Shown here piece after piece: positions 1 through 64,000 of a stretch of DNA of 64,000 nt. A model generated the notes under the pieces. That model had not been told where the DNA came from. It searched no databases and saw only the letters and a program-made list of their open reading frames with translations. The DNA lies in contig NZ_JAQZZL010000002.1 in NCBI RefSeq assembly GCF_028745505.1, positions 1 to 64,000 of the forward strand, read 5' to 3'. The stretch's first letter is position 1. Every line of letters starts with the position of its first letter. This DNA is from Lentisphaera marina (GTDB lineage Bacteria; Verrucomicrobiota; Lentisphaeria; Lentisphaerales; Lentisphaeraceae). The translations under genes were made by a program, and so were the position numbers.

Positions 1-24
1 TGAGTAAGAACCGCTACTGTTTCC

Positions 25-348
25 GGAAAAAGTTATACTTATTAATCGAAGCTACCTAAATAAAGAAATCCGAAAAAAGTTATCATATACTTTTATTGGA
101 TTTTGAGTTCAAATAGCTAGAAAGACTACAGGAATGTCAGAAAAAAGTTATAGTAAAAAAATCACGGATAGTCACAAAACACTCATAGTCAATACGATAG
201 AAAAACAGGGCCCTATAAACACTTGTTTATTAGACACTTACAGATATAACAAAAAAGTTATACTTTAAGGAATAAAGTCAGAAAAAAGTTACACTTAGTC
301 AAAAAAAAGTTATACTTTAAAGAAAAAATCAGAAGAAGGTTATATTTA
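25..348 (+). repeat. Seven dispersed copies of an AT-rich GAAAAAAGTTATACTT motif
   Basis: The first 440 bases hold no convincing gene. Copies of a motif close to TCAGAAAAAAGTTATACTT begin near 25, 72, 140, 250, 281, 303 and 332, all in the same orientation. The core AAAAGTTA is kept in six copies; the last is degenerate (GAAGAAGGTTATATTTA). Start-to-start spacing is irregular (about 47, 68, 110, 31, 22 and 29 bases). The copies become denser toward the gene at 444. They could be iterated protein-binding sites, decayed tandem repeats or the downstream end of a repeat-rich region that starts outside the window. Nothing here identifies a binding protein. Confidence 0.6.
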
Positions 349-443
349 AATATTTAATCACCTTTAAATCAAAGGTTTACAGATCACTAAAAAGGCTATA
401 ATAAAGATAGCTATAAAAAATAAAGTAAAAGCAGGCTGCTATT

Positions 444-1403
444 ATGATGAAATCAATAATTTGTTTTGCTTTAATGATCGGAGTGTCATTATTTGCAAAA
501 GAGGAAGGCTACAAGTTAAAATACGAAGAACTCCCAGTTCCAGAGAAGAAGTATGCCGAGATTAATGGAAAGAAAATTGAACTAAAGCCTGAACCCTTAG
601 TTAAACGATATTCTTTAGGAATGTCGAACTATACTGAGTTAGCTGAGTTGATAAATATGTCATTAACGGAGAAGGGCAAAGCAACATATATAAGCAGAAT
701 GAATTCAGTCTTAGTAATAGACCAGATAGAAGGTCATAATAGAGTTATTAGGATATTAAACGAGAGTCAGGAAGAAGCTTATAATATTCATATTCAGGTA
801 GATTATAGAAACACTAAAAATCTGGAGAAGAAGGGGATCGTTATTAATACTGGTCCCATTATCATAAAAGATGGAGATATTAAAACTCCTAGAGATATAA
901 GAATTGATGGTGGAGTCCACAAACGCACTTCTGATGAAAGTCAAAAAATAACACTTACAACTATGAGCGGATACGCAGCAAAGTTATGGGCCGTAGAGAC
1001 AGCACATTACACGAGTTCCTTAAATCAATATGTTTGGATCAATCATAGAACAAGAAGACCAGTACAAATAAATGAACACCTTCGTGGAACAACTAATGTC
1101 GGGACAGAACTCTACATAAAACCTAAATATCGTGGTAATGGAATTATAGAAGTCGAATTGGTGCCAATGATTAGAGTTAAAAAACCAGGCGGTGGATATG
1201 AGAAGTTTGAAGTGAAAACTCTAAATACCAAAGTAACTGCATATCAGGGACGACCAGTAAATTTAGGCGGTGTAAGCCAGTCCACCAATAATTTCTTTGC
1301 AAGCTTATTTAATCCGACGGGAGTTGTTAAAGGCGATGGCACAAATTATTTAGATTTCACCTTAACGGCTTGGGCGAAGAAAGTAGGACCTCCAGGCAAA
1401 TAA
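444..1403 (+). CDS. Exported secretin-like protein (N-domain and beta-domain fragments)
   Basis: The 319-residue product begins with a Sec signal peptide (MMKSIICFALMIGVSLFAK), so it is probably periplasmic or outer-membrane associated. Residues about 60-125 look like a NolW/secretin N-domain: a helix-rich LAELINMSL stretch, then SVLVIDQIEGHNRVIRIL and a beta strand HIQVDYRNT. Residues about 225-285 resemble part of the secretin core: a strand pair GNGIIEVELVPMIRV and then a QGRPVNLGG turn, as in the usual ...GqtvvlGGl motif. It is much shorter than true type II/III secretins (500-700 aa), so it is unlikely to form a full multimeric pore alone. Either of two adjacent ATG codons could be the start; no strong Shine-Dalgarno is visible. 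The cardiolipin synthase gene starts 3 bases after its stop, suggesting cotranscription. Function not established. Confidence 0.6.
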   Translation: MMKSIICFALMIGVSLFAKEEGYKLKYEELPVPEKKYAEINGKKIELKPEPLVKRYSLGMSNYTELAELINMSLTEKGKATYISRMNSVLVIDQIEGHNRVIRILNESQEEAYNIHIQVDYRNTKNLEKKGIVINTGPIIIKDGDIKTPRDIRIDGGVHKRTSDESQKITLTTMSGYAAKLWAVETAHYTSSLNQYVWINHRTRRPVQINEHLRGTTNVGTELYIKPKYRGNGIIEVELVPMIRVKKPGGGYEKFEVKTLNTKVTAYQGRPVNLGGVSQSTNNFFASLFNPTGVVKGDGTNYLDFTLTAWAKKVGPPGK

Positions 1404-1406
1404 ATA

Positions 1407-2810
1407 ATGCTCGAAAACCTGAATCACATAATAGTAGTTGGGATTACCTATATACTAGGAACTTTATTAGCGGGAGAGGTCTTATATAAAGGGCGCACCA
1501 GCCAAGGTAAAACGGCTTGGATCTTGAGTTTATTGCTTATGCCTCTTTTAGCAGTTCCAGCCTACTTGTTATTTGGTTCACGGAAGTTTCATGGTTACGT
1601 AACTGAGCACAAAGAAGGGCAGGAGCCCTTAGATGAGTTATGGAGAAATGCATGTCAGGCAATGGAAAAAAATAAGGCAGTAATTAATGAATTATGTCTT
1701 TATGATAAAATATCTAAATTCTTCTTTACTAGTGGTAACCAAATAGAATTACTAAAGAATGGAAAGCAAAAATACACTTGTTTATTTAAAGATTTAGAAA
1801 ATGCAGAAGAGAGTATATGCATCGAATATTATATCATTCGCAATGATAAAATAGGGCAAAAACTCCAAAAACTTCTCATTGAAAAAGCTAAGCAAGGTTT
1901 AGAAGTCTACTTAATTTGTGACTACATAGGTTCCTTGAGTATAAAAAAATCCTACATGAAAGAGTTACAAGACGCTGGAGTGAAAGCGCATTTTTTTAGA
2001 ACCACTAAGTACGGTAGAAGAGGGCAAATTAACTTTCGCAATCATCGCAAATTAGTGATTATTGATAGTCAGATTATTTATACTGGAGGAATGAATTTAG
2101 CAGAAGATTATGAAAGCGAGTTTTGGAGAGATACACACTTACGCATCAAAGGTCCCATGGGACCATCTCTACAATTCACTTATCTTCTGGACTATCAATG
2201 GGCGAAAGAGAAAACAGACCCTTTACCACAGTTAGATTTCACAAAACATCAAATTTTTGAACCTTCTTACGAAGCTTTAGCTATCGCAAGTGGCCCAGCG
2301 GACGATAGAGAAACTTGTCTGCTTTATTACCTAAATTTAATTAATCAAGCGCAAGAGAGTTTGGATTTGGTGAGTCCATTTTTCGCTCCAGATGACGCCA
2401 TTATAGCGGCGCTTATTTCCGCAAATTTACGCGGTGTAAGGGTAAGGCTTATCATTCCAAGACGATCAGATAATCATTACCTAGTGGACTTATCAGCTCA
2501 CGAATACGCCAGCTCTTTGGCAAGGAAAGGTATAGAGGTGTATTTTTATGAAAAGGGGATGATTCATAAGAAAGCCTTGATTGTCGATAAAAACTTAGTC
2601 AGCATAGGCACGGCAAATCTGGATAATCGTTCCTTCAGAATAAATTTTGAAATTAGCATATTGGTGAATTCTTCAGAGTTTGCTCAAGAAAACTTACAGT
2701 TATTTGAAGAAGATATACAAAACTCTAGCCAAATAAGTGGTTATGAAAAGCAAGCAGTCATTCCTAAATTTTTAGCTAAAGTCAGTCAACTATTTGCCCC
2801 ATTACAATAA
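1407..2810 (+). CDS. cls: Cardiolipin synthase (phospholipase D family)
   Basis: The 467-residue protein has the standard bacterial Cls layout: two N-terminal membrane segments (residues about 7-28 and 38-57) followed by two phospholipase D domains. Both HKD motifs are complete: H213 in NHRKLVIIDS followed by GGMNLAEDY, and H387 in IHKKALIVDK followed by GTANLDNRSF. It would condense two phosphatidylglycerol molecules, releasing glycerol, to make cardiolipin at the inner membrane. It lies 3 bases after the secretin-like gene and probably shares its transcript. Length and motifs are typical, so the family call is secure; which cls paralogue it is cannot be told. Confidence 0.93.
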   Translation: MLENLNHIIVVGITYILGTLLAGEVLYKGRTSQGKTAWILSLLLMPLLAVPAYLLFGSRKFHGYVTEHKEGQEPLDELWRNACQAMEKNKAVINELCLYDKISKFFFTSGNQIELLKNGKQKYTCLFKDLENAEESICIEYYIIRNDKIGQKLQKLLIEKAKQGLEVYLICDYIGSLSIKKSYMKELQDAGVKAHFFRTTKYGRRGQINFRNHRKLVIIDSQIIYTGGMNLAEDYESEFWRDTHLRIKGPMGPSLQFTYLLDYQWAKEKTDPLPQLDFTKHQIFEPSYEALAIASGPADDRETCLLYYLNLINQAQESLDLVSPFFAPDDAIIAALISANLRGVRVRLIIPRRSDNHYLVDLSAHEYASSLARKGIEVYFYEKGMIHKKALIVDKNLVSIGTANLDNRSFRINFEISILVNSSEFAQENLQLFEEDIQNSSQISGYEKQAVIPKFLAKVSQLFAPLQ

Positions 2811-2831
2811 AATAATACTTAATGTATTATT
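2811..2831 (+). terminator. AT-only hairpin after cls (weak)
   Basis: A perfect 8-bp inverted repeat (AATAATAC / GTATTATT, 5-base loop) follows the cls stop codon directly. It contains only one G-C pair and is not followed by a long T run, so it would be a poor intrinsic terminator. The rest of the 256-base gap to the next gene shows no other structure that I can support. Confidence 0.25.
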
Positions 2832-3066
2832 GACTTATTTCATCAGGATTTAAGTAAAGAAAAGGCCAAAATAAGGATTTTACTTCCTTTTATGAATGAA
2901 TATTTAAGACAAGTAAGGAGTTCTCATTTTGCCAAACACTTTTAAAAAACAGTTAATTAACTTAGCAAACTCCACAAATAATAAGTGATGGATGAAGATA
3001 GCTTGTTAACAATCTCGAACTTAAATTGTAGTATATAGAGAATGCAAAACTAAACAGAGGTCAATT

Positions 3067-4896
3067 ATGTTCCGTAAGTCTATATATTCCACAAGCTTAA
3101 TATTTACAATACTCGCCTCACCAAGTCTGTATTCAGCAAAAATGTTGAGTTCCAAGAATGATACGGCGAATTCGACCGTTGTTAACGCAGTAAAAAGTAA
3201 AGCAGATGCATCATCATTTTGGGGAGTCTCATATTTAGTCAGTAGCGATGGTGCAAAAGACCAAGACCTTGTGTCCACCCCAGATGCTTTAAAAGGTCTA
3301 AGTGCGTACATAAAATCAAGTGATAATTTTTATAATGCGGCTTTTCTTCTACACCACCGAGCAAATACTGATTTAAATTCAGCACTAGCAAACAGTGAGA
3401 ATCCAAATTTAGAAGCTTTAGCCGCGGCAAGAATGGCGATGACTGCAGCGGTGCAGTACTACGATTCCCTGATTGAAAGAAATAACTTGAACATTAGTGA
3501 AAATGTTGAGGAAGTACCATCAATTAAAGGTTCCAAGAAAAAATCTAAGAAGGGTAAAAAAGGGAAGAAGAACAAATCGACAAATACAGATAGTGGCAGT
3601 GCTGTGTCTTTAGACGAAGAATTATTATTGAAATTTGTAAATAGTAAAAATTCTAAAACACAATTCCTAGCTATCCAAGCTGCGGCCTTCGCAAAAGTAT
3701 CTGGGCTGACCGAAGCGATTAATGGCTTGACACTAAAATCACTAGAATCTCAGTGTGCACGTTTATTTTTCAAAGCTCGCGTAAATGCTTCTTTAGATCA
3801 ACAAGAAGTCTTAAGTCTCACAAAATTAGCCATGAAAAAGCGATCTTCAGAGAAAGCATTTGTGAACTTTTCTTTGGATACACCGGCCATTTCTTTTATA
3901 TGTCAGGCCATTGCTGAAGTAAAAGATGAAAATTTATTAAATGTTTTACATACGAGCCTAAACCACTCAGATTTAAGAGGGCAGGTTGATGCAGCTAAAG
4001 CGATTGCCAAAATAGCTTCTGCAGAAAGTTTAAGCGCAGTGAGTCAAAAAATTGCCAAAGCACCATGGCCTGTCTTAGTTCACTTATGTTATTACTCGGC
4101 CAAAAATCCCAACGCCAAACTTCTTCCCAACTTGATTCAGCGTCTAGCCAAAGAAAAAGGACGTATGAGAATTAATTTAAATTATGCTATAAGCATAATC
4201 GCGGGGGGGCAACATGCTTCATCCTATAAAGATTGGGTGACTTGGTATAAATCCAACAAGGGCTTTACCGTTGATCAAGCGGCTTCAACTGAGTTTCGTG
4301 ATAAGTACATGGTGCAAGTAATGGATGGTGGACCAAATGGTTATTTCTACAGTCTACCCATTTATAGTGATCGCCTCTGTTATGTTGTCGATACCTCAGC
4401 ATCTATGAAAGGCCCCCGTATTGAATCCTTAGACGAAAATATGGCAATGTCTGTTGAGCAATTACTCAATAAGGCAAAATATAATATCGTAGATTTTGGT
4501 GGCGATGTAGAGATCATGGAATCTCGTGGATTAACTGATGACCTGAAAAAAGGTTCAGCACGTGTTAAAGAGTGGGATATGAGCTTAGGAACGCGAAGCT
4601 TTTGTGCAATCCGTCAGAGCCTCCTCTTTCCAGGCGTCGACTCAATTTATTTCCTTTCCGATGGTGCACCCGCACGTGATTCGGTGAAAAAATGGGAGGG
4701 TATTACCGAAGGAGTTATGATGCTCACCCGTTATATGCCCATAGCCGTTCACTGTATTGACTTTGACCCGAAGGCAGGTAATCAAGCCTACATGATCAAC
4801 CTTGCCAAGTATAATGAAGGTCGTCACGAATCCATTGAGGTGGGGCCCGGAGCTCCAGATGGTGGTGGAGCGAAGAAAAAGAAGAAAAAGAAATAA
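3067..4896 (+). CDS. Exported von Willebrand factor A domain protein with HEAT-like region and lysine tail
   Basis: The 609-residue product starts with a signal peptide (FRKSIYSTSLIFTILASPSLYSA) and an AGAGG ribosome-binding site lies 6 bases before the ATG. Residues about 150-185 are a low-complexity lysine/serine/glycine linker (GSKKKSKKGKKGKKNK). Residues about 200-370 are alpha-helical and repeat-like (AIQAAAFAKVSG, AAKAIAKIASAESL), similar to HEAT repeats. Residues about 435-595 form a VWA domain with a MIDAS start DTSAS (D442), a later threonine in GTRSF and an aspartate in LSDGAP. The C-terminus is GGGAKKKKKKK. VWA domains bind metal and protein partners; the partner here is unknown. 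The gene stands alone between a weak hairpin and a strong terminator. Confidence 0.75.
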   Translation: MFRKSIYSTSLIFTILASPSLYSAKMLSSKNDTANSTVVNAVKSKADASSFWGVSYLVSSDGAKDQDLVSTPDALKGLSAYIKSSDNFYNAAFLLHHRANTDLNSALANSENPNLEALAAARMAMTAAVQYYDSLIERNNLNISENVEEVPSIKGSKKKSKKGKKGKKNKSTNTDSGSAVSLDEELLLKFVNSKNSKTQFLAIQAAAFAKVSGLTEAINGLTLKSLESQCARLFFKARVNASLDQQEVLSLTKLAMKKRSSEKAFVNFSLDTPAISFICQAIAEVKDENLLNVLHTSLNHSDLRGQVDAAKAIAKIASAESLSAVSQKIAKAPWPVLVHLCYYSAKNPNAKLLPNLIQRLAKEKGRMRINLNYAISIIAGGQHASSYKDWVTWYKSNKGFTVDQAASTEFRDKYMVQVMDGGPNGYFYSLPIYSDRLCYVVDTSASMKGPRIESLDENMAMSVEQLLNKAKYNIVDFGGDVEIMESRGLTDDLKKGSARVKEWDMSLGTRSFCAIRQSLLFPGVDSIYFLSDGAPARDSVKKWEGITEGVMMLTRYMPIAVHCIDFDPKAGNQAYMINLAKYNEGRHESIEVGPGAPDGGGAKKKKKKK

Positions 4897-4904
4897 TTTT
4901 TCAT

Positions 4905-4932
4905 AAAAAGGAGTTCTTCGAGCTCCTTTTTA
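4905..4932 (+). terminator. Rho-independent terminator after the VWA gene
   Basis: A 9-bp stem (AAAAAGGAG / CTCCTTTTT) with a 9-base loop sits 8 bases after the VWA stop codon; the 3' arm itself ends in five T residues, giving a typical intrinsic terminator. Confidence 0.8.
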
Positions 4933-4945
4933 TTTGGTTTCTATC

Positions 4946-4960
4946 ATAAGTAAAACTTAT
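4946..4960. promoter_or_regulatory. Short inverted repeat upstream of the peroxide operon
   Basis: ATAAGT-AAA-ACTTAT is a perfect 6-bp inverted repeat about 85 bases before the peroxiredoxin-glutaredoxin start. Because oxyR is the last gene of the same operon, autoregulation is plausible, but the repeat does not clearly match the ATAG/CTAT-type OxyR pattern. Tentative. Confidence 0.25.
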
Positions 4961-5045
4961 TATACTGATATTTATAATAAATTTTATATCACATCCATAT
5001 GAGTGCATATTCAGACATCTTAAACAACAGAAAAGGAATATACAG

Positions 5046-5777
5046 ATGTTAGCAAATAAAGAAACGCAAAATGTACCTACAGTGACTTTCCGTACCAGAG
5101 TAAACAATGATTGGAAAGATCTGACGACTGAAGAAATTTTCAAAAATAAAACGGTGGTAGTTTTTGCTCTACCAGGAGCGTTCACCCCTACTTGTTCATC
5201 AACGCACTTACCACGTTATAATCAATTAGCACCAGTTCTTAAAGCCAATGGGGTAGACGATATTTACTGCCTATCAGTTAATGATGCCTTTGTCATGAAT
5301 GCTTGGGCAGCTGATCAAGATTCAGCCAACATTAAACTTATTCCCGACGGTAATGGTGAATTCTCTGAAGGCATGGGCTTACTTGTTGATAAAAATGATC
5401 TAGGCTTCGGCAAGCGTTCTTGGAGATACTCGATGCTCGTCAAAGATGGTGTCATTGAAAAAATGTTCATTGAACCAGACAAGCCGGGTGACCCCTTTGA
5501 AGTGAGTGATGCCGACACCATGCTCAATTACATCAACCCCAAGGCAGAGCTTCCAAAGCTTGTAAGTATGATTTCTAAACCAGGCTGCAGTCACTGTCAA
5601 CGAGCACGTGAAGTTCTTGAAGAGCAGGGCATGCCTTACGAAGAAATTAAACTAGGGCAGGGTGGTATGAGCCTTACAACTCTTAAAGCAGTAAGTGGCA
5701 ATGCCACTACACCGCAAGTTTTCATCGACGGCCAAGTCATTGGTGGTGCAGATGAACTCGTTAAATACCTAAATTAG
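5046..5777 (+). CDS. Peroxiredoxin-glutaredoxin fusion (hybrid peroxiredoxin)
   Basis: Residues 1-165 are a peroxiredoxin-5 type domain with peroxidatic C50 in PGAFTPTCSSTHLP; residues about 170-243 are a glutaredoxin with the active site C181-S-H-C184 and the TTPQVFIDGQVIGG substrate-binding region. Such Prx5-Grx hybrids reduce hydrogen peroxide and alkyl peroxides using electrons from glutathione or a related thiol through their own Grx domain. The 243-residue length matches the family. AAAGGA lies 9-14 bases before the ATG. It is followed by an Lpd-like disulfide reductase and oxyR on the same strand, so it is the effector peroxidase of a self-contained peroxide-response unit; an internal terminator at 5795-5821 suggests that its transcript is more abundant than those of the downstream genes. 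Confidence 0.93.
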   Translation: MLANKETQNVPTVTFRTRVNNDWKDLTTEEIFKNKTVVVFALPGAFTPTCSSTHLPRYNQLAPVLKANGVDDIYCLSVNDAFVMNAWAADQDSANIKLIPDGNGEFSEGMGLLVDKNDLGFGKRSWRYSMLVKDGVIEKMFIEPDKPGDPFEVSDADTMLNYINPKAELPKLVSMISKPGCSHCQRAREVLEEQGMPYEEIKLGQGGMSLTTLKAVSGNATTPQVFIDGQVIGGADELVKYLN

Positions 5778-5794
5778 TAAGTAATACATTATTG

Positions 5795-5821
5795 ACTCCC
5801 TGCTAAGGCAGGGAGTTTTTT
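5795..5821 (+). terminator. Strong intrinsic terminator between peroxiredoxin and Lpd-like genes
   Basis: Nine-bp stem ACTCCCTGC / GCAGGGAGT with a TAAG loop and a run of six T residues. It lies only 13 bases before the ribosome-binding site of the next gene, so it probably acts as an attenuator that limits read-through into the reductase and regulator genes. Confidence 0.85.
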
Positions 5822-5834
5822 AAAGGAGAAAAAG

Positions 5835-7217
5835 ATGAGTCATTATGATGTGATTATAATTGGAGCAGGAACAGCTGGGCTCAATGCTCGCCGTGCAGCT
5901 AAAGCCAATGGGGCTACAAAAGTTGTGCTCATTGATGGAGGGCCCCTAGGAACAACTTGTGCTCGTGTGGGCTGCATGCCCAGTAAGCTGCTTATTTCTG
6001 CGGCTAACGCAAATTATGGCGTTAAGAAAGCACGAGTATTCGGAATCGAAACTCAAGACCCCGTGGTCAATGATCAAGCTGTTTTAGAGCGTGTACGCTT
6101 CGAACGGGATCGCTTTGTGGGCTTTGTTATGGAAGGGATTGATAATGTTCCGCAAGAAGAGCTCATACGCGAGTACGCTGAATTTATCGATGACCATACA
6201 GTACAACTCTCTGGTGGACGTCAATTGACCGCAGACAAATTTGTTTTAGCCGTAGGTTCTCGCCCTCGACACATGCCTTTACTCGACGGTGCGGAAGATC
6301 TAGTTTTAAGTAGTGATCATATTTTTGAGATAAAAAGCATACCGAAAAAAGTAGCCGTGTTTGGTCCAGGTGTTATTGGTCTTGAACTAGGTCAGGCCTT
6401 GAGTCGTTTGGGTGCCGATGTTCGACTCTTTGGACGAAGTGGTTCCATTGGTGGTATTCAAGATCCCGAGATCCGCGAATACGCTACCAAAACCTTTGCC
6501 GAAGAATTTTATACCGATACTAAGGCAACAATTCATTCTGTGCGCAAAGAAAATGGTCAGGCGGTCATCGAATACGATCATAAAGAGCAAGGAAAAATTG
6601 AAGAAAGCTTCGATTTCATTCTGACGGCTTCCGGCCGAGTCAGCAATACCGATCGTTTGAAATTAGAGAATACTAGCGTGCAAGTTAATGAGCGTGGAAC
6701 ACCCATCTATAATAACCGCACGATGCAATGTGGTGAGAGCCACTTCTTCATTGCGGGAGATGCGAATGATGATATTCCACTGCTCCACGAAGCTTCGGAT
6801 GAAGGTAAAATTGCCGGGAAGAATGCCGGGACTTACCCGAAAGTAGATCCCGGCCATCGTCGCACTCATTTGGGTATCGTTTTCTCTGAACCAGAAATAG
6901 CTTCTATAGGGCAAGGTTATAAAAGCTTCAAGGATTTAGTGATTGGTCGTGTAAGTTTTGAAGGGCAGGGGCGCTCGCGAGTAATGGCAAAAAATAAAGG
7001 GCTCATGCACCTCTACGCCGAAAAGGGTGATAGACGTTTGCGAGGAGCGCAAATTTTTGGACCATCAGCTGAACATCTTGGCCACCTTATTTCTTGGGTT
7101 GTTCAACAAGAACTTACTGTAGATCAAATTCTCGAACTTCCCTTCTATCATCCTGTGGTTGAAGAAGGTCTGAGAACGGCTTTACAGGATCTTCAGAAAA
7201 ATCTTGATGAGGCCTAA
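5835..7217 (+). CDS. Dihydrolipoyl dehydrogenase-like pyridine nucleotide-disulfide oxidoreductase
   Basis: The 460-residue flavoprotein has the FAD-binding GAGTAG (residues 10-15), the redox-active disulfide C42-ARVG-C47 followed by MPSKLL, an NAD(P)-binding GPGVIGLELG segment, a second FAD motif FIAGDAND, and the C-terminal dimer-interface HPVVEEGLRTAL with the catalytic His-Glu pair. AAAGGAG precedes the ATG. No 2-oxoacid dehydrogenase E1/E2 genes are nearby, and it sits between a peroxiredoxin-glutaredoxin fusion and oxyR; I infer that it supplies reducing power to the thiol peroxidase (directly or through a small thiol) rather than serving pyruvate dehydrogenase. Substrate specificity cannot be read from the sequence. 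Confidence 0.85.
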   Translation: MSHYDVIIIGAGTAGLNARRAAKANGATKVVLIDGGPLGTTCARVGCMPSKLLISAANANYGVKKARVFGIETQDPVVNDQAVLERVRFERDRFVGFVMEGIDNVPQEELIREYAEFIDDHTVQLSGGRQLTADKFVLAVGSRPRHMPLLDGAEDLVLSSDHIFEIKSIPKKVAVFGPGVIGLELGQALSRLGADVRLFGRSGSIGGIQDPEIREYATKTFAEEFYTDTKATIHSVRKENGQAVIEYDHKEQGKIEESFDFILTASGRVSNTDRLKLENTSVQVNERGTPIYNNRTMQCGESHFFIAGDANDDIPLLHEASDEGKIAGKNAGTYPKVDPGHRRTHLGIVFSEPEIASIGQGYKSFKDLVIGRVSFEGQGRSRVMAKNKGLMHLYAEKGDRRLRGAQIFGPSAEHLGHLISWVVQQELTVDQILELPFYHPVVEEGLRTALQDLQKNLDEA

Positions 7218-8096
7218 ATGACCATCAAGGACTTAGAGTACTTTGCGATTCTCGCAAAAGAAAAACACTTCGGGCAAGCATCAATACTTGCCGGGGTGAG
7301 TCAGCCCGCGCTCTCAATCCAGATTAAAAAACTGGAGGCGGAGCTCGGTGTTTGTCTTTTTGAACGCTCAAATAAACAAGTCGTTTTGAGTTCAGAGGGG
7401 GAAACGCTTTTACAAAGAGCCGAATTGATTTTACAGCAAGTTTGCGATTTTCGCACTTGCGCCAAATCATTTGCCGACCCCTACCAAGGACAATTGATCT
7501 TGGGAGCTTTCCCCACTTTGGCACCTTACCTCTTCCCACAAGTTTTGGATGAACTCAATCATTCCTATCCTGAAATGAAGTTTTTTATCAAAGAAGAAAA
7601 GACAGAGCAGCTCTTAGCGATGCTAAAGCAGGGGAAAGTTGATGCCGCTTTTATTGCTTTACCTCATGAGGATAAATCTCTGGACTCAGAATTTATTTTT
7701 TCCGAGGAATTTCTTTTTGCGGCTCCCGCAAATTACTCCGAAAAACTTCCTTCAGAATTATCTAATCAAGATCTCAAGGGGCGAGAATTAATGCTCTTAG
7801 ACGAAGGTCATTGCTTCCGTGATCAAGCATTAGAATTTTGTAGTTTGAACCACCTGCAAGAAAGAAATGACTTCCGAGCGAGTAGTCTAGAAACCCTTCG
7901 CCAAATGGTGGCCGCAGGTCTGGGACTTACACTCATGCCAAAATGTGCTGAAGATGATAGTGGAAAAATCCAATACATCCCTTTTACGGCTCCAGCACCG
8001 CAAAGAGATATCGCACTCTTTTGGCGTAAAACTTCTCCTAAAGCAGAAATTTTTCGTGAAATTGCCGATGAATTAAAGAGCGTCCTAAAGAACTAA
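7218..8096 (+). CDS. oxyR: Hydrogen-peroxide-sensing LysR-type regulator OxyR
   Basis: The 292-residue protein opens with a LysR winged helix-turn-helix (MTIKDLEYFAILAKEKHFGQ..., VSQPALSIQIKKLE) close to E. coli OxyR. The regulatory domain keeps the OxyR signature LDEGHCFRDQALEFC, placing the two redox cysteines at 199 and 208, the same numbers as in E. coli, followed by RASSLETLRQMVAAGLGLTLMP. Oxidation to the C199-C208 disulfide would activate transcription of peroxide-defence genes. Its ATG directly follows the stop codon of the Lpd-like gene, so it is cotranscribed and translationally coupled. A second, broken copy of its 3' end lies 2.2 kb downstream (10115-10297). Confidence 0.95.
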   Translation: MTIKDLEYFAILAKEKHFGQASILAGVSQPALSIQIKKLEAELGVCLFERSNKQVVLSSEGETLLQRAELILQQVCDFRTCAKSFADPYQGQLILGAFPTLAPYLFPQVLDELNHSYPEMKFFIKEEKTEQLLAMLKQGKVDAAFIALPHEDKSLDSEFIFSEEFLFAAPANYSEKLPSELSNQDLKGRELMLLDEGHCFRDQALEFCSLNHLQERNDFRASSLETLRQMVAAGLGLTLMPKCAEDDSGKIQYIPFTAPAPQRDIALFWRKTSPKAEIFREIADELKSVLKN

Positions 8097-8139
8097 TTAT
8101 ATGACTTTAGCTAAAGTTGGTTTTGTAATTAGATTAAAT

Positions 8140-8727
8140 TTAGTAGTCCATAACAAATACTAGTCGATGGATACCTAGTTTTGAAATTTGAGGTGAGCGG
8201 TGTAGAACCTTAGATCTCTTTCCTGGATACAATGAACCTTTGAGTAGGATTGTATCACCTGTTTTCACATGATGGACTTCACAGTTATTTTTAGTCAACT
8301 TATATTCAGTTCCAGGACCAATTAAGGTGGTAATAGACCGCATGTGAAGGCTGTCGATATGAAATTTACGACAACTATCGGAATAGATTAGATCCATACG
8401 GCATTTCAGATAATTAGTTTTAAACCTTTCAAACATTGTTTCAGCTAGCACCTTTAATTGATGACAGCTTGAAAAGTCATTATAACCTAAGCTCAAAAAT
8501 GTATTAATAGCAAAAGCATTTACTTCATTGGCACTACGAGCTGTATAGCGGTAACTCTGATCTGTCCGATCTGTCCGATCTGTCCGATCTGTGGGGTTCA
8601 CAGGGGCATATGCTTCCTTATTGAAGGTAGCTTTACTAGTTACTTCTGTGATATTTTTTTTTGAAAATTTCACCGTATCATGAAGAATTTCATAACCCTT
8701 CGACCAAGTATCAATTGTTTTTATCAT
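8140..8727 (-). CDS. DUF1826 family protein, partner of COG0523 GTPases
   Basis: The 195-residue protein matches the DUF1826 family by its C-terminal signature: FHIDSLHMRSITTLIGPG (residues about 118-137), followed by an LKGSLYPG turn, HRSP and RLVFVMD. The H-x-D and later H resemble the metal-binding arrangement of cupin/2-oxoglutarate-oxygenase folds, which is only a suggestion. From what I know of the family it is found next to CobW/COG0523 genes in proteobacteria, exactly as here: the GTPase gene lies upstream on the same strand with a 19-base gap. An N-terminal TDRTDRTDRTD stretch is encoded by a 9-bp tandem repeat and is unusual for the family. Likely induced with the GTPase under metal (zinc) shortage. 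Confidence 0.75.
   Translation of the reverse strand: MIKTIDTWSKGYEILHDTVKFSKKNITEVTSKATFNKEAYAPVNPTDRTDRTDRTDQSYRYTARSANEVNAFAINTFLSLGYNDFSSCHQLKVLAETMFERFKTNYLKCRMDLIYSDSCRKFHIDSLHMRSITTLIGPGTEYKLTKNNCEVHHVKTGDTILLKGSLYPGKRSKVLHRSPQISKLGIHRLVFVMDY
8559..8592. repeat. 9-bp tandem repeat inside the DUF1826 gene
   Basis: Three full and one partial copies of GATCTGTCC run head to tail, encoding (Thr-Asp-Arg)n on the minus strand. The unit is a multiple of three, so copy-number change would lengthen or shorten the linker without a frameshift. Copies are identical, which suggests recent slippage. Confidence 0.85.
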
Positions 8728-8746
8728 GTGAGTATTTTCCTTTTAA

Positions 8747-9976
8747 TTATTCCGTAGTTGCCAGTTCAACTCGTTCTTCTTCACTAGTGATCATTTCTAG
8801 ATTGAACGGACTCTTGAAAGTTTCCCAATATTTTGGACCCTTTGTAAACTCATCATCATTTAACAGGCATGAATTAAGTTTTTGAGTGACGGTCTCTTTA
8901 TCGAGTTCAATTCCGATAAAAACAATTTCCTGTTTGCGGTCGCCATAGGGGCCTTCGAAAGTTTCTTTCATGTAGTCTGAATATTCGCCAGCAAGCTCGG
9001 GTTCTTCTTTGATAACGGCGGCCAACCATTTTCCCTCAACATTATAACTCAGCAATTCGCCAGCTTGCTGTACGCTTATGGCATAATCGTTGACATTAGC
9101 CAACCAAAAGGAGCCTTTTGAACGAATGATTCCACTCAATTTATCATTGACTAGATCAAAGAATCTTTGCGGATGGAAAGGACGTTTAGCTGTGTAGCAG
9201 AAGGATGAAATATTATATTCGTCCGATTCACTATCCTCTTCACCAATGAGCGTTTTCAACCATAGTGGTGATTTTGAGGCTTTTTCAAAATCAAAGAGTC
9301 CTGTATGGATAATCTCTTTAAGTTCAACTTTGCTGTAGTTAGTTTTAATTATTTTTGCATCGGAATTGAGAGAGCGGATAATCTGTTCATTTTGAAATAT
9401 TTGTTCTTCAGAACAGTCATTGACTTTATTTAAAATGATCACGTTGGCGAACTCAATTTGATCAACCAATAAAGCGGAAATAGGGCGTTGATCGTCTTCA
9501 TTAAGAAATTCATCGCGATCGGTGAGAATATCGATAGATTTGAAGTCTTTGGAAAAATTATAACTATCTACAACCGTCACCATTGTGTCTAACTGGGCTA
9601 TGTCCTTAAGAGAGAAACCACTTTCGTCTTCAAAGTCAAAAGTTTCTGCCACTGGCATAGGCTCAGAAATTCCTGTGGACTCGATAATGAGGTAATCAAA
9701 GCGATTTTCTTTGGCCAAGTGTTGAACCTCCTCCAGGAGGTCTTCCCGCAGCGTGCAACAGATACAGCCATTTGACATTTCAACGAGCTTTTCATCTTTC
9801 TGAGAAAGCGTATCACCATTATTTTTGATTAGCTGAGCATCTATATTAATCTCGGACATATCGTTGACAATGAGTGCAACTTTGAGCCCTTCTTTGTTAT
9901 TTAAAATGTGATTCAGTAAAGTCGTTTTACCGGAACCTAAAAATCCGGATAAAACCGTTACAGGTAATTTTTTCAT
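8747..9976 (-). CDS. CobW/COG0523 family metallochaperone GTPase
   Basis: The 409-residue P-loop GTPase has Walker A GFLGSGKT (residues 11-18), the metal-binding CICC (71-74) of the COG0523 family, the switch/Walker B region [11 protein letters not shown] and the NKVND G4 motif (ILNKVND), then the C-terminal CobW domain with the [12 protein letters not shown] signature. These proteins load zinc or cobalt on client enzymes. The DUF1826 partner and the twin Fur-family-like palindromes 35 bases upstream point to the zinc-starvation branch (ZigA/YciC-like), an inference from context. The ATG at 9976 is followed by the conserved [14 protein letters not shown] start, fixing the N-terminus. Confidence 0.9.
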
Positions 9977-10010
9977 TTTTATTATTCCTCAAAGTAATAT
10001 GCTTGCAGTT

Positions 10011-10036
10011 GTTATTGATAATTCATTATCAATAAC
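10011..10036. promoter_or_regulatory. Perfect 26-bp palindrome, proximal Fur/Zur-type operator
   Basis: Two 12-base arms (GTTATTGATAAT / ATTATCAATAAC) are separated by TC. The inner GATAAT-TC-ATTATC resembles the inverted GATAAT hexamers of Fur-family boxes, although the two-base centre differs from the classical 7-1-7 arrangement. It lies 34 bases before the CobW-like start on the minus strand, where repressor binding would block transcription. Zur is the most likely regulator given the gene cassette; no regulator gene is in the window. Confidence 0.7.
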
Positions 10037-10064
10037 AAAACCCGTCTTGACGAATAGTCAAATC

Positions 10065-10090
10065 ATTATTGATAATTCATTATCAATAAT
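10065..10090. promoter_or_regulatory. Perfect 26-bp palindrome, distal Fur/Zur-type operator
   Basis: Arms ATTATTGATAAT / ATTATCAATAAT with the same TC centre; it differs from the proximal palindrome only in the outermost base of each arm. Centre-to-centre distance is 54 bp, close to five helical turns, so two dimers would bind on the same DNA face. Confidence 0.7.
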
Positions 10091-10114
10091 ACATAGGAAG
10101 GGAAGAAAGGTCTT

Positions 10115-10297
10115 CAGGTCTGGGACTTACACTCATGCCAAAATGTGCTGAAGAAGATTGTGGGAAAAATTCAATACATCCCTTTTGCGACTCCCGCACC
10201 GCACAGAGATATCGCACTCTTTTGGCGTAAAACTTCTCCTAAAGCAGAAATCTTTCGTGAAATTGCCGATGAGCTTCGACCAAAATTAAGTAATTAA
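10115..10297 (+). pseudogene. Second, truncated and frameshifted copy of the oxyR 3' end
   Basis: From CAGGTCTGGGAC at 10115 the sequence repeats the end of oxyR that begins at 7915. Over about 157 bases I count eight substitutions and one inserted base, so roughly 94% identity; the insertion (near 10163) breaks the frame. The last codons then differ at DNA level but still read as a homologous tail (DELRPKLSN against DELKSVLKN) and end in TAA. The similarity starts abruptly at 10115 and has no upstream gene or start codon. It is a non-functional fragment in direct orientation to the intact gene, with the DUF1826-GTPase cassette between the two copies. Confidence 0.9.
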
Positions 10298-10381
10298 TCG
10301 CTTAGCTAATTTTGTAACAAAGGATCTTTGTCTGCGCTTAAGCTTGATATAAATCATCAATGCAATTAATCAGGAGCGCTC

Positions 10382-12127
10382 ATGAAAATCATCCAATCCT
10401 TAAGTCTCTGTCTCGTAGTTTTATGCTATTTTTCGACTCATGCCATTAGTGCAAGCAAAGGTCCGCTTGATCAAGCTAAGACATATTACGTAGCCCAGAC
10501 TGGGAAAGATAGCAATGAGGGCAGTCAAAGATCTCCATTTCAGTCAATACAGCAGGCGGCTAAAATTGCCAAAGCTGGCGATACCGTACTTATAGGCCAA
10601 GGGGTTTATAGAGAAATTCTATCTCCCCGTAACTCAGGGATCGAGTCGAAGCCCATAAGTTTTAAAGCTCTAGGAGATGGTGAAGTTGTTATTTCGGGCA
10701 ATCAAATTTTACAGAACTGGCAGCCCCTGAGTGATGGCAGTTGGAAAACTAAAATGGATTGGGATTTAGGAAATGAAAACCAGCTATTTTGTCAGGGTAA
10801 AATGATGATTTTGGCTCGCTGGCCAAATGATCGAGATGGAAAATTGATGACTGCTGATGGAGCACAAATAGAAGAGGGGAGTACTAATACGCAGATAAAA
10901 AATCAATCTTTTCCCGACCAATTCAATTCAAAAGATCTTAAGGGTGCCACTCTTTGGTCCGTGGCGGGTTCGCGTTGGTCTGCTTGGACACGCGTGGTGA
11001 CGGGATATAATCAAAAAGAAAAGGCAATAGCTATTCCCGAGCTCAAAGGCTTTTGGTTTGGCGAAATTCACTCACCTGCGAGTAAAAAGGGTGGTGAGTT
11101 CTACATATCAGGAAAGCGAGCTTTATTAGATAGTCCGGGGGAGTGGTATTATGATCGCAAGGCTCAAGAAATCTATTTCATGCCCCCGCGAGGAAAGGAC
11201 CCAAATCAACTTAAAATTGAAACTAAAAAGCGCCTATACGGCATAGATTTTCACAATAAAAAACATATCAATTTTGAGGGGATAAAACTCTTTGCTACTG
11301 CAGTACGTACGCAAAACATAGAGCATTGTCACTTTTCAAAGATCACCTTGCTTCACCCTACCCATACGGCATACATAAAATCAATGTTTTATCCTATCTC
11401 AGGAATAACGCTTTCAGGTCGTCATAATAGCATCAGCAACAGTGAATTGTCGTATTCACTCGATGGAGGTATAAAAGTACAGGGTGACGACAATCAGGTG
11501 GTGAATTGTTATATTCATGATTTTAATTATTTTGGTGCCAATGGTCGAGGTATTGAACTTAATGGCGATCGAAATTTAATCAGTCATAATACCCTAAGTC
11601 GAGCGGGGCGTTCCAGCATGAAACTCGCTGGTCAAGAAAACCTCATTCAACATAACGACATCTCTCATATGGGACTCATGACTCATGATACAGGTTGTAT
11701 ACATCTCGGTGGTCAAGATGGGCAAAACACCATAATCCGCTACAATATCTTACGTGATACGGGAGGCGAAGAAAACAATACAAATGCCATGTATTTCGAT
11801 AATTTTTGCCAGAACTTTATTGTGCATGATAATATCAGCTGGAATGTGCCCACCTCACTTCGTTTGAACCGCCCCTCAAATAATATTATGATTTTTAATA
11901 ATACTTTTGCGGGCATGATCAATAACCTCTATGGCCCCTGGGAACGTCAGAGAGATCAATGGGGAACTATGTTAGTGAATAATGTTGCTTTAAAAGAAAC
12001 AAAACGAAGAGGTCATAGTACCGAAATTTTGGTTAAAGAAGAAGTCCCCCTAGTGAGTAATTATAAGAATCATAAGGCTACTATTGGCGATTTTTTAAAT
12101 ACCGAGACCCTACAACTCGTGAAGTAG
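10382..12127 (+). CDS. Exported right-handed beta-helix protein, polysaccharide lyase-like (main part, ends at premature TAG)
   Basis: The 581-residue reading frame starts with a signal peptide (MKIIQSLSLCLVVLCYFSTHAISA) after CAGGAG. Residues about 34-85 hold the DUF1565-type opening YYVAQTGKDSNEGSQRSPF...QQAAKIAKAGDTVLIGQGVY, typical of secreted beta-helix proteins that act on polysaccharides. Residues about 340-540 show the right-handed beta-helix pattern of repeated short strands ending in Asn (NSISNSELSYS, NQVVNCYIHDF, NLISHNTLSRAG, NLIQHNDISHMG, NTIIRYNILRD). The frame stops at TAG 12125-12127 but continues open in the same frame to 12778, so the full gene would encode about 798 residues. 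Substrate unknown; algal or host glycan breakdown is plausible. Confidence 0.8.
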   Translation: MKIIQSLSLCLVVLCYFSTHAISASKGPLDQAKTYYVAQTGKDSNEGSQRSPFQSIQQAAKIAKAGDTVLIGQGVYREILSPRNSGIESKPISFKALGDGEVVISGNQILQNWQPLSDGSWKTKMDWDLGNENQLFCQGKMMILARWPNDRDGKLMTADGAQIEEGSTNTQIKNQSFPDQFNSKDLKGATLWSVAGSRWSAWTRVVTGYNQKEKAIAIPELKGFWFGEIHSPASKKGGEFYISGKRALLDSPGEWYYDRKAQEIYFMPPRGKDPNQLKIETKKRLYGIDFHNKKHINFEGIKLFATAVRTQNIEHCHFSKITLLHPTHTAYIKSMFYPISGITLSGRHNSISNSELSYSLDGGIKVQGDDNQVVNCYIHDFNYFGANGRGIELNGDRNLISHNTLSRAGRSSMKLAGQENLIQHNDISHMGLMTHDTGCIHLGGQDGQNTIIRYNILRDTGGEENNTNAMYFDNFCQNFIVHDNISWNVPTSLRLNRPSNNIMIFNNTFAGMINNLYGPWERQRDQWGTMLVNNVALKETKRRGHSTEILVKEEVPLVSNYKNHKATIGDFLNTETLQLVK

Positions 12128-12778
12128 CCATTGATTCAAGAGTCAATTATATCAAAAGGCACAGCAATTGATGGTATAGCGAGTTCTCGAAAGATGAATA
12201 TTGGAGCTTTAGATTATTCACAAGCACTTTTTAAAGCAGGGCACGACTTTAAGAAGCCACCACGAAAAGTGCATTACCAAAACGCAGATCATATTCATAA
12301 TCGCAATCATATTATCAATGGCGGTTTCTCAAAAAATGAAAAAAATTGGTTGCCGATCAATGCAAAGCCTGTGAGGTATAAGCTTCATCCGGGTTTTAAT
12401 AAAAACCCAGGTGCCGCTGAACGTGATTCAATACATGGAGTTAGTGTAACACTCGAAAAATCCGAGTCAGGTATAAAACAGACGATAAAAACGCTCAAAC
12501 CCAATACAAAATACTACTTCAGTGCCTATGTCAGGCATGGTGAATTATCTGATACACTCTTTTCAGTCCTCAATTCCAAAGCAGAGAAAATAAGCGCTAA
12601 ACATAGTAGTTCATTCGCTATGAAGAAGGGCTGGCGTTTAGTGATAGTTCCCTTCACAAGTCCGAAGAATGCTCAGGTTACAGTAAGTATTCAAAATACT
12701 AAGGACAAAGAAGTGCATGTTGATAATGTCGGCGTCATTCCCGCCATGTTTATTGACTTGAGTAATATTTCGATATAG
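12128..12778 (+). pseudogene. C-terminal part of the beta-helix gene, cut off by an in-frame stop
   Basis: This open frame is in the same phase as the beta-helix gene and follows its TAG without any gap, start codon or ribosome-binding site (the only near start is TTG 12131). It begins with the normal closing turn of such proteins, SIISKGTAIDGIASSRKMNIGALDY, where the ...AIDaG...IGA pattern finishes the beta-helix. Residues after that (NGGFSKNEKNWLPI ... VHVDNVGVIP) look like a carbohydrate-binding CBM4_9-type jelly-roll module. It was therefore part of one protein. Without suppression it would not be translated efficiently. Confidence 0.75.
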
Positions 12779-12810
12779 TCAAAAGCTCTGATATTCGAGA
12801 TGAAAAAATA

Positions 12811-12853
12811 CATAGATTCAGTTAGAGATGGATCGAAATCATAGATTCAGTTA
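12811..12853 (+). repeat. 14-bp direct repeat in the gap before the FAN1-like gene
   Basis: CATAGATTCAGTTA occurs at 12811-12824 and again at 12840-12853, 29 bases apart. Role unknown; could be a paired binding site or slippage product. Confidence 0.6.
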
Positions 12854-12923
12854 TGAGACAAAAATAGCTACGAGTTTTTAAGATATAAGACTTTTTTTTT
12901 CTTACTTTGGCTCATTTTATAAT

Positions 12924-14477
12924 ATGCAGAATGTACAATTACCTAACTTTTATTATCTGGATAACTTTACCCAGCTAATTGATCATGTTTTTGATAATCA
13001 TAAAAGTATTTTGAGGCCCTCAGACTTAGAGGATCATAATTCTTTTTGTTTGCTTAGTCGTAATGCAAAGGCTCTCTATGTCAGGTTTTTAATGCGCAAG
13101 GGAACATGCTTTCGTCTTGAGAAAATTTCTTATTCAGAGATTCCCAACTTGATTGATTGCCTCAGTGAATTGGAGCTTTTTAATTTCATTTCTTGGGATT
13201 CTACGGTCACAGAAAAAATTAAGCTCTTCTCAAAGGCGGAATTAAGAATACTTTTTCCCAGAGAATTTAATTCAAAATTATCGCGATTTGAGTTAGAGGA
13301 AGCTATGCTAATGACTATCTCTGATATTCCTGAAAAAGTCCTTAAAATAAAGAAAGATTTTAAGGTTTTTAACCTACTATATTTTGGAAACCTTCATCAA
13401 GATCTAAGCGAGTTTATTCTAAATGATCTTGGAATTTACCGATACGAAAAATATGATCTAAGTCATGGCTTTATAAATTCTATTAGTGAACTTGAAGAGT
13501 TTTTAAACTTTTACTCGGTGATTGCTGAATATGATCGTCATAAAGCATTAGAATTTTTCAATAATTATTCAATTATAAAAAGTACTAATGCTGTCTTGAA
13601 AAGGCGCTTGGATAAATTTCATTTTTCATTTGCTCGGCAATTGGAACGACAAAAGTTTTTTGAAGAAGCTTTGGAAATTTATTCCTTGAGTAAACGTTCA
13701 GGAGAACGTCAAGCAAGAGTTCTTGGAACCCTCAAAAAGTATGATCAACTAGAAACTAAATGTTTGCAAATGTTGGATTTCTCGAAAAATGATCAGGAAA
13801 AGGAATTTGCGCAATTTTTTTTGAGTAAGAATTCAAAATTCCTGTCTAAAACCTATGATAAACTTCAAGTATATATACCACCTACAGAGCTCTTAGAGCT
13901 CGATAAAACTGACTTATCAGTAGAACGTGCTGCATGTGAATATTACACTCAATTTGGTCACTGTTATCATGCCGAAAACTTGTGGGCTAACGCATTATTT
14001 GGATTGTTTTTTTGGCAAGTGATTTTTGCTAATGTACCCGGTGCTTTTAGTCACCCATTTCAACATCGTCCTCATGATTTATATGAACCTGATTTTTATG
14101 AAAATCGTAAAACACAAATTACGGAGCTTATGGAAAAACCTTTTACATGGGCTAAAGCAGAAAAAGTTTACCAATCAAAATTTGGTTTGAGCAACCCCTT
14201 TGTTAATTGGGGTGCGATTAACAAAGATTACCTTAGGCTAGCACTTGAGAACTTTAATCAAGAACAAATTAAAAGTATTTTTATAGAACTACTCAAAGAT
14301 CTAAGAAATAAGAAAAAAGGTTTTCCAGATCTCATCTATTTTCCACATCAAGGTGGCGTCGAATTAATTGAAATAAAAGCGCCTGGCGATCGTTTACAAA
14401 AACATCAAAATACTTGGTTGAAGTTTTTTGAAGAGAATAAAATTAAAGCGAGAGTGGTAAATGTCTCCTGGAATTAA
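12924..14477 (+). CDS. FAN1-like VRR-NUC domain nuclease
   Basis: The 517-residue protein has an N-terminal FAN1-like region (LLSRNAKALYVRFLMRKG followed by a SAP-like ISYSEIPNLIDCLSELELF), a long helical middle with TPR-like pairs (FARQLERQKFFEEALEIYSL) and a C-terminal VRR-NUC catalytic domain at about 430-517: FPDLIYF...VELIEIKAPGDRLQKHQ, where the PD...E-x-K pattern is complete and QxxW-like HQNTWLKFF follows. FAN1 enzymes cut branched and flap DNA and help unhook interstrand crosslinks; bacterial FAN1 proteins are about 550 aa. The next gene, a nuclease-helicase, overlaps its end by 17 bases, so the two are probably translated together and act in one repair pathway. Confidence 0.85.
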   Translation: MQNVQLPNFYYLDNFTQLIDHVFDNHKSILRPSDLEDHNSFCLLSRNAKALYVRFLMRKGTCFRLEKISYSEIPNLIDCLSELELFNFISWDSTVTEKIKLFSKAELRILFPREFNSKLSRFELEEAMLMTISDIPEKVLKIKKDFKVFNLLYFGNLHQDLSEFILNDLGIYRYEKYDLSHGFINSISELEEFLNFYSVIAEYDRHKALEFFNNYSIIKSTNAVLKRRLDKFHFSFARQLERQKFFEEALEIYSLSKRSGERQARVLGTLKKYDQLETKCLQMLDFSKNDQEKEFAQFFLSKNSKFLSKTYDKLQVYIPPTELLELDKTDLSVERAACEYYTQFGHCYHAENLWANALFGLFFWQVIFANVPGAFSHPFQHRPHDLYEPDFYENRKTQITELMEKPFTWAKAEKVYQSKFGLSNPFVNWGAINKDYLRLALENFNQEQIKSIFIELLKDLRNKKKGFPDLIYFPHQGGVELIEIKAPGDRLQKHQNTWLKFFEENKIKARVVNVSWN

Positions 14478-15525
14478 GATAAAAATCTCAGTTCGAGATC
14501 TTGTTAATTTTGCAGCTCGAAAGGGTGATTTAGTGCAAAGGTATCAGAAAAACCCTACGCATTTGGAGGGTATAAAAGGGCACCAACATGTGCAATCTTT
14601 AAGGTCTGAGGATTGGGACAAAGAATTAACTTTGAAGCATACTTTTGAATTCCAACCGTATTCTGTCACACTCCATGGTCGAGCTGATCTAGTTAATCAA
14701 AAAAACTTTATTGTAGAAGAAATTAAAACAACTTATAATCTCGATATCCCCCAACATAAATTTTCATGTGATTTAGCTCAGGCAAAAGTGTATGCATATA
14801 TGCTTTGGCAAGATCGTCAAAAAGTTACCACAGTCGTTAATTACTACCACTTAGAAGAAGCTTCGGAAAATAAACGCTTTCATAGCTTCTCATCAATCGA
14901 GCTTTTAAATGAAATTAATCAATATCTCAAAATTTATTTAGAATTTTATTCAAAGTATAAAGAGTGTGAAAAAGCCTATTTGAACGAACTGAATTCTGTA
15001 TCTTTTCCCCATGTGGAATTTCGCCCCTCACAACGTGAAATTGCCAAGGAAGTTTATCGTAATATTCGCGATGGTAAGCAACTTATGTTCGAAGCGCCCA
15101 CAGGAACGGGAAAAAGTTTGAGTACCTTATTCCCCGCTTGTAAGGCCTTGGGAAAAAAGAAGTCTCGGCAAATTCTCTATTTATCGGCAAAAACCACTGC
15201 TCAACAAAGCGCAATAGATGCACTCAAACAAATTACAAAAGATAATTTCTCTTGTCTTCAAATTTCCGCTAGAGACAAGGTTTCTACTTGTTCCGAGGAG
15301 GAAGTCAAAAAAGGCTACTTCGATCGCTTACCTCAGGCTCGCTTAGCTGCACTCGACCTTGGCCTGTTAGATCAGCATGGACTTAGTAAAATTGCGCATC
15401 AATTTCAAGTATGCCCCTTTGAATTATCACTCGAAATGATGCCATGGCAGAAAATTATTATTGCAGATTTTAATTATTTTTTTGACCCCATGGTAAGTTT
15501 TGCTTATTTAGAAAATTCAAGATAG
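14461..15525 (+). CDS. DinG/XPD-type DNA helicase with N-terminal PD-(D/E)XK domain, 5' half (frameshifted)
   Basis: Residues 1-160 contain a Cas4/RecB-like nuclease signature (HGRADLV ... VEEIKTTYN). The helicase part starts with a Q-motif-like RPSQREIAKEVYR and Walker A APTGTGKS at about 212-219; motif Ia is LYLSAKTTAQQSA, and a CPFELSLEMMPW...IADFNYFFDP segment follows. This is the COG1199 nuclease-helicase architecture found with VRR-NUC genes. In relatives the iron-sulfur domain before GYFDRLPQAR has three closely spaced cysteines; here the loop is shortened to KVSTCSEEEVKKGYFDR, so the cluster may be lost. The frame ends at TAG 15523-15525 immediately before the DEAH box, and continues in the -1 frame. 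Confidence 0.8.
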   Translation: MSPGIKIKISVRDLVNFAARKGDLVQRYQKNPTHLEGIKGHQHVQSLRSEDWDKELTLKHTFEFQPYSVTLHGRADLVNQKNFIVEEIKTTYNLDIPQHKFSCDLAQAKVYAYMLWQDRQKVTTVVNYYHLEEASENKRFHSFSSIELLNEINQYLKIYLEFYSKYKECEKAYLNELNSVSFPHVEFRPSQREIAKEVYRNIRDGKQLMFEAPTGTGKSLSTLFPACKALGKKKSRQILYLSAKTTAQQSAIDALKQITKDNFSCLQISARDKVSTCSEEEVKKGYFDRLPQARLAALDLGLLDQHGLSKIAHQFQVCPFELSLEMMPWQKIIIADFNYFFDPMVSFAYLENSR

Positions 15526-15530
15526 ACCTT

Positions 15531-16742
15531 TTGATAGATGAAGGTCATAACCTTTTGGAAAGGGTTAGGAGTATGTTTTCAGTAAGTTTAGATACGGCTT
15601 TTTTAGAAAAAATCAGTAAATTGCTCAAGACAAAAAAAGCTAAATCCGCATGTCGTAAAATAGTTATTTCAATTCAAAGAAAATTCGATGAACTGTCTTT
15701 AGGAGAGCATTTGGCGACGTTTGAATTTGTACCCCAATTAATAAGTAATTTCTTAGAATCCTGTTCACAAGAATTGGAAAAGGATCAACAAAATCTTCCC
15801 GGCCTTGAAAGTAAAGATGAACTTCAAAATGAGCTTAAGGACCTTTATAGCTTCTTGAAAGTTTATGAAAGTAGTACGCAAGAAGACATTTTTTACATAG
15901 ACAAGTATCATTTGTCGCGCAACCCTAAACTGAAGCTATACTTATGCTGCTCTCAAGTTCATCGACATCTAGCTTCGAAGTGGAAAACGCTTAATTCACT
16001 TTGTGTATTTTCTGCCACTCTCAGCCCTGAGTTTTATTATCAGAAAAGCCTTGCATTACAGCAAGCAAAGTTTTATAAGTTACCTCCTGTTTTCCCGCGA
16101 GAAAATCAGCTAAGCCTAGCCTTGAATTACATAGATACTCGCTGGCAAAACCGTCATTCAAGTTTAGGGATTTTATGTGAAAGTATCTTACAAATATACA
16201 AAGCATATCCAGGTAAGCATATAGTTTATTTTCCATCATATAAATATTTAGAAATGGCAAAAGAGGTTTTGTATAATCAAGTGCCATGTATCTATCAAGA
16301 AAAGTCTGAAGAATCAAGAGAATTCTTTTTAAAAGGTTTTTTTACTGACAAAATCCCTGTGTTAGGTTTAGCTATTTTAGGAGGAGCATTTGCCGAGGGA
16401 ATTGACTTCAAAGGTGAAGCTCTAAAATCCTGTATAATTATTGGTACAGGTATGGCCCAACCATCGTTTAAAATGAAACAATTAAATCACAGATTATCCA
16501 ATGATGGTTTTGATGCATTTCTGTTTAATTTTTTAATTCCAGGAATCACTCGTCTCATTCAAACTGCGGGAAGATTAATTCGTACGGAATCTGATAAGGG
16601 TATATTAGTCCTTATTGATCCACGTTTTATGCAACAACAGTACCTACAATATTTACCTCACTTTTGGCAGATCAATCAGCTCAATTCTCTTGAGGAGTCA
16701 TTAAAATTAATTGAAGAGTTTAAAAAAAATGAAAAAAACTGA
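15531..16742 (+). CDS. DinG/XPD-type helicase, 3' half (continues the frameshifted gene)
   Basis: The open phase actually begins upstream of 15531 (around 15513) as [20 protein letters not shown], which continues the preceding frame exactly at the expected place: Walker B/DEGH box right after FNYFFDP. Later motifs are complete: [11 protein letters not shown] (motif III), [11 protein letters not shown] (IV), [13 protein letters not shown] (V) and [14 protein letters not shown] (VI). Adding one A to the GAAAATTC run near 15511-15518 restores a single protein of about 760 residues. No good start codon or ribosome-binding site serves this half alone. Either the gene is recently inactivated or one base was lost in a homopolymer during assembly. 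Confidence 0.8.
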
Positions 16743-16878
16743 TCTGCCTCAGAAAATTTGCCCTGTCTGTAATCGCCCCTTTACATGGCGTAAAAAGTGG
16801 GCGAAAAATTGGTCAGAAGTCAAATACTGCTCAAAACTATGTTCTAGTAATCGCTATACTTTGAAGAGAAAAAACTGA
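16729..16878 (+). CDS. DUF2256 zinc-ribbon-like small protein
   Basis: A 49-residue protein overlapping the helicase end by 14 bases. It reads [16 protein letters not shown], then [11 protein letters not shown]: two CxxC-like pairs (CPVC and CSKLC) around the invariant PFTWRKKW, which is the DUF2256 signature. It is probably a zinc-binding peptide. Bacterial DUF2256 genes commonly sit near DNA repair or photolyase genes; here the overlap with a repair helicase supports a link to the same operon. Function unknown. Confidence 0.85.
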
Positions 16879-16931
16879 CTTGTCTTTTTTTATCGATCAA
16901 TTAATTTCAGTAAAAAATCAAGGTAATAAAA

Positions 16932-17342
16932 ATGAATGGCCCCCCACAAGTCGATCCCCCCAATCCCGAAATTTATCAGCTCATGGGCGAAGAAAATATG
17001 TTTCGCTTACTTCACGATGTTTACGATGAATTTGCCAAGTCCGAAATTAAAGACATGTTCCCGACGGAGGCAGATGAATTAGCAGAAGCAGCCGACAAAT
17101 CCGCCTGCTTTTTTGTGGGCCTTTGTGGTGGTCCACCGCTTTATCATCAGCGTTATGGCAACCCCATGTTACGACGCCGTCATTTCCCTTTCCCCATTGA
17201 TATGAACTCTCGTGATGTGTGGTTAGCCTGCTTTTTAAAAGTGTTAAAAAATCACCAAGACTACAACTTCCCTGAGCAGCATCTTGATAGTTTCATTGGC
17301 TTTATCGCCGGTTTTTCTCCCTGGATGGTCAACAAAGAGTAG
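16932..17342 (+). CDS. Truncated haemoglobin (group II-like globin)
   Basis: The 136-residue protein shows the 2-on-2 globin pattern: FRLLHDVYDEFAKS (helix A/B), DMFP, the CD-E region KSACFFVGLCGGPPLYHQRYG with its Gly-Gly turn, and proximal H84 in LRRRHFPFPID, followed by W95 in VWLACFLK. It would bind haem and O2/NO; roles in NO detoxification or O2 sensing are typical. AAGGTAAT precedes the ATG. It is 12 bases upstream of an RNA pseudouridine synthase gene on the same strand, so the two are probably cotranscribed without an obvious functional link. Confidence 0.88.
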   Translation: MNGPPQVDPPNPEIYQLMGEENMFRLLHDVYDEFAKSEIKDMFPTEADELAEAADKSACFFVGLCGGPPLYHQRYGNPMLRRRHFPFPIDMNSRDVWLACFLKVLKNHQDYNFPEQHLDSFIGFIAGFSPWMVNKE

Positions 17343-17354
17343 GGTTTTTATATA

Positions 17355-18029
17355 ATGATCACTGATCTTGAACAGCGTATCATATATGAAAAAGATGGTC
17401 TATTAGTTGTCGACAAACCCTATGACCTTCCTTCAACGGGGAGACAGCTCGATGATGACGATTGTCTCCAGTATTGGCTAATACAACGTCACGGCTCTAT
17501 GGTTTGGGCCGTTCACCAACTCGATGCTGATACGAGTGGCGTGAACTTGTTTGTCACGGAGAAGAAACTCGTCAAATATTATAAAGGGCTGCTAGAGCAA
17601 ACTCAAGCCGACAAACAATACCTTGCACTTGTTCATGGTATTCCAACTTGGGGAAAATGTGAAGAGCGTAGTCGCATAGGCAAACTTGATGAGCGCAATT
17701 TAGGTATTCATCCCGAGGGAAAAACAGCTCATAGTCAATTTGAAGCTTTAGGAAGTGCAAACGATTTTAGCCTCATCAAAGCAAAGATATTCACCGGGCG
17801 TACACATCAGATTCGTATTCATTTGAGTCACTTAGGTCATCCACTTGTAGGTGAAGAATGGTACTGTGATCCACCTTGCACCACACATAAACGTCAGGCA
17901 CTCCACTGTTATAAAATTCACTTGCCTCAAACAGGGCAGACTTTCATGGCTTCTTTAGCAGAAGACCTAAAGCAATGGGCTCAGAATCAAGGCTTAAATA
18001 AGTACATAGTAGCTTTTTTAGGGTTATGA
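17355..18029 (+). CDS. RluA-family RNA pseudouridine synthase
   Basis: The 224-residue protein has the family opening YEKDGLLVVDKP, the catalytic motif HQLDADTSG (Asp near residue 58) and TGRTHQIRIHLSHLGHPLVG. It isomerises specific uridines in rRNA or tRNA. There is no S4 domain and the protein is short, so it resembles the RluA/TruC/YciL-like single-domain enzymes; the target base cannot be predicted. It ends with a slightly divergent tail (LKQWAQNQGLNKY). Confidence 0.88.
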   Translation: MITDLEQRIIYEKDGLLVVDKPYDLPSTGRQLDDDDCLQYWLIQRHGSMVWAVHQLDADTSGVNLFVTEKKLVKYYKGLLEQTQADKQYLALVHGIPTWGKCEERSRIGKLDERNLGIHPEGKTAHSQFEALGSANDFSLIKAKIFTGRTHQIRIHLSHLGHPLVGEEWYCDPPCTTHKRQALHCYKIHLPQTGQTFMASLAEDLKQWAQNQGLNKYIVAFLGL

Positions 18030-18091
18030 GTAAAACTCATACCTTGGTGCGGAACTCGCAAAGAGTTGCGGTGCTTGAGCAGGTATAACTT

Positions 18092-18107
18092 TAAGTGAAT
18101 TCACTTA
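18092..18107. promoter_or_regulatory. 16-bp perfect palindrome upstream of glgP
   Basis: TAAGTGAATTCACTTA is perfectly self-complementary and lies about 140 bases before the glgP start, in a 218-base gap. It could be an operator. A second small hairpin (AACTC-GCAAA-GAGTT) lies nearby at about 18053-18067. No regulator can be assigned. Confidence 0.35.
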
Positions 18108-18247
18108 GTGTTGTGAGTCATCATTAACTTCATTAGAAATTAACCCATTTCAGTGTCACAGCAAAGCTTCTGAGTTTTGTATTTATTTTCAGAGTCCTCT
18201 ATCTTAAAGTCGGTGAAAATTTAGACAAAAGACGAGGATACCTGATT

Positions 18248-20695
18248 ATGGCTAGCAAAGTAACAAAAACTGCCGTTAAAAAATTTAAAGAAGCTTTCCA
18301 AAAACGTGTGGATATGACTCTTGCAAAAGATTTGTCAGAATGCAATAAGCACGATCTTTATATGGCTCTAGCTTATACTGTGCGCGACCTTCAGGTCGAA
18401 GCGTGGAAAAAAACGAATCATAAATTGTCTAGTGCAGATGCCCCCAAGAGAATGTATTACATCTCACTCGAATTCCTCATGGGCCGTACTCTTGGTAATA
18501 GTTTAATCAACTGTGGTTTTTTTGACCAAGCTGATAGTGCTCTCAAAGAACTTGGCGTTGAACTCGAAGACTTACTCGATGAAGAAATGGATGCAGGACT
18601 CGGTAATGGCGGCCTTGGTCGCTTAGCTGCTTGCTTCCTCGATTCTATTGCTAGCTTAGATCTACCAGGTTTTGGCTCAGGTATTCGTTATGATTATGGT
18701 ATTTTCCGTCAAAAAATCGATCATGGTCATCAATTAGAAGAGCCAGATAACTGGTTGCGTTTTGGTAATCCATGGGAAGTGGTTCGCCCAGAGCGCAAGC
18801 GCGTCGTTAAATTTTATGGTCATGTCGAGTGCTACAAAGATCACGATGGTAAGCAGTGGTGCACTTGGGTAGACACGGAAGATGTCTTGGCAATGCCTTA
18901 CGACACACCGATCCCGGGGTTCTCTATGGGCACAGTTAATACTTTGCGTCTTTGGTCAGCTCGTTCCATCTTTGGTTTCAACCTCACAGATTTTAACCAA
19001 GGTGATTTCATTAACGCCAATATTCAAAAGTCACTTACCGAAAACATTACCAAAGTTCTTTATCCCAATGATAATAACTACGAGGGTAAAGAATTGCGCT
19101 TGAAGCAGCAGTACTTCCTCGCATCTGCGACCCTCGCAGATATGATTGAAGATTTCAAAGAGCTCGGCCTGCCCATGAGTGATCTTCCCAAGAAAGCTGT
19201 CTGTCAGCTGAATGATACTCACCCAGCCATTGCAGTGCCAGAGCTTATGCGCCTACTCATGGATGATGAAGGCTTAACTTGGGATGAAGCATGGGGCATC
19301 TCGCGTCAGGTTTTTGCCTACACAAATCACACTTTACTTGCCGAAGCACTAGAGAAATGGTCTGTAGATTTAATAGAGAATCTCCTCCCGCGTCACATGC
19401 AGATTATTTACGAGATCAATTATCACTTCTTGCGTGAAGTAGCGCAAAAATATCCTGGGGATAACGATCGCCAACGCGATATGTCCATCATCCAAGAGGG
19501 TGGAGAAAAAATGGTGCGCATGGCTTATCTAGCGATCGTTGGGAGCTTCTCGGTTAATGGTGTTGCAGCAATGCACACGGAGCTTTTGAAGCACGATTTA
19601 GTGAGAGAATTCTATGACCTCTACCCTGAGAAATTTAATAATAAAACTAATGGTATCACGCCTCGTCGCTGGTTGCGCAAATGTAACCCAGAACTCTCTG
19701 AATTGATCACTTCAAAGATTGGTGATAAGTGGGTGACGGATCTTGATGAATTGCAAAAACTCATTCCTTTTGCCAAAGATAAGGCCTTCCGCAAAGAAAT
19801 TTCCAAGATTAAGAAGAACAACAAAATTCGCTTGGCTGAATACGTCAAAAATCTCACTGGCGACGAACTCGATGTGAATTCGATTTTCGATATCCAGGTG
19901 AAACGACTTCACGAGTACAAACGCCAGCTCCTCAATATTCTGCATGCGATTCATTTGTATCAAAAAATCAAGGCTAATCCCAAGGGACATTACACGCCGC
20001 GTACAATCATTATTGCCGGTAAAGCAGCTCCGGGTTATTACATGGCCAAGCTCATTATCAAGATGGTGAATTCAGTGTCGGCAATTGTCAATAATGACCC
20101 AGAAGTTAACAAGTTCCTCAAAGTGCTTTTTCTTCCCAACTACAGCGTTAGTATGGCTGAAGTATTGGTGCCAGCAACGGATCTTTCGGAGCAAATCTCT
20201 ACTGCAGGTAAAGAAGCTTCTGGTACGGGCAATATGAAATTTGCACTCAATGGAGCTTTAACTATCGGTACTCTTGACGGTGCCAATGTCGAAATTAAAG
20301 ACGCAGTAGGCGATGATAATATCTACATTTTTGGACTCGATGTTGATGGGGTAACTAGCCTCAATCAAAATGGTTATAATCCCCATGATTACATGCCTCA
20401 GGGTTCACACTTGAAAAATGCCCTCGATCTGATTTCTTCAGGGTTTTTCTGTCCAGAGGATCCCGAGCTCTTCCGTCCTTTAGTTGACTCACTCACCATT
20501 GGTGGAGATCACTATAAATTGGCGGCTGATTTCGAAAGCTATTCTGATTCCCAAGAACTTGTGTCTAATGATTTCATTAAGGAAGACGATTGGGCAAAAC
20601 GTGCTATTCTCAACATTGCAAATATGGGCGGCTTTTCATCCGACCGCACAATTAAACAATACGCAGAAGAAATTTGGGATATAAAACCCTACTAA
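18248..20695 (+). CDS. glgP: Glycogen/starch phosphorylase
   Basis: The 815-residue enzyme has the length and motifs of bacterial glycogen phosphorylase: RMYYISLEFLMGRTLGNSL, GLGNGGLGRLAACFLDS (active-site loop), GSGIRYDYGIFRQ, the nucleotide/phosphate region, KRLHEYKRQLLN, and the pyridoxal-phosphate site with K664 in GTGNMKFALNGALTIGTLDG. It releases glucose-1-phosphate from glycogen. It is monocistronic or leads into nadA, whose start is 9 bases after its stop. No glycogen synthase or branching enzyme is in the window. Confidence 0.97.
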   Translation: MASKVTKTAVKKFKEAFQKRVDMTLAKDLSECNKHDLYMALAYTVRDLQVEAWKKTNHKLSSADAPKRMYYISLEFLMGRTLGNSLINCGFFDQADSALKELGVELEDLLDEEMDAGLGNGGLGRLAACFLDSIASLDLPGFGSGIRYDYGIFRQKIDHGHQLEEPDNWLRFGNPWEVVRPERKRVVKFYGHVECYKDHDGKQWCTWVDTEDVLAMPYDTPIPGFSMGTVNTLRLWSARSIFGFNLTDFNQGDFINANIQKSLTENITKVLYPNDNNYEGKELRLKQQYFLASATLADMIEDFKELGLPMSDLPKKAVCQLNDTHPAIAVPELMRLLMDDEGLTWDEAWGISRQVFAYTNHTLLAEALEKWSVDLIENLLPRHMQIIYEINYHFLREVAQKYPGDNDRQRDMSIIQEGGEKMVRMAYLAIVGSFSVNGVAAMHTELLKHDLVREFYDLYPEKFNNKTNGITPRRWLRKCNPELSELITSKIGDKWVTDLDELQKLIPFAKDKAFRKEISKIKKNNKIRLAEYVKNLTGDELDVNSIFDIQVKRLHEYKRQLLNILHAIHLYQKIKANPKGHYTPRTIIIAGKAAPGYYMAKLIIKMVNSVSAIVNNDPEVNKFLKVLFLPNYSVSMAEVLVPATDLSEQISTAGKEASGTGNMKFALNGALTIGTLDGANVEIKDAVGDDNIYIFGLDVDGVTSLNQNGYNPHDYMPQGSHLKNALDLISSGFFCPEDPELFRPLVDSLTIGGDHYKLAADFESYSDSQELVSNDFIKEDDWAKRAILNIANMGGFSSDRTIKQYAEEIWDIKPY

Positions 20696-20704
20696 GAGAG
20701 TAAC

Positions 20705-21727
20705 ATGATAACATCAGATCAACTGCATGAGAAACTCAAAAATGTGACGGTTGCGGGTTCTACCTGTAGCTACACAGAAGAGTACTGCGACAAGATCGCT
20801 CCTATGATTAATGAGATTAACCGTCTCAAAAAAGAAACGAACACAGTGATTCTCGCTCACTCCTACGTCAATCCAGAGATTGTCTACGGAGTGTCCGACT
20901 ACACAGGTGATTCCTACCAGCTTAGTCGCAATGCCCTCGAGAGTGGTGCAGACAATATTATTTTTGTCGCCGTAAAATTCATGGCGGAGACCGCAAAAAT
21001 CCTCAACCCCGAGAAAAATGTCTACGTACCTGCGGCCCTAAATGGCTGCAGTTTAGCCGACTCCATCACTGGTGCGGACGTACGTAAACTCAAGCAAGAA
21101 AACCCAGATTATACCTTTGTTTGCTACATCAATACCACTGCAGATGTCAAAGCTCAGTGCGATGTATGTGTGACATCCGGCAATGTCTACAATATTATTG
21201 AAGACCTACCAACAGACAAGATTTTCTTTGTGCCCGATAAATTAATGGGCCTCAATATCATCGACGAAATGAAGCGTCGTGGCGTTGAAAAAGATATTAA
21301 ACTCTGGGATGGCGTTTGTTATGTTCACGAAGAATACGATCCGGATATGATTGATTATATTCGCGGTGAATTTGATGGCGTAAAAGTTTTGGCTCACCCC
21401 GAGTGTAGCCCAGGTGTTTTACATCACTCTGACTTCGTTGGTTCAACCGCTCAGCTTCTCAAATTTATGGAGACTTCGGCTGCAGATGATTTCCTCATGC
21501 TCACGGAATGCGGACTTTCAGCTCGACTTCAAGTCGAGATGCCAGAGAAGAATTTTGTTGGTTCTTGTTCAGTATGTAAATACATGAAGGCCAACACACT
21601 CGAGAATGTTTTGGAATGCTTAAAGAATCCTAAAGCTCAGAACGAGATCCACCTGAGTCAAGAGGATATCGATGGTTCGCGTCGTTGTATCGATGCCATG
21701 TTCCACTACGCTGAAAAGCGCAATTAA
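20705..21727 (+). CDS. nadA: Quinolinate synthase A
   Basis: The 340-residue protein is NadA: LAHSYVNPEIVYGVSDYTGDS, then three cysteine positions expected for the 4Fe-4S cluster (NGCSLADSI; CDVCVTSGN; GSCSVCKYMKANT), and HPECSPGV. It condenses iminoaspartate with dihydroxyacetone phosphate to make quinolinate for NAD. GAGAGTAAC precedes the ATG, and the 9-base gap after glgP makes cotranscription likely; the two have no known joint pathway. nadB and nadC are not in the window. Confidence 0.95.
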   Translation: MITSDQLHEKLKNVTVAGSTCSYTEEYCDKIAPMINEINRLKKETNTVILAHSYVNPEIVYGVSDYTGDSYQLSRNALESGADNIIFVAVKFMAETAKILNPEKNVYVPAALNGCSLADSITGADVRKLKQENPDYTFVCYINTTADVKAQCDVCVTSGNVYNIIEDLPTDKIFFVPDKLMGLNIIDEMKRRGVEKDIKLWDGVCYVHEEYDPDMIDYIRGEFDGVKVLAHPECSPGVLHHSDFVGSTAQLLKFMETSAADDFLMLTECGLSARLQVEMPEKNFVGSCSVCKYMKANTLENVLECLKNPKAQNEIHLSQEDIDGSRRCIDAMFHYAEKRN

Positions 21728-21729
21728 CT

Positions 21730-21768
21730 ATTGCCATAGGGGCGGTAAACTACTGCCGTAGGGGCAGT
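21730..21768 (+). repeat. Two tandem copies of a small GC hairpin after nadA
   Basis: ATTGCC-ATAGG-GGCGGT (21730-21746) and ACTGCC-GTAGG-GGCAGT (21752-21768) share the same fold; the second has a perfect 6-bp stem, the first pairs with G-T wobbles. They are copies of one element and lie before the terminator. Confidence 0.55.
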
Positions 21769-21805
21769 GATGAACTTTTATCGCAACAAACTCGCTAGTT
21801 AAATT

Positions 21806-21836
21806 AAGGCAGGTGCTATGGTACCTGCCTTTTTTA
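21806..21836 (+). terminator. Intrinsic terminator after nadA
   Basis: Nine-bp stem AAGGCAGGT / ACCTGCCTT with an 8-base loop and a following T run. It overlaps the end of the convergent comEC gene. Confidence 0.85.
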
Positions 21837-23876
21837 TTGGAGTGGAATGCGTTCAATTTGTGGGTAGTTACTCATCACTAAACTGCGCTCAATTACTTGG
21901 GCACCCTTGTGAATTCGAATGTTTACACGACCTAAATCATTATTATCAATGTGAATAAGAAATTGTCGCCATTGGAAACTGCTATCATCAATTTTTTGCA
22001 CTTTACTCTGGAGCGGAGGATCATAATAAAGCGGGCAATTTAGCTCAAAACTTTGTTGGTGGAGGTATTGTTGAAACTGCGTCGGACGAGAACGGGCTTT
22101 TAGAAAGCTAATGGAATGGAGCCTCTGCTTATTAATTAAACTCAGGGCTCCTAAGGACGAACTTTTGCGATTATCGCAAATGACTAAATCAATTTTCTTG
22201 AGCGCGCGTTGGTCGAGTTCTTTCGTAAAAAAGCTGGATGCCTGGAAATCGCTACAATTGATTAGAAGGGAATCCCCTTTATCAAAAATAGCGATAGAGA
22301 CTTGTTCTTGCCCCGCGGAACGAAAAATAATAAGCTCTTCATCCCGGACTTTAAATTGCAGTAAAATAATCAGGCTTAGAATGAGGAGGCTAAGGGCATA
22401 AATTTGCCGCTTCATTTTTATTCTGAGTCGTAAAATGAATAAAAAAGCCAGAGAATACAGGGCACAATTAATGCCGGATAAGCTCCCCAGTTTTAAAGAG
22501 AATTGAGCACTTAAACTTGCGAGGCCCGCAAAAAATGATGTGAAGGTATCGAGTAGGGGAGTGAGGAAGGGAAATAAACAGCAAATCAGTGCACTTGTTA
22601 TTAAGGGGGCCGCCAAGAAAATGCATAGGAGATTAACTGCCAAAGAGAAGGGATTGCTATTGGCCGAGAGATAAATATTCATTCCCAAAGAACTCAAATA
22701 TGCCACCAGAGTAATCCCAAAGGCCTTGATCACTTTGTTTTTTATATGGTGCTTGTGGAAGGAGAATCGTGCACCCCAATAAATTTTTTCATCGAGGATA
22801 CGACAAAACTCATCTAGATTTTTTATACTCATGAGCAAGGCAAAAATGACGAGAAAAGAAAATTGAAAGCCAGCGAGTAAAATTTGATTGGGATTAATCA
22901 GTAAAATGATAAAACCAGCACAATACAGACTATTGAGGCTGATGCTATTTTTCTTTAAACACAAGCCAATGGACCAAATGCTAATCATAATCCAAGCCCG
23001 CATAGCGGAAGCAGGAATGCCAGTCATAACCAAATAGGGAATGAGTAAGATTGGCAACAGTGATAAGCGCCACCACACAGGAATAAAAAACAAGCGTAGG
23101 GTATACAGCAGAATGAAAGCAACAATGCCCACATGCAGACCCGACACGGCAAAAATATGCATTAACCCTGAACGTCGCAAGGTATCTTTTTGGGTACTAT
23201 TGAGTTCCTGTTTGAGTCCAAATAACATTGCGGTCAAAACTTGGTAATTGCCTTCATGATCTAAATGTTTCTCTAGTCGACTGAGTAGCTTATCACGTAA
23301 AATAAGACAAGATTTTTGTAGGGATGGTGCACTTTCAATCTGTATCTCATCTGGAGAAGAGGGGATGAATTTCCAATAAATCCCCTTGGAATGCAAATGA
23401 TTTATATAGGCCTGTTCGGAAGATAGCTGACTGCGTAGAGGAACTAAAGAACCGTAAGCGATGATTTGATCATTAAAGTGAAAAGCCCGATCGCGGGGTT
23501 TTTGAAAGAGTACTTTAAAATCCTTTAAATGATGTTTTTGGTGATTGATGAATGAACTCACCTGTAGTTCAATACTTTGCCTCTTAGTATGTCCATTAAT
23601 GATTTGGCTATCGCAGACTTTTGCAGTCAGCTTTCCTCCCATAGCCTTGAAATTACTTGGCTCTCGCTCTTGAAAAAAATGCCCCCATAAGGAGCCAAGA
23701 AGTAGGAAAAATATCTGCGCATATAAACGCTTCCATAAAAAAAAGCAGAGAAAAATGAGCAAGAGGCTCAATTGAACCAAAAGACTAGCTTCATGCCAGG
23801 AGATAAAAATCATAAGCCCAGCAATAAATGACCAGAAAACCCGTTCCAAGGGGTATGCGTGGCAGTCAATAGACAT
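21834..23876 (-). CDS. comEC: ComEC/Rec2-family DNA uptake channel
   Basis: A 680-residue polytopic membrane protein. The N-terminal region holds two hydrophobic helices and an OB-fold-like part (SLVPLRSQLSSEQAYINHLHSKGIYW); the central competence domain has the signature LMHIFAVSGLHVGIVAF and ~10 membrane helices; the C-terminal region is a shortened beta-lactamase-like part (FDKGDSLLINC...). It would carry single-stranded DNA across the inner membrane during transformation. I place the start at ATG 23876 (MSIDCHAYP), because AGGAGAGG sits 8 bases before it; an upstream in-frame ATG would use part of this site as coding. The gene is convergent with nadA and shares its terminator. Confidence 0.87.
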   Translation of the reverse strand: MSIDCHAYPLERVFWSFIAGLMIFISWHEASLLVQLSLLLIFLCFFLWKRLYAQIFFLLLGSLWGHFFQEREPSNFKAMGGKLTAKVCDSQIINGHTKRQSIELQVSSFINHQKHHLKDFKVLFQKPRDRAFHFNDQIIAYGSLVPLRSQLSSEQAYINHLHSKGIYWKFIPSSPDEIQIESAPSLQKSCLILRDKLLSRLEKHLDHEGNYQVLTAMLFGLKQELNSTQKDTLRRSGLMHIFAVSGLHVGIVAFILLYTLRLFFIPVWWRLSLLPILLIPYLVMTGIPASAMRAWIMISIWSIGLCLKKNSISLNSLYCAGFIILLINPNQILLAGFQFSFLVIFALLMSIKNLDEFCRILDEKIYWGARFSFHKHHIKNKVIKAFGITLVAYLSSLGMNIYLSANSNPFSLAVNLLCIFLAAPLITSALICCLFPFLTPLLDTFTSFFAGLASLSAQFSLKLGSLSGINCALYSLAFLFILRLRIKMKRQIYALSLLILSLIILLQFKVRDEELIIFRSAGQEQVSIAIFDKGDSLLINCSDFQASSFFTKELDQRALKKIDLVICDNRKSSSLGALSLINKQRLHSISFLKARSRPTQFQQYLHQQSFELNCPLYYDPPLQSKVQKIDDSSFQWRQFLIHIDNNDLGRVNIRIHKGAQVIERSLVMSNYPQIERIPLQ

Positions 23877-23962
23877 TTTTGTACCTCTCCTCATTCAATC
23901 GGTACAGAAATTTTAGCCTGTCCGATATATATTTCTGCTCTTAAAATAATACTGGGAAGTTT

Positions 23963-25369
23963 ATGAAAAAAATCTTTTGCCTACTAATATCATGTATTTT
24001 TGTGCAAAGTGTTTCTGCTGGGACGATAAAATTTCGTTCTGAGCTGGAGGACAAAATTTATCACTACGGTGTGCAACTCGCTTATCATAAGGCTAATACC
24101 AATCCAAATGCGAAAGATTTACAGAGTCTTTTGGCCTTTGTGCACTTTATGCGACCCGACTTAGGAGTCTCCCAAAGTATCAAAAAGTCACTGGTCTTTG
24201 GCAAGCCACTCTCAGTAAAAGGACGAGACACGACTAAATATTTTGCAGAAAAACTATTGGCTCGATCTCTAGAATTAAAAAATGATAAAGAGATGCGTGA
24301 ATTTCTCTATATTTATGCACAAATGGCGGAGAAATATACTCAGTTAGATGAGTCAGTTCACTTAGTCATGGATGATGCCCGTGGCTCGGGTTTTAATTTG
24401 AATTTAGCACACCTATTTAAAGTAGCTGGCTCGCCAGAAATTTATGATGTCGAAGCCGAAGCCGCTCAATTAGCTTTAGAGGCCGAACGCCAACGCAAAG
24501 AGGATGCGGAACATAGACGCATCAGTGGCAGTGAAGATGCTGGCGGAGATATAGAAGAAGACGATTTTAAATCACTCCTACAAAATCACAAAATGACCAT
24601 TGCCTATTCAGAGGTTTCAGCCATTAGCGCACTCAACGAAATGATCCACGCTATGTATTGGTTGGGAGTTAGCTTTGAGTACGAGGGTATGCGCTTATCG
24701 CATTTGGGCGAAATGAAAGCGACCAATGGAGCGGTTTTCTATAAGAGTGTTTTACCTCGCCCAGAGAAAGAAACTTATACTTTAGCCAACAAATCTATTC
24801 GTGATATCCTTGAGCACATGATGGAGAACTTGAACCTTCAGTATACTTTTGAAGGCAATACTGTAAAAATTTCCGATGCGCCCCCACCCTTGTTTCCCGA
24901 GTGGGGAACTGGTGGAGTTCCCGCTTATGTCTTACAGCAAAAGTTGCGCAATTATAACCGCAGCGAGATTGAGAAATATAAAGGTAAGGAATTTAAAATT
25001 AATGGTTATATTCAGAATATGGGAACGGGTAGCAGTCGCAACTATATGATGACGCTTGATTCGGATTTGATCATCATGCAAATCCCTCTCTACAATGTCG
25101 ACCTCGCTAATTGGAGTGATTTAAACGACAAGTTAAAAACTTGGAAATCCGAGAGTAAAAAGACTAAGAAAGAATCCATGACCAAAAATCGTCGAGACAA
25201 GCCAAAAGGAGAATTCGAACGCACGGCTTACGGTACGGATAATGTTTACGTGACGGCCTATGTCACTGCAGAGGGCATTAAGGGCGGTAAACTTTACCTC
25301 TCTAACGCCAAAAAAGTGAGCGTCAAAGGCCTAGGTCGTCGAATTACCTTGGATGAAGATAACGATTAA
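23963..25369 (+). CDS. Exported protein with STN-like domain, unknown function
   Basis: The 468-residue product begins with a signal peptide (MKKIFCLLISCIFVQSVSAG). The N-terminal 150 residues are helical; a charged segment follows (AQLALEAERQRKEDAEHRR). Residues about 210-315 show an STN/secretin-N-like pattern: VSAISALNEMIHAMYWLGVSFEYEG ... TYTLANKSIRDILEHMMENLNLQYTFEGNTVKI, which resembles the short domain used in secretins and TonB receptors. The C-terminal 130 residues (FKINGYIQNMG ... VYVTAYVTAEGIKGGKLYLSNAKKV) look like a small OB-like beta barrel. It is followed after 3 bases by an XPB-type helicase gene; the link is probably only transcriptional. No function is assigned. Confidence 0.6.
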   Translation: MKKIFCLLISCIFVQSVSAGTIKFRSELEDKIYHYGVQLAYHKANTNPNAKDLQSLLAFVHFMRPDLGVSQSIKKSLVFGKPLSVKGRDTTKYFAEKLLARSLELKNDKEMREFLYIYAQMAEKYTQLDESVHLVMDDARGSGFNLNLAHLFKVAGSPEIYDVEAEAAQLALEAERQRKEDAEHRRISGSEDAGGDIEEDDFKSLLQNHKMTIAYSEVSAISALNEMIHAMYWLGVSFEYEGMRLSHLGEMKATNGAVFYKSVLPRPEKETYTLANKSIRDILEHMMENLNLQYTFEGNTVKISDAPPPLFPEWGTGGVPAYVLQQKLRNYNRSEIEKYKGKEFKINGYIQNMGTGSSRNYMMTLDSDLIIMQIPLYNVDLANWSDLNDKLKTWKSESKKTKKESMTKNRRDKPKGEFERTAYGTDNVYVTAYVTAEGIKGGKLYLSNAKKVSVKGLGRRITLDEDND

Positions 25370-25372
25370 TGA

Positions 25373-26764
25373 ATGAGTGATGAACAAGCTATTGTTCTCA
25401 GCTTTGATGCAGGAACAATTTTAGTCGATCGACTGGGGGATGAACACCTAGAGCTCTTAAAGGGCTTGCTAACTTACGATGAACGTGTGCGGACTTACCG
25501 AGCATTAGCCATGAATTATGCAAAAATTGTCATGGCTTTGCACCGTGCTAAAGTCCCTTTTGTTGATGAAGCTAAAGACTATGAAAAACAAAATTTTGTC
25601 TTACAAAATGGTATGAGCCCACGAGCTCACCAAGCTTCTGCTTTCGAGGCTTGGCGCAAAGTCAATTGTCGCGGCTTAGTTGTTTTGCCCACGGGTGCAG
25701 GCAAATCATTCTTAGCCTTCATGGGTATTCAGCATTGCCAAAGACCGAGCTTGATTTTGGTTCCCACGATTGATTTAATGCATCAGTGGCAACGCGGTCT
25801 CAATGAAGCCTTCGGCTGTACAGTGGGAATGCTTGGCGGTGGTGAAAAAGACGTTCAGCCTATTACCGTGAGTACCTATGATTCGGCACTTCTAATGATG
25901 GAATGGCTCGGAGATCGCTTTGGCTTATTGATTTTTGATGAATGTCATCATTTGCCTGGAGATCGCATGCGCCAAGCCGCCTTGATGTCACTGGCACCCT
26001 TCCGCATGGGCTTAACTGCTACACCAGAGCGTAGTCACACGGGCTTAAGCGAATATGGCGGATTAACGGGCCCACTCTGTTTTAGAATGGAAATTGGCGA
26101 ACTCAAAGGCGAAATTTTATCCCCCTATGAGACGCGTCGAGTTGAGCTTGATTTAGATGAAGATGAAGAATTTCTTTATCACGAAGAACGTCAAATTTAT
26201 TTAGATTTTCTCAAACGCTGCGGAATTAGTTTCTCTAATGGCGATGGCTGGGCACGCTTTATTATGGCTTGTGCCCGTAGTGACGAAGGGCGTCGAGCTT
26301 TAAAAGCCTTCTATGCACAGAAAAAAATCGCTAATTGCGGCCGTGCCAAATTTCGCCAAATCTGGCAAATCTTTAAAGATCATTGCGGAGAACGAGTTTT
26401 AATTTTCACCGCAGATAATGATACTGCCTATGAAATTGGCCGTCGTTTTTTACTACCCGTTTTGACGCATCATACCAAATCGGCAGAGCGCAAAAAAATG
26501 CTCGAGCGTTTTCGTTCGGGGCAACATCCCATCTTAGCCACTTCCAAAGTACTAAATGAGGGCGTCGATGTACCAGAAGCTAGTGTGGGCATTGTCGTTT
26601 CTGGTAGTGGAAGCACTCGTGAACACGTTCAGCGACTGGGGCGAATTTTGCGTAAATCGCAAGGTAAACAAGCGGTACTCTACGAATTAATAAGTCGCAA
26701 CACGAGTGAATTTAACGTATCAGAACGGAGGAGACAGCACAGTGCTTACGAAGGATCTCGTTAA
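25373..26764 (+). CDS. XPB/RAD25-type superfamily 2 DNA helicase
   Basis: The 463-residue protein has an N-terminal XPB-like damage-recognition region (about 1-75), RAHQASAFEAW, Walker A LPTGAGKS (about 105-112), PTIDLMHQW (Ia), FDECHH (Walker B/DECH box, about 189-194), MGLTATPER (III), LIFTADN (IV), TSKVLNEGVDVPEASVGIV (V) and QRLGRILRK (VI, about 421). XPB unwinds or translocates on DNA in nucleotide-excision repair and transcription. Its 3' end overlaps the next gene, which encodes the Bax1-type nuclease known as the partner of archaeal XPB. The pair is rare in bacteria outside actinobacteria and cyanobacteria. Confidence 0.88.
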   Translation: MSDEQAIVLSFDAGTILVDRLGDEHLELLKGLLTYDERVRTYRALAMNYAKIVMALHRAKVPFVDEAKDYEKQNFVLQNGMSPRAHQASAFEAWRKVNCRGLVVLPTGAGKSFLAFMGIQHCQRPSLILVPTIDLMHQWQRGLNEAFGCTVGMLGGGEKDVQPITVSTYDSALLMMEWLGDRFGLLIFDECHHLPGDRMRQAALMSLAPFRMGLTATPERSHTGLSEYGGLTGPLCFRMEIGELKGEILSPYETRRVELDLDEDEEFLYHEERQIYLDFLKRCGISFSNGDGWARFIMACARSDEGRRALKAFYAQKKIANCGRAKFRQIWQIFKDHCGERVLIFTADNDTAYEIGRRFLLPVLTHHTKSAERKKMLERFRSGQHPILATSKVLNEGVDVPEASVGIVVSGSGSTREHVQRLGRILRKSQGKQAVLYELISRNTSEFNVSERRRQHSAYEGSR

Positions 26765-27959
26765 ATTTTCTCGACGCAAAGATCGCATATATCCCCATTC
26801 CATAAAAACTGATCAGCAAGCCTTACTTGATTTGGCGCAAGATTTAGTTACAATTTATGCTCACGGAGAAGGGAAAAATCGTCAGGAATTGGAAGAGGAA
26901 TCATCCATTCTTATCAATAGCTTTTCAACGCCCTTGATTGCGCGTGGGCTCAATCGCCTCTGTCTCGATCGCTGCGAATTTACACAATGCCTAGAAGTGG
27001 ACTTTGCCTCGGCTCGTGAGCAAATTTTTGATTTGAGTGCTCAGCATTTAAAAGAAGCAAACAAATATGATTTTGATGGCTTTCGTGAACATCTAGAGCG
27101 GCAAGTACCCAATGATCTGCAAGCCCTTGTTCACGAGGACTTGTACGGAGATTTGCCCCATAGTGATCTCTTGCTCAAATTTAAGAGCCTACGTCCAGTC
27201 GATCTCTTACACCGCTATAACTTGGCCCAAGTTCAGTATCACATGTTATTTGCGGGTGATTTGAGCCTGAATTTAAAAAAAGTAGAAGCGGCTGACTTAC
27301 GCAAAATCTTTAAATACTTGAAGTTTTTCCGACTCTTAGCTCGTATCGAGAGTAAGACAAAGGGCGCTTTGAAAATCACTATCGATGGTCCCTTAAGCCT
27401 ATTTGAAAACACGCGTAAATATGGACTTCAATTAGCCAATTTTATTCCCGCCTTTGTGGATTGTGCGAATTGGCAATTCGAGGCAAAAATCGACTTGCCA
27501 CGTTTCAAAAATAAAGTCCTTAAACTCTCGCACAAAGAGGGTTTAAAGAGTCACTACAAAAACTTTTCTGCCTATGTCCCCGAGGAAATACGTCTTTTCC
27601 ACAAAAGCTTTGCAGACAAGGCAAAAGACTGGCAAATCGTGGGGGACACCCCTTTTGTGGAAATGGGCGAAGAGGGTAAGCAGGAAATTATTTTTCCCGA
27701 CCTCAGTTTTGCGAAGGACGCAAAACGGGTACACATGGAACTTTTTCACCGTTGGCATGCCGGCGCCCTACGTCGCCGTTTGGATCAGCTTCACACTAAG
27801 CCCGATTGCCAGCTACTCATTGGCATTGACCGCAGCTTAGTGCGTTCCTCGAGTTTTAAAGAAGAAGTCGAATCCCACCCCTATTTTGAAAAGCACGGCT
27901 TTTTATTTAACGATTTTCCTTCGGTGACAAAAGTAAACTCTTTGTTAAAAGGCTTTTGA
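26742..27959 (+). CDS. DUF790/Bax1-family nuclease, XPB partner
   Basis: The 405-residue product starts at GTG 26742, 8 bases after GGAGGAG; it begins LTKDLVKFSRRKDRIYPHSI, the DUF790 N-terminal signature. The C-terminal half has the nuclease-like KGALKITIDGPLSLF, FEAKID and VEMGEEGKQEIIFPDLSF...HMELFHRWHAG pattern expected of the PD-(D/E)xK-like core. In archaea Bax1 binds XPB and cuts 3' of DNA bubbles; by that analogy this pair is a repair helicase-nuclease. The start lies inside the XPB gene (23-base overlap), which is strong evidence of coupled translation. Confidence 0.85.
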   Translation: MLTKDLVKFSRRKDRIYPHSIKTDQQALLDLAQDLVTIYAHGEGKNRQELEEESSILINSFSTPLIARGLNRLCLDRCEFTQCLEVDFASAREQIFDLSAQHLKEANKYDFDGFREHLERQVPNDLQALVHEDLYGDLPHSDLLLKFKSLRPVDLLHRYNLAQVQYHMLFAGDLSLNLKKVEAADLRKIFKYLKFFRLLARIESKTKGALKITIDGPLSLFENTRKYGLQLANFIPAFVDCANWQFEAKIDLPRFKNKVLKLSHKEGLKSHYKNFSAYVPEEIRLFHKSFADKAKDWQIVGDTPFVEMGEEGKQEIIFPDLSFAKDAKRVHMELFHRWHAGALRRRLDQLHTKPDCQLLIGIDRSLVRSSSFKEEVESHPYFEKHGFLFNDFPSVTKVNSLLKGF

Positions 27960-27990
27960 TGATTCACTGTATACAAAAACTTTTCCGCCA

Positions 27991-28608
27991 ATGAATACCC
28001 AGCTTTTTACTTTCATCCTCTTAGTAAGTTTCTTAGTCTCCTGTCAGCGTCAGGTTCCACCCAGTCCTCAGGCGCAAGCGACTTTGAATCAATGCATGCT
28101 CTGCCATGATAATAAGGAAATGCAGCGTGGGCCAATTTTGGATGGCCTTCAAGAAGACTACATGCTGAGGCAAATTAGTAAATTCAAATCGGGTCAGCGC
28201 GGTGCGCATAAATATGATCATCAGGGTGAGTTAATGGCGACGGCTATTAAGGACTTAGATGCCACTGAAGTCGACGAGGCGGTAGCACTAATGGCACGAT
28301 TAAAACCTAGGAATTATCTGCGTACAGTCAAGGGCGATATCAAAAGTGGTCAGCAGATCTACCAAAGCCAATGCATCAGCTGTCATGGTGAGCAAGCAGA
28401 AGGCTTGAAGCAATTCAAAACGGCAAGTTTAGCCATTTTAGAAGATTGGTACCTCTTGAGTCAATTGCGCAATTATAAATCGGGACGAAGGGGCTACCAC
28501 GAGCTCGATAGCGATGGTCAGGCAATGCGGGCTATTGTGACTCCTCTCAGTGATCAGCAACTAAAAAATGTTGTGGAATACATCTCCTACATCACACTAG
28601 AAGATTAG
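27991..28608 (+). CDS. Dihaem cytochrome c lipoprotein
   Basis: The 205-residue protein has a lipoprotein signal with lipobox FLVSC (C18) and two haem-binding CxxCH motifs: C35-MLC-H39 and C128-ISC-H132. Each is followed by a cytochrome c fold (YLLSQLRNYKSGRRGY..., DQQLKNVVEYISYI). The two halves are related by an internal duplication (cytochrome c4-like). It is an electron carrier in the periplasm or anchored in the membrane. The upstream Bax1 gene ends 31 bases earlier. The IS element lies 45 bases after its stop. Confidence 0.88.
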   Translation: MNTQLFTFILLVSFLVSCQRQVPPSPQAQATLNQCMLCHDNKEMQRGPILDGLQEDYMLRQISKFKSGQRGAHKYDHQGELMATAIKDLDATEVDEAVALMARLKPRNYLRTVKGDIKSGQQIYQSQCISCHGEQAEGLKQFKTASLAILEDWYLLSQLRNYKSGRRGYHELDSDGQAMRAIVTPLSDQQLKNVVEYISYITLED

Positions 28609-28653
28609 CTTATTTAGTGACATATTTCTTTCTCGTATGTAGTTCACGATTTA

Positions 28654-28674
28654 GAGGCTGTGTGAAAAACAAAC
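28654..28674 (+). repeat. IS left terminal inverted repeat
   Basis: Begins GAGGCTGTGTGAAAAACAA. Preceded by the TTTA target duplication. Confidence 0.9.
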
Positions 28675-28680
28675 ACAACT

Positions 28681-28720
28681 TTAATACTAATATATACATG
28701 GTATTTTATATTAGTATTAA
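28681..28720 (+). promoter_or_regulatory. Stem-loop in the transposase leader
   Basis: A perfect 14-bp inverted repeat (TTAATACTAATATA / TATATTAGTATTAA, 12-base loop) ends 3 bases before the GGAG ribosome-binding site. Such leader hairpins in IS elements can limit translation of outside transcripts; here also a possible promoter overlap. Confidence 0.6.
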
Positions 28721-28733
28721 TTAGGAGAACAAA

Positions 28734-30398
28734 ATGAACTTGATACAAGGTGATGATCGGAGAGAAAGTATTTTCTTTCCTCAATGTTTAGATGATTATA
28801 TTGATTCAAATAGTGAAGTTCGTATAATTGATCAGTTTGTTGACTCTCTCAATTTAATGGAATGTGGTTTTGTATTTCCAAAAGAAGATCCTCTTGGACG
28901 AGGTCGAGCAGCTTATGACCCTGCTGATTTATTGAAGCTTTTTATTTATGGTTATTTCAATGGTATTCGTTCTGGCCGTAAACTTGAGAAAAACTGCCAT
29001 ATTAATCTCGAAGTCATTTGGTTGCTTAAGCGCTTGAAGCCAGACTTTAAAACTATCTGCGATTTTCGCAAAAATAACCGCAAAGCCTTTAAGCAAGCAA
29101 CGACTAAATTCACCTTGTTATGTCAGAAGCTAAAGCTCATTGCGGGTGAAACCATTGCAGTAGATGGAACAATAATTAAAGCGTCAAATAATATTTCTAA
29201 AAGTTGGAGTTCAAAAAAGCTGGAGAAGAATTTAAAACAAACTGAAGTTCTGATTGAGCAGTACCTTAATGACCTTGAGGGATTAGATGATGATCCAGCT
29301 CCAGAGTCAGGACAACGAAAAGAAGCCCTTAAGCACAAGCTTGATTATGAACAGACAAAGGAAATTCAACTAAATGAAATTAAAAGTGTCTTGGATAAAT
29401 CTTCTAAGAGTCACCTTTCCTTGACTGACCCAGACAGTAAAACAATAAGTAAACAGGGTAAATCATGCGTGGGTTATAACGTCCAAACTTCCGTAGACAG
29501 TTTACATAAACTCATCGTTTGTTGTGAAGTCACCGATAGAATTAACGATTTAGGGCTTCTCACTCCCATGGCTCAAGAAACAAAAAATCTCTTGGAATTG
29601 CAAGAACTATGTGACCTTACTGCGGACTCTGGTTACTATACTTTAGATGATTTGAAAGATTGTGAAGATATGGGGATGATTCCTTATTTACCGACAGTTA
29701 AAAAGTCATCGAATGTCCAACAAGGTCTATATGGTAAAGGCGCTTTTCTTTACAACTCCAAAGAAGATACATATCTCTGTCCCAATAAAATAACCTTAAA
29801 GAAAATCCGGACTACTGAGCAACGAGGAAAACGATTCCATCAATATACCCATAAGAGTGCCTGTGGAAATTGTCCTTTAAAACTCCGCTGTACAAAAGCA
29901 AAACAACGGGTGCTATCACGCTGGGAACATGAACAATATCAAGAGCGAGCAACAAAAAGAATTCTCGAAAACAAAGAAATGATGGCAACACGTAAAGGAA
30001 CAGTGGAGCATCCATATGGGACTATCAAAACTCAGTTTCTTAGCAATGGTTTTTTAGTTCGCGGTAAGGAAATGGTTCAGGCTGAATGTTCTCTTGCACA
30101 TTTGGCTTACAACTTGAAGCGAGTTTTAAACATTATGAAATTTGATGACTTGATTACAATCCTTGGCTACAGGACGGGACTATACTTCAAAAATGTCGCT
30201 ATAAATGGGTTAATACGCCTTTGCACAAAGCCTATAGAGCTGAAATATAATAAAGGTAGACCACGATCATTGTGGTATACAAAATTTAAGAGGCTTCACC
30301 ATGAAAGCTTGTTTTTCACACAGCCTCTTTATCGTGTGGGAGAAACATTCAGGCTAAAGCTTGTACTACGAACTTATTATGATTTTTTCAAATCCTGA
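28734..30398 (+). CDS. IS1182-family transposase, 3' end formed by flanking DNA
   Basis: The 554-residue DDE transposase has the DUF772 N-terminal region (DPADLLKLFIYGYFNGIRSGRKLE), the catalytic regions IAVDGTIIKAS and LTADSGYYTLDDL, a zinc-type SACGNCPLKLRC motif and a C-terminal GTVEHPYGTIK...AYNLKRVL segment. GGAG precedes the ATG. The frame does not stop inside the element: it passes through the right inverted repeat (encoding ESLFFTQPL) and ends 71 bases outside at TGA 30396-30398, overlapping the convergent asnB by 22 bases. The last 23 or so residues are therefore host sequence. Activity is not excluded, because the catalytic parts are complete. Confidence 0.92.
   Translation: MNLIQGDDRRESIFFPQCLDDYIDSNSEVRIIDQFVDSLNLMECGFVFPKEDPLGRGRAAYDPADLLKLFIYGYFNGIRSGRKLEKNCHINLEVIWLLKRLKPDFKTICDFRKNNRKAFKQATTKFTLLCQKLKLIAGETIAVDGTIIKASNNISKSWSSKKLEKNLKQTEVLIEQYLNDLEGLDDDPAPESGQRKEALKHKLDYEQTKEIQLNEIKSVLDKSSKSHLSLTDPDSKTISKQGKSCVGYNVQTSVDSLHKLIVCCEVTDRINDLGLLTPMAQETKNLLELQELCDLTADSGYYTLDDLKDCEDMGMIPYLPTVKKSSNVQQGLYGKGAFLYNSKEDTYLCPNKITLKKIRTTEQRGKRFHQYTHKSACGNCPLKLRCTKAKQRVLSRWEHEQYQERATKRILENKEMMATRKGTVEHPYGTIKTQFLSNGFLVRGKEMVQAECSLAHLAYNLKRVLNIMKFDDLITILGYRTGLYFKNVAINGLIRLCTKPIELKYNKGRPRSLWYTKFKRLHHESLFFTQPLYRVGETFRLKLVLRTYYDFFKS
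30307..30327 (-). repeat. IS right terminal inverted repeat
   Basis: Reads GTTTTTCACACAGCCTC at its outer end, complementary to the left repeat with one mismatch near the inner end. Followed by TTTA (30328-30331). Confidence 0.9.
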
Positions 30399-32308
30399 TG
30401 CCATTGAATGAACATGAGGGCGGCCCATAATTTGTGCTGATGATTCGCACTCTTATTGAGGTGCTGCTTAAAAGTCTCTTGTAATTCTTGATGGTAGAAA
30501 AAGTCAAAGCTAGCGGAGCTATGAATCAGGTCCTGGGCCCAATCTTTGAGTTCACCACGCAACCATTCGGCAATGGGGATGGCAAAGCCTTGCTTAGGAC
30601 TCTCTAAATCATAATCAGGCAAGTGACGCCCTAGGAGTGATTTAAGCACGCGTTTTTTCATGTTTTTCTCAGGACCAATCAAGCTATCCATATTCATTGT
30701 CCAAGAATGTTCGACAATGCGATGATCGAGTAGGGGAGAGCGTAATTCTAGGCTTGTGGACATGGAAGCACGATCGGCCTTTTGTAAAATATCATCACTG
30801 AGGTACATCATTAAGTCGGCAAACATAAATTGACGAATGGGGTTGAGAAAATCGGGCCATTCATCTTCATCAGAAAAGAGGTGAATACCATCTTGACCGT
30901 TAGCTACAATATCACTGGGGTGATGCCATAGCGAATGGAGATCGCGATAAAGCTTTCTAGGTTTATTGCGACGTAGAGCCTTGGCAAATTTAGCCGCTTT
31001 ATCGGCAAAGAGGTGAGGCGCTTTTTTACCTTTGAATTTATAGGCCATCGTCGCGAGCTGATTCAAACTTGAAGGTCGTAAAAAATCGACTCCATGACAG
31101 ATAGCTTTATTGACAAAATCGGGATACTTCTTGCGCATCTCAAGAATCCTTTCTCCCCATAAATAACGCTCATATCCACAGAAGACTTCATCGCCACCAT
31201 CACCACCAATGGCAACAGTAACTTGTTTGCGAGCGAGTTGTGAAATGAGGGTGGTGGGCAAAATCGAGGAATCGGCAAAGGGTTCATCACAGATGTGCGG
31301 GAGTCGCGGAATGAGTTCTAGGGCATCTTTGGCTTGAACCATGAAAGTCGTGTGATCGGCACCAATCGCTTTAGCAGTTGCTTCCGCCTGCGCAGTTTCA
31401 TTGTACTGGCTCTCATCAAAGCCAATGGAGAAAGTTTTGAGGGCTTGCGGATGAATTTTTGCGGCCATCGCACAAACGAGTGAAGAGTCAATGCCGCCAG
31501 AGAGGAAAGCTCCCACAGGAACGTCGGCATTGAGGCGTAGACGAATACTTTCTTCCAAAAGGCTCTCAGTCTTTTCCACGTTTTCGGCAAAACTGAGTGT
31601 TGAAGGTTCATTAACGACAATTTTATGGGGGTCCCACCAAGCTTTAATATTTTTTACAGTGAAGCTTTTGAGTGAAAAAGAAAGGATGTGACCAGGACGT
31701 AATTTATAGCAATTTTTGAAGATCGAGTAAGGTGCGGGTACGTAGCCAAATTGCATATACATATGCAGGGCATCGTGGGCGACTTCGGCGTTGAAACTCG
31801 GAGCCTTTTTGAGGCTTTTGAGTTCAGAGGCAAACAGAAAGTGATGATGAGAAAAAGCGTAAAACAAGGGTTTTTTTCCGAGGTGATCACGGAATAACTT
31901 GAGCTCGTGATTAGCGCGGTCCCATACAGCTGCGACAAACATGCCGTTAAAATGGGTTAGTGCTTCTTCAACACCCCAGTAACTAATAGCGGCTAATATT
32001 GTTTCTGTATCAGAATTCCCCTGATAGGGGTAAGGTGTCTTAATTTTCCCACGAATTTCATCTGAGTTAAAGATTTCACCATTGAAAGAAATAACATAAC
32101 GGCCACAGGCACTATGCATGGGTTGAGCCCCTGCAGGGCTTAATTCAATGATGGAGAGGCGGGTATGACCTAAGGCCATATGGTCATCAAACCAAGTGCC
32201 CTCTGCATCGGGACCACGGTGATCGAGCTGGGTGACCATTTCACCCAGAGCATCTTTATCTTCAATACTTATTCCACCTTTACTAAGGAAGCCCGCTATC
32301 CCACACAT
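30377..32308 (-). CDS. asnB: Asparagine synthetase B, glutamine-hydrolysing
   Basis: The 643-residue enzyme has the class II glutaminase at its N-terminus with nucleophile C2 (MCGIAGFLS), RLSIIELSPAGAQPM, FNGEIFN, and SDTETIL, followed by the ATP-pyrophosphatase synthetase domain with P-loop FLSGGIDSSLV and GDGGDEVFCGYERY. It makes asparagine from aspartate, glutamine and ATP; long AsnB proteins of this size also occur in exopolysaccharide or secondary-metabolite gene sets. It is transcribed alone, towards the IS. Confidence 0.93.
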   Translation of the reverse strand: MCGIAGFLSKGGISIEDKDALGEMVTQLDHRGPDAEGTWFDDHMALGHTRLSIIELSPAGAQPMHSACGRYVISFNGEIFNSDEIRGKIKTPYPYQGNSDTETILAAISYWGVEEALTHFNGMFVAAVWDRANHELKLFRDHLGKKPLFYAFSHHHFLFASELKSLKKAPSFNAEVAHDALHMYMQFGYVPAPYSIFKNCYKLRPGHILSFSLKSFTVKNIKAWWDPHKIVVNEPSTLSFAENVEKTESLLEESIRLRLNADVPVGAFLSGGIDSSLVCAMAAKIHPQALKTFSIGFDESQYNETAQAEATAKAIGADHTTFMVQAKDALELIPRLPHICDEPFADSSILPTTLISQLARKQVTVAIGGDGGDEVFCGYERYLWGERILEMRKKYPDFVNKAICHGVDFLRPSSLNQLATMAYKFKGKKAPHLFADKAAKFAKALRRNKPRKLYRDLHSLWHHPSDIVANGQDGIHLFSDEDEWPDFLNPIRQFMFADLMMYLSDDILQKADRASMSTSLELRSPLLDHRIVEHSWTMNMDSLIGPEKNMKKRVLKSLLGRHLPDYDLESPKQGFAIPIAEWLRGELKDWAQDLIHSSASFDFFYHQELQETFKQHLNKSANHQHKLWAALMFIQWHQDLKKS

Positions 32309-32461
32309 GACAATGTCCTAATACTTTGACAAAATTTACTCTTTGTCAAAAATTTTACACGAAAAGGGCTAGCGGAAGTAGAGCTAAATAGAGCTAATGA
32401 CACTAAAAAGTGGTAATTTCTTTAAAAATTAAGCAGGAGAAGCCCCTGTCATGGTCGCTAA

Positions 32462-33397
32462 TTACTTCTTTGCGGGGACTTCGGGGATGACTTTCCGTAG
32501 AATTTGCCCTTGTTTAAAGCTTCCGCTGACGATCTTTGCGTAGCTAAATTTTTCTTTTACTTCAGTAACTTTAATGCGTCCAATGAGTTGGCTATCTGAG
32601 TAGCCTAAAATATCTCCCGTTTCGGGATCTATGAGGGGTGAGCCTTGAAAAAAGGCCGAGTACTCACTCCCCAATTCGATGGCACGATTTTCACCGCCAG
32701 AAATAATTAACTTATCGCCTTCGGAGCGAATAACTCGTGGGTACCATTTTTTGTCGGCAATCGTTTTATTTATTTCTATAAGTGCTTCTTGCATAAGTTC
32801 TTTACAGGCCTTCCCCAGGGGGGTTCGATAAAAAGAGCCACTGCCAAAACTCATGTTTTTATACTGCCCGGCAACATCAAGAGAAGTGGCATGTGCCTTA
32901 CCCTCAACTTGCTTAGAAGCAATAATTTCGCCACTCTCAACCTCGATGATATAGAGTGTGACTGTGACTACGGCAATGTGGGTACTAGTAGACAGTCCCC
33001 AGTTGCTAAAAAAGGCGGAGGCACCAGTTTTTGCGACATGTGCAAAGTCCGTTACTGAACCTTTGAGTAGGTACTGAACATTTTTAAGGCGCCCACGTGC
33101 TACTTTGCCTTCGGGTCGAAAGAGCTTGTCTTGCTGAATATTGAGCTCGCCAATGACGGCATCAATATTTTCACGGGTGAGAACTTTATAGCGTTTGGAT
33201 TGTACGAGTTCATCAATTAGTGAGTCGCGTATGCCCTCTCCCACATTCCAGCGATAACGGAAATGGCTCTTATCGCCAAATTCGAGTACGGCAATGGTAG
33301 GGATTTTTTTATCAATAACATCAGGAGGGAGGCGTTTTGAATTTGTTTGGCATGAGCAAAAAAATAAAACGAGGCTGAGTACAGATAAAACTTTCAC
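32462..33397 (-). CDS. CsgG-like outer-membrane lipoprotein
   Basis: The 311-residue protein starts at GTG 33397, 8 bases after AGGAG, with a lipoprotein-like signal (MKVLSVLSLVLFFCSC). Residues about 32-200 match the CsgG/curli assembly fold: IPTIAVLEFGD, VGEGIRDSLIDELVQSKRYKVLTRENIDAVIGELNIQQ, YLLKGSVTDF, VTVTLYIIEVESGEIIAS. The C-terminal third (LIISGGENRAIELGSEYSAF...GRIKVTEVKEKFSYAKIVSG) is a beta-rich extension (FlgT-like) seen in many non-curli relatives. It lies 13 bases after lplA. It could form a secretion channel or an envelope scaffold; the curli subunits are not in the window. Confidence 0.75.
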   Translation of the reverse strand: MKVLSVLSLVLFFCSCQTNSKRLPPDVIDKKIPTIAVLEFGDKSHFRYRWNVGEGIRDSLIDELVQSKRYKVLTRENIDAVIGELNIQQDKLFRPEGKVARGRLKNVQYLLKGSVTDFAHVAKTGASAFFSNWGLSTSTHIAVVTVTLYIIEVESGEIIASKQVEGKAHATSLDVAGQYKNMSFGSGSFYRTPLGKACKELMQEALIEINKTIADKKWYPRVIRSEGDKLIISGGENRAIELGSEYSAFFQGSPLIDPETGDILGYSDSQLIGRIKVTEVKEKFSYAKIVSGSFKQGQILRKVIPEVPAKK

Positions 33398-33410
33398 GGC
33401 GAGCTCCTAA

Positions 33411-34076
33411 TTAATCTTCGTCTTGGGGACCAAGGTACCACTTTTTTTCATAGAGAAAAGTCTCTAGATCACTGATGAAATCGGCAATAGTAAAATCGAT
33501 ATGATTTTCCAATGGCGATAAAAAATCTTCGTGTTTGCGGTCTTCGCGGTAAGCAGGCTGTTTTGAAGGTGGCGTTAGGTACTTAACAATTTTTTCCATG
33601 GAATCATTTTGTAGTAAAATCACGCAAGAGTAAACACTCCACTCACGAGGCATGTAGAGCGATGCTCCTAGGAACTTTTTCCCCTGATATGAGAGGTCGT
33701 AGTTTTCACGAATTTCTGTCGCCAGACCATAAGTTTCATAGAGAAAAGCTTGGATGGCTTTGGAGCTATGACGCAGGTAACGGTCGATATTGAGCTCTTT
33801 TTCTCGTTCATAGCGAATGGCCACGCAAGCACAGCCCTCATCTAAAACGACGCAACCACCGCCACCCATGCGTTTAAAAACTGGGATGGCGTCTTTTTTG
33901 GTGTTGTCCAAATGGATTTCTTTGTGGGCTTTTTGTGAGCGACCCAATACAACCACGGGGTGCTTGGGTTGCCAGACCCTAATGGGACGAGCATCTGTAT
34001 CCAAGACACTTTCTCCCAAGGGTTCTTCGGAGAGAAAGTCTGAATTTTCAGATAATAATGGACGAAACTTCTCCAT
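33411..34076 (-). CDS. Lipoate-protein ligase A-like (BPL/LplA/LipB family)
   Basis: The 221-residue protein has the BPL_LplA_LipB catalytic fold: RVWQPKHPVVVLGRSQ, the lipoyl-AMP binding FKRMGGGGCVVLDEGCACVAI, and GKKFLGASLYMPREWS in place of the usual K-I-x-G-x-A motif. It would attach lipoate or octanoate to lipoyl domains. It is short (like LipM/LplJ catalytic domains without the accessory domain). Its ATG shares one base with the superoxide reductase stop (TAATG), so the two genes are coupled. Confidence 0.8.
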   Translation of the reverse strand: MEKFRPLLSENSDFLSEEPLGESVLDTDARPIRVWQPKHPVVVLGRSQKAHKEIHLDNTKKDAIPVFKRMGGGGCVVLDEGCACVAIRYEREKELNIDRYLRHSSKAIQAFLYETYGLATEIRENYDLSYQGKKFLGASLYMPREWSVYSCVILLQNDSMEKIVKYLTPPSKQPAYREDRKHEDFLSPLENHIDFTIADFISDLETFLYEKKWYLGPQDED

Positions 34077-34612
34077 TAATCCTCAATTTTTGCGTAGTTG
34101 ACGAAAATGCCATGGGGCTTACAGCAAGCGCGAACGCGAACCCAACCATCTAGGGGCTCAGGAGTTTGAATATAAGCACGGAATTCCGTACCCTCATCGC
34201 CATAGAATTCGTCGTATTTTGCAGGTTCAGGAAAAGCAACCGTATGAACATTATTGAGGCGATCAGTAATTTCGACCCATGTCCAGTAGTGACCATTTTT
34301 GTGAGGGTGGACTTTATCATTACTACCAAAGCTGATGATAAACTCTTTTTTGTTACCGGCAATTTTTATGATGGGCTTATGTTTATCCATCGCTGTTTCA
34401 CTGCGTTTTTGACCATCGTAATCTTCGCCATTGAAGCCGTAGTAATCAAAACCTTTTTCGGGCTTGGTTAAAAAGCTTGAGTTTTCTGAGTAGGCAAAAG
34501 GGTCTTCGTCTTTGTAAAAATCCTCGGGCTCTTCATTAGATTCACAGGATGCCAAGAGGGCAGTTCCGGAAGCTACGAGTGCTGATTTGATAAAGGTTCT
34601 ACGGTTGTTCAT
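34076..34612 (-). CDS. Tat-exported superoxide reductase (neelaredoxin-like lipoprotein)
   Basis: Starting at ATG 34612 (GGAG lies 7 bases upstream), the 178-residue product begins MNNRRTFIKSALVASG...LLASC: a twin-arginine signal with a lipobox at C23. The rest shows class II superoxide reductase iron ligands: H in MDKHKPI, H in KVHPHKNGHYWTW (two), and the C-x-x-H pair in ACCKPHGIF. It would reduce superoxide to hydrogen peroxide outside the cytoplasm. An upstream in-frame ATG adds 11 residues but has no ribosome-binding site. It is unusual for SOR to be an exported lipoprotein; the more common form is cytoplasmic. Coupled to the lplA-like gene. Confidence 0.8.
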   Translation of the reverse strand: MNNRRTFIKSALVASGTALLASCESNEEPEDFYKDEDPFAYSENSSFLTKPEKGFDYYGFNGEDYDGQKRSETAMDKHKPIIKIAGNKKEFIISFGSNDKVHPHKNGHYWTWVEITDRLNNVHTVAFPEPAKYDEFYGDEGTEFRAYIQTPEPLDGWVRVRACCKPHGIFVNYAKIED

Positions 34613-34706
34613 TTTTAACTCCATTAAGTAGATGACACCGAGCAAGATAAATCACATAAGCAAATGCTCAACGTCTCAAAACTGTTAATTGACTGAGAGC
34701 GGAAAA

Positions 34707-35447
34707 TTATTCTTCTTCTTCATCAAATTCTTTTTCGAGTAAATAAGCGCGTAAGGCTGCAAAACCAGCTGCAATGAGGATGCTAAATCCTGTGGCAAAG
34801 TAATGAAAGAAAGCAATATCTTTAATTTTTTTTGCTTGAAAATGCTCAAGACAAAGAACATGAAAATCATGAGTAAGATCTCCTTTCCCTTGCATATAAT
34901 TAGCAAGAAAAGCCGCGTCATTTCTTAGGCTATAGGCAAAATCTATATTTTGATTAAAGATAAAAAAAGCACAGGCAATATATAGGCAGCTTTCAATGTT
35001 GTTAACTGACTGACTACCTGTTAAGCCACGGTAGAGAAAAATGGCGGCAAAGGCAATTTCAGTACCATGACCCATGTAGACACGCATGATATCTGCCCCT
35101 TCGTTTCTACTAGTAAAAATAAACAGAATGAGAAATCCTATATTACAGATGAGAGGAATGATATTTTTTCTTAGGTAATAAATCCCATAGATGAGCACAG
35201 CGTAAGTAAGATAAATAATCTCAATTTTTCTCTGCATATACATAGCGACGCCTCCACCATAGGTGAAGTCAAAAGCGGGAATCGAGGGATAGCCGTATAT
35301 CCAACCAAAAATAGAGTGACCGAGTTCGTGGATGAGTATAGTGAGGTAGGAAAAGATGAAGCGTGTGAACTGAAAGTTAAAGGCTAAAACACCTAAGATT
35401 ATCCCCAATACCAAACGGATGATTAACTCTTTATTTTCCTCTTTCAT
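34707..35447 (-). CDS. Membrane protein with HELGH zinc-protease motif (M50-like)
   Basis: The roughly 246-residue protein has a HELGHSIFGWIYGYP motif at about residue 41-55 in its second membrane segment and at least six predicted membrane helices. HExxH near the N-terminus in a hydrophobic helix suggests an intramembrane zinc protease (M50 group), although the second metal ligand (NPDG motif) is not evident. The start codon is taken as the second ATG (35447); the first lies 15 bases further. The C-terminus is acidic (LEKEFDEEEE). Its role is unknown. It is 94 bases upstream of the superoxide reductase gene. Confidence 0.6.
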   Translation of the reverse strand: MKEENKELIIRLVLGIILGVLAFNFQFTRFIFSYLTILIHELGHSIFGWIYGYPSIPAFDFTYGGGVAMYMQRKIEIIYLTYAVLIYGIYYLRKNIIPLICNIGFLILFIFTSRNEGADIMRVYMGHGTEIAFAAIFLYRGLTGSQSVNNIESCLYIACAFFIFNQNIDFAYSLRNDAAFLANYMQGKGDLTHDFHVLCLEHFQAKKIKDIAFFHYFATGFSILIAAGFAALRAYLLEKEFDEEEE

Positions 35448-35570
35448 CTTTCTATATCCCATAATTATCCAATTGTGATAAGATAAGGAAAGAATTTTAA
35501 TTGGAAAAGGTCAAATTAAAAATTAAGGACGTATATTCTTGAGAATTGCGACTTAGGTGAGGTAATCAAA

Positions 35571-36356
35571 TTGAAAAAAACGACAAAAAGACGAATTACT
35601 GTTTACATCGCGCTCTATTTTCTGGTGGGTTTACTTCTTTACTGTTTTCAAACGAGTCTCATTTATTACCCCGTCAAGAAAGTTGAGCATAGCTTTTTTG
35701 ACTTGGTCTTGCGAGATGGTGATGTGGAAATTTCTATCCTGCACGTCAATCGAGATAAAGAAAAGGCTATCATTTACTTTGGTGGCAATGGTGAGAGTGT
35801 GGTGGCGCGAGCCTATGAATTATTTCTACAATTCCCTGAGCATACGATTTATTTAATGGAGTACCGAGGTTATGGCGCGAGTACGGGAAGTCCTAGTGAA
35901 AAGTCATTTTACAAAGATGCCTTAGCTTTACATGATGCGGTGTCCGCAAATCATCAAAATTTATCTGTCATTGGACGTAGCTTGGGCACAGGAGTGACCA
36001 CTTATTTAGCCTATCATCGCCAAGTCGATAAAATGGTTTTGATCACCCCATATGATAGTATTCAAAGCATTGCCCAGAGACGTTTTCCCATTTACCCCAT
36101 GTCAATTTTATTGACGGAGAAATACCCTTCCGTCGATCGCGTGCCCGCATTGGAAATTCCCACACTCATACTCCTAGCCGACAATGATGAAGTCATCCCC
36201 ATGTCTCATTCGCAAAAGCTAATTGCGGCCTTCGCAAAAGTGAAATCGCAAGTAGCAGTCATCAAAAATTCTGGGCATAATGACCTCTCTGAAAGACAGG
36301 AATTTCAAAAGACTTTAAAAGCTTTTTTATCCCCCAGCCTGAAACCTGAAAGCTGA
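35571..36356 (+). CDS. Membrane-anchored alpha/beta hydrolase (BEM46/ABHD13-like)
   Basis: The 261-residue protein starts at TTG 35571 and has one N-terminal membrane segment (IALYFLVGLLLYCF). The alpha/beta hydrolase core shows IIYFGGNGES, LMEYRGYGASTGSPSE, the nucleophile elbow VIGRSLGTG (Ser near 141), an LLADNDEVIP acid region and the histidine KNSGHNDLS. It is probably a serine hydrolase facing the periplasm; substrate unknown. It is divergent from the HELGH gene and convergent with the sugar permease operon. Confidence 0.85.
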   Translation: MKKTTKRRITVYIALYFLVGLLLYCFQTSLIYYPVKKVEHSFFDLVLRDGDVEISILHVNRDKEKAIIYFGGNGESVVARAYELFLQFPEHTIYLMEYRGYGASTGSPSEKSFYKDALALHDAVSANHQNLSVIGRSLGTGVTTYLAYHRQVDKMVLITPYDSIQSIAQRRFPIYPMSILLTEKYPSVDRVPALEIPTLILLADNDEVIPMSHSQKLIAAFAKVKSQVAVIKNSGHNDLSERQEFQKTLKAFLSPSLKPES

Positions 36357-36359
36357 GTT

Positions 36360-37562
36360 TTAATGCAAATGCAGGTCGGCTAAAGAAGATTTGATGCGGC
36401 GGTAGAGTAGGGCAAAGAGGGTGAGGGTTGGCAAGATGGTGAAGGTTGCACCAGCCATGATGACGGCGAGGGGTTCGCCTAAACTTGCACCCATGAGTTG
36501 ACTAAGGGCTAAAGGTAAGGTTTGTTTGTCGGGGCTCTGAAGCACGATGAGGGGGAGGAGATGCTCATTCCAAGACATGATGAAATCCAAGAGGGCAAAG
36601 CTAAGTAAAGCTGAACTAATGAGCGGGAGAGCGTGGACAAAAGTTCTGAGTTCACTAGCGCCCTCGAGACGGCAGATATCTAAGAGGTCATCGGGGACTT
36701 GTTTCCAAATTTGTGTAAAAAAGAGCAAGCCGATGGCATTGAGGGCCCCTGGTAAAACAATTCCCGCGTGAGAGTTACTGAGGCCAATGAAGTTGATCCA
36801 TTCAAAGAGCGGTAGAATCAAGGATTGCTTGGGGATGAGAATAACTAAGATGGCTAAAGTGAAGAAAAATTTCTTGCCCTTGAAGTCAATTTTGGCAAAG
36901 ACATATCCCGCTGTGGCACTCAAAGTAACGGCACCAAAGCAGTGCAATAAAGCCACTAGGAGTGAATTCGTAAAGACTTTGCGAAAGTCGAAGTATTGGT
37001 ATTGAGCGAGATGATCGTATTCCGCTTGATAGCGAGCTTTTTCTTGCTCATTAGTCTCTGCCTGGATTTTCCTTTCTAGCTTTTCTAAATGACGCGAATT
37101 CGATTTGAGCAAAATATCGAAGTACTGAAAATCTAGATTGCTAATAATCGACCAAAATGATTCTTCTTCTTGAACAGGGACCTTATTTTTCCTTGGTGTC
37201 TGAGCGACTTGATCAAGTGTTATTAAGTCTTGTTCAAGATCCCTGAGGGCTTGTGCCTGTTCAGGCTTGGGGGACCTTTGCTGTAGGGCCTCGAGCTCTT
37301 TGATTTGAGCACGAATTTTGCGTTTTTCGCGAAATGATTGAGCGCGGTTTTTGACTTTCTTATCATCTTGTATGGCGACTTGCCGAGCTTGGATAAAACT
37401 CTTGCTCTGGGGGAGTAATTGACTGGATTGATAGATCTCTTGATTCGTTTTGAAGCTCGAGAAAAACATCCAAATAAAGGGGTAGATGAATACCAATGCA
37501 ACGCACGTAAGGATCATGGCGGATAAGTAGCTTTTGGCGCGCTTGTGTCTTTTCCAACTCAT
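36360..37562 (-). CDS. Sugar ABC transporter permease, MalG-like, with large coiled insert
   Basis: A 400-residue permease, about 120 residues longer than MalG-type proteins. TM1 is at about 15-35; residues about 45-190 form a hydrophilic, charged, coiled-coil-like insert (EKRKIRAQIKELEALQQR, LEKLERKIQAET, EQEKARYQAEYD). The core resumes at VFTNSLLVALL and has the EAA-loop signature DICRLEGASELRTFVHALPLISSALL. The insert sits in the external loop next to where the substrate-binding protein docks. Overlaps the MalF-like gene by 4 bases (ATGA). The ATPase gene is not in the operon and is probably encoded elsewhere. Confidence 0.85.
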   Translation of the reverse strand: MSWKRHKRAKSYLSAMILTCVALVFIYPFIWMFFSSFKTNQEIYQSSQLLPQSKSFIQARQVAIQDDKKVKNRAQSFREKRKIRAQIKELEALQQRSPKPEQAQALRDLEQDLITLDQVAQTPRKNKVPVQEEESFWSIISNLDFQYFDILLKSNSRHLEKLERKIQAETNEQEKARYQAEYDHLAQYQYFDFRKVFTNSLLVALLHCFGAVTLSATAGYVFAKIDFKGKKFFFTLAILVILIPKQSLILPLFEWINFIGLSNSHAGIVLPGALNAIGLLFFTQIWKQVPDDLLDICRLEGASELRTFVHALPLISSALLSFALLDFIMSWNEHLLPLIVLQSPDKQTLPLALSQLMGASLGEPLAVIMAGATFTILPTLTLFALLYRRIKSSLADLHLH

Positions 37563-38503
37563 TGTAGCTCATCCTTTTTTTGTCGCCAAAAGAGCAACCA
37601 AATTAAGGAAGCGAGAAAGGGTACGACTGACATACTAATGGCTGCAGCACGGTTAAATTGTTGAAAAGTGAAGCCGGTTTGATAGACGTAGGAAATGAGC
37701 AATAAGCCAGCATCATCAGTACCACCGGAGCCTCCGAGCAAACGATAGGAGCCCGCAAACATCGCAATGGAATCCACCATTAAATAAATTATGGCAAACA
37801 AGATAACATGAGAGCAAGAGGGGATACGCAAGTGAATGAGTCTCTTAAAAAAACTAGCGCCCTCGAGTTCGATGGCTTCTTCCAAGTTTTTGGGAATGGC
37901 TTGCAAAGAACAGAGGAAAAATAAAGTGATAAAGCCGGTCCAACGCCACACGGATTGGAAAATGAGCGCAAACATAATGAAGCGCGGGTCTTTTTGCCAG
38001 TTGATATAATCGGGCAAGGATTCGGCCCAAGGAGAATTTAAAGACTTGAGTAGGGCAATGAGCGGGGCGGCAATAAATTGATTGAGAATGCCATTTTCTC
38101 CGTGAAAAAAGAGTAAAAATAGAATGGAGAGAACTATGGGAGGGGTGATGCCTGGAACAATGAGAATAAAACTAAATACGGGGCGCAAGAGCTTGTGGCA
38201 GGCCAGGAGTAAATGAGCGAGAAAAAAGGAGAAAGGGATGATAATGCCAATTGCCCCAAGTGTGTATACGGTGGTGTTTTTTAGAGCTTTGTGATAAGTC
38301 GGATCTTTGATTAAGTCATAGTAGTGCGCTAAACCAATAAAGCTCTCATCACTCATTTGCTGATTGCTGAGGCTAGGATCAGAAGTGAAACTCATCATTA
38401 AGCCCTGGCATAAAGGGATGAGCCAGAAGAGGACGAGAAAGATAAAAAAAGGAAATAGCAGCACGGCTGTGCTGCTATTATAGGGTGAATGGGCTTTGTG
38501 CAA
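37559..38503 (-). CDS. Sugar ABC transporter permease, MalF-like
   Basis: The 314-residue permease has six predicted membrane segments and the EAA-loop motif EEAIELEGASFFKRLIHLRIPS. It would form a heterodimer with the MalG-like protein. It is transcribed between the binding protein gene (14 bases upstream) and the second permease (4-base overlap). Confidence 0.9.
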   Translation of the reverse strand: MHKAHSPYNSSTAVLLFPFFIFLVLFWLIPLCQGLMMSFTSDPSLSNQQMSDESFIGLAHYYDLIKDPTYHKALKNTTVYTLGAIGIIIPFSFFLAHLLLACHKLLRPVFSFILIVPGITPPIVLSILFLLFFHGENGILNQFIAAPLIALLKSLNSPWAESLPDYINWQKDPRFIMFALIFQSVWRWTGFITLFFLCSLQAIPKNLEEAIELEGASFFKRLIHLRIPSCSHVILFAIIYLMVDSIAMFAGSYRLLGGSGGTDDAGLLLISYVYQTGFTFQQFNRAAAISMSVVPFLASLIWLLFWRQKKDELQ

Positions 38504-38517
38504 TGCGGGACTAAAGA

Positions 38518-39816
38518 TTACTTATCTTGAGGGCCTTTATCATCAGGACCTTTACCGCCACCCATAGAAGCACCGCTATCGAGTGCACCTTTGAGTTCTT
38601 TTAAAGCTTCTTCTGCAGTCTGATAACCCATGAGAACAGAAGCAAAGTATTTTTCACGCATGAGAAAAACGGCCATGCCACGCTTGGCATTCATATTAAT
38701 CTTGGGAAGTTCTGACGACACACTGAGAATTGTGGCTCCCAATGACTCATTAGCAAAATAAGAATTAGTGGCGAGTAAGCGTGCATCGGTCCACGCTGGC
38801 TTGTAGGCCGGGAAACTATTGCGATTGACAAAGCGAGCCACGTTGGCTTCCTTATCAGTCATAACCCATTCCATGAAACCCCATGATTTATCAACGTTTT
38901 TACTGCCTTTATAAATCATCAGTCCTTGACCGGCAAAAGTCGCTGATTTATAAGCTTTTTTCGTTTTCTTGTCAGTCCAAGCTGGAAGTGTGGCAATGCC
39001 CCATTTCCCTTCGAGTGAGGGGCAAAATGATTGAATCATATCGAGACCATACCAATCAGCACCAATAATGGCGAGGACCTCGTTATTCTCTACGTCACCA
39101 GAAAAGAAAACAGGATCAAAAATAGTTCCGCGGTCAGGAAGGCCACCGATTTTATCTTTTTGCATCTTGGCGAGGATCTCGAGTGTGTCGACAGCTAGGT
39201 CAAAGTCAGGAAAAGCATTGCCTTTTTTGTCGAAGAGACGACCGCCACGCTGACGGAGTAAAACTTCAAAATAGCTTGGGTCTAAAGGAATGAATTTCTG
39301 ACCTTCCGCTGCGAGATCGGCACCTAAAGTTTGGAAGTCATCCCAAGTTTGGATGTCGTCTGCAGAGATGCCAAATTCTTCGAAGAGGTCTTTGCGATAG
39401 AAAATGACATAGGCACTAATGGATTGGGGTAGGCCATAGATGGCTTGGCCTTGACTGAATAGGTCGAGGCGCTGAGGGTGGAAGTCCTTGGCGATATCAG
39501 CTTTTTTAACGCGATCAGCGAGGTCGAGGAAAGGCGCAGGACCACGGAGGAACATGCTATAAACGATTTCGTCTAATTGAACGATATCGGGAGTGCCAAT
39601 TCCGGTTTTCATGGCGACGCTGAGTTTATCCGGCATTTCCATGAAGCCGAAAGCAGAGATTTCGGCGCTAAAATTGGGATCAATTTTTTTGTAGCGGGCA
39701 ACCATCTCTTCGTAGTACTGCTTATCTTGTACAGAACTGATCCAGATTTTCACGGGTTCAGCGGCAGTACTGATGAAACTAAAGAGTAGGGCACTGAGAA
39801 TAATAATGTTTTTCAT
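38518..39816 (-). CDS. Extracellular solute-binding protein family 1 (sugar-binding)
   Basis: Starting at ATG 39816 (GGAG lies 8 bases upstream), the 432-residue product begins with a signal peptide MKNIIILSALLFSFISTAAE. It has the family 1 SBP pattern: VKIWISSVQDKQYYEEMVARYKKI...TPDIVQLDEI, a WDDF region and NEVLAIIGADWYGLDMI, then a hinge with SATFAGQGLMIYKG. It ends with a Gly/Asp/Lys-rich low-complexity tail (GGGKGPDDKGPQDK). It captures an oligosaccharide or sugar for the permeases. An upstream in-frame TTG (39828) is not preferred. Confidence 0.9.
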   Translation of the reverse strand: MKNIIILSALLFSFISTAAEPVKIWISSVQDKQYYEEMVARYKKIDPNFSAEISAFGFMEMPDKLSVAMKTGIGTPDIVQLDEIVYSMFLRGPAPFLDLADRVKKADIAKDFHPQRLDLFSQGQAIYGLPQSISAYVIFYRKDLFEEFGISADDIQTWDDFQTLGADLAAEGQKFIPLDPSYFEVLLRQRGGRLFDKKGNAFPDFDLAVDTLEILAKMQKDKIGGLPDRGTIFDPVFFSGDVENNEVLAIIGADWYGLDMIQSFCPSLEGKWGIATLPAWTDKKTKKAYKSATFAGQGLMIYKGSKNVDKSWGFMEWVMTDKEANVARFVNRNSFPAYKPAWTDARLLATNSYFANESLGATILSVSSELPKINMNAKRGMAVFLMREKYFASVLMGYQTAEEALKELKGALDSGASMGGGKGPDDKGPQDK

Positions 39817-39944
39817 AGGGGTCTCCAAAAGCTTAGGTAAAATTATCTGCTTAATAGTATGGGATTAAGCAGGGTTTATCAAGTGTAAATTTGAGCTTGG
39901 AGAAATAAAGCCGCTCAGAGACTCATCATTTCAAGAAATAAGTC

Positions 39945-41141
39945 TTATTCAGCGGGGGCACCAATTAAAAATACTAAGGCGCAGATAGCTGCTAATCCCG
40001 CAAACATCAGGGCTTTCTTGGACTCTTTGTTCTTTTTAGCTAAGAGCGTCGCTAAACAACTCTGTAGTAAATAAAACAATGCAAAGGCCCGTGAGGCATA
40101 GACAATGATCAAATTGACATTGGTTTCCCAAGTTAGCACAATGGTGATCAGCAGAATGAAGGCATAGGCATAAGAAAGAGGAACTCGATGATGAGTGATT
40201 TCGCCTATTAGACCGCCAGCTCCGGCATTATCAGCTACGGCGGCACTAAACTGACTACCGATAGCTGCGATCACGAGCAAGGTGGGCAATACCACTGCCA
40301 CTGGCGTGGTGATTTCGATGATGGCGGTTACATCGGCTCCCATATCTTTGTGAAATAGTACGGTGGCTAAAGAGATGAATAGAACATAGATGATACTAGC
40401 CGTAATTTGCGCATATCGCATCGTTTTGACTCGCTCAGCAGGACTGTGCTGATCGCCCAAGTAACGCGAAGTCTCAAATCCTTGAACAACAATTAGGAGC
40501 CCGAGGAGGATGCGGATGTCATTGGAATTAATTGAAGAGGAAATTTCTGGTAGAGCCCAAGAACCTTGTGAAGCCAATTTGATATTGTAGTAAGCTAGGG
40601 CGAATAAAAGTGAACCAATCATGCCTAAATTGAGCGCTACGGCGTACTTCTCCATTTTTTCGAGCATACCGAGTCCTCGCCAAATGCCAATGAACCCAAT
40701 CGTTAATAGCAAAGCCGTGGTGATCCAATTGGCCATGAGCGGGTGGGTAATCCCAAAAGATTTAAGTAAGAAAGCCGCGAGTAATTGCAGGTAATAGGTC
40801 ACGGAAATGAAATAGGCCCCAGCTAAAATGATACGAGATAAAAAGGCAATTTGCTGGGGGTGGCCAGTCTCATTTTCGATGGGTTCGAAATTTAAAATAT
40901 TATAACGCATCACACTGCCGACACCATAGGCAATAACCAAGAGTATGGCCATACAAAAGACTGCATTCACTCCAACGACGCCACCGAGAAGAGGGGCACT
41001 GACCAAGAATCCACTTCCCATGATCGATGCCAAGGGGGTGACCATGGCTTGCCATGAAGAAGATTTCTTAAGCTTGGGGGAAAACGCCAAGTAGGCGCCT
41101 AAGCATAAGGCAATGATAATGATGAGCGAGTTGATAAGCAT
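39945..41141 (-). CDS. Polytopic membrane transporter, APC/LeuT-fold-like
   Basis: About 398 residues and ten or more hydrophobic segments; the N-terminus is ...INSLIIIIALCLGAYLAFSPKL, with IMGSGFLVSAPLLGGVVGVNA, typical of the broken helix 1 of LeuT-fold amino-acid transporters, and later PVAVVLPTLLVIAAIGSQFSAAVADNAGAGG. No ribosome-binding site is visible; ATG 41141 is my choice, with TTG 41186 an alternative. The substrate is not known; amino acid or amine transport is an inference from fold. It is monocistronic. The family itself is poorly characterised. Confidence 0.6.
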   Translation of the reverse strand: MLINSLIIIIALCLGAYLAFSPKLKKSSSWQAMVTPLASIMGSGFLVSAPLLGGVVGVNAVFCMAILLVIAYGVGSVMRYNILNFEPIENETGHPQQIAFLSRIILAGAYFISVTYYLQLLAAFLLKSFGITHPLMANWITTALLLTIGFIGIWRGLGMLEKMEKYAVALNLGMIGSLLFALAYYNIKLASQGSWALPEISSSINSNDIRILLGLLIVVQGFETSRYLGDQHSPAERVKTMRYAQITASIIYVLFISLATVLFHKDMGADVTAIIEITTPVAVVLPTLLVIAAIGSQFSAAVADNAGAGGLIGEITHHRVPLSYAYAFILLITIVLTWETNVNLIIVYASRAFALFYLLQSCLATLLAKKNKESKKALMFAGLAAICALVFLIGAPAE

Positions 41142-41233
41142 AAGTTCTATAGACTGATTATTTTGATGCCTATTATAATGACTCAAAATGTGAATTAAAA
41201 ATACTTTAAATCAAGCAAAGGGCATGTGGGAAT

Positions 41234-41264
41234 AAAAAAAGCCCGAAACCTAAGTTTCGGGCTT
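41234..41264 (-). terminator. Terminator of the tRNA-Gly transcript
   Basis: On the minus strand a stem of 11 bp (AAGCCCGAAAC / GTTTCGGGCTT, TTAG loop) is followed by a run of seven T residues, 4 bases after the tRNA 3' end. Confidence 0.9.
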
Positions 41265-41268
41265 GAAG

Positions 41269-41340
41269 AGCGAGTGATGAGACTCGAACTCACAACATTC
41301 ACCTTGGCAAGGTGATGCTCTACCATTGAGCTACACTCGC
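41269..41340 (-). tRNA. tRNA-Gly (anticodon GCC)
   Basis: The minus strand folds as a standard 72-base tRNA: acceptor GCGAGTG / CACTCGC, D arm GCTC-AATGGTA-GAGC, anticodon arm CACCT-TGCCAAG-type loop with GCC, and T arm GTGAG-TTCGAGT-CTCAT. The 3' CCA is not encoded. A strong terminator follows. Confidence 0.96.
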
Positions 41341-41478
41341 GTTGTGTGGCATTGATAATACACATAGTTTTATTTTGATCAAATGACTTTTTACAAAAAA
41401 AACAAAGTTTTTCTACAGGGAGCTGAATCCCACATTCGCCTGTATCAGCTTATGCAGGCAGATAAACTGAATAGACCT

Positions 41479-41919
41479 TTATGTATCTTTATGTTTATTA
41501 GCCATTTGTAAGTATTCCTCGCTCATCCCTGGTGTAAGGAGCTCGAGCATGAAGTGATTATCAATCCAAAATTCTACGACTCGGAAAGAACCGCGACGGA
41601 ACTCGGCGGCATGCCAATCATTTTCTTTGGCAATGGCTAAAATCTCTGGAGTCGAGAGCTGGCAAGAGATTGCCGCGTGGACCGCATTGAATCTTTCGGT
41701 GTTGTCATGTTGGAAATGACAAGGCTTAGAAGCATCGCCAGGACGAAGCGTTGTTTCCGCAGGGTAAATTTCTAAAGCCGAACCAAAGTCATCGCCAAAC
41801 CATAATATGAAGGCATTCGGCGTCGGAGAAAAATCAGTGATCTTACCCGAAAAGATTTTTTGCAGGATCTCAACAGTTCGCTGGGGATTAATTGTGGGGA
41901 GAGAAATATGGTGAATCAT
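41479..41919 (-). CDS. VOC-superfamily (glyoxalase/dioxygenase-fold) protein
   Basis: The 146-residue protein shows two beta-alpha-beta-beta-beta units: MIHHISLPTINPQRTVEILQKIF ... FGSALEIYPAE and CHFQHDNTERFNAVHAAISC ... VVEFWIDNHFMLELLTPG. Possible metal ligands (H4, E51 region, H85-ish, E135) are placed as in VOC enzymes but not in a pattern that names one. It stands alone on the minus strand. Function unassigned. Confidence 0.65.
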   Translation of the reverse strand: MIHHISLPTINPQRTVEILQKIFSGKITDFSPTPNAFILWFGDDFGSALEIYPAETTLRPGDASKPCHFQHDNTERFNAVHAAISCQLSTPEILAIAKENDWHAAEFRRGSFRVVEFWIDNHFMLELLTPGMSEEYLQMANKHKDT

Positions 41920-42016
41920 GTCGAACCTCGATAAGTATGTTGTGAATTAAATTTACAGTAGAGGAGTCACAAATTCTACTGTACGGAAAGAAACTTGCTT
42001 TGTAGAGAAGTTTTTC

Positions 42017-43057
42017 TTATGAGGCTTGTGTAAACTTCCACTTATTAGCAATTTTGACTAGGCTGAGCATAATGGGGACCTCTATGAGGACGCCCACCAC
42101 TGTGGCAAGAGCAGCTCCAGAATTGAGGCCGAAGAGGGCGATCGCCACGGCCACAGCGAGTTCAAAGAAGTTACTAGCACCAATCATGGCTGCAGGCGAG
42201 AGAATACAATGTTCAAGTTTGAGTTTTTTACCGATGAACCAAGAGGTGAAAAAGATAAAATAGGTTTGGATAGTCAAGGGAATAGCAATGATGAGGATAC
42301 TTAAAGGAGACTCAACAATCTTGTTGCCCTGAAAAGCAAAGAGAAGAACTAGAGTCATGATGAGGGCGATAATTGAGAATGGTTTGAGTTTCTTTAAAAA
42401 GGTATCTTTAAACCATGTTTCCCCATATTTTTTTATCAAAATCCGGTTGGAAAGAAAACCTGTAATGAGTGGAACTAGTACAAAAATAATGACACTCATA
42501 GTTAAAGTATCCATGGGGATTTCTACTTGATTTACCCCCAGCAAAAACTTAACTATAGGAATGAATGCAATAAGTAAAATGAGGTCATTTACCGATACTT
42601 GTACCAAAGTATAAGAAGGGTCCCCATCAGTTAAGTAGGACCACACAAAAACCATCGCGGTACAAGGGGCCGCACCTAATAAAACGGCGCCTGCAAAATA
42701 CTCCTGAGCTTGTTCAGGGTTCAAAAAGCCTTTAAAAATATTATCAAAAAACAGCCATGCAAAAAAGGCCATAGAAAAGGGCTTGAGCCCCCAGTTAATA
42801 AATAAAGTTAGAATCAGACCTTTTGGTTTTTTGCCCGCATTTTTGATAGAACTAAAATCAATTTGTACCATCATTGGGTAGATCATAAACCAAATTAATA
42901 TGGCGATGGGAATATTGACCTTTGCATAACTTAGCTCACCCAAAGGCTTGATTTCGTCCCCCATGAAGCGGCCAAGTAAAATCCCGACAACTATGCCGAG
43001 GCCGACCCATACGCTGAGATACCTTTCAAAGAGGCCTAAATTTTTTGTTTTATCCAT
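42017..43057 (-). CDS. Arsenite efflux transporter Acr3
   Basis: The 346-residue, ten-helix transporter belongs to the BASS/Acr3 group: NIPIAILIWFMIYPMMVQIDFSSI, the conserved cysteine in GAAPCTAMVFVWSYLTDGDP, VSVNDLILLIAF, and APAAMIGASNFFELAVAVAIALFG-type helix (here PAAMIGASNFFELAVAVA). The cysteine is needed for arsenite transport in Acr3. No arsR or arsC is adjacent, so the gene is an isolated efflux pump. Confidence 0.9.
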   Translation of the reverse strand: MDKTKNLGLFERYLSVWVGLGIVVGILLGRFMGDEIKPLGELSYAKVNIPIAILIWFMIYPMMVQIDFSSIKNAGKKPKGLILTLFINWGLKPFSMAFFAWLFFDNIFKGFLNPEQAQEYFAGAVLLGAAPCTAMVFVWSYLTDGDPSYTLVQVSVNDLILLIAFIPIVKFLLGVNQVEIPMDTLTMSVIIFVLVPLITGFLSNRILIKKYGETWFKDTFLKKLKPFSIIALIMTLVLLFAFQGNKIVESPLSILIIAIPLTIQTYFIFFTSWFIGKKLKLEHCILSPAAMIGASNFFELAVAVAIALFGLNSGAALATVVGVLIEVPIMLSLVKIANKWKFTQAS

Positions 43058-43163
43058 AAGCTAGAAATCTCTTTTTTAGTCGACATAGTTAGGTGATTCG
43101 TTAATAGCTAGAAACTTAATGGGTCATAAGCTGAAATCAAAAAAGTTAAAAGGGAAGTGGAGC

Positions 43164-43198
43164 AAAAAAAAGAGCGTCGTTCAAGGAACGACGCTCTT
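43164..43198 (-). terminator. Terminator after the FKBP gene
   Basis: On the minus strand a 13-bp stem (AAGAGCGTCGTTC / GAACGACGCTCTT) and a T run; 20 bases after the FKBP stop. Confidence 0.92.
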
Positions 43199-43217
43199 AG
43201 TAGTTATGTGACGGAGA

Positions 43218-43826
43218 TTACTTTACAGCAATAAGCTCGATGTCAAAAACTAAAGTTTCGCAAGGACCGATTTTAGGCGGGCTACCAGCTGTACCGTATG
43301 CGAGTTCGTAAGGGATGAAAAGTTCCCATTTGTCACCAGCTTTCATGAGCTGAAGAGCTTCCTGCCAGCCTTGGATAACGCCATTCACTGGGAATGAAAC
43401 GGTTTCGCCACGTTGGTATGAGCTATCGAAAACTTCACCATTTGTAAGGCGACCTTCGTAGTGAGTTTCCACTGTGCATGAAGCTGAAGGAGTTTTCCCT
43501 TCGCCACTTTTAACAACGCGGTACTGAAGACCACTTGCAGTTGTGATGATGCCATCTTTTTTAGCGTTTTCAGCAAGAAATTCTTGGCCCGCAGCAGCGA
43601 GTTCTTTAGATTGCTCAGCTTGTTTAGCTTGCATGCGCTCTTGGAGTGCACCGAAAATAGCTTGTTCGTCAGCCGCAGTGAAAGGGCTTTCTTTACCTTC
43701 AGAAGCTTCGAGGAGGCTAGCTCCGAGTGCTTTGAAATCGAGTTCATCTGCAAGGCCTTGGCCCTTGAGATTATCAAAAATTTGACGGCCAATCATAGCA
43801 GACAATTTTTCTTGGTCTGTGCTCAT
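43218..43826 (-). CDS. FKBP-type peptidyl-prolyl isomerase (FklB/Mip-like)
   Basis: The 202-residue protein has an N-terminal dimerisation domain (about 1-90, helical, LQERMQAKQAEQSKELAAAGQEFLAENAKKDG) and a C-terminal FKBP fold with SGLQYRVVKSGEGKTPSA, VETHYEGRLTNGEVFDSSYQRG, VIQGWQEALQLMKAGDKWELFIPYELAYG. There is no signal peptide, so it is cytoplasmic (FklB-like). It catalyses proline isomerisation during folding. A strong terminator follows. Confidence 0.93.
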   Translation of the reverse strand: MSTDQEKLSAMIGRQIFDNLKGQGLADELDFKALGASLLEASEGKESPFTAADEQAIFGALQERMQAKQAEQSKELAAAGQEFLAENAKKDGIITTASGLQYRVVKSGEGKTPSASCTVETHYEGRLTNGEVFDSSYQRGETVSFPVNGVIQGWQEALQLMKAGDKWELFIPYELAYGTAGSPPKIGPCETLVFDIELIAVK

Positions 43827-43922
43827 AATAATTCCTTTTGTTTGAGATGGCTTGAGTATAAGGGGAAAAGTTGAGCTTTCAAGTTAAAAAACTGGCGACA
43901 AAAACTGCTAGAAATGAATGGT

Positions 43923-45995
43923 TTAAATATTTAATTCAGAACTGAGGAACTGCAAAAAAAGGCCAACATCGGTGACAATTCCCCGTGCTTCAAGACTGCC
44001 ACGATCGCACAGTTTACTGACCACCGCGGGGTTAATATCTACACAAATGAGTTGCACTCCAGAGGGAGTCATATTGCCGACGCCGATGGAATGCAGCATG
44101 GAGGAGAGCATCAGAATCATCTGACAATCTTTGATGGCTTCGGAGTAACGTTCTTGAGCGACGAGCAAATCCATAATTGTATCGGGAAGTGGGCCATCAT
44201 CGCGGATGGATCCTGCCAAGACATAATTGACCCCGTGTTGCACACAGGCGTGCATGATCCCTGCTTTTATGAGACCTTGATGGACAGCTGCTTCAATAGA
44301 GCCAGCTAAACGGACTCGATTGATGGCTCGTAAATGATGTTGGTGGCCTCCTGCAACTGGAGAACCTCTTTGTAGATCAACACCGAGGGAAGTCTCGAAT
44401 AATTGATATTCAATATCGTGAACCGCGAGGGCATTACCACTTAACAAAACGTCGATGAAATCAGCACGGATCATTTTTTCAAGGTAATTAGCTGCCCCCG
44501 TGTGGACGACGACGGGACCTGCAACCACGGCTATTTTTCCGCCTGCGGTTTTGATTTTCCTGATCTCTTGAGCAATTTCTTTGATTTGACCTTCGGCACG
44601 GCGCTCGCTAGAAACTGAACTGCTCATAAAGCTAAAAGCCTCGGCATCATCGCTTTGTTGAGGCGACTCAACCTGGAGTCCCTTTTCACCAATTAAAACC
44701 AAATCGCCTTGATCAAGATCACGGATAATCTTGCAAGTAATACTTTGCTGAGCTGGATTAAAGACTATGACTCCATCCATACGGCGATTTTGCAGGTGTA
44801 GATTTTTAGAATTTATATAGACTTGCGTGGGGTAAATACTGGTGGTGTAAAAACCTTCTGGTGCGACGCCATCTTTGGGTGCAGGGAAAAACATGGCTTC
44901 CTCTCGATCTTCGGTGCATTCCCAACCGCGATCAATCAAAGCTTTCCGGGTATTTTCTAGACGTGTGGAATCGGGGGAGCAGAGTTTGAGCTCGGCATGA
45001 GATTTTTGATCCTGACGTAGGGCCGGAGTAAAGTTGGATAAGTTGAAGCTGAGCCCATTGAGTTCGATAAAATTTAAGCTATCCGCCAGTTGCCCCGAAT
45101 CGAGTAAATGCCCAGAGAATTTTAGTGTCTCGCTGCGGATGGGAGATGATAAACTTTCTTTTTGCGGAGCTCGCACAATGCTTTCTTGCTCGAGTTTCAT
45201 GGTGAGGCATTTTACACCGCCACCCGCTTTCATGAATTCACTTACTGGGCATAGCTTGATTTGGTAGCCTCTAGCCTCGAGATCTTTTTGCAGAGTCAGA
45301 CTCATGGCATTGGTGAAAATAAGTCTGTTCACATTGAAGAGGTTACAGCTGAATTGACAGGCATCCTCTTCACTCACCAAAATACGTTTTTTGGGAGGGA
45401 TACGGCGTTCAATTTCATTTATAGAGTATGAATCGAAAGCATTAGGAAAGTAGATGACTTCACCTCCCTCGAGCGGAGCAAAACAGGTGTCCAGATGATA
45501 GAATCGGGGGTCGATTAATCGCAGTGGAACGACGTCGACTTCTAGGTCTTGGAGGATAGACTTTTGAACTTCTAGACCGGAGCGCACGCCATAACCGGTC
45601 CACAAGAGGCGCTCATTAGCTTGGAATAAGGCATCACCTTCTCCTTCAAAACTGCATGCGGAACCATAGTCAATGACTTCATAATTGAGCTGGCAAAATG
45701 TCTCTTGAAAAATCTTTTCTTCGACTTGGCGTTCCTGCATGCGAAAGCGGGAGAGCAGGACTTTAGTGCCAAGGCTCAAGCCACCATTAGCGGTAAAAAC
45801 TAAATCGGGCATATTTTCTTGGGGAGCGAGGCAATGAATATCCAGTTGTTCAGCGAGTTGCTCATATAGCCTGTCCCATTGCTGACGAGCTAGGCCTTTG
45901 TTAACCAAGCCGATTTGCCCTTTCATCCAAGGATTTATTTCGTAATCCACTCCAAAATAATCTGGAGGACACATAAGAATTCTTTGTTTTTTCAT
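43923..45995 (-). CDS. Arginine dihydrolase / ornithine cyclodeaminase fusion (AgrE/ArgZ type)
   Basis: Starting at ATG 45995 (GGAG upstream; an earlier in-frame start is not preferred), the 690-residue protein matches the cyanobacterial AgrE layout. The N-terminal 270 residues are the guanidine-group-modifying fold of ArgZ: N21, N70 in FTANGG, E117-GEGD, H167 in FYHLDTCF and C263 in GGGVKCLTM, each one position from the numbers given for ArgZ (N22, N71, H168, C264). Residues about 280-690 form the LOR/SDH-type domain (SETLKFSGHLLDSGQ..., IAVVAGPVVVHTG). The reaction would convert arginine to ornithine, CO2 and ammonia, then ornithine to proline. The neighbouring divergent PutA gene oxidises proline further to glutamate. 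Confidence 0.88.
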   Translation of the reverse strand: MKKQRILMCPPDYFGVDYEINPWMKGQIGLVNKGLARQQWDRLYEQLAEQLDIHCLAPQENMPDLVFTANGGLSLGTKVLLSRFRMQERQVEEKIFQETFCQLNYEVIDYGSACSFEGEGDALFQANERLLWTGYGVRSGLEVQKSILQDLEVDVVPLRLIDPRFYHLDTCFAPLEGGEVIYFPNAFDSYSINEIERRIPPKKRILVSEEDACQFSCNLFNVNRLIFTNAMSLTLQKDLEARGYQIKLCPVSEFMKAGGGVKCLTMKLEQESIVRAPQKESLSSPIRSETLKFSGHLLDSGQLADSLNFIELNGLSFNLSNFTPALRQDQKSHAELKLCSPDSTRLENTRKALIDRGWECTEDREEAMFFPAPKDGVAPEGFYTTSIYPTQVYINSKNLHLQNRRMDGVIVFNPAQQSITCKIIRDLDQGDLVLIGEKGLQVESPQQSDDAEAFSFMSSSVSSERRAEGQIKEIAQEIRKIKTAGGKIAVVAGPVVVHTGAANYLEKMIRADFIDVLLSGNALAVHDIEYQLFETSLGVDLQRGSPVAGGHQHHLRAINRVRLAGSIEAAVHQGLIKAGIMHACVQHGVNYVLAGSIRDDGPLPDTIMDLLVAQERYSEAIKDCQMILMLSSMLHSIGVGNMTPSGVQLICVDINPAVVSKLCDRGSLEARGIVTDVGLFLQFLSSELNI

Positions 45996-46133
45996 AAGAA
46001 TTGAACTCCTGCCGTTGTCTTTAATATACATCAAGTTCTGCTTAAAGAGAAAATTATTGTGTGGCCTTAGGATTCCCTTTCCTAGCTTTAGGGTATTTAT
46101 TAACTAAGAGTTTTGAATTCATCGGGTGAAAAA

Positions 46134-49100
46134 ATGTCTCAAGTCATTAAAGAAATCCGCGAGTTTTTGCGGGCCTTAGAAGCTAAGCGCCAATTAAATA
46201 CTTTAGAGCGTGGTCACGAAGCCATTCATTTAGCTAAACTCATCCTCAGAGCGGCTCATCAAGTTCAAAAAGCCGATGAAAAGCAGCGCGATACGGAGTT
46301 GGCAAAAATGTTTGATGATCAAGCAGGGAAGTCTTTTAGTACGGCCATGCATGATCAATGTTTTCGCAGCGAGAATGCGCTGCGAATTGCCCAGCAAATA
46401 AGTTATTTATTAGCTAAATATGGGACGCCGAAATTTTTAGATTTATGGACTCAATTTCAAATCAATATCTTTCGTTTGAGCCCTTTATTTATTCAAGTAA
46501 GGCTCATTCCTCTCATAAAAAATATCCTCCGCAAAAAGACCGCAAAAGTTATTTTTCCAGGAGAAGATCAGCGTCTTTATGGACATCTAAACTCAAGGGC
46601 AAAGCAGGGGGTGAAAAGCAATGTCAATCGCCTTGGAGAAGCGATCTTAGGTGAGCAAGAAGCAGAAAGGCGTATGCAAACTTATCTAGCGGATTTAAAA
46701 GCACAAAAAATTAATTATATGTCGATAAAAATATCGACTCTGTATTCGCAAATCAATACCCTCTCAAGAGAGCAGAGTTTAGAGATTCTAGCCGAGCGTT
46801 TGCGGCGACTTTATCGAGCTGCACAAAAATACGTCCTAAATGGGTCAGCCTGTTTTATAAATTTGGATATGGAGGAATATCGCGATGTAGATATGACCTG
46901 CGAAGTCTTTAAAACAGTTTTAAATGAAGAGGAATTTTGGTCTTTACGAGCAGGGATAGTCCTTCAGGCTTATTTACCAGATTCCTATGATTTGCTGCTA
47001 GATTTAATTGCCTTTGCCAAGCAGCGCATTGAAGGGGGTGGGGTGCCCTTAAAATTGCGTATCGTCAAAGGAGCGAATTTGGCAATGGAAAAATTGGAGG
47101 CCTCGCACGGCAGTAGTGTGGCGGCTCCTTTTGAGGACAAGCTATCAGTAGATGCGCATTACAAAAAAATGCTTGAGTTCGCCTTAAAAAAGGAAAATGC
47201 AGTGGCTTTAAATATCGGTATTGCCTCACATAACCTATTTGAACTTGCTTATGCTTTTTTATTAATGCATGAAAATGCCGTAGAGCAGTACTGTGAATTT
47301 GAAATGCTAGAAGGGATGGCGCCACATATTCACCAGATCATTCAACAATTGAGTCGGAAAACGGTGCTTTATTGTCCCGTTGCGCGTGAAACTGAATTCA
47401 ATAATGCGATTGCCTACCTCATTCGACGTTTGGATGAACAAAGTGCTGAGGAAAATTTTCTGCGACACTCCTTTAAACTCCACGAAGATGAGGCCTCTTT
47501 TGAGCAACAAGGCCAATATTTTCTTCAGGGCCTCAACAAACTTGATCTGATTTCATCTACTTCGCGAAGAAATCAGATTCCCGAACTTAAAAAAAGCTCC
47601 GTACAAGATTCATTTGTCAATGAGATGAATAGCGACTTTATCTTGCGTGAAAATGTGGAGCACTTGGAAAAGGCCTATGCAGATTTAGAGAGCGAGCTAA
47701 ATTCTAAAACTAGCTTGAAAAGCTTGCCCCTCATCATTGGGGGTGAGGAAGTTTTCGGAGCAAGGAAGCAATTGGGGCTTATGCCAGACACAGGACAAGC
47801 CTTCTATCAATATAGCTTAGCAGATTTGCAGCAGGTCGAAATGTGTTTACAGACTGCGGTAACAGAGTACCAGCGTATCAATAATGATGATTGGCTACAA
47901 AGATCTGAGAGATTATTACTGGTGGCTCAAAAGCTCCGCGAAAATCGTTTTAAATTCACGGCATTGATGATGTGCGAAGTGGGCAAAAGTGCAAGGGAAG
48001 CGGATGCAGAAGTATCTGAAGCCATAGATTTTTGTGAATACTACGCACGCTCAATGCTTACTTGGCAAAAATTGAAGAACTTATCTTGGAGTGGTTTAGG
48101 AACGGTTTTAGTTTGTTCGCCCTGGAATTTTCCCTTGGCGATTTCTACTGGAGGAATTGCGGCAGCACTAGTCACTGGCAATACTTGTATTTATAAGCCC
48201 GCCCCCGAGAGCGTTTTTGTGGCTTATGAATTAGTGAAAATTTTTCATCAGGCAGGCTTTAGTACTAAAGAATTGCAGTTCCTAACTTGCGAGGATGAGC
48301 CTGTGGGCTCAGCTCTAGTGAAAGATGATCGTTTAAATGGGCTCGTGCTTACGGGAGCGACTGAGACGGCGCAGACCTTTATGAAAATGCGCCCCACGCT
48401 GAATTTGATGGCGGAGACTGGGGGTAAAAATGCGATGATCATCACTGAATTGAGTGATCGTGATCTAGCGATAAAACACTTAGTTGATTCGGCTTTTGCT
48501 TATGCTGGGCAAAAATGTTCGGCCTGTTCCGTGGTACTTGTGCATGAATCTCTTTATCGAGACGAAAAATTTCTTGAGACTTTGAAAGATGCGGCTCAGT
48601 CACGGTTTGTGGGCTTAGCTCGGAATTTTCAATCCTTTATAACGCCTCTTATCAAAGAGCCTCGAGGCAAATTACTTCGTGCGATGACTCATTTGGAAAA
48701 AGGCGAAACTTGGTTGCTTGAACCTCATATAGATCCTCAAAATCCCCATTTAATGTCTCCGGGGATAAAGCTGGGGATCCAAGCCAATTCCGAGAGCTTT
48801 AGGACAGAATTTTTTGGTCCCATTTTATCAATCATGTCTTACGATAAACTGGAAGATGCTATTGAGCTTTTGAACAGCAGCACTTATGGATTAACAGGGG
48901 GTATTCATAGTCTTGATGAAAGGGAGCAGAAATTATTTTTAGCCAAAATTGAAGTGGGCAATGCCTATGTTTGTCGTGGTATAACTGGTGCCATGGTGCA
49001 ACGCCAAGCGTTTGGGGGCTATAAGAATTCCGCTTTTGGTAGAGGTCTCAAAGCGGGTGGGCCAAATTACCTCCTGCAGTTTTGCCGGATTAGCGAAACA

Positions 49101-49712
49101 ATAAGCCCTTCGTCGGCTGCTGACTCAGTCCTTCAGCCTGAACTGAGGTCAGGCTTGGAGAAATATCTAAGTAGAGATGATTGGTGCATATGCTTACATT
49201 CAATAAAATCATATGAACGAGCTTATGAAGATGAGTTTAGTCAGCCTCACGATTATCAAGAGCTCCTTGGGCAGGCGAATATATTGCGTTACCGCCCCCT
49301 CGAGCGACTTCATTTTATCGTCCAAGAAAATGATACTCGCCTTGAGCTTTGCCAGATTTTGACTGCGCTGCGAGTGGCGCGAGTCAAGCAAGTCGTAGTT
49401 TTTGCGACATCCGCAAGCATGGAGAGTTTGGAATTAAGCGAACTGCAAAAAACATTTGCTTTTGAACTGTGTTTATTAGAAGAAGGCAATTTAAGTCAGC
49501 TATTCCAAGTAGGTGATATGGGTCGCATTCGTGTTATTCATCAGCTTCCAAAAATTTGTCAGGATGAAGCTGCCGAGAAATTCATTCATTTGCAGCCCAT
49601 GCCCGTTTATTCGGAAGGGCGTCTGGAGTTAGTGAATTATTTCCATTCTCAGTCCTTGAGTATTGATTATCATCGCTATGGGAATGTGGACCAAGGCTTT
49701 TCTTTGGATTAG
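46134..49712 (+). CDS. putA: Bifunctional proline dehydrogenase / P5C dehydrogenase PutA
   Basis: Starting at ATG 46134, 1192 residues. Residues about 20-440 are the proline dehydrogenase TIM barrel (KINYMSIKISTLYSQI, INLDMEEYRDVDMT, PLKLRIVKGANLAMEK, IASHNLFELAYA, YCPVARETEFNNAIAYLIRRL). Residues about 500-1000 are the aldehyde dehydrogenase: SPWNFPLAISTGGIAAALVTGN, catalytic E761 in MAETGGKN and C795 in AGQKCSACSVV, GGYKNSAFGRGLKAGGP. A C-terminal ~190-residue extension follows, as in type B/C PutA. No ribbon-helix-helix DNA-binding domain is seen at the N-terminus, so it is not a trifunctional regulator. Proline is oxidised to glutamate. Divergent from the AgrE-type gene. Confidence 0.93.
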   Translation: MSQVIKEIREFLRALEAKRQLNTLERGHEAIHLAKLILRAAHQVQKADEKQRDTELAKMFDDQAGKSFSTAMHDQCFRSENALRIAQQISYLLAKYGTPKFLDLWTQFQINIFRLSPLFIQVRLIPLIKNILRKKTAKVIFPGEDQRLYGHLNSRAKQGVKSNVNRLGEAILGEQEAERRMQTYLADLKAQKINYMSIKISTLYSQINTLSREQSLEILAERLRRLYRAAQKYVLNGSACFINLDMEEYRDVDMTCEVFKTVLNEEEFWSLRAGIVLQAYLPDSYDLLLDLIAFAKQRIEGGGVPLKLRIVKGANLAMEKLEASHGSSVAAPFEDKLSVDAHYKKMLEFALKKENAVALNIGIASHNLFELAYAFLLMHENAVEQYCEFEMLEGMAPHIHQIIQQLSRKTVLYCPVARETEFNNAIAYLIRRLDEQSAEENFLRHSFKLHEDEASFEQQGQYFLQGLNKLDLISSTSRRNQIPELKKSSVQDSFVNEMNSDFILRENVEHLEKAYADLESELNSKTSLKSLPLIIGGEEVFGARKQLGLMPDTGQAFYQYSLADLQQVEMCLQTAVTEYQRINNDDWLQRSERLLLVAQKLRENRFKFTALMMCEVGKSAREADAEVSEAIDFCEYYARSMLTWQKLKNLSWSGLGTVLVCSPWNFPLAISTGGIAAALVTGNTCIYKPAPESVFVAYELVKIFHQAGFSTKELQFLTCEDEPVGSALVKDDRLNGLVLTGATETAQTFMKMRPTLNLMAETGGKNAMIITELSDRDLAIKHLVDSAFAYAGQKCSACSVVLVHESLYRDEKFLETLKDAAQSRFVGLARNFQSFITPLIKEPRGKLLRAMTHLEKGETWLLEPHIDPQNPHLMSPGIKLGIQANSESFRTEFFGPILSIMSYDKLEDAIELLNSSTYGLTGGIHSLDEREQKLFLAKIEVGNAYVCRGITGAMVQRQAFGGYKNSAFGRGLKAGGPNYLLQFCRISETISPSSAADSVLQPELRSGLEKYLSRDDWCICLHSIKSYERAYEDEFSQPHDYQELLGQANILRYRPLERLHFIVQENDTRLELCQILTALRVARVKQVVVFATSASMESLELSELQKTFAFELCLLEEGNLSQLFQVGDMGRIRVIHQLPKICQDEAAEKFIHLQPMPVYSEGRLELVNYFHSQSLSIDYHRYGNVDQGFSLD

Positions 49713-49809
49713 TAAACGCTCTGCTTCATGTGCAGTGGCCTGAACCTTGTAATTCCCTCTTATTAGTATTATTTTCATTTGAATTTAGACTATAATTTTG
49801 AGGTGTATT

Positions 49810-51573
49810 ATGAGATTTTTATTAGCGCTATTGTTCTTCTGCGTTCCGGCTTTTTCCAAAGATTTAATTGCAGTTTACCGCCTAGGTCATGTGATGGGTG
49901 AGACTTTGCCAGAGCCGGGGATCAATGAAATCCTCGACCCCGAGAAAGTTCGTCCGCTCAATTTTATGCAGATCCTTTCTTGCTTAAATTATTGTGTCAG
50001 TAAGGAGGAAGTGAAAGCCGTGGTGCTTTACTCCGAGGGCATGCGTTTGGGCATGGCACAAAAGCAAGAATTATTACGCCGTATTCACGAGATTAAAAAA
50101 GCGGGTAAAGAAGTTTACCTCTATGCCTTTAACTTAGATGAATCGACTTTGCCTCTAGCACAAAGCACAAAAATAAGTTTATTCCCTGAGGGAGATGTCA
50201 GTTTTCGCGGCTTGGCCATGCAACAGCTCTACTTCAAAGGCTTGCTCGATAAGTTGGGACTAGAAGCGGATATTATTCACATAGGTGATTACAAGAGTGC
50301 AGGCGAACCCTTTTATTTAACGGCTCCTAGTGCGGAGGCCGCAAAGCAACAAAAAGATTTAGGCGAAGGGCTTTTTCTTGAAGTCACCAAAGAATGCGCC
50401 AAGGGCGGACGAAAAGATCAAGCGGCATACCATGCGTTAATTGACGAGGGTTTATTTTTGAGTCAGCAAGCACTCGAGCACAAGTTGGTAGATAAGCTCG
50501 AGTATCACAATGAATTCGTGAAGCGCTTAAAAGGCACTCATGCTAAAGCTGATTTTAAATTAAATTATGGTATGCCAAAAAGTTTTGAGCCACCAAAAAT
50601 TAATAATATGATGGATGCTCTATCTTTTTTTCAAAAATTGAGTGCGCCCAAAAAGAAATCTAATAACGATATTTTGGCGCTCGTGAATTTAGATGGCACT
50701 ATTGATGCTCGTATGGGTGAACAATTGCGTCGTTATATTATGCGAGCTTCGCAAAATGATCAAGTGAAAGCGATGGTCTTGCGCATTAACTCTCCTGGGG
50801 GTTCGGCTCTGGCGAGTGAGATGATTTGTCAGGCAACTGAAGAATTTAAGAAAACGGGAAAAACATTCGTGGTCTCCATGGGCAATGTTGCCGCTAGTGG
50901 CGGTTATTACTCGGCGGTCTTTGGTGAGCCAATATTTGCGGAGTCCGCAACGATCACAGGTTCAATAGGTGTTTTAGGTGGGAAGCTAGTGATGTCAAAA
51001 ATGCTCGACAAGATCGGTATTAGCACTCACGAGTTCAAGATTGGTAAATATAGCGATATCAATAGCTCCACAAGCTTTTTTAACGAAGAGCAGAGAAATA
51101 AAATTACCGAATCCATGAATCACGTTTATGCGGTGTTTAAGGATCGTATTAATCAAGGACGTAAAAGTAAACTCACGGGTGACCTGGAAGCTATGGCAGG
51201 TGGACGTGTTTACACGGGGCTACAAGCCAAAGAGCTTGGCCTCGTGGATAAGATTGGCGGTTTGCGTGAGGCAATTAATGAAGCTAAGAAGCAAGCAGGG
51301 CTCAAACGCTATAGTTTAGAAACTTTCCCCAAGCAATTAACTTTTGAAGAAATGCTTATGGAGAGCTTTCGCCCCCAAGAAAAAGAGGATGAATTCGTGA
51401 GTTATGAGCCAATGATGAAAAAATCATTGAATTCTGAATGGCTCACGGAACTGATGCTCAATATGAAAATTCATCAGCCAAAATTGACCCATGAAATTCA
51501 TAAGTTCTTCCAATATCTGACTTTGCTTCAAGGAGAAAGTACCCTTGTTTTAGACCCGCGTTGGGCTCGATAA
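49810..51573 (+). CDS. sppA: Signal peptide peptidase SppA (protease IV, 67K type)
   Basis: Starting at ATG 49810 with GAGG 6 bases before, 587 residues. A signal sequence (MRFLLALLFFCVPAFSK) anchors it. Two S49 repeats follow; the catalytic Ser363 lies in NVAASGGYYSA and the general-base Lys162 in HIGDYKSAGEPF, as in 67K SppA, where the two residues come from different halves. It degrades released signal peptides in the membrane. It ends upstream of the tRNA cluster. Confidence 0.93.
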   Translation: MRFLLALLFFCVPAFSKDLIAVYRLGHVMGETLPEPGINEILDPEKVRPLNFMQILSCLNYCVSKEEVKAVVLYSEGMRLGMAQKQELLRRIHEIKKAGKEVYLYAFNLDESTLPLAQSTKISLFPEGDVSFRGLAMQQLYFKGLLDKLGLEADIIHIGDYKSAGEPFYLTAPSAEAAKQQKDLGEGLFLEVTKECAKGGRKDQAAYHALIDEGLFLSQQALEHKLVDKLEYHNEFVKRLKGTHAKADFKLNYGMPKSFEPPKINNMMDALSFFQKLSAPKKKSNNDILALVNLDGTIDARMGEQLRRYIMRASQNDQVKAMVLRINSPGGSALASEMICQATEEFKKTGKTFVVSMGNVAASGGYYSAVFGEPIFAESATITGSIGVLGGKLVMSKMLDKIGISTHEFKIGKYSDINSSTSFFNEEQRNKITESMNHVYAVFKDRINQGRKSKLTGDLEAMAGGRVYTGLQAKELGLVDKIGGLREAINEAKKQAGLKRYSLETFPKQLTFEEMLMESFRPQEKEDEFVSYEPMMKKSLNSEWLTELMLNMKIHQPKLTHEIHKFFQYLTLLQGESTLVLDPRWAR

Positions 51574-51615
51574 GTCTACTCAAAAAAAATCTTTTAATTT
51601 TTTCTGTGAAGACGT

Positions 51616-51643
51616 TTGCATATGAACAAAGTTTGTGTATTCT
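51616..51643 (+). promoter_or_regulatory. Possible sigma70-type promoter of the tRNA cluster
   Basis: TTGCAT and TATTCT are separated by 16 bases and lie 30 bases upstream of the first tRNA-Asp. Match is moderate (4/6 each). It is the only candidate in the 99-base gap after sppA. Confidence 0.4.
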
Positions 51644-51672
51644 CTAAGCACGCTAAACGAAATGTTTGAAGC

Positions 51673-51749
51673 GGGGTTGTAGCTCAATTGGTTAGAGCGC
51701 TGGCCTGTCACGCCAGAGGTTGCGAGTTCAAGTCTCGTCAACCTCGCCA
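51673..51749 (+). tRNA. tRNA-Asp (anticodon GTC), copy 1
   Basis: 77 bases with 3' CCA encoded. Acceptor GGGGTTG / CAACCTC (one G-T pair), D arm GCTC-AATTGGTTA-GAGC, anticodon arm CTGGC-CTGTCAC-GCCAG (GTC), T arm TGCGAGTTCAAGTCTCGT. It is identical to copy 2. Flanking bases GAAATGTTTGAAG (51659-51671) and CTTCAAGCATTTC (51750-51762) pair over 13 positions, extending the acceptor stem in the precursor. Confidence 0.97.
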
Positions 51750-51783
51750 CTTCAAGCATTTCATATAGCAACTTTTTTCGAGT

Positions 51784-51860
51784 GGGGTTGTAGCTCAATT
51801 GGTTAGAGCGCTGGCCTGTCACGCCAGAGGTTGCGAGTTCAAGTCTCGTCAACCTCGCCA
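51784..51860 (+). tRNA. tRNA-Asp (anticodon GTC), copy 2
   Basis: Identical in sequence to copy 1, starting 111 bases later with a 34-base spacer. CCA is encoded. Such tandem duplicates are common in tRNA operons. Confidence 0.97.
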
Positions 51861-51874
51861 CTCTTAAAACTCAT

Positions 51875-51947
51875 GGTGGAATAGCTCAGTTGGTAGAGCA
51901 GCGGAATCATAATCCGCCTGTCGTGGGTTCAAGTCCCTCTTCCACTA
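51875..51947 (+). tRNA. tRNA-Met (anticodon CAT), elongator-like
   Basis: 73 bases; acceptor GGTGGAA / TTCCACT (first pair G-T), D arm GCTC-AGTTGGTA-GAGC, anticodon arm GCGGA-ATCATAA-TCCGC with CAT, T arm GTGGG-TTCAAGT-CCCTC with one mismatch. CCA is not encoded. The initiator features (three GC pairs in the anticodon stem) are absent, so it is an elongator Met or, less likely, a lysidine-modified Ile tRNA. Confidence 0.9.
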
Positions 51948-51949
51948 CT

Positions 51950-51979
51950 AAGGTCAAAACTTCGGTTTTGACCTTTTTT
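51950..51979 (+). terminator. Terminator of the tRNA cluster
   Basis: Eleven-bp stem AAGGTCAAAAC / GTTTTGACCTT with TTCG loop and a T run, directly after tRNA-Met. Confidence 0.93.
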
Positions 51980-52109
51980 AGTGCTTAAATTTGTACTTGG
52001 ATTTGTGTAGCACATTTTTTGAATTATATAGCGAAACATTTCCCTTTAATTTGCAAGCTTTTTCTCCGGGAAGTAGAGTTTGAAGTTTAAAATTAATGAG
52101 GATAATTAG

Positions 52110-53393
52110 ATGCAAGACCAAAGTAAAGCTCTCCATAGTTCTTTTAAATTCGACCCAAGTACAAATGCAGTAACCGTACCTATTTATCAGACTTCGAGTT
52201 ATGCCTTTAATTCTAGCGAGCATGCAGCGAATTTATTTTCTTTGAGTGAGTTCGGCAATATTTATACTCGCCTCATGAATCCTACAACGGATGTGTTCGA
52301 AAAGAGAATGGCGGATATAGAAGGAGGAACGGCTGCTTTGGCCTGTGCGAGTGGTATGTCGGCTATTTTCCTCGCGGTGACAACTTTAGCCTCTGCAGGT
52401 GATCATATAATCTCATCTGCCTCTCTATATGGAGGTACTGAAACGCTTTTCCGCCATACATTCAAGAAGTTTGGAATTGAAGTGACTTTTTTAGAAGATT
52501 TAAGTCCAGAGAATATTCAGGCTTCGATTAAAGAAAACACCAAGCTTGTCTTTGCCGAATCCATTGGCAATCCTCAGGGTGATGTGATTGATTTTGAGAA
52601 AATTGCGGAATGCGCACATCAAAGTGGCATAGCCTTTATGGTGGATAATACTTTTGCTCCAGTCTTTTTTAAGCCTTTTGAATACGGTGTTGATATTTCT
52701 GTGTATTCCTGTACGAAGTGGATCGGCGGTCATGGCACCAGCATTGGGGGGCTGATTATCGATAGTGGCAATTTTAATTGGGGACAGGGTAGGTATATGG
52801 ACTTTACTACGCCAGACAAAAGCTATCATGGTCTAGTGTATTGGGAAGCTCTTGGTGATGTGCCAGGTATGGGAAATGTGGCTTACATTATAAAGGCGCG
52901 TGTAGAAGGGATGCGCAATATAGGCATGTGCCCCAGTCCCTATAATTCTTTTCAGCTCATTCAGGGCTTGGAGACTTTGCCTTTGAGATTGGAAAGGCAT
53001 GCCGAGAATGCTATTAAATTGGCTGAGTATTTAGTAAATCACGAGAAAGTGAGTTGGGTTAACTTCACTGGCTTGGATAATCACCCTTCCCATCAGCAAG
53101 CAAAAAAATATTTCTCAAAAGGTCATTTTGGTTCTGTCTTTGGCTTCGGTATAAAAGGAGGCATAGAGGCGGCAAAAACTTTTATTGATTCAGTAGAGAT
53201 GGCCTATCATTTGGCTAATGTGGGAGACTCGCGCACTTTAGTAATACATCCGGCTTCGACGACTCATCAGCAATTGAGTGAAGAGAATCTATTAACAATT
53301 GGTATCAAGCCTGATTTCGTCCGCGTTTCAGTAGGGATTGAAAATATTGATGATATTATCGCCGACTTTGATCAGGCTTTAACAAAAATATAA
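52110..53393 (+). CDS. O-acetylhomoserine aminocarboxypropyltransferase/cysteine synthase-type enzyme (MetY family)
   Basis: The 427-residue PLP enzyme belongs to the Cys/Met metabolism family. VPIYQTSSYAFNSSEHAANLF and GNIYTRLMNPTTDVFEKR begin the fold; IEGGTAALACASGMSAIF holds the cofactor phosphate and K203 in YSCTKWIGGHGTSIGG binds PLP. The long insert and GGHGTSIGGL pattern are typical of O-acetylhomoserine sulfhydrylase (MetY), which joins sulfide to O-acetylhomoserine to give homocysteine. No SAM riboswitch is evident in the preceding 130 bases. Start ATG 52110 lies behind GAGGATAATTAG. Confidence 0.88.
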   Translation: MQDQSKALHSSFKFDPSTNAVTVPIYQTSSYAFNSSEHAANLFSLSEFGNIYTRLMNPTTDVFEKRMADIEGGTAALACASGMSAIFLAVTTLASAGDHIISSASLYGGTETLFRHTFKKFGIEVTFLEDLSPENIQASIKENTKLVFAESIGNPQGDVIDFEKIAECAHQSGIAFMVDNTFAPVFFKPFEYGVDISVYSCTKWIGGHGTSIGGLIIDSGNFNWGQGRYMDFTTPDKSYHGLVYWEALGDVPGMGNVAYIIKARVEGMRNIGMCPSPYNSFQLIQGLETLPLRLERHAENAIKLAEYLVNHEKVSWVNFTGLDNHPSHQQAKKYFSKGHFGSVFGFGIKGGIEAAKTFIDSVEMAYHLANVGDSRTLVIHPASTTHQQLSEENLLTIGIKPDFVRVSVGIENIDDIIADFDQALTKI

Positions 53394-53498
53394 TTACGAA
53401 ATTCTTTTGGATCAGGTTTTTATAAGCGCTGTATTTAGCGGATGAATTTTGAATAATTTTGCGTATTCTGTAAAGAGACGATCTGGAAATTACGTAAC

Positions 53499-55259
53499 TT
53501 ACTTAGGGATGACTAAGGTAAAGGAAGTGCCTTGGCCAAGAGTGGAATCAACGACAATTGAGCCTTGGTGCAATTGGATAATATGCTTCACAATAGATAA
53601 GCCTAGACCCGAACCACCGGTATTGCGATCACGTGATTCATCAATGCGAAAGAAGCGCTGGAAAATGCGTTCATGAAATTGATTTGGTATGCCCGGCCCA
53701 TTATCAGAAACTTTAATTCTCAGCTCTTTGTCCTTGCGAGTCATCGTAAGCTTAACTTTGGCATTCTCGGGATCACAATAACGAATCGCATTTTCCAATA
53801 GATTGCGTATGGCGAGTTCAATAAGACCGTGATTTAGCTTTACTTCATGAGCAAAGATATCGGTTTCTAAATCCACATTGCGCTCTTTAATTTCTTCGGA
53901 GACCAAGTCAATGGTGTTATTGAGGGTATTTAAAATATCTTTTTTCTCATAGCCAAAGCGTTTGATTTTCTCTTGAGTTTCCAAGCGTGATAAGGTTAGG
54001 AGATCTTGGATGATGTTATTGAGGCGATGGGTGTTTCTTTGAATGATATTAAAGAAATAACGCGCTTGGTCGGGGTCATCTAAGCTTTCTTCAAAGGCTT
54101 CTAAGAAGCCGAGTGTTACGGTGATAGGCGTTTTTAGTTCGTGGGAAACATTCGAGACAAAATCTTTTCGAAGTTTTTCGAGTTGGCGAATTCTCGTTAT
54201 ATCATTGATAACAATGATTAGGCCATTCTCTTCCTCATGTTGATTGAGCGAAATTCGCACGAGTTTCACATTTAGATTGAGTTCTTCGCCTTGGCGAATG
54301 ACCTGGATTTCCGTTTCAGAGAATTCATCTTCGGATTTGATGAAATCATTTGAGAGACGACTCAAGTCAGAATTTTTGTAGGCCGCCATCAAAAAAGCGC
54401 CTTTGGGTTTTGAGAGGGCTTTAACGTGAAAGAGCTTGAAGCTGCGCTCATTAGCATTGATGATGCTATTTTCGTGATCGACGAGAATGAGACCTGCAGG
54501 AATAGTATTGAAAAACCCTTCCCAGTGTTGGATCTCGGTGTTTAATTGTTCATGATTTTCTTTCGCGTGACGTAAAAAGGAATCTTGGGTTTGTCGGATT
54601 TTCATCAACTCCACAATACCAGTGTAATTGGGGTGGGAATCGCCATTTTCATCAATGAAACCATCTTGGATAGCCTGTACCTGAACGGCAATGGGGGCAG
54701 CAATAATCCACACATAAAAAATGAGAATAATTGAGCTTATGATAAGTGCTTTCCAAAGCGCAGGTACTAGGGATTTTAGGTAAGGGTTATCTAATTGCAG
54801 AGCCTTATCAATAATTAAGAAAGTTGGTTCAGTCGGGAGTTCGGGGCTGAGGTAAGGTAAGTAGCAACGAATAAAGTGTTTGCCAGTGCTATAATCGGTA
54901 TTGGTGTATACAAAGGTATCTGGATTTAAGGTAAGTTTATCTAAAGTGTTAATATCCGAGAATTGGTGTATGGAAGGGATACTGGAATGAAGCATGAGCC
55001 CATGATTATTAACAACATAAACAAAGGCATCATGTTCTTTGGCGAGTGTGCTAATGATTTCGTCACTCGACAGAGGGGATTCGCTGATTTGACTATTGAG
55101 AACTAACTTTGCCGCATGGTTCAGCATGGGATCAACATAGTTGATTTCTTTTTTATTTTCTCTTAAGTAAAAAGCATAAAAGAAAATAAACAAGAGGCTG
55201 AAGCTTATAAATGCAAGGCGCCAAGTGCTCCAAGTCAATACAGTGCTTTTATTAAACAT
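53499..55259 (-). CDS. phoR: Phosphate-regulon sensor histidine kinase PhoR
   Basis: The 586-residue kinase has TM1 (about 12-32), a ~135-residue periplasmic sensor, TM2 (about 168-190), a HAMP-like linker, a PAS domain (about 245-350) and HisKA with phosphoacceptor H373 in VSHELKTPI, followed by an HATPase domain (NLLENAIRYCD, DNGPGIPNQFHERIFQRFF, GGSGLGLSIVKHI). A large periplasmic sensor is unusual for E. coli PhoR but common in Gram-positive and PVC PhoR. Its ATG shares its last base with the phoB stop codon region, so it is translated from the same message. It would phosphorylate PhoB in phosphate shortage. Confidence 0.9.
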   Translation of the reverse strand: MFNKSTVLTWSTWRLAFISFSLLFIFFYAFYLRENKKEINYVDPMLNHAAKLVLNSQISESPLSSDEIISTLAKEHDAFVYVVNNHGLMLHSSIPSIHQFSDINTLDKLTLNPDTFVYTNTDYSTGKHFIRCYLPYLSPELPTEPTFLIIDKALQLDNPYLKSLVPALWKALIISSIILIFYVWIIAAPIAVQVQAIQDGFIDENGDSHPNYTGIVELMKIRQTQDSFLRHAKENHEQLNTEIQHWEGFFNTIPAGLILVDHENSIINANERSFKLFHVKALSKPKGAFLMAAYKNSDLSRLSNDFIKSEDEFSETEIQVIRQGEELNLNVKLVRISLNQHEEENGLIIVINDITRIRQLEKLRKDFVSNVSHELKTPITVTLGFLEAFEESLDDPDQARYFFNIIQRNTHRLNNIIQDLLTLSRLETQEKIKRFGYEKKDILNTLNNTIDLVSEEIKERNVDLETDIFAHEVKLNHGLIELAIRNLLENAIRYCDPENAKVKLTMTRKDKELRIKVSDNGPGIPNQFHERIFQRFFRIDESRDRNTGGSGLGLSIVKHIIQLHQGSIVVDSTLGQGTSFTLVIPK

Positions 55260-55951
55260 TAGGCTTTGATTCTATAACCGACGCCACGAATTGTTTCGAT
55301 AAGTTCTGCTTGATCACCGAGTTTACGACGTAAGGCAAGGATGTGAACATCCACCGTACGCCCCGTGATAATCACATCATCGCCCCGTATCTCTTCGAGA
55401 ATGCGCTCGCGTGTGTAGACACGGCCGGGTTTGCGACAGAGAAAATAGAGGAGGTTATATTCTACCGTCGTCAGTTGCATGGTCTCATCATTGAGAGTGG
55501 CGGAGAAATCGGCACGGTTCATAATGATGCCCGAATGACTAATGATCTCATCTTGATTATCATCTTGACGAATTTTTTCAGATCGACGTAAGATGGCACT
55601 GACTTTAGCAATTAAAATTTTCGGACTAAAGGGTTTAGGAATGTAGTCATCGGCACCTAAGCGCAGGCCAATAATTTGGTCGGTTTCATCGCTTCGAGCC
55701 GATAACATGATAACGGGGATGTGCATTGTACTTTTGTCATTTTTGAGTTTATAACAAATGTCATTACCATCCATTCCAGGTAGCATACCATCAAGAATGA
55801 CGAGATTGGGTGCATGCTTTTCCACCATACTAATGGCATCATTGCCGTTGCCTGTGCAGATCACATCGTAACCTTCTTTACCTAGAGTAAATTGAAGGAG
55901 TTCACGAATGTCTTTTTCGTCATCTACAACAAGTATGGATTTGGACCCCAA
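55259..55951 (-). CDS. phoB: Phosphate-regulon response regulator PhoB
   Basis: The 230-residue OmpR/PhoB-family protein has a receiver domain with D54 in LVILDGMLPGMDG, D10/D11 acidic pair and K in YIPKPFSP, then a winged-helix output domain (LTTVEYNLLYFLCRKPGRVYTRERI, TVDVHILALRRKLG). It is followed directly by phoR (overlap of one base) and is 2 bases after phoU. Confidence 0.93.
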   Translation of the reverse strand: MGSKSILVVDDEKDIRELLQFTLGKEGYDVICTGNGNDAISMVEKHAPNLVILDGMLPGMDGNDICYKLKNDKSTMHIPVIMLSARSDETDQIIGLRLGADDYIPKPFSPKILIAKVSAILRRSEKIRQDDNQDEIISHSGIIMNRADFSATLNDETMQLTTVEYNLLYFLCRKPGRVYTRERILEEIRGDDVIITGRTVDVHILALRRKLGDQAELIETIRGVGYRIKA

Positions 55952-55953
55952 AA

Positions 55954-56637
55954 TTAATCTTCCTCTTCGTCCACTACCATTAAGTCAGGGTTGTGACGTA
56001 CAATTGAGCCCGACACTTTATAATATATATCCTCACAGATATTTGTGAAGTAATCCGCGGTACGTTCTAAGGTTCTTGTCATTGAAAAAAAGAACATGAG
56101 CTGAGTTAAGTTACCATCGTTTTTACTGATGCGATCAGTAAGCTGTGTGATGAGTTCTTTATTGAGCTTATCAACTTCGAGGTCGAGGTTACAGACTTCG
56201 ATGACAGTTGCGATATTATCATTGTAACAGCAGTCAATAGTAAGGTTCATCATGTGAAGAACCTTGGGGAACATTTCATTGAAGAGTTCTGGTACTTCTA
56301 CAGGGCCTGCCTTTATGATTTTTTTGAGGTAGCGACAGATATTGACTGATAGATCACCAATGCGTTCGAGGTCATTGTTTATTTTAAGGATACTAATGAC
56401 TTCACGTAAATCAGAGGCGACTGGTTGATAGAGTGCTAAAATTTTAAGGCAATCCTCTTCAATGTTGATTTCTTCTTCGTCGATAGCATCATCGTGTTTA
56501 ATAACTTGATTAGCTAAACCCTTATCTTGATCCACAAGGGCTTTATAAGTCATGTTTAAGCTAGAATTGACATCACCCGCAAGCTCTAAGAGGCGATTTT
56601 TGAGGATGGTAACTTCGCGTTCCATATGAGTTTTCAT
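55954..56637 (-). CDS. phoU: Phosphate signalling protein PhoU
   Basis: The 227-residue helical protein has two PhoU repeats with the E/DxxxD metal-binding motifs (DDAIDEEEINIEEDCL; RIGDLSVNICRY; RTADYFTNICEDIYY). It links PstB and PhoR and keeps the regulon off in phosphate excess. In the operon order it follows pstB by 18 bases. Confidence 0.94.
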   Translation of the reverse strand: MKTHMEREVTILKNRLLELAGDVNSSLNMTYKALVDQDKGLANQVIKHDDAIDEEEINIEEDCLKILALYQPVASDLREVISILKINNDLERIGDLSVNICRYLKKIIKAGPVEVPELFNEMFPKVLHMMNLTIDCCYNDNIATVIEVCNLDLEVDKLNKELITQLTDRISKNDGNLTQLMFFFSMTRTLERTADYFTNICEDIYYKVSGSIVRHNPDLMVVDEEED

Positions 56638-56655
56638 AAAATGACTCCTTAGTAA

Positions 56656-57417
56656 TTATCCGAAACGACCACTGATGTAGTCTTCGGTTTGCTTATTGCT
56701 GGGATTAGAGAAAATATTTTCAGTTTGATCGAATTCAATGAGCTTACCCATGTAGAAGAATGCCGTTTTATCGGAAACACGGGCGGCTTGGTGCATGTTG
56801 TGAGTTACGATAACGATAGTAAAATCTTTTTTAAGTTCGTGGATGAGTTCCTCGATTTTTGTAGTGGCTAGGGGGTCGAGTGCTGAACAGGGTTCATCCA
56901 TCAAGATGATTTCAGGTTGGCAGGCAATCGTACGAGCAATACAAAGACGCTGTTTTTGACCACCAGATAGACCTAGGGCATTTTTGTCGAGACGGTCTTT
57001 AACTTCTTCCCAAAGAGCCGCAGATTTCAAACTGCGCTCAACAATCTCGTCAAGTTCAGCTTTATTATTGCGACCGGCAATACGCAGACCGTAAACGACG
57101 TTTTCGTAAATTGATTTGGGGAAGGGATTGGAGTGCTGGAAAACCATACCGACACGACGACGAAGGCCAATGACGTCAGTATCTTTACTATAAATACTCT
57201 TGTCACTTATAGTGATATCGCCGCGGTGAGAAATGCCTTCAACAAGGTCATTCATACGGTTCATGTTACGAAGAAGTGTGGATTTACCACAACCAGAAGG
57301 ACCGATGTATGCAACAACTTGCTTTTCGGGAATATCCATGTTGACGTCAAAGAGAACTTGATTCGTTCCGTAGAGGAAGTCGAAGTTTTTGATCTGAATC
57401 AGTTTATCGTTACTCAT
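56656..57417 (-). CDS. pstB: Phosphate ABC transporter ATPase PstB
   Basis: The 253-residue ATPase has Walker [10 protein letters not shown], the [16 protein letters not shown] signature, Walker [14 protein letters not shown] and the [16 protein letters not shown] switch region; the [14 protein letters not shown]-type N-terminus is normal for PstB. Confidence 0.96.
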
Positions 57418-57450
57418 ATTTGTACCTGTGATTTTAAAAACTTATAACTT

Positions 57451-59103
57451 TTAGAAAGCGCCAGTTGCGTACTTTTTACGGAGACGCTGACGAATAATGA
57501 TACCTGCGAGGTTAAGTGAGGTAACCGTGAGGATAAGGAAAAGGGTAGTAGCGTAAACCATGGGTTTAGCTGCTTCTGAGTCAGGTGACTGGAAACCCAA
57601 GTCGTAGATGTGGAAGCCCAAGTGCATGAATTTTTGATCAAGATGGATAAAGGGTGCCGTCATATCAATCGGTAGGGCGTGAACCACTTTAATTACACCC
57701 ACAAGCATGAGTGGGGCAACCTCACCAGCACCACGAGCCATGGCTAAGATCATACCAGTAATAATTCCCGGCATAGAGGAAGGCAGGATAATAGTCCAAA
57801 TACTTTGCCACTTAGTCGCACCACAGCCCATAGCTCCTTCACGAAGTCCGTTTGGAACCGAAGCTAGAGCTTCTTCTGTGGATACAATAACAACTGGCAA
57901 GGTCATGAGTGCTAGTGTAAGTGAGGCCCAAATAAGACCACCTGTACCGAAAACGGGTTCGTTGGTGGCGGCTTTCCAGTCAGAGAAGAAAAAGTCATCA
58001 ATTCCCACGCCAACAGTATAGATCAGGAAACCTAAGCCGAAGGCACCGAAAACGATAGAGGGAACACCAGCGAGGTTATTTATGGCAATGCGAACTGCGC
58101 GAGTGAGAAGGTTGTCTTTGGCGTATTCGTGTAAGTAAATTGCCGCAATAACACCGAAGAAAGTAACGGGAATACACATAATCAGTGTCATGACCAATGT
58201 ACCGATGATAGCGGGAAAGATACCACCTTCAGTGTTGGCCTCACGTGGCCATGAACTAACGTATTCCCAGATATTGTCACAAAAGAGAGCAAATTTTCCA
58301 CCAGTGCTTAGACGGTTAGGGAAGTTGTAGCGAATGATATTACCAACACTTAAGTCGTAGCTCATGCCAGACTCACTGATTTTTACCACCAGTGTATCTT
58401 TATTTTGTTCTTCAAGTAATTTATTTTTTGCCGCAGAGTACTCATCTGCCAGCTTTTGAATACGGGCAATTTCTTTTTCCTCGAGGCTGGTGTCAAGGCC
58501 ATCGCGTTTTTTAACGAAAAGATCAAGTTGGTAGTCTTTAAGTTCAATATCAAGATCGTGTAGTTCGTCTTGAATATCGCGACCTTGATCACGTTTATCA
58601 TTAACGTAATCGAGGGCTTTCTCAAGAGCTGAGTTGAACTCAGGTGATTCAGGGAGGTATTCTTTGTCGTCAATGATCAGCTTTACAGGTAGAACCATGG
58701 CGCGGGAGTCTGTTTCACGCTCGATAAGCATAACATTTTTGTTGAGCTCGTTTTCAATTGTTAGTTGTTCTTCAAGAACGAAAACAAAGGAACCTCCGTA
58801 AGCATGGCGGTTTGCCGTGTAGAATTGAACAGAAACAGGCGCTTTTTCTTCACTTTTTCCGGGGACTTTTTTCTCGACGCGTTTCATTTCGATACCAAGG
58901 TAACGATTGCTCGATTTACCACCAGTGTCCTGGATGGCGAGTTCCTGGGGAACGGATACGGTTACAACGTTTTTGGGCCAGAAAACCCGCATGCCGTAGA
59001 AGGTGATTAGACCAAGGATAATGATAGTCATGGCCAAACCTAGGGCAAGACCCAAGGCGGTTATCCATACGCGGCTTTCGCCTACAGTAGTTTGTTTATT
59101 CAT
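57451..59103 (-). CDS. pstA: Phosphate ABC transporter permease PstA, long form with extracytoplasmic insert
   Basis: The 550-residue protein is nearly twice the length of E. coli PstA (296). TM1 is at about 14-38; residues about 45-285 form a hydrophilic, partly coiled-coil domain (QTVE-like, DUF3333 type; e.g. KDYQLDLFVKKRDGLDTSLEEKEIA). The permease core resumes at GTLVMTLIMCIPVTFFGVIAAIYLHEYA and contains the EAA loop LREGAMGCGATKWQSIWTIILPSSMPGI. This long form is known in some marine bacteria. It pairs with the long PstC encoded just upstream. Confidence 0.92.
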   Translation of the reverse strand: MNKQTTVGESRVWITALGLALGLAMTIIILGLITFYGMRVFWPKNVVTVSVPQELAIQDTGGKSSNRYLGIEMKRVEKKVPGKSEEKAPVSVQFYTANRHAYGGSFVFVLEEQLTIENELNKNVMLIERETDSRAMVLPVKLIIDDKEYLPESPEFNSALEKALDYVNDKRDQGRDIQDELHDLDIELKDYQLDLFVKKRDGLDTSLEEKEIARIQKLADEYSAAKNKLLEEQNKDTLVVKISESGMSYDLSVGNIIRYNFPNRLSTGGKFALFCDNIWEYVSSWPREANTEGGIFPAIIGTLVMTLIMCIPVTFFGVIAAIYLHEYAKDNLLTRAVRIAINNLAGVPSIVFGAFGLGFLIYTVGVGIDDFFFSDWKAATNEPVFGTGGLIWASLTLALMTLPVVIVSTEEALASVPNGLREGAMGCGATKWQSIWTIILPSSMPGIITGMILAMARGAGEVAPLMLVGVIKVVHALPIDMTAPFIHLDQKFMHLGFHIYDLGFQSPDSEAAKPMVYATTLFLILTVTSLNLAGIIIRQRLRKKYATGAF

Positions 59104-59108
59104 TTAGA

Positions 59109-61328
59109 TTAAACCTTGTACTTGTCACGGAGGCGCTGACGCATGATTTCCGCTACTGTGTTAATAATGAAAGTCATAAGGAAGAGAAGTAGGGCGCCCA
59201 TAAAGAGTGCTCTGAAAAGGGTTCCGTCTTTTGGTGCTTCCGGCATTTCTGTTGCTAGGTTAACTGCTAGAGTACGCATACCGTTGAAGGGATTGGCTTC
59301 CATTATGGGCGTACCACCGCAGCAAAAGAGAACAATCATCGTTTCGCCAACCGCACGACCTAGACCGATCATACAAGCTGAGAAGATACCAGCAGAGGCT
59401 GTGGGGAGAACAACCTTAGTGGCTGTTTGCCAGCGACTCGCACCCAAGGCGAGTGAGCCTGAAGTGAGGTTTTTGGGGACATTGGAGAGAGCGTCTTCAG
59501 CAATTGTGAAAATGATTGGAATAACTGCAAAGCCCATGGAGAAACCAACGACAATAGCATTTTTAGATTCATATTTCATATTGGCGCTGTGGTGCCACCA
59601 GCTTTTGAAGCTACCGTCAAAGAGGATGTTCTCAAGACCCGGCCCCATTTTCCATCCCAGGATGGCACCTATAACCATGATGGGAGCAAGCCAGAAGAAT
59701 TCGTGTCCGGGACGCGATTTAAAACTATGGCCATGTGCTAGGCTCGATTGAAATTTAGCAAAAAGTAGTGTGACAAGTGGTATGGTTATTATGCACATGA
59801 TGACTGAAGGGAAAGTGTCCTCCAAACGAGGAGCTAACCAGATAGCGCCAAAGAAACCGATAATTACTGAAGGTAATGAGGCCATGATTTCCATGGCAGG
59901 TTTGACGATCTTTTTTAGGTCGGGGTGGAGGAATTGCGAAGTATAAAGAGCGGCAAGGAGTGCCAAAGGCATAGCAAAAAGCATGGCGTAGAAAGTAGCT
60001 TTTAATGAACCGTAAACTAAGGGCATCATAGAAAGTTTCATTTCAGCTTCGTCAGTACCGCCTGTTGATTCCCATTTGTACTCCGCTTCAGGTGCGCCTT
60101 CATAATGTATTTTACCGAAGAAGGTCTTCCAGCTTGCTTCCGGGTGGGGGTCATTCAGATCGAACTGGTGAAGAACTGACTGATCATCTATAACGAAAAT
60201 GTTGTCGTATTTTTGTGAGATGAAACTGCTTTTAATATTGTTTTCAAGAGTGTGTTCCCAACGTTTGTGCTCTGTGGTGAAGTTGTAGAGTCTTAGGGTT
60301 TTGTTGGAGCTTATTAGGAAGCTTTTGTTACGAACACTGCCGCTGTAGGAGAAGTCTTCTCCCATAGGCATTGATTCCAGTTCGTGCTTAGTTTGATGAA
60401 AGAGGAGAGGAGTTTTTGGGTTTTCCTTGTAATAGGTGAGACCCGCAACTGTACCTTTGGCATCAATTGTGATGAGTGATTGATCACCAAGTATAGGCGC
60501 CACGAGTTTATTTTCGCTTTCTCCAAGGCTTTTAGTTTGAACGAGCTCAGGATCACCGCCATTGCAGGTGAAAATGATTAGGTCACCCTTTGTGTTAGTG
60601 ATAGCAACACGGTCTGCCTGGTTAGATACGAGAAGACGACTCATTGTACCGGGGTAGTCAAGTTGGTAAGAGTCTTCGATTTCAAGATCGCCCGCATTTC
60701 CGAATAGGTCCATGCTCTGAGAGAGGTATGCGATATGTGTTGAGTTTTTACCGTCTTTTTCTATGAGTGCGGAACAAAGTTTTTGCTCTTCTTGAGCGCC
60801 GTAGGAGATTTGTGTGATTTTGCCTTCAATACCAAAATCGAAGGGGCCGAGTGCCTCGGGAGAGGGAGTAGCAACCCATTCGCCGTTTTGTTCTTCACGG
60901 GAGAAGTTGAGCGCGATAATGTAAAAGTTACCTTTACTGGTTCCGACAATAAACTGTTGTTTTGATTGATTGTAGGTTGCCGCAGTAACGGTTTCGCCTT
61001 CCGAAAGACTTAGGAAATCTTTTAATTTATGTGAACCGGAGACTGAGTCGTCTTTGAGTTTGAGGAAAGTAAGTTCTTCGGCGTTGATAACTGCCGGAGC
61101 TGAAGACCATTCGTCGATGGCGAAAGAGAGAATGTTCGGAGTATCGAGTTTAAGTGTTTTAACTGCTGTGACTTTAGCACTTTTACTTAGAGGATAGACT
61201 TCGTAGACAATATATAGTAATAGGCACATAACGGCGGCAATAATACCTATGCCGCAGAATTTAATTGCCCCGTTCATGAACTTGTCAATGAGTAGGGTCT
61301 TTTTTGATGAGCGCATCAAATCGGACAT
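59109..61328 (-). CDS. pstC: Phosphate ABC transporter permease PstC, long form with large extracytoplasmic domain
   Basis: The 739-residue protein has TM1 at about 28-48, then a ~380-residue beta-rich domain (about 50-430) with repeated blocks of strands (IVGTSKGNFYIIALNF, NQADRVAITNTKGDLIIFT, DQSLITIDAKGTVAGLTYY, FLISSNKTLRLYNF), probably a propeller. The permease core with six helices follows (LMPLVYGSLKATFYAMLFAMPLALLAALYTSQ) and has the EAA loop TSGSLALGASRWQTATKVVLPTASAGIF. E. coli PstC has only 319 residues. The inserted domain would face the periplasm and may contact PstS or sense something. Confidence 0.92.
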   Translation of the reverse strand: MSDLMRSSKKTLLIDKFMNGAIKFCGIGIIAAVMCLLLYIVYEVYPLSKSAKVTAVKTLKLDTPNILSFAIDEWSSAPAVINAEELTFLKLKDDSVSGSHKLKDFLSLSEGETVTAATYNQSKQQFIVGTSKGNFYIIALNFSREEQNGEWVATPSPEALGPFDFGIEGKITQISYGAQEEQKLCSALIEKDGKNSTHIAYLSQSMDLFGNAGDLEIEDSYQLDYPGTMSRLLVSNQADRVAITNTKGDLIIFTCNGGDPELVQTKSLGESENKLVAPILGDQSLITIDAKGTVAGLTYYKENPKTPLLFHQTKHELESMPMGEDFSYSGSVRNKSFLISSNKTLRLYNFTTEHKRWEHTLENNIKSSFISQKYDNIFVIDDQSVLHQFDLNDPHPEASWKTFFGKIHYEGAPEAEYKWESTGGTDEAEMKLSMMPLVYGSLKATFYAMLFAMPLALLAALYTSQFLHPDLKKIVKPAMEIMASLPSVIIGFFGAIWLAPRLEDTFPSVIMCIITIPLVTLLFAKFQSSLAHGHSFKSRPGHEFFWLAPIMVIGAILGWKMGPGLENILFDGSFKSWWHHSANMKYESKNAIVVGFSMGFAVIPIIFTIAEDALSNVPKNLTSGSLALGASRWQTATKVVLPTASAGIFSACMIGLGRAVGETMIVLFCCGGTPIMEANPFNGMRTLAVNLATEMPEAPKDGTLFRALFMGALLLFLMTFIINTVAEIMRQRLRDKYKV

Positions 61329-61359
61329 GTTCTTTTTCTTTACCTTCTTTTTGCAACAA

Positions 61360-61387
61360 GAGATGAGAACCCGAAGGTGCTCATCTC
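61360..61387 (-). promoter_or_regulatory. Stem-loop between pstS and pstC
   Basis: GAGATGAG / CTCATCTC pair as an 8-bp stem, plus three more pairs around a CGAA/TTCG loop, 24 bases after the pstS stop. There is no T run on the minus strand, so it more likely stabilises or attenuates the pstS message, giving more binding protein than permease, than a full terminator. Confidence 0.55.
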
Positions 61388-61411
61388 CCGTTAATTCAGT
61401 TTGTCAGGTGC

Positions 61412-62371
61412 TTACTGGAGCTGCTTAAGGAATTGCTCAGCAGCTTTAGCAGGCAAAGGATAGTAACCATCTTTAGCTACGATTTCCTGACCTTCTTTTG
61501 AAAGTACGAACTTTAGGAATTCGAGAGTGATTTTATCCAGTTTCTGACCGGGCTTTTTGTTAACGTAGATGAATAGAGTGCGGGCGAGAGGATACTTGCC
61601 AGAGAGACAGTTGTCAAGTGTGGCATCGTAGTATTTACTTCCTTCTTTAGCGAGGGGAAGAACACGTACTTCTGAAGTTTTGTAACCGATACCAGAGTAA
61701 CCAATACCGCTGAGTTCTTTAGCGATAGAGCTAACAACAGAGCTTGAACCAGGCATCTCTTTAACTGTAGCTTTGTAGTCGCCTTTTTTGAGAGCTGTTT
61801 TCTTGAAGAAACCGTAAGTACCGGAAGCAGAGTTACGGCCGTACATTGAGACTGGCGTGTTTCCCCAGTTACCGTCAAGACCAAGCTGGCCCCAAGTTGT
61901 GATGTTAGAACCACCGAACTTATAAGTAGAAGAGAAAAGACCGTCAATTTGCTTGAAGTTTAAGCCTTTGATGGGGTTGTCTTTGTGAACGAAAACTGCG
62001 AGTGCGTCGATAGCGGCACCAACTGCAACTGGCTTGTAGCCATATTTCTTTTCGAAGGCATCCATTTCAGAAGACTTCATAGCGCGGCTCATGGGAGCGA
62101 GCTGAGAAAGACCTTGAGTCAATGCTGGAGGTGCAGTAGAAGAACCTTTGCCTTCAACTTCAAATTTTACGTTTGGGTATTTGCGCTGGAAGCTTTCGCT
62201 CCAGAGAGCCATCATATTGTTAAGTGTGTCAGAACCAACTGAGTTGATTTTGCCGGAGAGTGAGCTAACCGGCTGATATTCTTTAAGGTTCTTGTCAACA
62301 GTTGAAGCAGTGGCAGTCGCCATTGTGATAGCAGCCGCTGTGAAAGCGATTGTTTTTTTAAGGAGTTTCAT
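61412..62371 (-). CDS. pstS: Phosphate-binding protein PstS
   Basis: The 319-residue protein has a signal peptide (MKLLKKTIAFTAAAITMATATA) and the PstS phosphate-binding motifs: GSDTLNNMM, GSSTAPPALTQG, SRAMKSSE, RNSASGTYGFFKKTA, and SGIGYSGIGY. It captures periplasmic phosphate for PstCAB. It is the first gene of the seven-gene operon, and has Pho-box-like repeats upstream. Confidence 0.95.
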   Translation of the reverse strand: MKLLKKTIAFTAAAITMATATASTVDKNLKEYQPVSSLSGKINSVGSDTLNNMMALWSESFQRKYPNVKFEVEGKGSSTAPPALTQGLSQLAPMSRAMKSSEMDAFEKKYGYKPVAVGAAIDALAVFVHKDNPIKGLNFKQIDGLFSSTYKFGGSNITTWGQLGLDGNWGNTPVSMYGRNSASGTYGFFKKTALKKGDYKATVKEMPGSSSVVSSIAKELSGIGYSGIGYKTSEVRVLPLAKEGSKYYDATLDNCLSGKYPLARTLFIYVNKKPGQKLDKITLEFLKFVLSKEGQEIVAKDGYYPLPAKAAEQFLKQLQ

Positions 62372-62452
62372 ATTCGTTCCTGTATTTTGTATTAGTTAGT
62401 TTTTGTTTATGATGCTCACAGTTTACTGGATTTGAAAACTTTATCAAAAGTC

Positions 62453-62496
62453 GATTGGTTTAAGACCAATTAAACTTATGTTAACCTAGTGTTAAG
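62453..62496 (-). promoter_or_regulatory. Pho-box-like tandem 11-bp repeats upstream of pstS
   Basis: On the minus strand four successive 11-base units read CTTAACACTAG, GTTAACATAAG, TTTAATTGGTC and TTAAACCAATC. The first two keep TTAACA exactly; the others are weaker. An 11-bp period matches the spacing of PhoB/PhoP binding repeats and TTAAC resembles the cyanobacterial and Bacillus PHO boxes. It lies about 82-125 bases before the pstS start. The rest of the 422-base gap shows no other structure except a small hairpin at about 62629-62642. Confidence 0.65.
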
Positions 62497-62793
62497 ATGG
62501 TGGTCGTGTAAGTTTAAAGTATTTGTTATAAGTCACTTAAGTATTAAATAATCTGGTAAAATCTATCCTCTTTTCTAGTGATTCAGGTGTTCTTTTATTT
62601 GCTAAAAACAAAGGGGATCATGTTTTGCGCTCTTCGCAGAGCCTATGTAAGCCCCATTTGACGTCATGAACTCTTTCATTTAGTAAGACCAAACACAAAT
62701 AGCGGGATTTTATTACGATAATAAAATTAGGCGCAGTATAGTTTGTTCTATATAGAAAGAGAATTGAAACTGTAATGAAGGTTTAATGCACTT

Positions 62794-63615
62794 ATGGCTG
62801 AATATGTTCACATCCCGATTATTTTATTTTTAGCATGCCTGCTTTCACATTTATGTAAGCGTGGCTTTACGGCTTTAATTGACCGTGGAGTGAAAACGCT
62901 AAAAATTGAATCAACAAATTACTATTTCATTAGAAATGGGGTGAGTTTTGTCATCTACATGGTTGCCTTTGCAATCATTTTTAAAAGAACTCCGGGCTTG
63001 TCGGGTTTAGGAACAACCATCTTTGCTTCGGCAGGTATTATTGCTGCGGCAGTTGGCTTCGCGGGTAAAGAGGCAATGTCGAACATCGTCAGTGGCATTT
63101 TCATCATTATGTTTAAACCCTTTCGAGTGGGGGATTTCCTCGAATTGGATCCACAAACACGCGGAAAAGTCGAGGATATCACCATGCGTCACACGGTCTT
63201 AGCAGACATCAATAACCGCCGTATTCTTATTCCGAATTCAGTGATTAGTGCCAATGCAGTGGTGAATTTCGATATTTCAGATGAAAAGATTCGCTACAAC
63301 TTCAAAGTTTCAGTAGCCTATGAATCTGACTTTGAATTAGCCATGAAAATCATTAAGGATTATCTCGAAAATCGAGATGAGGTGCTGAGCTTACAAGAGC
63401 CTCAAGCCGATGGCACGATTCCACCTAAAGTGAATGTTTTTGTTTCAGAGCTAGGTGAATCGGGCATTTTATTAAGAGCTGACTTTTGGACGGAAGACTT
63501 TGGCAAAGCTTTAGAAGTCTCCCGAGACTTAAACAAATACGTGCTCTTGAGTTTTAGGGAAAACGACATCGAAATCCCTTATCCACATCGAACGGTCCTA
63601 AATAAGCAAGCTTAA
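62794..63615 (+). CDS. mscS: Small-conductance mechanosensitive channel MscS
   Basis: The 273-residue protein has three membrane segments; TM3 is rich in Gly/Ala (GIIAAAVGFAGKEAMSNIVSGIFIIMF), followed by the MscS beta domain FKPFRVGDFLELD...GKVEDITMRHTVLADINNRRILIPNSVI and the C-terminal alpha/beta vestibule. It opens on membrane tension to release solutes. It stands alone on the plus strand. Confidence 0.93.
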   Translation: MAEYVHIPIILFLACLLSHLCKRGFTALIDRGVKTLKIESTNYYFIRNGVSFVIYMVAFAIIFKRTPGLSGLGTTIFASAGIIAAAVGFAGKEAMSNIVSGIFIIMFKPFRVGDFLELDPQTRGKVEDITMRHTVLADINNRRILIPNSVISANAVVNFDISDEKIRYNFKVSVAYESDFELAMKIIKDYLENRDEVLSLQEPQADGTIPPKVNVFVSELGESGILLRADFWTEDFGKALEVSRDLNKYVLLSFRENDIEIPYPHRTVLNKQA

Positions 63616-63649
63616 ACAAATCTTCTTTTCCACAGTTAATAAGCCAAAT

Positions 63650-63778
63650 TTATTTCTTTTTTTTGGGCTTAGGTGGTTTTGTTAAGCTGAGTTCTTCAAT
63701 GGTGTAGGGTTTAGTTCTACGTTTTGACCAGCCTCTAATTTTTGCGGTTTCCGCAATACTTAGAATTAAGCCCGGCAG
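63650..63778 (-). other. Open reading frame remnant without start, lysine-rich end
   Basis: The minus strand reads LPGLILSIAETAKIRG, then WSKRRTKPYTIEELSL, then TKPPKPKKKK and TAA. It has coding-like character (proline/lysine-rich tail after a basic helix) but no ATG/GTG/TTG start; an in-frame TAA lies 9 bases upstream of the segment. It could be the 3' end of a lost gene or chance. Confidence 0.3.
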
Positions 63779-63861
63779 TTGATTTATTTATAGAGATTGA
63801 ATTGAGCGCTATAATTTATTAAGGTATAAGTTTTAATAAGTTTATTTTTAAGGATTTAGTT

Positions 63862-64000
63862 ATGATGATACACAAAAATTATGTTCAGGTTTTGATTTTT
63901 TTGTTTTTTCTAACTGACTTCTCAAGAGCTATATACGGTAAAGAACCTTCGTTATTAACAGGTACCTTTAGTGACACGCTTACATTTAATAATGATTTGA
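63862..64000 (+). CDS. Start of an exported protein (runs off the window)
   Basis: Two adjacent ATG codons at 63862 and 63865 follow AAGGA. The first 46 residues form a signal peptide (MMIHKNYVQVLIFLFFLTDFSRA, then IYGKEPSLL...). The remainder is outside the window, so no family can be named. Confidence 0.6.
   Translation, partial: MMIHKNYVQVLIFLFFLTDFSRAIYGKEPSLLTGTFSDTLTFNNDL

Follow-up and report, generated by a model that had tools for sequence, protein, structure and literature searches.

A DUF1826 and CobW gene cassette between two copies of the oxyR 3' end in Lentisphaera marina, with similar gene-end duplications elsewhere in the genome

Organization of the oxyR locus

The window, meaning the whole stretch of DNA analysed, covers 64,000 nucleotides of Lentisphaera marina (positions 1 to 64,000 of contig NZ_JAQZZL010000002.1). 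An oxyR-like gene encoding a LysR-type regulator of 292 residues is the final gene of a cluster that also encodes a VWA protein, a peroxiredoxin-glutaredoxin and a pyridine-nucleotide oxidoreductase. This cluster is colinear in two genomes of the same genus (G001 and G002). A two-gene cassette lies downstream on the opposite strand and is followed by a second copy of the oxyR 3' end. The features of the locus are as follows:

7218..8096, + strand: intact LysR-type regulator gene (oxyR-like), Pfam HTH_1 and LysR_substrate
7915..8071, + strand: block copy 1, within intact oxyR, from sequence alignment
8072..8096, + strand: copy-1 tail, LKSVLKN*, proposed to have come in with the insert; 16/25 positions unlike the copy-2 tail, first bases resembling G001
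8140..8727, − strand: DUF1826 gene of the inserted cassette, PF08856, E = 2.5e-21
8747..9976, − strand: COG0523/CobW G3E GTPase gene of the inserted cassette, encoding a putative zinc metallochaperone, PF02492 and PF07683, CxCC in the translation
10012..10035, no strand: operator 1, TTATTGATAATTCATTATCAATAA, Zur-like, from sequence
10066..10089, no strand: operator 2, Zur-like, same sequence as operator 1
10090..10114, no strand: distal insert end and non-homologous junction, from sequence
10115..10272, + strand: block copy 2, frameshifted by one inserted G and decaying, from sequence alignment
10273..10297, + strand: copy-2 tail, LRPKLSN*, proposed displaced resident gene end; first bases resembling G002, which is weak evidence alone

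The block DNA was searched against the whole 5.3-Mb genome and was found in two places only, 7915-8071 and 10115-10272. As copy 2 is the only second match in the genome, the duplication is not due to chance. The copies are 94.3% identical over 158 columns (8 substitutions and one inserted G, E = 5e-62). The left edge of the block is abrupt, at CAGGTCTGGG, and the right edge is at GATGA, 25 nt ahead of the last base of the oxyR stop codon, which places copy 1 inside the last 182 nt of the gene. A preliminary description of this DNA had placed the cassette and its operators between the oxyR 3' end and a sharply starting second copy of about 94% identity, frameshifted and with a tail that differs in DNA and is homologous in protein, and all of this is borne out. 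That description ran the second copy from 10115 to 10297; the duplication is real, but the repeat proper is the 158 columns and the last 25 nt are a divergent tail.

The inserted G shifts the reading frame of copy 2. Past the block the agreement breaks down: of the 25 positions in the tails (8072-8096 and 10273-10297), 16 differ, a higher share than in the block (Fisher test, p = 3e-11). The encoded proteins end in DELKSVLKN* for copy 1 and DELRPKLSN* for copy 2. Because both tails encode plausible protein ends and have their stop at an equal distance, they look like homologous alleles rather than random ends. The hexamer AGGTCT found immediately before the distal junction recurs immediately inside the block start, a possible microhomology that is suggestive only. 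An assembly artefact is an unlikely source of copy 2, as the copies differ from each other, their flanks are unique and the genome is assembled in 3 contigs.

The cassette and its predicted regulation

The DUF1826 gene, the COG0523/CobW gene and the two Zur-like operators are the sole content between the oxyR copies. The operators are two identical 24-nt palindromes upstream of CobW, and their core, TTGATAAT-NN-ATTATCAA, occurs five times genome-wide and not at all in the reversed control. The exact operator also adjoins a MerC-family gene and a gene for a His-rich putative outer-membrane protein, associations that are the same in the congeners. Two such palindrome sites each are present at CobW of G002 and at DUF1826 of G001. 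From these shared sites, the operator TTGATAAT-NN-ATTATCAA is predicted to be Zur-like. Clusters of COG0523 and DUF1826 genes with predicted Zur regulation have been published (Haas et al. 2009, PMC2770081; PMC5786701). The cassette shares with them the joint presence of both protein families and the palindromic operators upstream of the pair, and it differs in that its operator is putative and deduced from shared sites alone. Since the operators are common to metal genes and Zur-linked clusters of this kind are published, the designation of the cassette as a zinc-starvation unit is well founded by association, though not proven.

A Pfam search and the gene content between the repeats identified no integrase or transposase in the insert, and its cargo of DUF1826 and CobW includes no restriction-modification genes. 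An integron- or transposon-type insertion was rejected because terminal inverted repeats were not observed at the insert edges and a transposase is absent from the insert. A direct plasmid-borne origin was also rejected: COG0523 genes are common on plasmids, but the best of these is about 55% identical. The best plasmid matches to CobW are annotated as zigA.

The locus in related genomes

The genome under study (G000) was compared with G001 and G002 within the genus, and G004 and G005 were used across genera. The oxyR sites of G001 and G002 contain neither the cassette nor a second oxyR copy, and the oxyR 3' end is single at the loci in G001, G002, G003 and G005. About 100 bp separate oxyR of G002 from the next gene, which is the ortholog of window gene 12924. 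In G001 the genes after oxyR are different ones, a prepilin-like and an acyltransferase-like gene, and tblastn detected no oxyR 3' fragment beyond them. The preliminary description had predicted an empty site with oxyR directly before the beta-helix gene located downstream of copy 2 (from 10382), and this layout does not hold. The beta-helix gene is missing at both congener sites and is therefore a difference separate from the cassette. That description had also considered relatives with two full oxyR genes, and G001 and G002 are not of this kind.

The cassette genes are found at other loci in the congeners. G002 encodes DUF1826-CobW between haem-NO-binding-like and recBCD-type genes, and G001 encodes DUF1826 elsewhere without this CobW. 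The congeners thus have oxyR sites free of the cassette and cassette genes at other loci, which supports insertion. Identity of CobW is nearly flat across genera (G002 78%, G004 75%, G005 69%), whereas oxyR identity drops from about 80% to 54%, a comparison that fits transfer of the cassette. No recD 3' fragment is present beyond the cassette in G002, and no direct repeats of at least 35 nt surround the cassette in G002, G004 or G005. Repeat matches around the cassette in G003 include similarity between CobW paralogues.

Proposed resident and incoming sequence

When G001 and G002 serve as outgroups, copy 2 has the frameshift and the majority of the amino-acid changes, and the changes in copy 1 are mostly silent. 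The last bases of copy 1 (ATTTTTCG...GATGAATTAAAG) resemble G001. The tail of copy 2 resembles G002, which is the closer relative when the genes upstream of oxyR are compared. These similarities suggest, weakly, that the copy-2 tail is the resident gene end and that the copy-1 tail arrived with the cassette. The block of copy 2 looks like resident sequence because the blocks are 94% identical and the tails are not, which argues that both blocks are resident and form a true target duplication. The earlier proposal that one copy of the gene end is a displaced or incoming allele accordingly survives for the tails, which are homologous but allelic, with hints that copy 2 keeps the resident one. 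Since the genes upstream of oxyR are closer to G002 and oxyR from about 7.35 kb on is closer to G001, a larger or older replacement may be involved.

Similar duplications elsewhere in the genome and in a relative

Self-comparison was carried out on about 1.9 Mb of the 5.3 Mb of G000 and 0.32 Mb of G001 (2.2 Mb in total), with ORFs called by script, repeats retained at 78% identity or more and one-sided cases sorted by hand, a procedure that misses older scars. One-sided gene-end duplications were found at ten 3' ends (oxyR and nine others, one of them tandem-like) and at one 5' end, which is located in an IS-rich stretch. The ratio of 3' to 5' cases stood at 9 to 1 (two-sided binomial p = 0.02) before the last stretch was added. 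Coordinates below are on contigs C1 and C2 unless the window is named:

C2:70263-72848, copy at window 63653-63758: case A, cytochrome/dehydrogenase-like gene, 6.5-kb insert with prepilin, beta-helix, sulfatase and hydrolase genes
C2:82995-83375: case B, YchJ-like gene, MazE-type antitoxin and Fic/Doc toxin between the copies
C1:81918-82562: case C, 6-phosphogluconolactonase-like gene, Y1-type transposase between the copies
C2:2134555-2135514: case D, AraC gene, HNOB and HNOBA genes between the copies
C2:2339815-2342067: case E, prepilin, sigma factor and kinase between the copies
C2:2218414-2220447: kinase gene, fragment upstream instead
C2:929087-932125 / 933900: looks partly like a tandem duplication, two similar prepilin genes
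G001: one case at a prepilin gene and one at a SEL1-type gene

A 13-kb tRNA-Leu island of the same genome has the same layout with a 99-bp 3' copy. The preliminary description had singled out a regulator as the target, and this part of its insertion proposal falls: the same anatomy is seen at AraC, YchJ-like, 6-phosphogluconolactonase-like and other genes and at tRNA-Leu. The remainder of that proposal, a foreign segment joined by recombination in the oxyR 3' end, agrees with the cassette-free sites of G001 and G002 and the cassette genes found elsewhere. In the eight cases aligned in detail, the gene end is restored throughout and the distance from stop codon to block end ranges from -26 to +56. 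Block lengths vary across cases from 45 to 377 bp. The inserts scanned against Pfam contain no integrase, and case C contains the Y1-type transposase. No att core common to all cases was evident when eight left junctions were inspected by eye, but the core could be different for each integrase.

Two of the cases speak for transfer. In case B the empty site is that of G001, which shares the HSIV ending of the displaced copy. The HSII ending of the intact gene is shared with G002, where the same toxin-antitoxin insert is present without the second copy. In case D a segment with its start within the AraC 3' end has a counterpart in G001, at a locus other than AraC, and the two are 90-93.5% identical where the background is 73-80%. 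The cases need not all have arisen by the same route, as the left flank of case B copy 2 is homologous but diverged, and both AraC fragments of case D lie within the transferred segment, making it more complex than oxyR. A single mechanism for all cases is not proven. The 3' bias may come from selection rather than from a 3'-directed process, since duplication at the 3' end leaves a gene whole and under its own promoter. Acquisition in this genome and its relative seems often to leave such scars.

Proposed origin of the oxyR arrangement

Our preferred reading, to which we assign a probability of roughly 55%, is that the DUF1826/CobW cassette was acquired horizontally and added downstream of oxyR by integrase-free, homology-anchored recombination that left a long target duplication. 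The duplication, the cassette-free sites of the relatives, the mosaic tails and the recurrence are observed; the order of events, the one-sided homology and the donor are what we infer. The donor DNA would have carried an oxyR-like gene end ahead of the cassette. A crossover in the last part of the resident oxyR, probably close to the conserved GAAATTGCCGATGA stretch, would have given oxyR the donor tail. The other donor end would have been attached, with no extended homology, at CAGGTCTGGG, a point in the resident gene that lies upstream of the crossover. In this way the final 182 nt of the resident would have come to be repeated beyond the insert, with the regulator staying intact and copy 2 now decaying. 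The GAAATTGCCGATGA stretch is identical in both copies, G001 and G002. One homologous crossover near it together with a non-homologous joint is favoured because the blocks are near-identical. Both the abrupt left edge and the exchange of tails at GATGA are consistent with a homologous crossover at one end, the comparison being with G001 and G002 rather than with a conspecific empty site. A ComEC homologue is encoded in all three genomes (G000, G001 and G002), which is compatible with DNA uptake, but ComEC is common.

The same layout of intact gene, insert and 3' fragment, again with swapped tails, would result if end joining had made a circle of donor DNA with an oxyR 3' fragment and the cassette, and a single RecA crossover in the 3' end of oxyR had integrated it (Campbell integration), with gap repair or later gene conversion evening out the blocks. 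Ligation of linear DNA and RecA-dependent single crossover are documented in E. coli (PMC3240628), and copy 2 of case B has the homologous but diverged left flank that a donor fragment would have. A donor as diverged as the tails suggest should, however, have left blocks that differ by far more than 6%, so that conversion or a close donor is needed, and we regard this route as unlikely while giving it some weight. In a broader reading, genes are often acquired in this genus by a dedicated or strongly biased integrase-free docking of foreign segments at the stop-codon ends of resident genes, the tail being replaced and the old 3' end left beyond the insert. Gene ends would then be portable docking sites, with mobile segments having gene 3' ends as their termini; this is speculative and doubtful.

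Were the locus instead the remnant of a site-specific integrative element of the tyrosine recombinase type, with its integrase lost or acting in trans, the repeats would be attL and attR. The restored gene ends of all eight cases aligned in detail, the tRNA-Leu island with its 99-bp 3' copy and the strong preference for 3' ends agree with such an element. The oxyR insert, though, is two genes with no integrase, the other scanned inserts have none either, and the targets are unrelated, with no evident core at the listed left junctions and with blocks of variable length, which makes the remnant improbable. If oxyR or its 3' end had been duplicated in tandem and decay had followed, the cassette entering between the copies as an independent event, this would account for two close copies of which the second is decaying, and the case at 929087-932125 / 933900 is partly tandem in look with its two similar prepilin genes. 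Neither congener has two copies, simple duplication leaves unexplained why the tails differ at 64% of positions and the block at 5%, and in case D the gene 3' end travels with its cargo between species; this is the least probable of the explanations. Recombination anchored by homology at one end remains the preferred reading for oxyR.

Many accessory genes sit in genomes without a mobile element that explains their arrival. The repeated scar indicates that genes can be added behind conserved genes while these stay unbroken. If the 3' bias and the stop-codon boundary hold in more genomes, the scar would be a way to find integrase-free insertions. The two tails would then separate incoming from resident sequence, and one could ask whether natural transformation is the driver.

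Comparison with known systems

In homology-facilitated illegitimate recombination only one end is joined through homology; resident DNA is usually deleted, and the junction has 3-10 bp of microhomology (PMC3240628). The events known from Streptococcus pneumoniae, Acinetobacter baylyi and Pseudomonas stutzeri share with the proposal for oxyR one homologous end and another with little or no homology. The 158-bp duplication at oxyR has no coupled deletion and at most a nearby 6-bp match. This counts against our preferred explanation, as the published process is generally an insertion with a matching deletion and not a duplication (PMC3240628).

Insertion with long target duplication is a gene-mobility mechanism of Helicobacter pylori (Nobusato, Uchiyama, Ohashi and Kobayashi, Gene 2000, as cited in PMC1643837 and PMC3031569). 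As described in these citing papers, its cargo is absent from the relative and lies between long direct repeats of a target of which the relative has one copy. At oxyR the insert is likewise absent in the relatives, a single target is repeated over 158 columns and the insert has no transposase or integrase. The H. pylori cargo is, according to the same papers, frequently but not by definition restriction-modification genes, and the lack of such cargo at oxyR weakens, without removing, the case for membership in this class. The cargo here is zinc-starvation genes at oxyR and toxin-antitoxin genes, haem-NO sensors and sulfatases at the other cases, and the repeats consist of gene 3' ends in which the tail of the gene has been swapped.

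Genomic islands at gene 3' ends (tRNA genes, icd and others) consist of an intact gene with a replaced 3' end, the insert and a displaced 3' fragment. The likeness to tRNA-type integration that the preliminary description had drawn extends to this anatomy, as at oxyR the gene 3' end is restored and a fragment displaced. It stops at the machinery: here no integrase was found, the targets are many and unrelated, and neither a common core nor a shared crossover motif is evident. The mechanism behind the oxyR scar is one that we infer; the scar itself is a known kind of event, unusual in its gene 3' ends, its swapped tails and its recurrence over the genus.

The oxyR gene (7218–8096, forward strand) is of the LysR type and is closer to the same-genus genome G001 from approximately 7.35 kb onwards, and the genes upstream of it are closer to G002, the other genome of the genus. 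On sequence comparison, this switch in nearest relative at approximately 7.35 kb makes it possible that the oxyR region is an allelic mosaic. The beta-helix gene (10382–12778), which neither G001 nor G002 has at its oxyR site, appears to be interrupted by a single in-frame TAG (12125–12127), after which the frame runs on in the same phase up to 12778. Within the DUF1826 gene of the inserted cassette (8140–8727, reverse strand), in-frame 9-bp repeats at 8556–8591 give the N-terminal portion of the protein a series of TDR/DRT repeats.

A second gene-3'-end duplication is found at 63653–63758, with its counterpart outside the window at C2:70269–70374 (contig coordinates). The copy within the window is a fragment of a cytochrome/dehydrogenase-like gene, and the intact gene, located 6.5 kb away, is separated from it by a sulfatase/beta-helix/prepilin insert.

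A tandem pair of nearly identical tRNA-Asp genes followed by tRNA-Met is encoded at 51673–51948. Elsewhere, a 13-kb tRNA-Leu island (stretch L133, 4155–17354) carries sulfatases, a sigma factor, a protein kinase and an alpha-galactosidase; no integrase was found among the ORFs scanned.

The segment C2:2135343–2139257 (stretch L158) contains the 3' end of an AraC gene together with genes for haem-NO sensors and for HipA/HipB-like proteins, with a stop codon just before its right edge. This segment is 90–93.5% identical to one in stretch L182, the two being from different loci in two species of the genus. A HipA/HipB-like pair (C2:280463–282597) is flanked by intergenic direct repeats of 94 bp with 95% identity.

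Follow-up and report, generated by a model that had tools for sequence, protein, structure and literature searches.

A divergent AgrE/ArgZ-type fusion and putA gene pair in Lentisphaera marina, predicted to convert arginine to glutamate

The gene pair and the fusion protein

We analyzed a stretch of 64,000 nucleotides from Lentisphaera marina (contig NZ_JAQZZL010000002.1, positions 1 to 64,000), hereafter called the window, in which an AgrE/ArgZ-type fusion and a PutA are encoded back to back. The features of the locus are as follows:

43218..43826, minus strand: FKBP-type peptidyl-prolyl isomerase, left flank (Pfam; about 92% identical in both congeners)
43923..45995, minus strand: AgrE/ArgZ-type fusion, 690 amino acids (Pfam, NCBIfam, PDB 6lrf/6juy/3c2q, aligned motifs)
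45996..46133: spacer between the two start codons, 138 bases (AGGAG 5' of the fusion; 11-base block TAATATACATC)
46134..49712, plus strand: PutA, 1192 amino acids (Pfam, 5ux5 match, YLIRRLDE and GQKCSA, tree)
49798..51573, plus strand: SppA-like peptidase S49, right flank (Pfam; adjoins the FKBP gene in congener G288)

The initial annotation had described two divergent genes with a 138-base gap. Indeed, both reading frames are present and intact in the list of open reading frames, and positions 45996 to 46133 count to exactly 138. The frame listed for the fusion runs from 43923 to 46034 (703 residues from a TTG). Translation more likely begins with the ATG at 45995, giving 690 residues, since AGGAG lies just upstream of it and the congener frame begins at the corresponding residue. 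The putA frame opens with the ATG at 46134 and ends at 49712, encoding 1192 residues. The FKBP and SppA genes are conserved neighbors of this two-gene unit and lie outside the pathway.

The fusion carries, in a single frame, an N-terminal arginine dihydrolase, an LOR/SDH domain, and an ArgZ-like C-terminal ornithine cyclodeaminase (TIGR00300); in Pfam terms, the order is a DDAH/ADI-like domain, LOR/SDH, and two ArgZ C-terminal domains. Among PDB chains, Anabaena Alr4995 (6lrf, E 2.2e-211) and Synechocystis Sll1336 (6juy, E 1.7e-207) match it over nearly the full length, which excludes chance, and 3c2q is also matched. The TIGR00300 score is above the curated NCBIfam cut-off (496.9 versus 410.8 bits), while the NCBIfam model for the ArgZ fusion, NF052231, gives 840 bits over 687 residues and stays below its curated cut-off of 1025, as does the dihydrolase domain below its own (318 versus 450 bits). 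The NF052231 cut-off was reached in none of the 288 and none of the 294 genomes of the two phylum samples described below.

Four dihydrolase motifs (FTAN, FEG, FYHLDTCF, and KCLT) are conserved relative to five other fusions, including that of Synechocystis salina (L052). The motif residues N70, E117, H167, and C263 presumably correspond to the catalytic residues Asn71, Glu118, His168, and Cys264 in Synechocystis numbering. VHTG, GGHQHH, and AGSIRDDGPLPD are also present. The claim that the ArgZ catalytic residues and the C-terminal cyclodeaminase domain are kept is thus borne out by the aligned motifs and the TIGR00300 score. Overall, the fusion resembles Alr4995 and Sll1336 in domain order, length, dihydrolase motifs, and TIGR00300 C-terminal enzyme, but differs from them in its score below the NCBIfam cut-off, its position on a long-stemmed non-cyanobacterial branch in the free tree, and its location next to putA. 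By architecture, motifs, and tree, the NCBIfam model excepted, it is of the AgrE type.

Phylogeny and distribution of the fusion

A tree of 38 rows was rooted on standalone cyclodeaminases. It contained 25 fusions, namely 16 of the 75 loci that are cyanobacterial by title, seven other non-cyanobacterial fusions (L148 and L014 being one and the same locus), the window, and one congener, together with 13 standalone rows taken from 28 cyclodeaminase loci (L084 and L150-L176). The standalone rows, which lack the dihydrolase columns, were separated from the fusions at 100/99. The window fusion and its congener fell, at 99/99 (93 in a quick tree), with two Phycisphaerae, one Verrucomicrobia, and one gammaproteobacterial fusion, in a clade that also holds two fusions from the planctomycete sample. 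The other group consists of the 16 cyanobacteria and one Spartobacteria locus, L048 (100/99). The stem leading to the genus pair is long (1.21 changes per column), and the tree tool issued a warning that the composition of the two sequences departs from that of the alignment. In AU tests, a grouping of the cyanobacteria and the window pair without L048 was rejected (p-AU 0.003), while a placement of the window pair beside the clade of cyanobacteria and L048 was not rejected (p-AU 0.263). The phylogeny against cyanobacterial AgrE, to which the initial annotation had pointed, therefore separates the window fusion in the free tree and leaves that one neighboring placement; an AgrE lineage outside the cyanobacteria is the probable home of the fusion.

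The other 23 fusions of the tree have 194 invariant columns in common, of which the window fusion keeps 176 and the congener 174, or 90-91% for these two (91% for the window). For each of the seven remaining non-cyanobacterial fusions, the corresponding share is 95.1-99.5%, taken over a comparable column set that was defined with that fusion itself left out. Given this level of conservation and the 18 departures, of which 11 are in the cyclodeaminase part, an altered rate or specificity of the enzyme is possible. A stronger version of this view would make the protein mainly an arginine dihydrolase that returns ornithine to arginine synthesis in an ornithine-ammonia cycle, with a weak or changed cyclodeaminase and a PutA that takes proline from elsewhere. 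The concentration of departures in the C-terminal part and the long stem of the genus pair are in its favor, as is the possible release of ornithine discussed for cyanobacterial AgrE (PMC8262935). However, TIGR00300 scores well above its cut-off, the VHTG, GGHQHH, and AGSIRDDGPLPD motifs are there, and the divergent pairing with PutA suggests proline as a product, so that we regard such a mainly dihydrolase role as improbable.

Full-length fusions are rare in the phylum sample, where two of the 288 genomes hold one, the window genome and its congener G194. In the second sample, of 294 genomes around a Phycisphaerae center, three hold one, the center included. In other genomes of the latter sample, the dihydrolase and the cyclodeaminase are encoded by separate genes, which are adjacent in some cases (G403, G443, and G575). 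Such split arrangements (e.g., L084 in G013, where the dihydrolase and TIGR00300 genes are adjacent) share both predicted activities with the window fusion, but in two genes instead of one. Among the best 80 of 576 confirmed relatives of the fusion, 75 are cyanobacterial by title and five are not; the window fusion is 46-49% identical to these 75 loci among the matches listed. Together with the rarity of the fusion in the phylum sample, this predominance of cyanobacteria elsewhere fits the view of the initial annotation that the host is a non-cyanobacterium. The pathway had been described in the initial annotation as one known from cyanobacteria. This description can be widened as far as the fusion is concerned, as it also occurs in planctomycete, verrucomicrobial, and gammaproteobacterial records; no paper on AgrE in planctomycetes or verrucomicrobia was found, judging by titles.

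A PutA-like frame is present in each of the six other fusion-bearing genomes tested. It should be noted that a PutA adjoins the fusion in none of the best 80 of the 576 relatives (named-genome loci; in 60 of them, the sequence extends at least 2 kb to either side of the fusion). The Spartobacteria locus L048 is the one case among the 80 loci listed with a PutA close by, about 3.6 kb from the fusion and convergent with it.

The PutA protein and the congener sites

The window PutA carries both the Pro_dh and Aldedh domains of Pfam. It consists of a proline dehydrogenase, an L-glutamate gamma-semialdehyde dehydrogenase, and a C-terminal stretch of about 200 more residues, with the YLIRRLDE and GQKCSA motifs intact. 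In the initial annotation, this protein completed the conversion to glutamate; its domains and motifs agree with that assignment, and the reaction itself is predicted from them.

Among solved structures, 5ux5 is the best match (612 bits), followed by 5ur2 (368) and 4nm9 (324). The 5ux5 alignment extends beyond the ALDH domain to residue 1090, with the last C-terminal stretch matching weakly. The two proteins share an extra C-terminal region, although 5ux5 is shorter (1076 versus 1192 residues), and about 400 residues follow GQKCSA in PutAs of this long type versus about 210 in the short type. 5ux5 is the PutA of Corynebacterium freiburgense, a member of class 3B. The window PutA would fit class 3B, being closest to 5ux5 and having an extra C-terminal domain. 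Under curated cut-offs, it scores low both with PRK11904 (bifunctional; 417 versus 747 bits) and with PRK11809 (trifunctional; 310 versus 1750 bits), which indicates a PutA of another type. The one cyanobacterial PutA tested, L135, is best matched by 5ur2 (950 bits) and 4nm9 (907 bits), and 5ux5 is absent among its 17 matches at E 1e-100.

In a PutA tree of 11 rows, the window protein and that of its congener were grouped at 100/100 with three PutAs of the sister genus g3, which come from two genomes, and six PutAs from fusion-bearing cyanobacterial, planctomycete, verrucomicrobial, and gammaproteobacterial genomes stand apart from this group. The tool warned about L140, a long row meeting the window group; this row lacks GQKCSA and was not relied on. 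In the phylum sample, 44 of the 288 genomes match the window PutA at E 1e-60 or better. Of these, 20 genomes outside family f1 (19 in family f18 and one in f31) give a single continuous match that starts at residue 21-30, ends at 1185, and has 37-42% identity, so the long type is common in the phylum. Since it is also unlike the cyanobacterial PutA tested, the pairing of AgrE with PutA was probably assembled independently.

These data also bear on a possible cyanobacterial donor that would have passed on the two genes as a preassembled cassette. In its favor, cyanobacteria are where the pathway has been described best (PMC8262935), and a position of the window pair beside cyanobacteria and L048 is not rejected by the AU test (p-AU 0.263). 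Nevertheless, in the free tree the fusion falls into a clade outside the cyanobacteria (support 99/99, and 93 in the quick version), the grouping with cyanobacteria without L048 is rejected (p-AU 0.003), and the window PutA is unlike L135. A transfer of the cassette from cyanobacteria is thus disfavored, and we consider it highly improbable.

Two congeners differ at this site. In G194, the order FKBP, fusion, PutA, and SppA is the same as in the window, with identities of 92%, 68%, 62%, and 69%, respectively. In G288, the FKBP and SppA genes adjoin with 215 bases between them; the left part of this spacer aligns up to about window position 43886 and its right part from about 49745 onward, and between them lies a stretch of about 100 bases with no match in either flank or in the 138-base spacer. 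Both the fusion and PutA are absent from a 14-kb stretch around the G288 site. A long PutA was not found in the whole G288 genome, where only weak aldehyde-dehydrogenase matches were seen; the fusion was sought at the FKBP-SppA site, G288 being outside the 288-genome fusion search. Among 17 open frames of at least 200 codons that were matched in both congeners and counted as frames rather than as confirmed genes (one had differing aligned lengths of 495 and 322), the window genome is nearer to G288 than to G194 in 15, which favors a joint loss of the pair. The simplest history would be a pair present in the ancestor of the genus and then lost jointly in G288; a transfer of the pair into the same genomic site is possible. 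Within the genus, the two genes appear to be inherited, and were probably lost, as one unit.

The initial annotation had proposed a shared promoter region that would allow co-control. The 138 bases are there, and short blocks are conserved with one congener, the clearest being the region of the fusion start and the 11-base block TAATATACATC, but no sigma-70-like promoter was called by a scan of the spacer. Co-control of the fusion and putA through this spacer is plausible. Alternatively, the two genes might be chance neighbors without joint control, with PutA serving general proline use and the fusion arginine turnover. The promoter scan and the limited conservation of the spacer agree with such an arrangement, as do the presence of a long-type PutA and no fusion match in G232 of the sister genus g3, and the lack of a PutA adjoining the fusion among the 80 loci listed, L048 with its PutA about 3.6 kb away included. 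On the other hand, the divergent order is kept in G194 at 62-68% protein identity and both genes are missing at the G288 site, which makes chance proximity unlikely. The linkage of the genes that the initial annotation had assumed hence has support from the order in G194 and the joint absence at the G288 site.

Predicted route and its role

In the proposed route, the N-terminal domain of the fusion would hydrolyze arginine to ornithine, CO2, and two ammonia, the C-terminal domain would cyclize ornithine and thereby yield proline and a third ammonia, and the neighboring PutA would oxidize proline to glutamate. We infer these reactions from the characterized cyanobacterial enzymes; the gene content, domains, and motifs are observed. 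In cyanobacteria, the conversion of arginine to proline by AgrE frees one CO2 and three ammonium, and glutamate is formed by PutA (PMC8262935). The predicted activities are thus those of the cyanobacterial AgrE-PutA catabolism, but here with another PutA type, a divergent two-gene unit, and no cyanophycin synthetase above cut-off. Very probably, judging from sequence comparisons, the two divergent genes form a complete catabolic route from arginine to glutamate; they appear to have been inherited, and probably lost, together.

Among six family members searched for cyanophycin synthetase (TIGR02068), there were only partial matches, the best at 116 bits and that of the window genome at 45 bits, versus a cut-off of 850. 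A link to cyanophycin was rejected because these scores are far below the cut-off. The proC gene scored above cut-off in all six family members searched, the window genome included; proline therefore need not come from the arginine route, and the fusion as the only proline source was also rejected. Taken together, the presence of proC and the low cyanophycin synthetase scores point to a role of the gene pair that is probably catabolic, with external or recycled arginine as the likely substrate. Nitrogen recovery, the function named in the initial annotation, is a putative role of the pair. An arginase-family gene is found in the window genome and in both congeners, so arginine may have other fates as well.

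The NCBIfam name for the TIGR00300 cyclodeaminase describes it as nickel-pincer nucleotide dependent. LarC and LarE are above cut-off in the window genome; they are also present in G288 and are thus not specific to the pair, being permissive only for such a cofactor. Our literature search found no paper joining the nickel-pincer nucleotide with ornithine cyclodeaminase, and a term search of a nickel-pincer nucleotide paper (PMC11796402) returned no mention of ornithine. Likewise, no paper combining Lentisphaera, arginine, and proline dehydrogenase was found in the literature search.

The gene pair is real, complete, and coherent, and is a further example of the route described in cyanobacteria. 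What is unusual here is the gene arrangement, the different PutA type, and the presence/absence contrast of the congeners at one site. A bolder reading, which we put forward tentatively and consider possible though doubtful, is that of an independently built divergent module outside cyanobacteria, combining a non-cyanobacterial AgrE with a long-type PutA and gained or lost as a unit. If true, heterotrophs that lack cyanophycin would have a portable cassette for turning arginine into glutamate, and intermediates could possibly be passed between the fusion and PutA proteins. The finding places the AgrE-PutA route, with both genes physically paired, in a genus apparently outside cyanobacteria, and suggests that the arginine route has perhaps been combined with different PutA types in different phyla. 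With one congener that carries the pair at this site and another that lacks it there, the genus offers a natural experiment.

Separate cyclodeaminase and dihydrolase genes

Cyclodeaminase and arginine dihydrolase are also encoded by separate, adjacent genes, at locus L084 of genome G013:
1504-2742, cyclodeaminase
2777-3580, arginine dihydrolase

The cyclodeaminase scores 413.1 bits against TIGR00300, the NCBIfam model named for nickel-pincer nucleotide-dependent ornithine cyclodeaminase, and is thus barely above the cut-off of 410.8. In another genome, G166, a dihydrolase match adjoins partial cyclodeaminase matches. Searches of G013 and G166 for two cofactor synthesis genes, LarC and LarE, gave no match to LarC and none above the cut-off to LarE in either genome. 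Should TIGR00300 enzymes depend on the nickel-pincer cofactor, the LarC and LarE searches do not account for where these two genomes would obtain it.

Long-type PutA in the sister genus

Long-type PutA genes occur in sister genus g3, where one genome (G289) carries two (L095 and L107) and another (G232) carries one (L096); the fusion search gave no match in G232.

Surroundings of the occupied and empty sites

Two further features lie near the FKBP and SppA genes:
window 42017-43057, minus strand, SBF-family transporter gene, downstream of FKBP
L187 5008-6103, two adjoining open frames that by eye resemble a broken IS110-type transposase

The transporter gene is without a match in G194, the congener with the divergent pair, and there the counterpart of the window gene at 41479-41919 lies directly downstream of FKBP. 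G288, the congener with the empty site, keeps the transporter gene, cut by the contig start. The putative IS110-type frames, also in G288, are flanked by SppA and a Cys/Met enzyme gene, and the empty site itself lies outside them.
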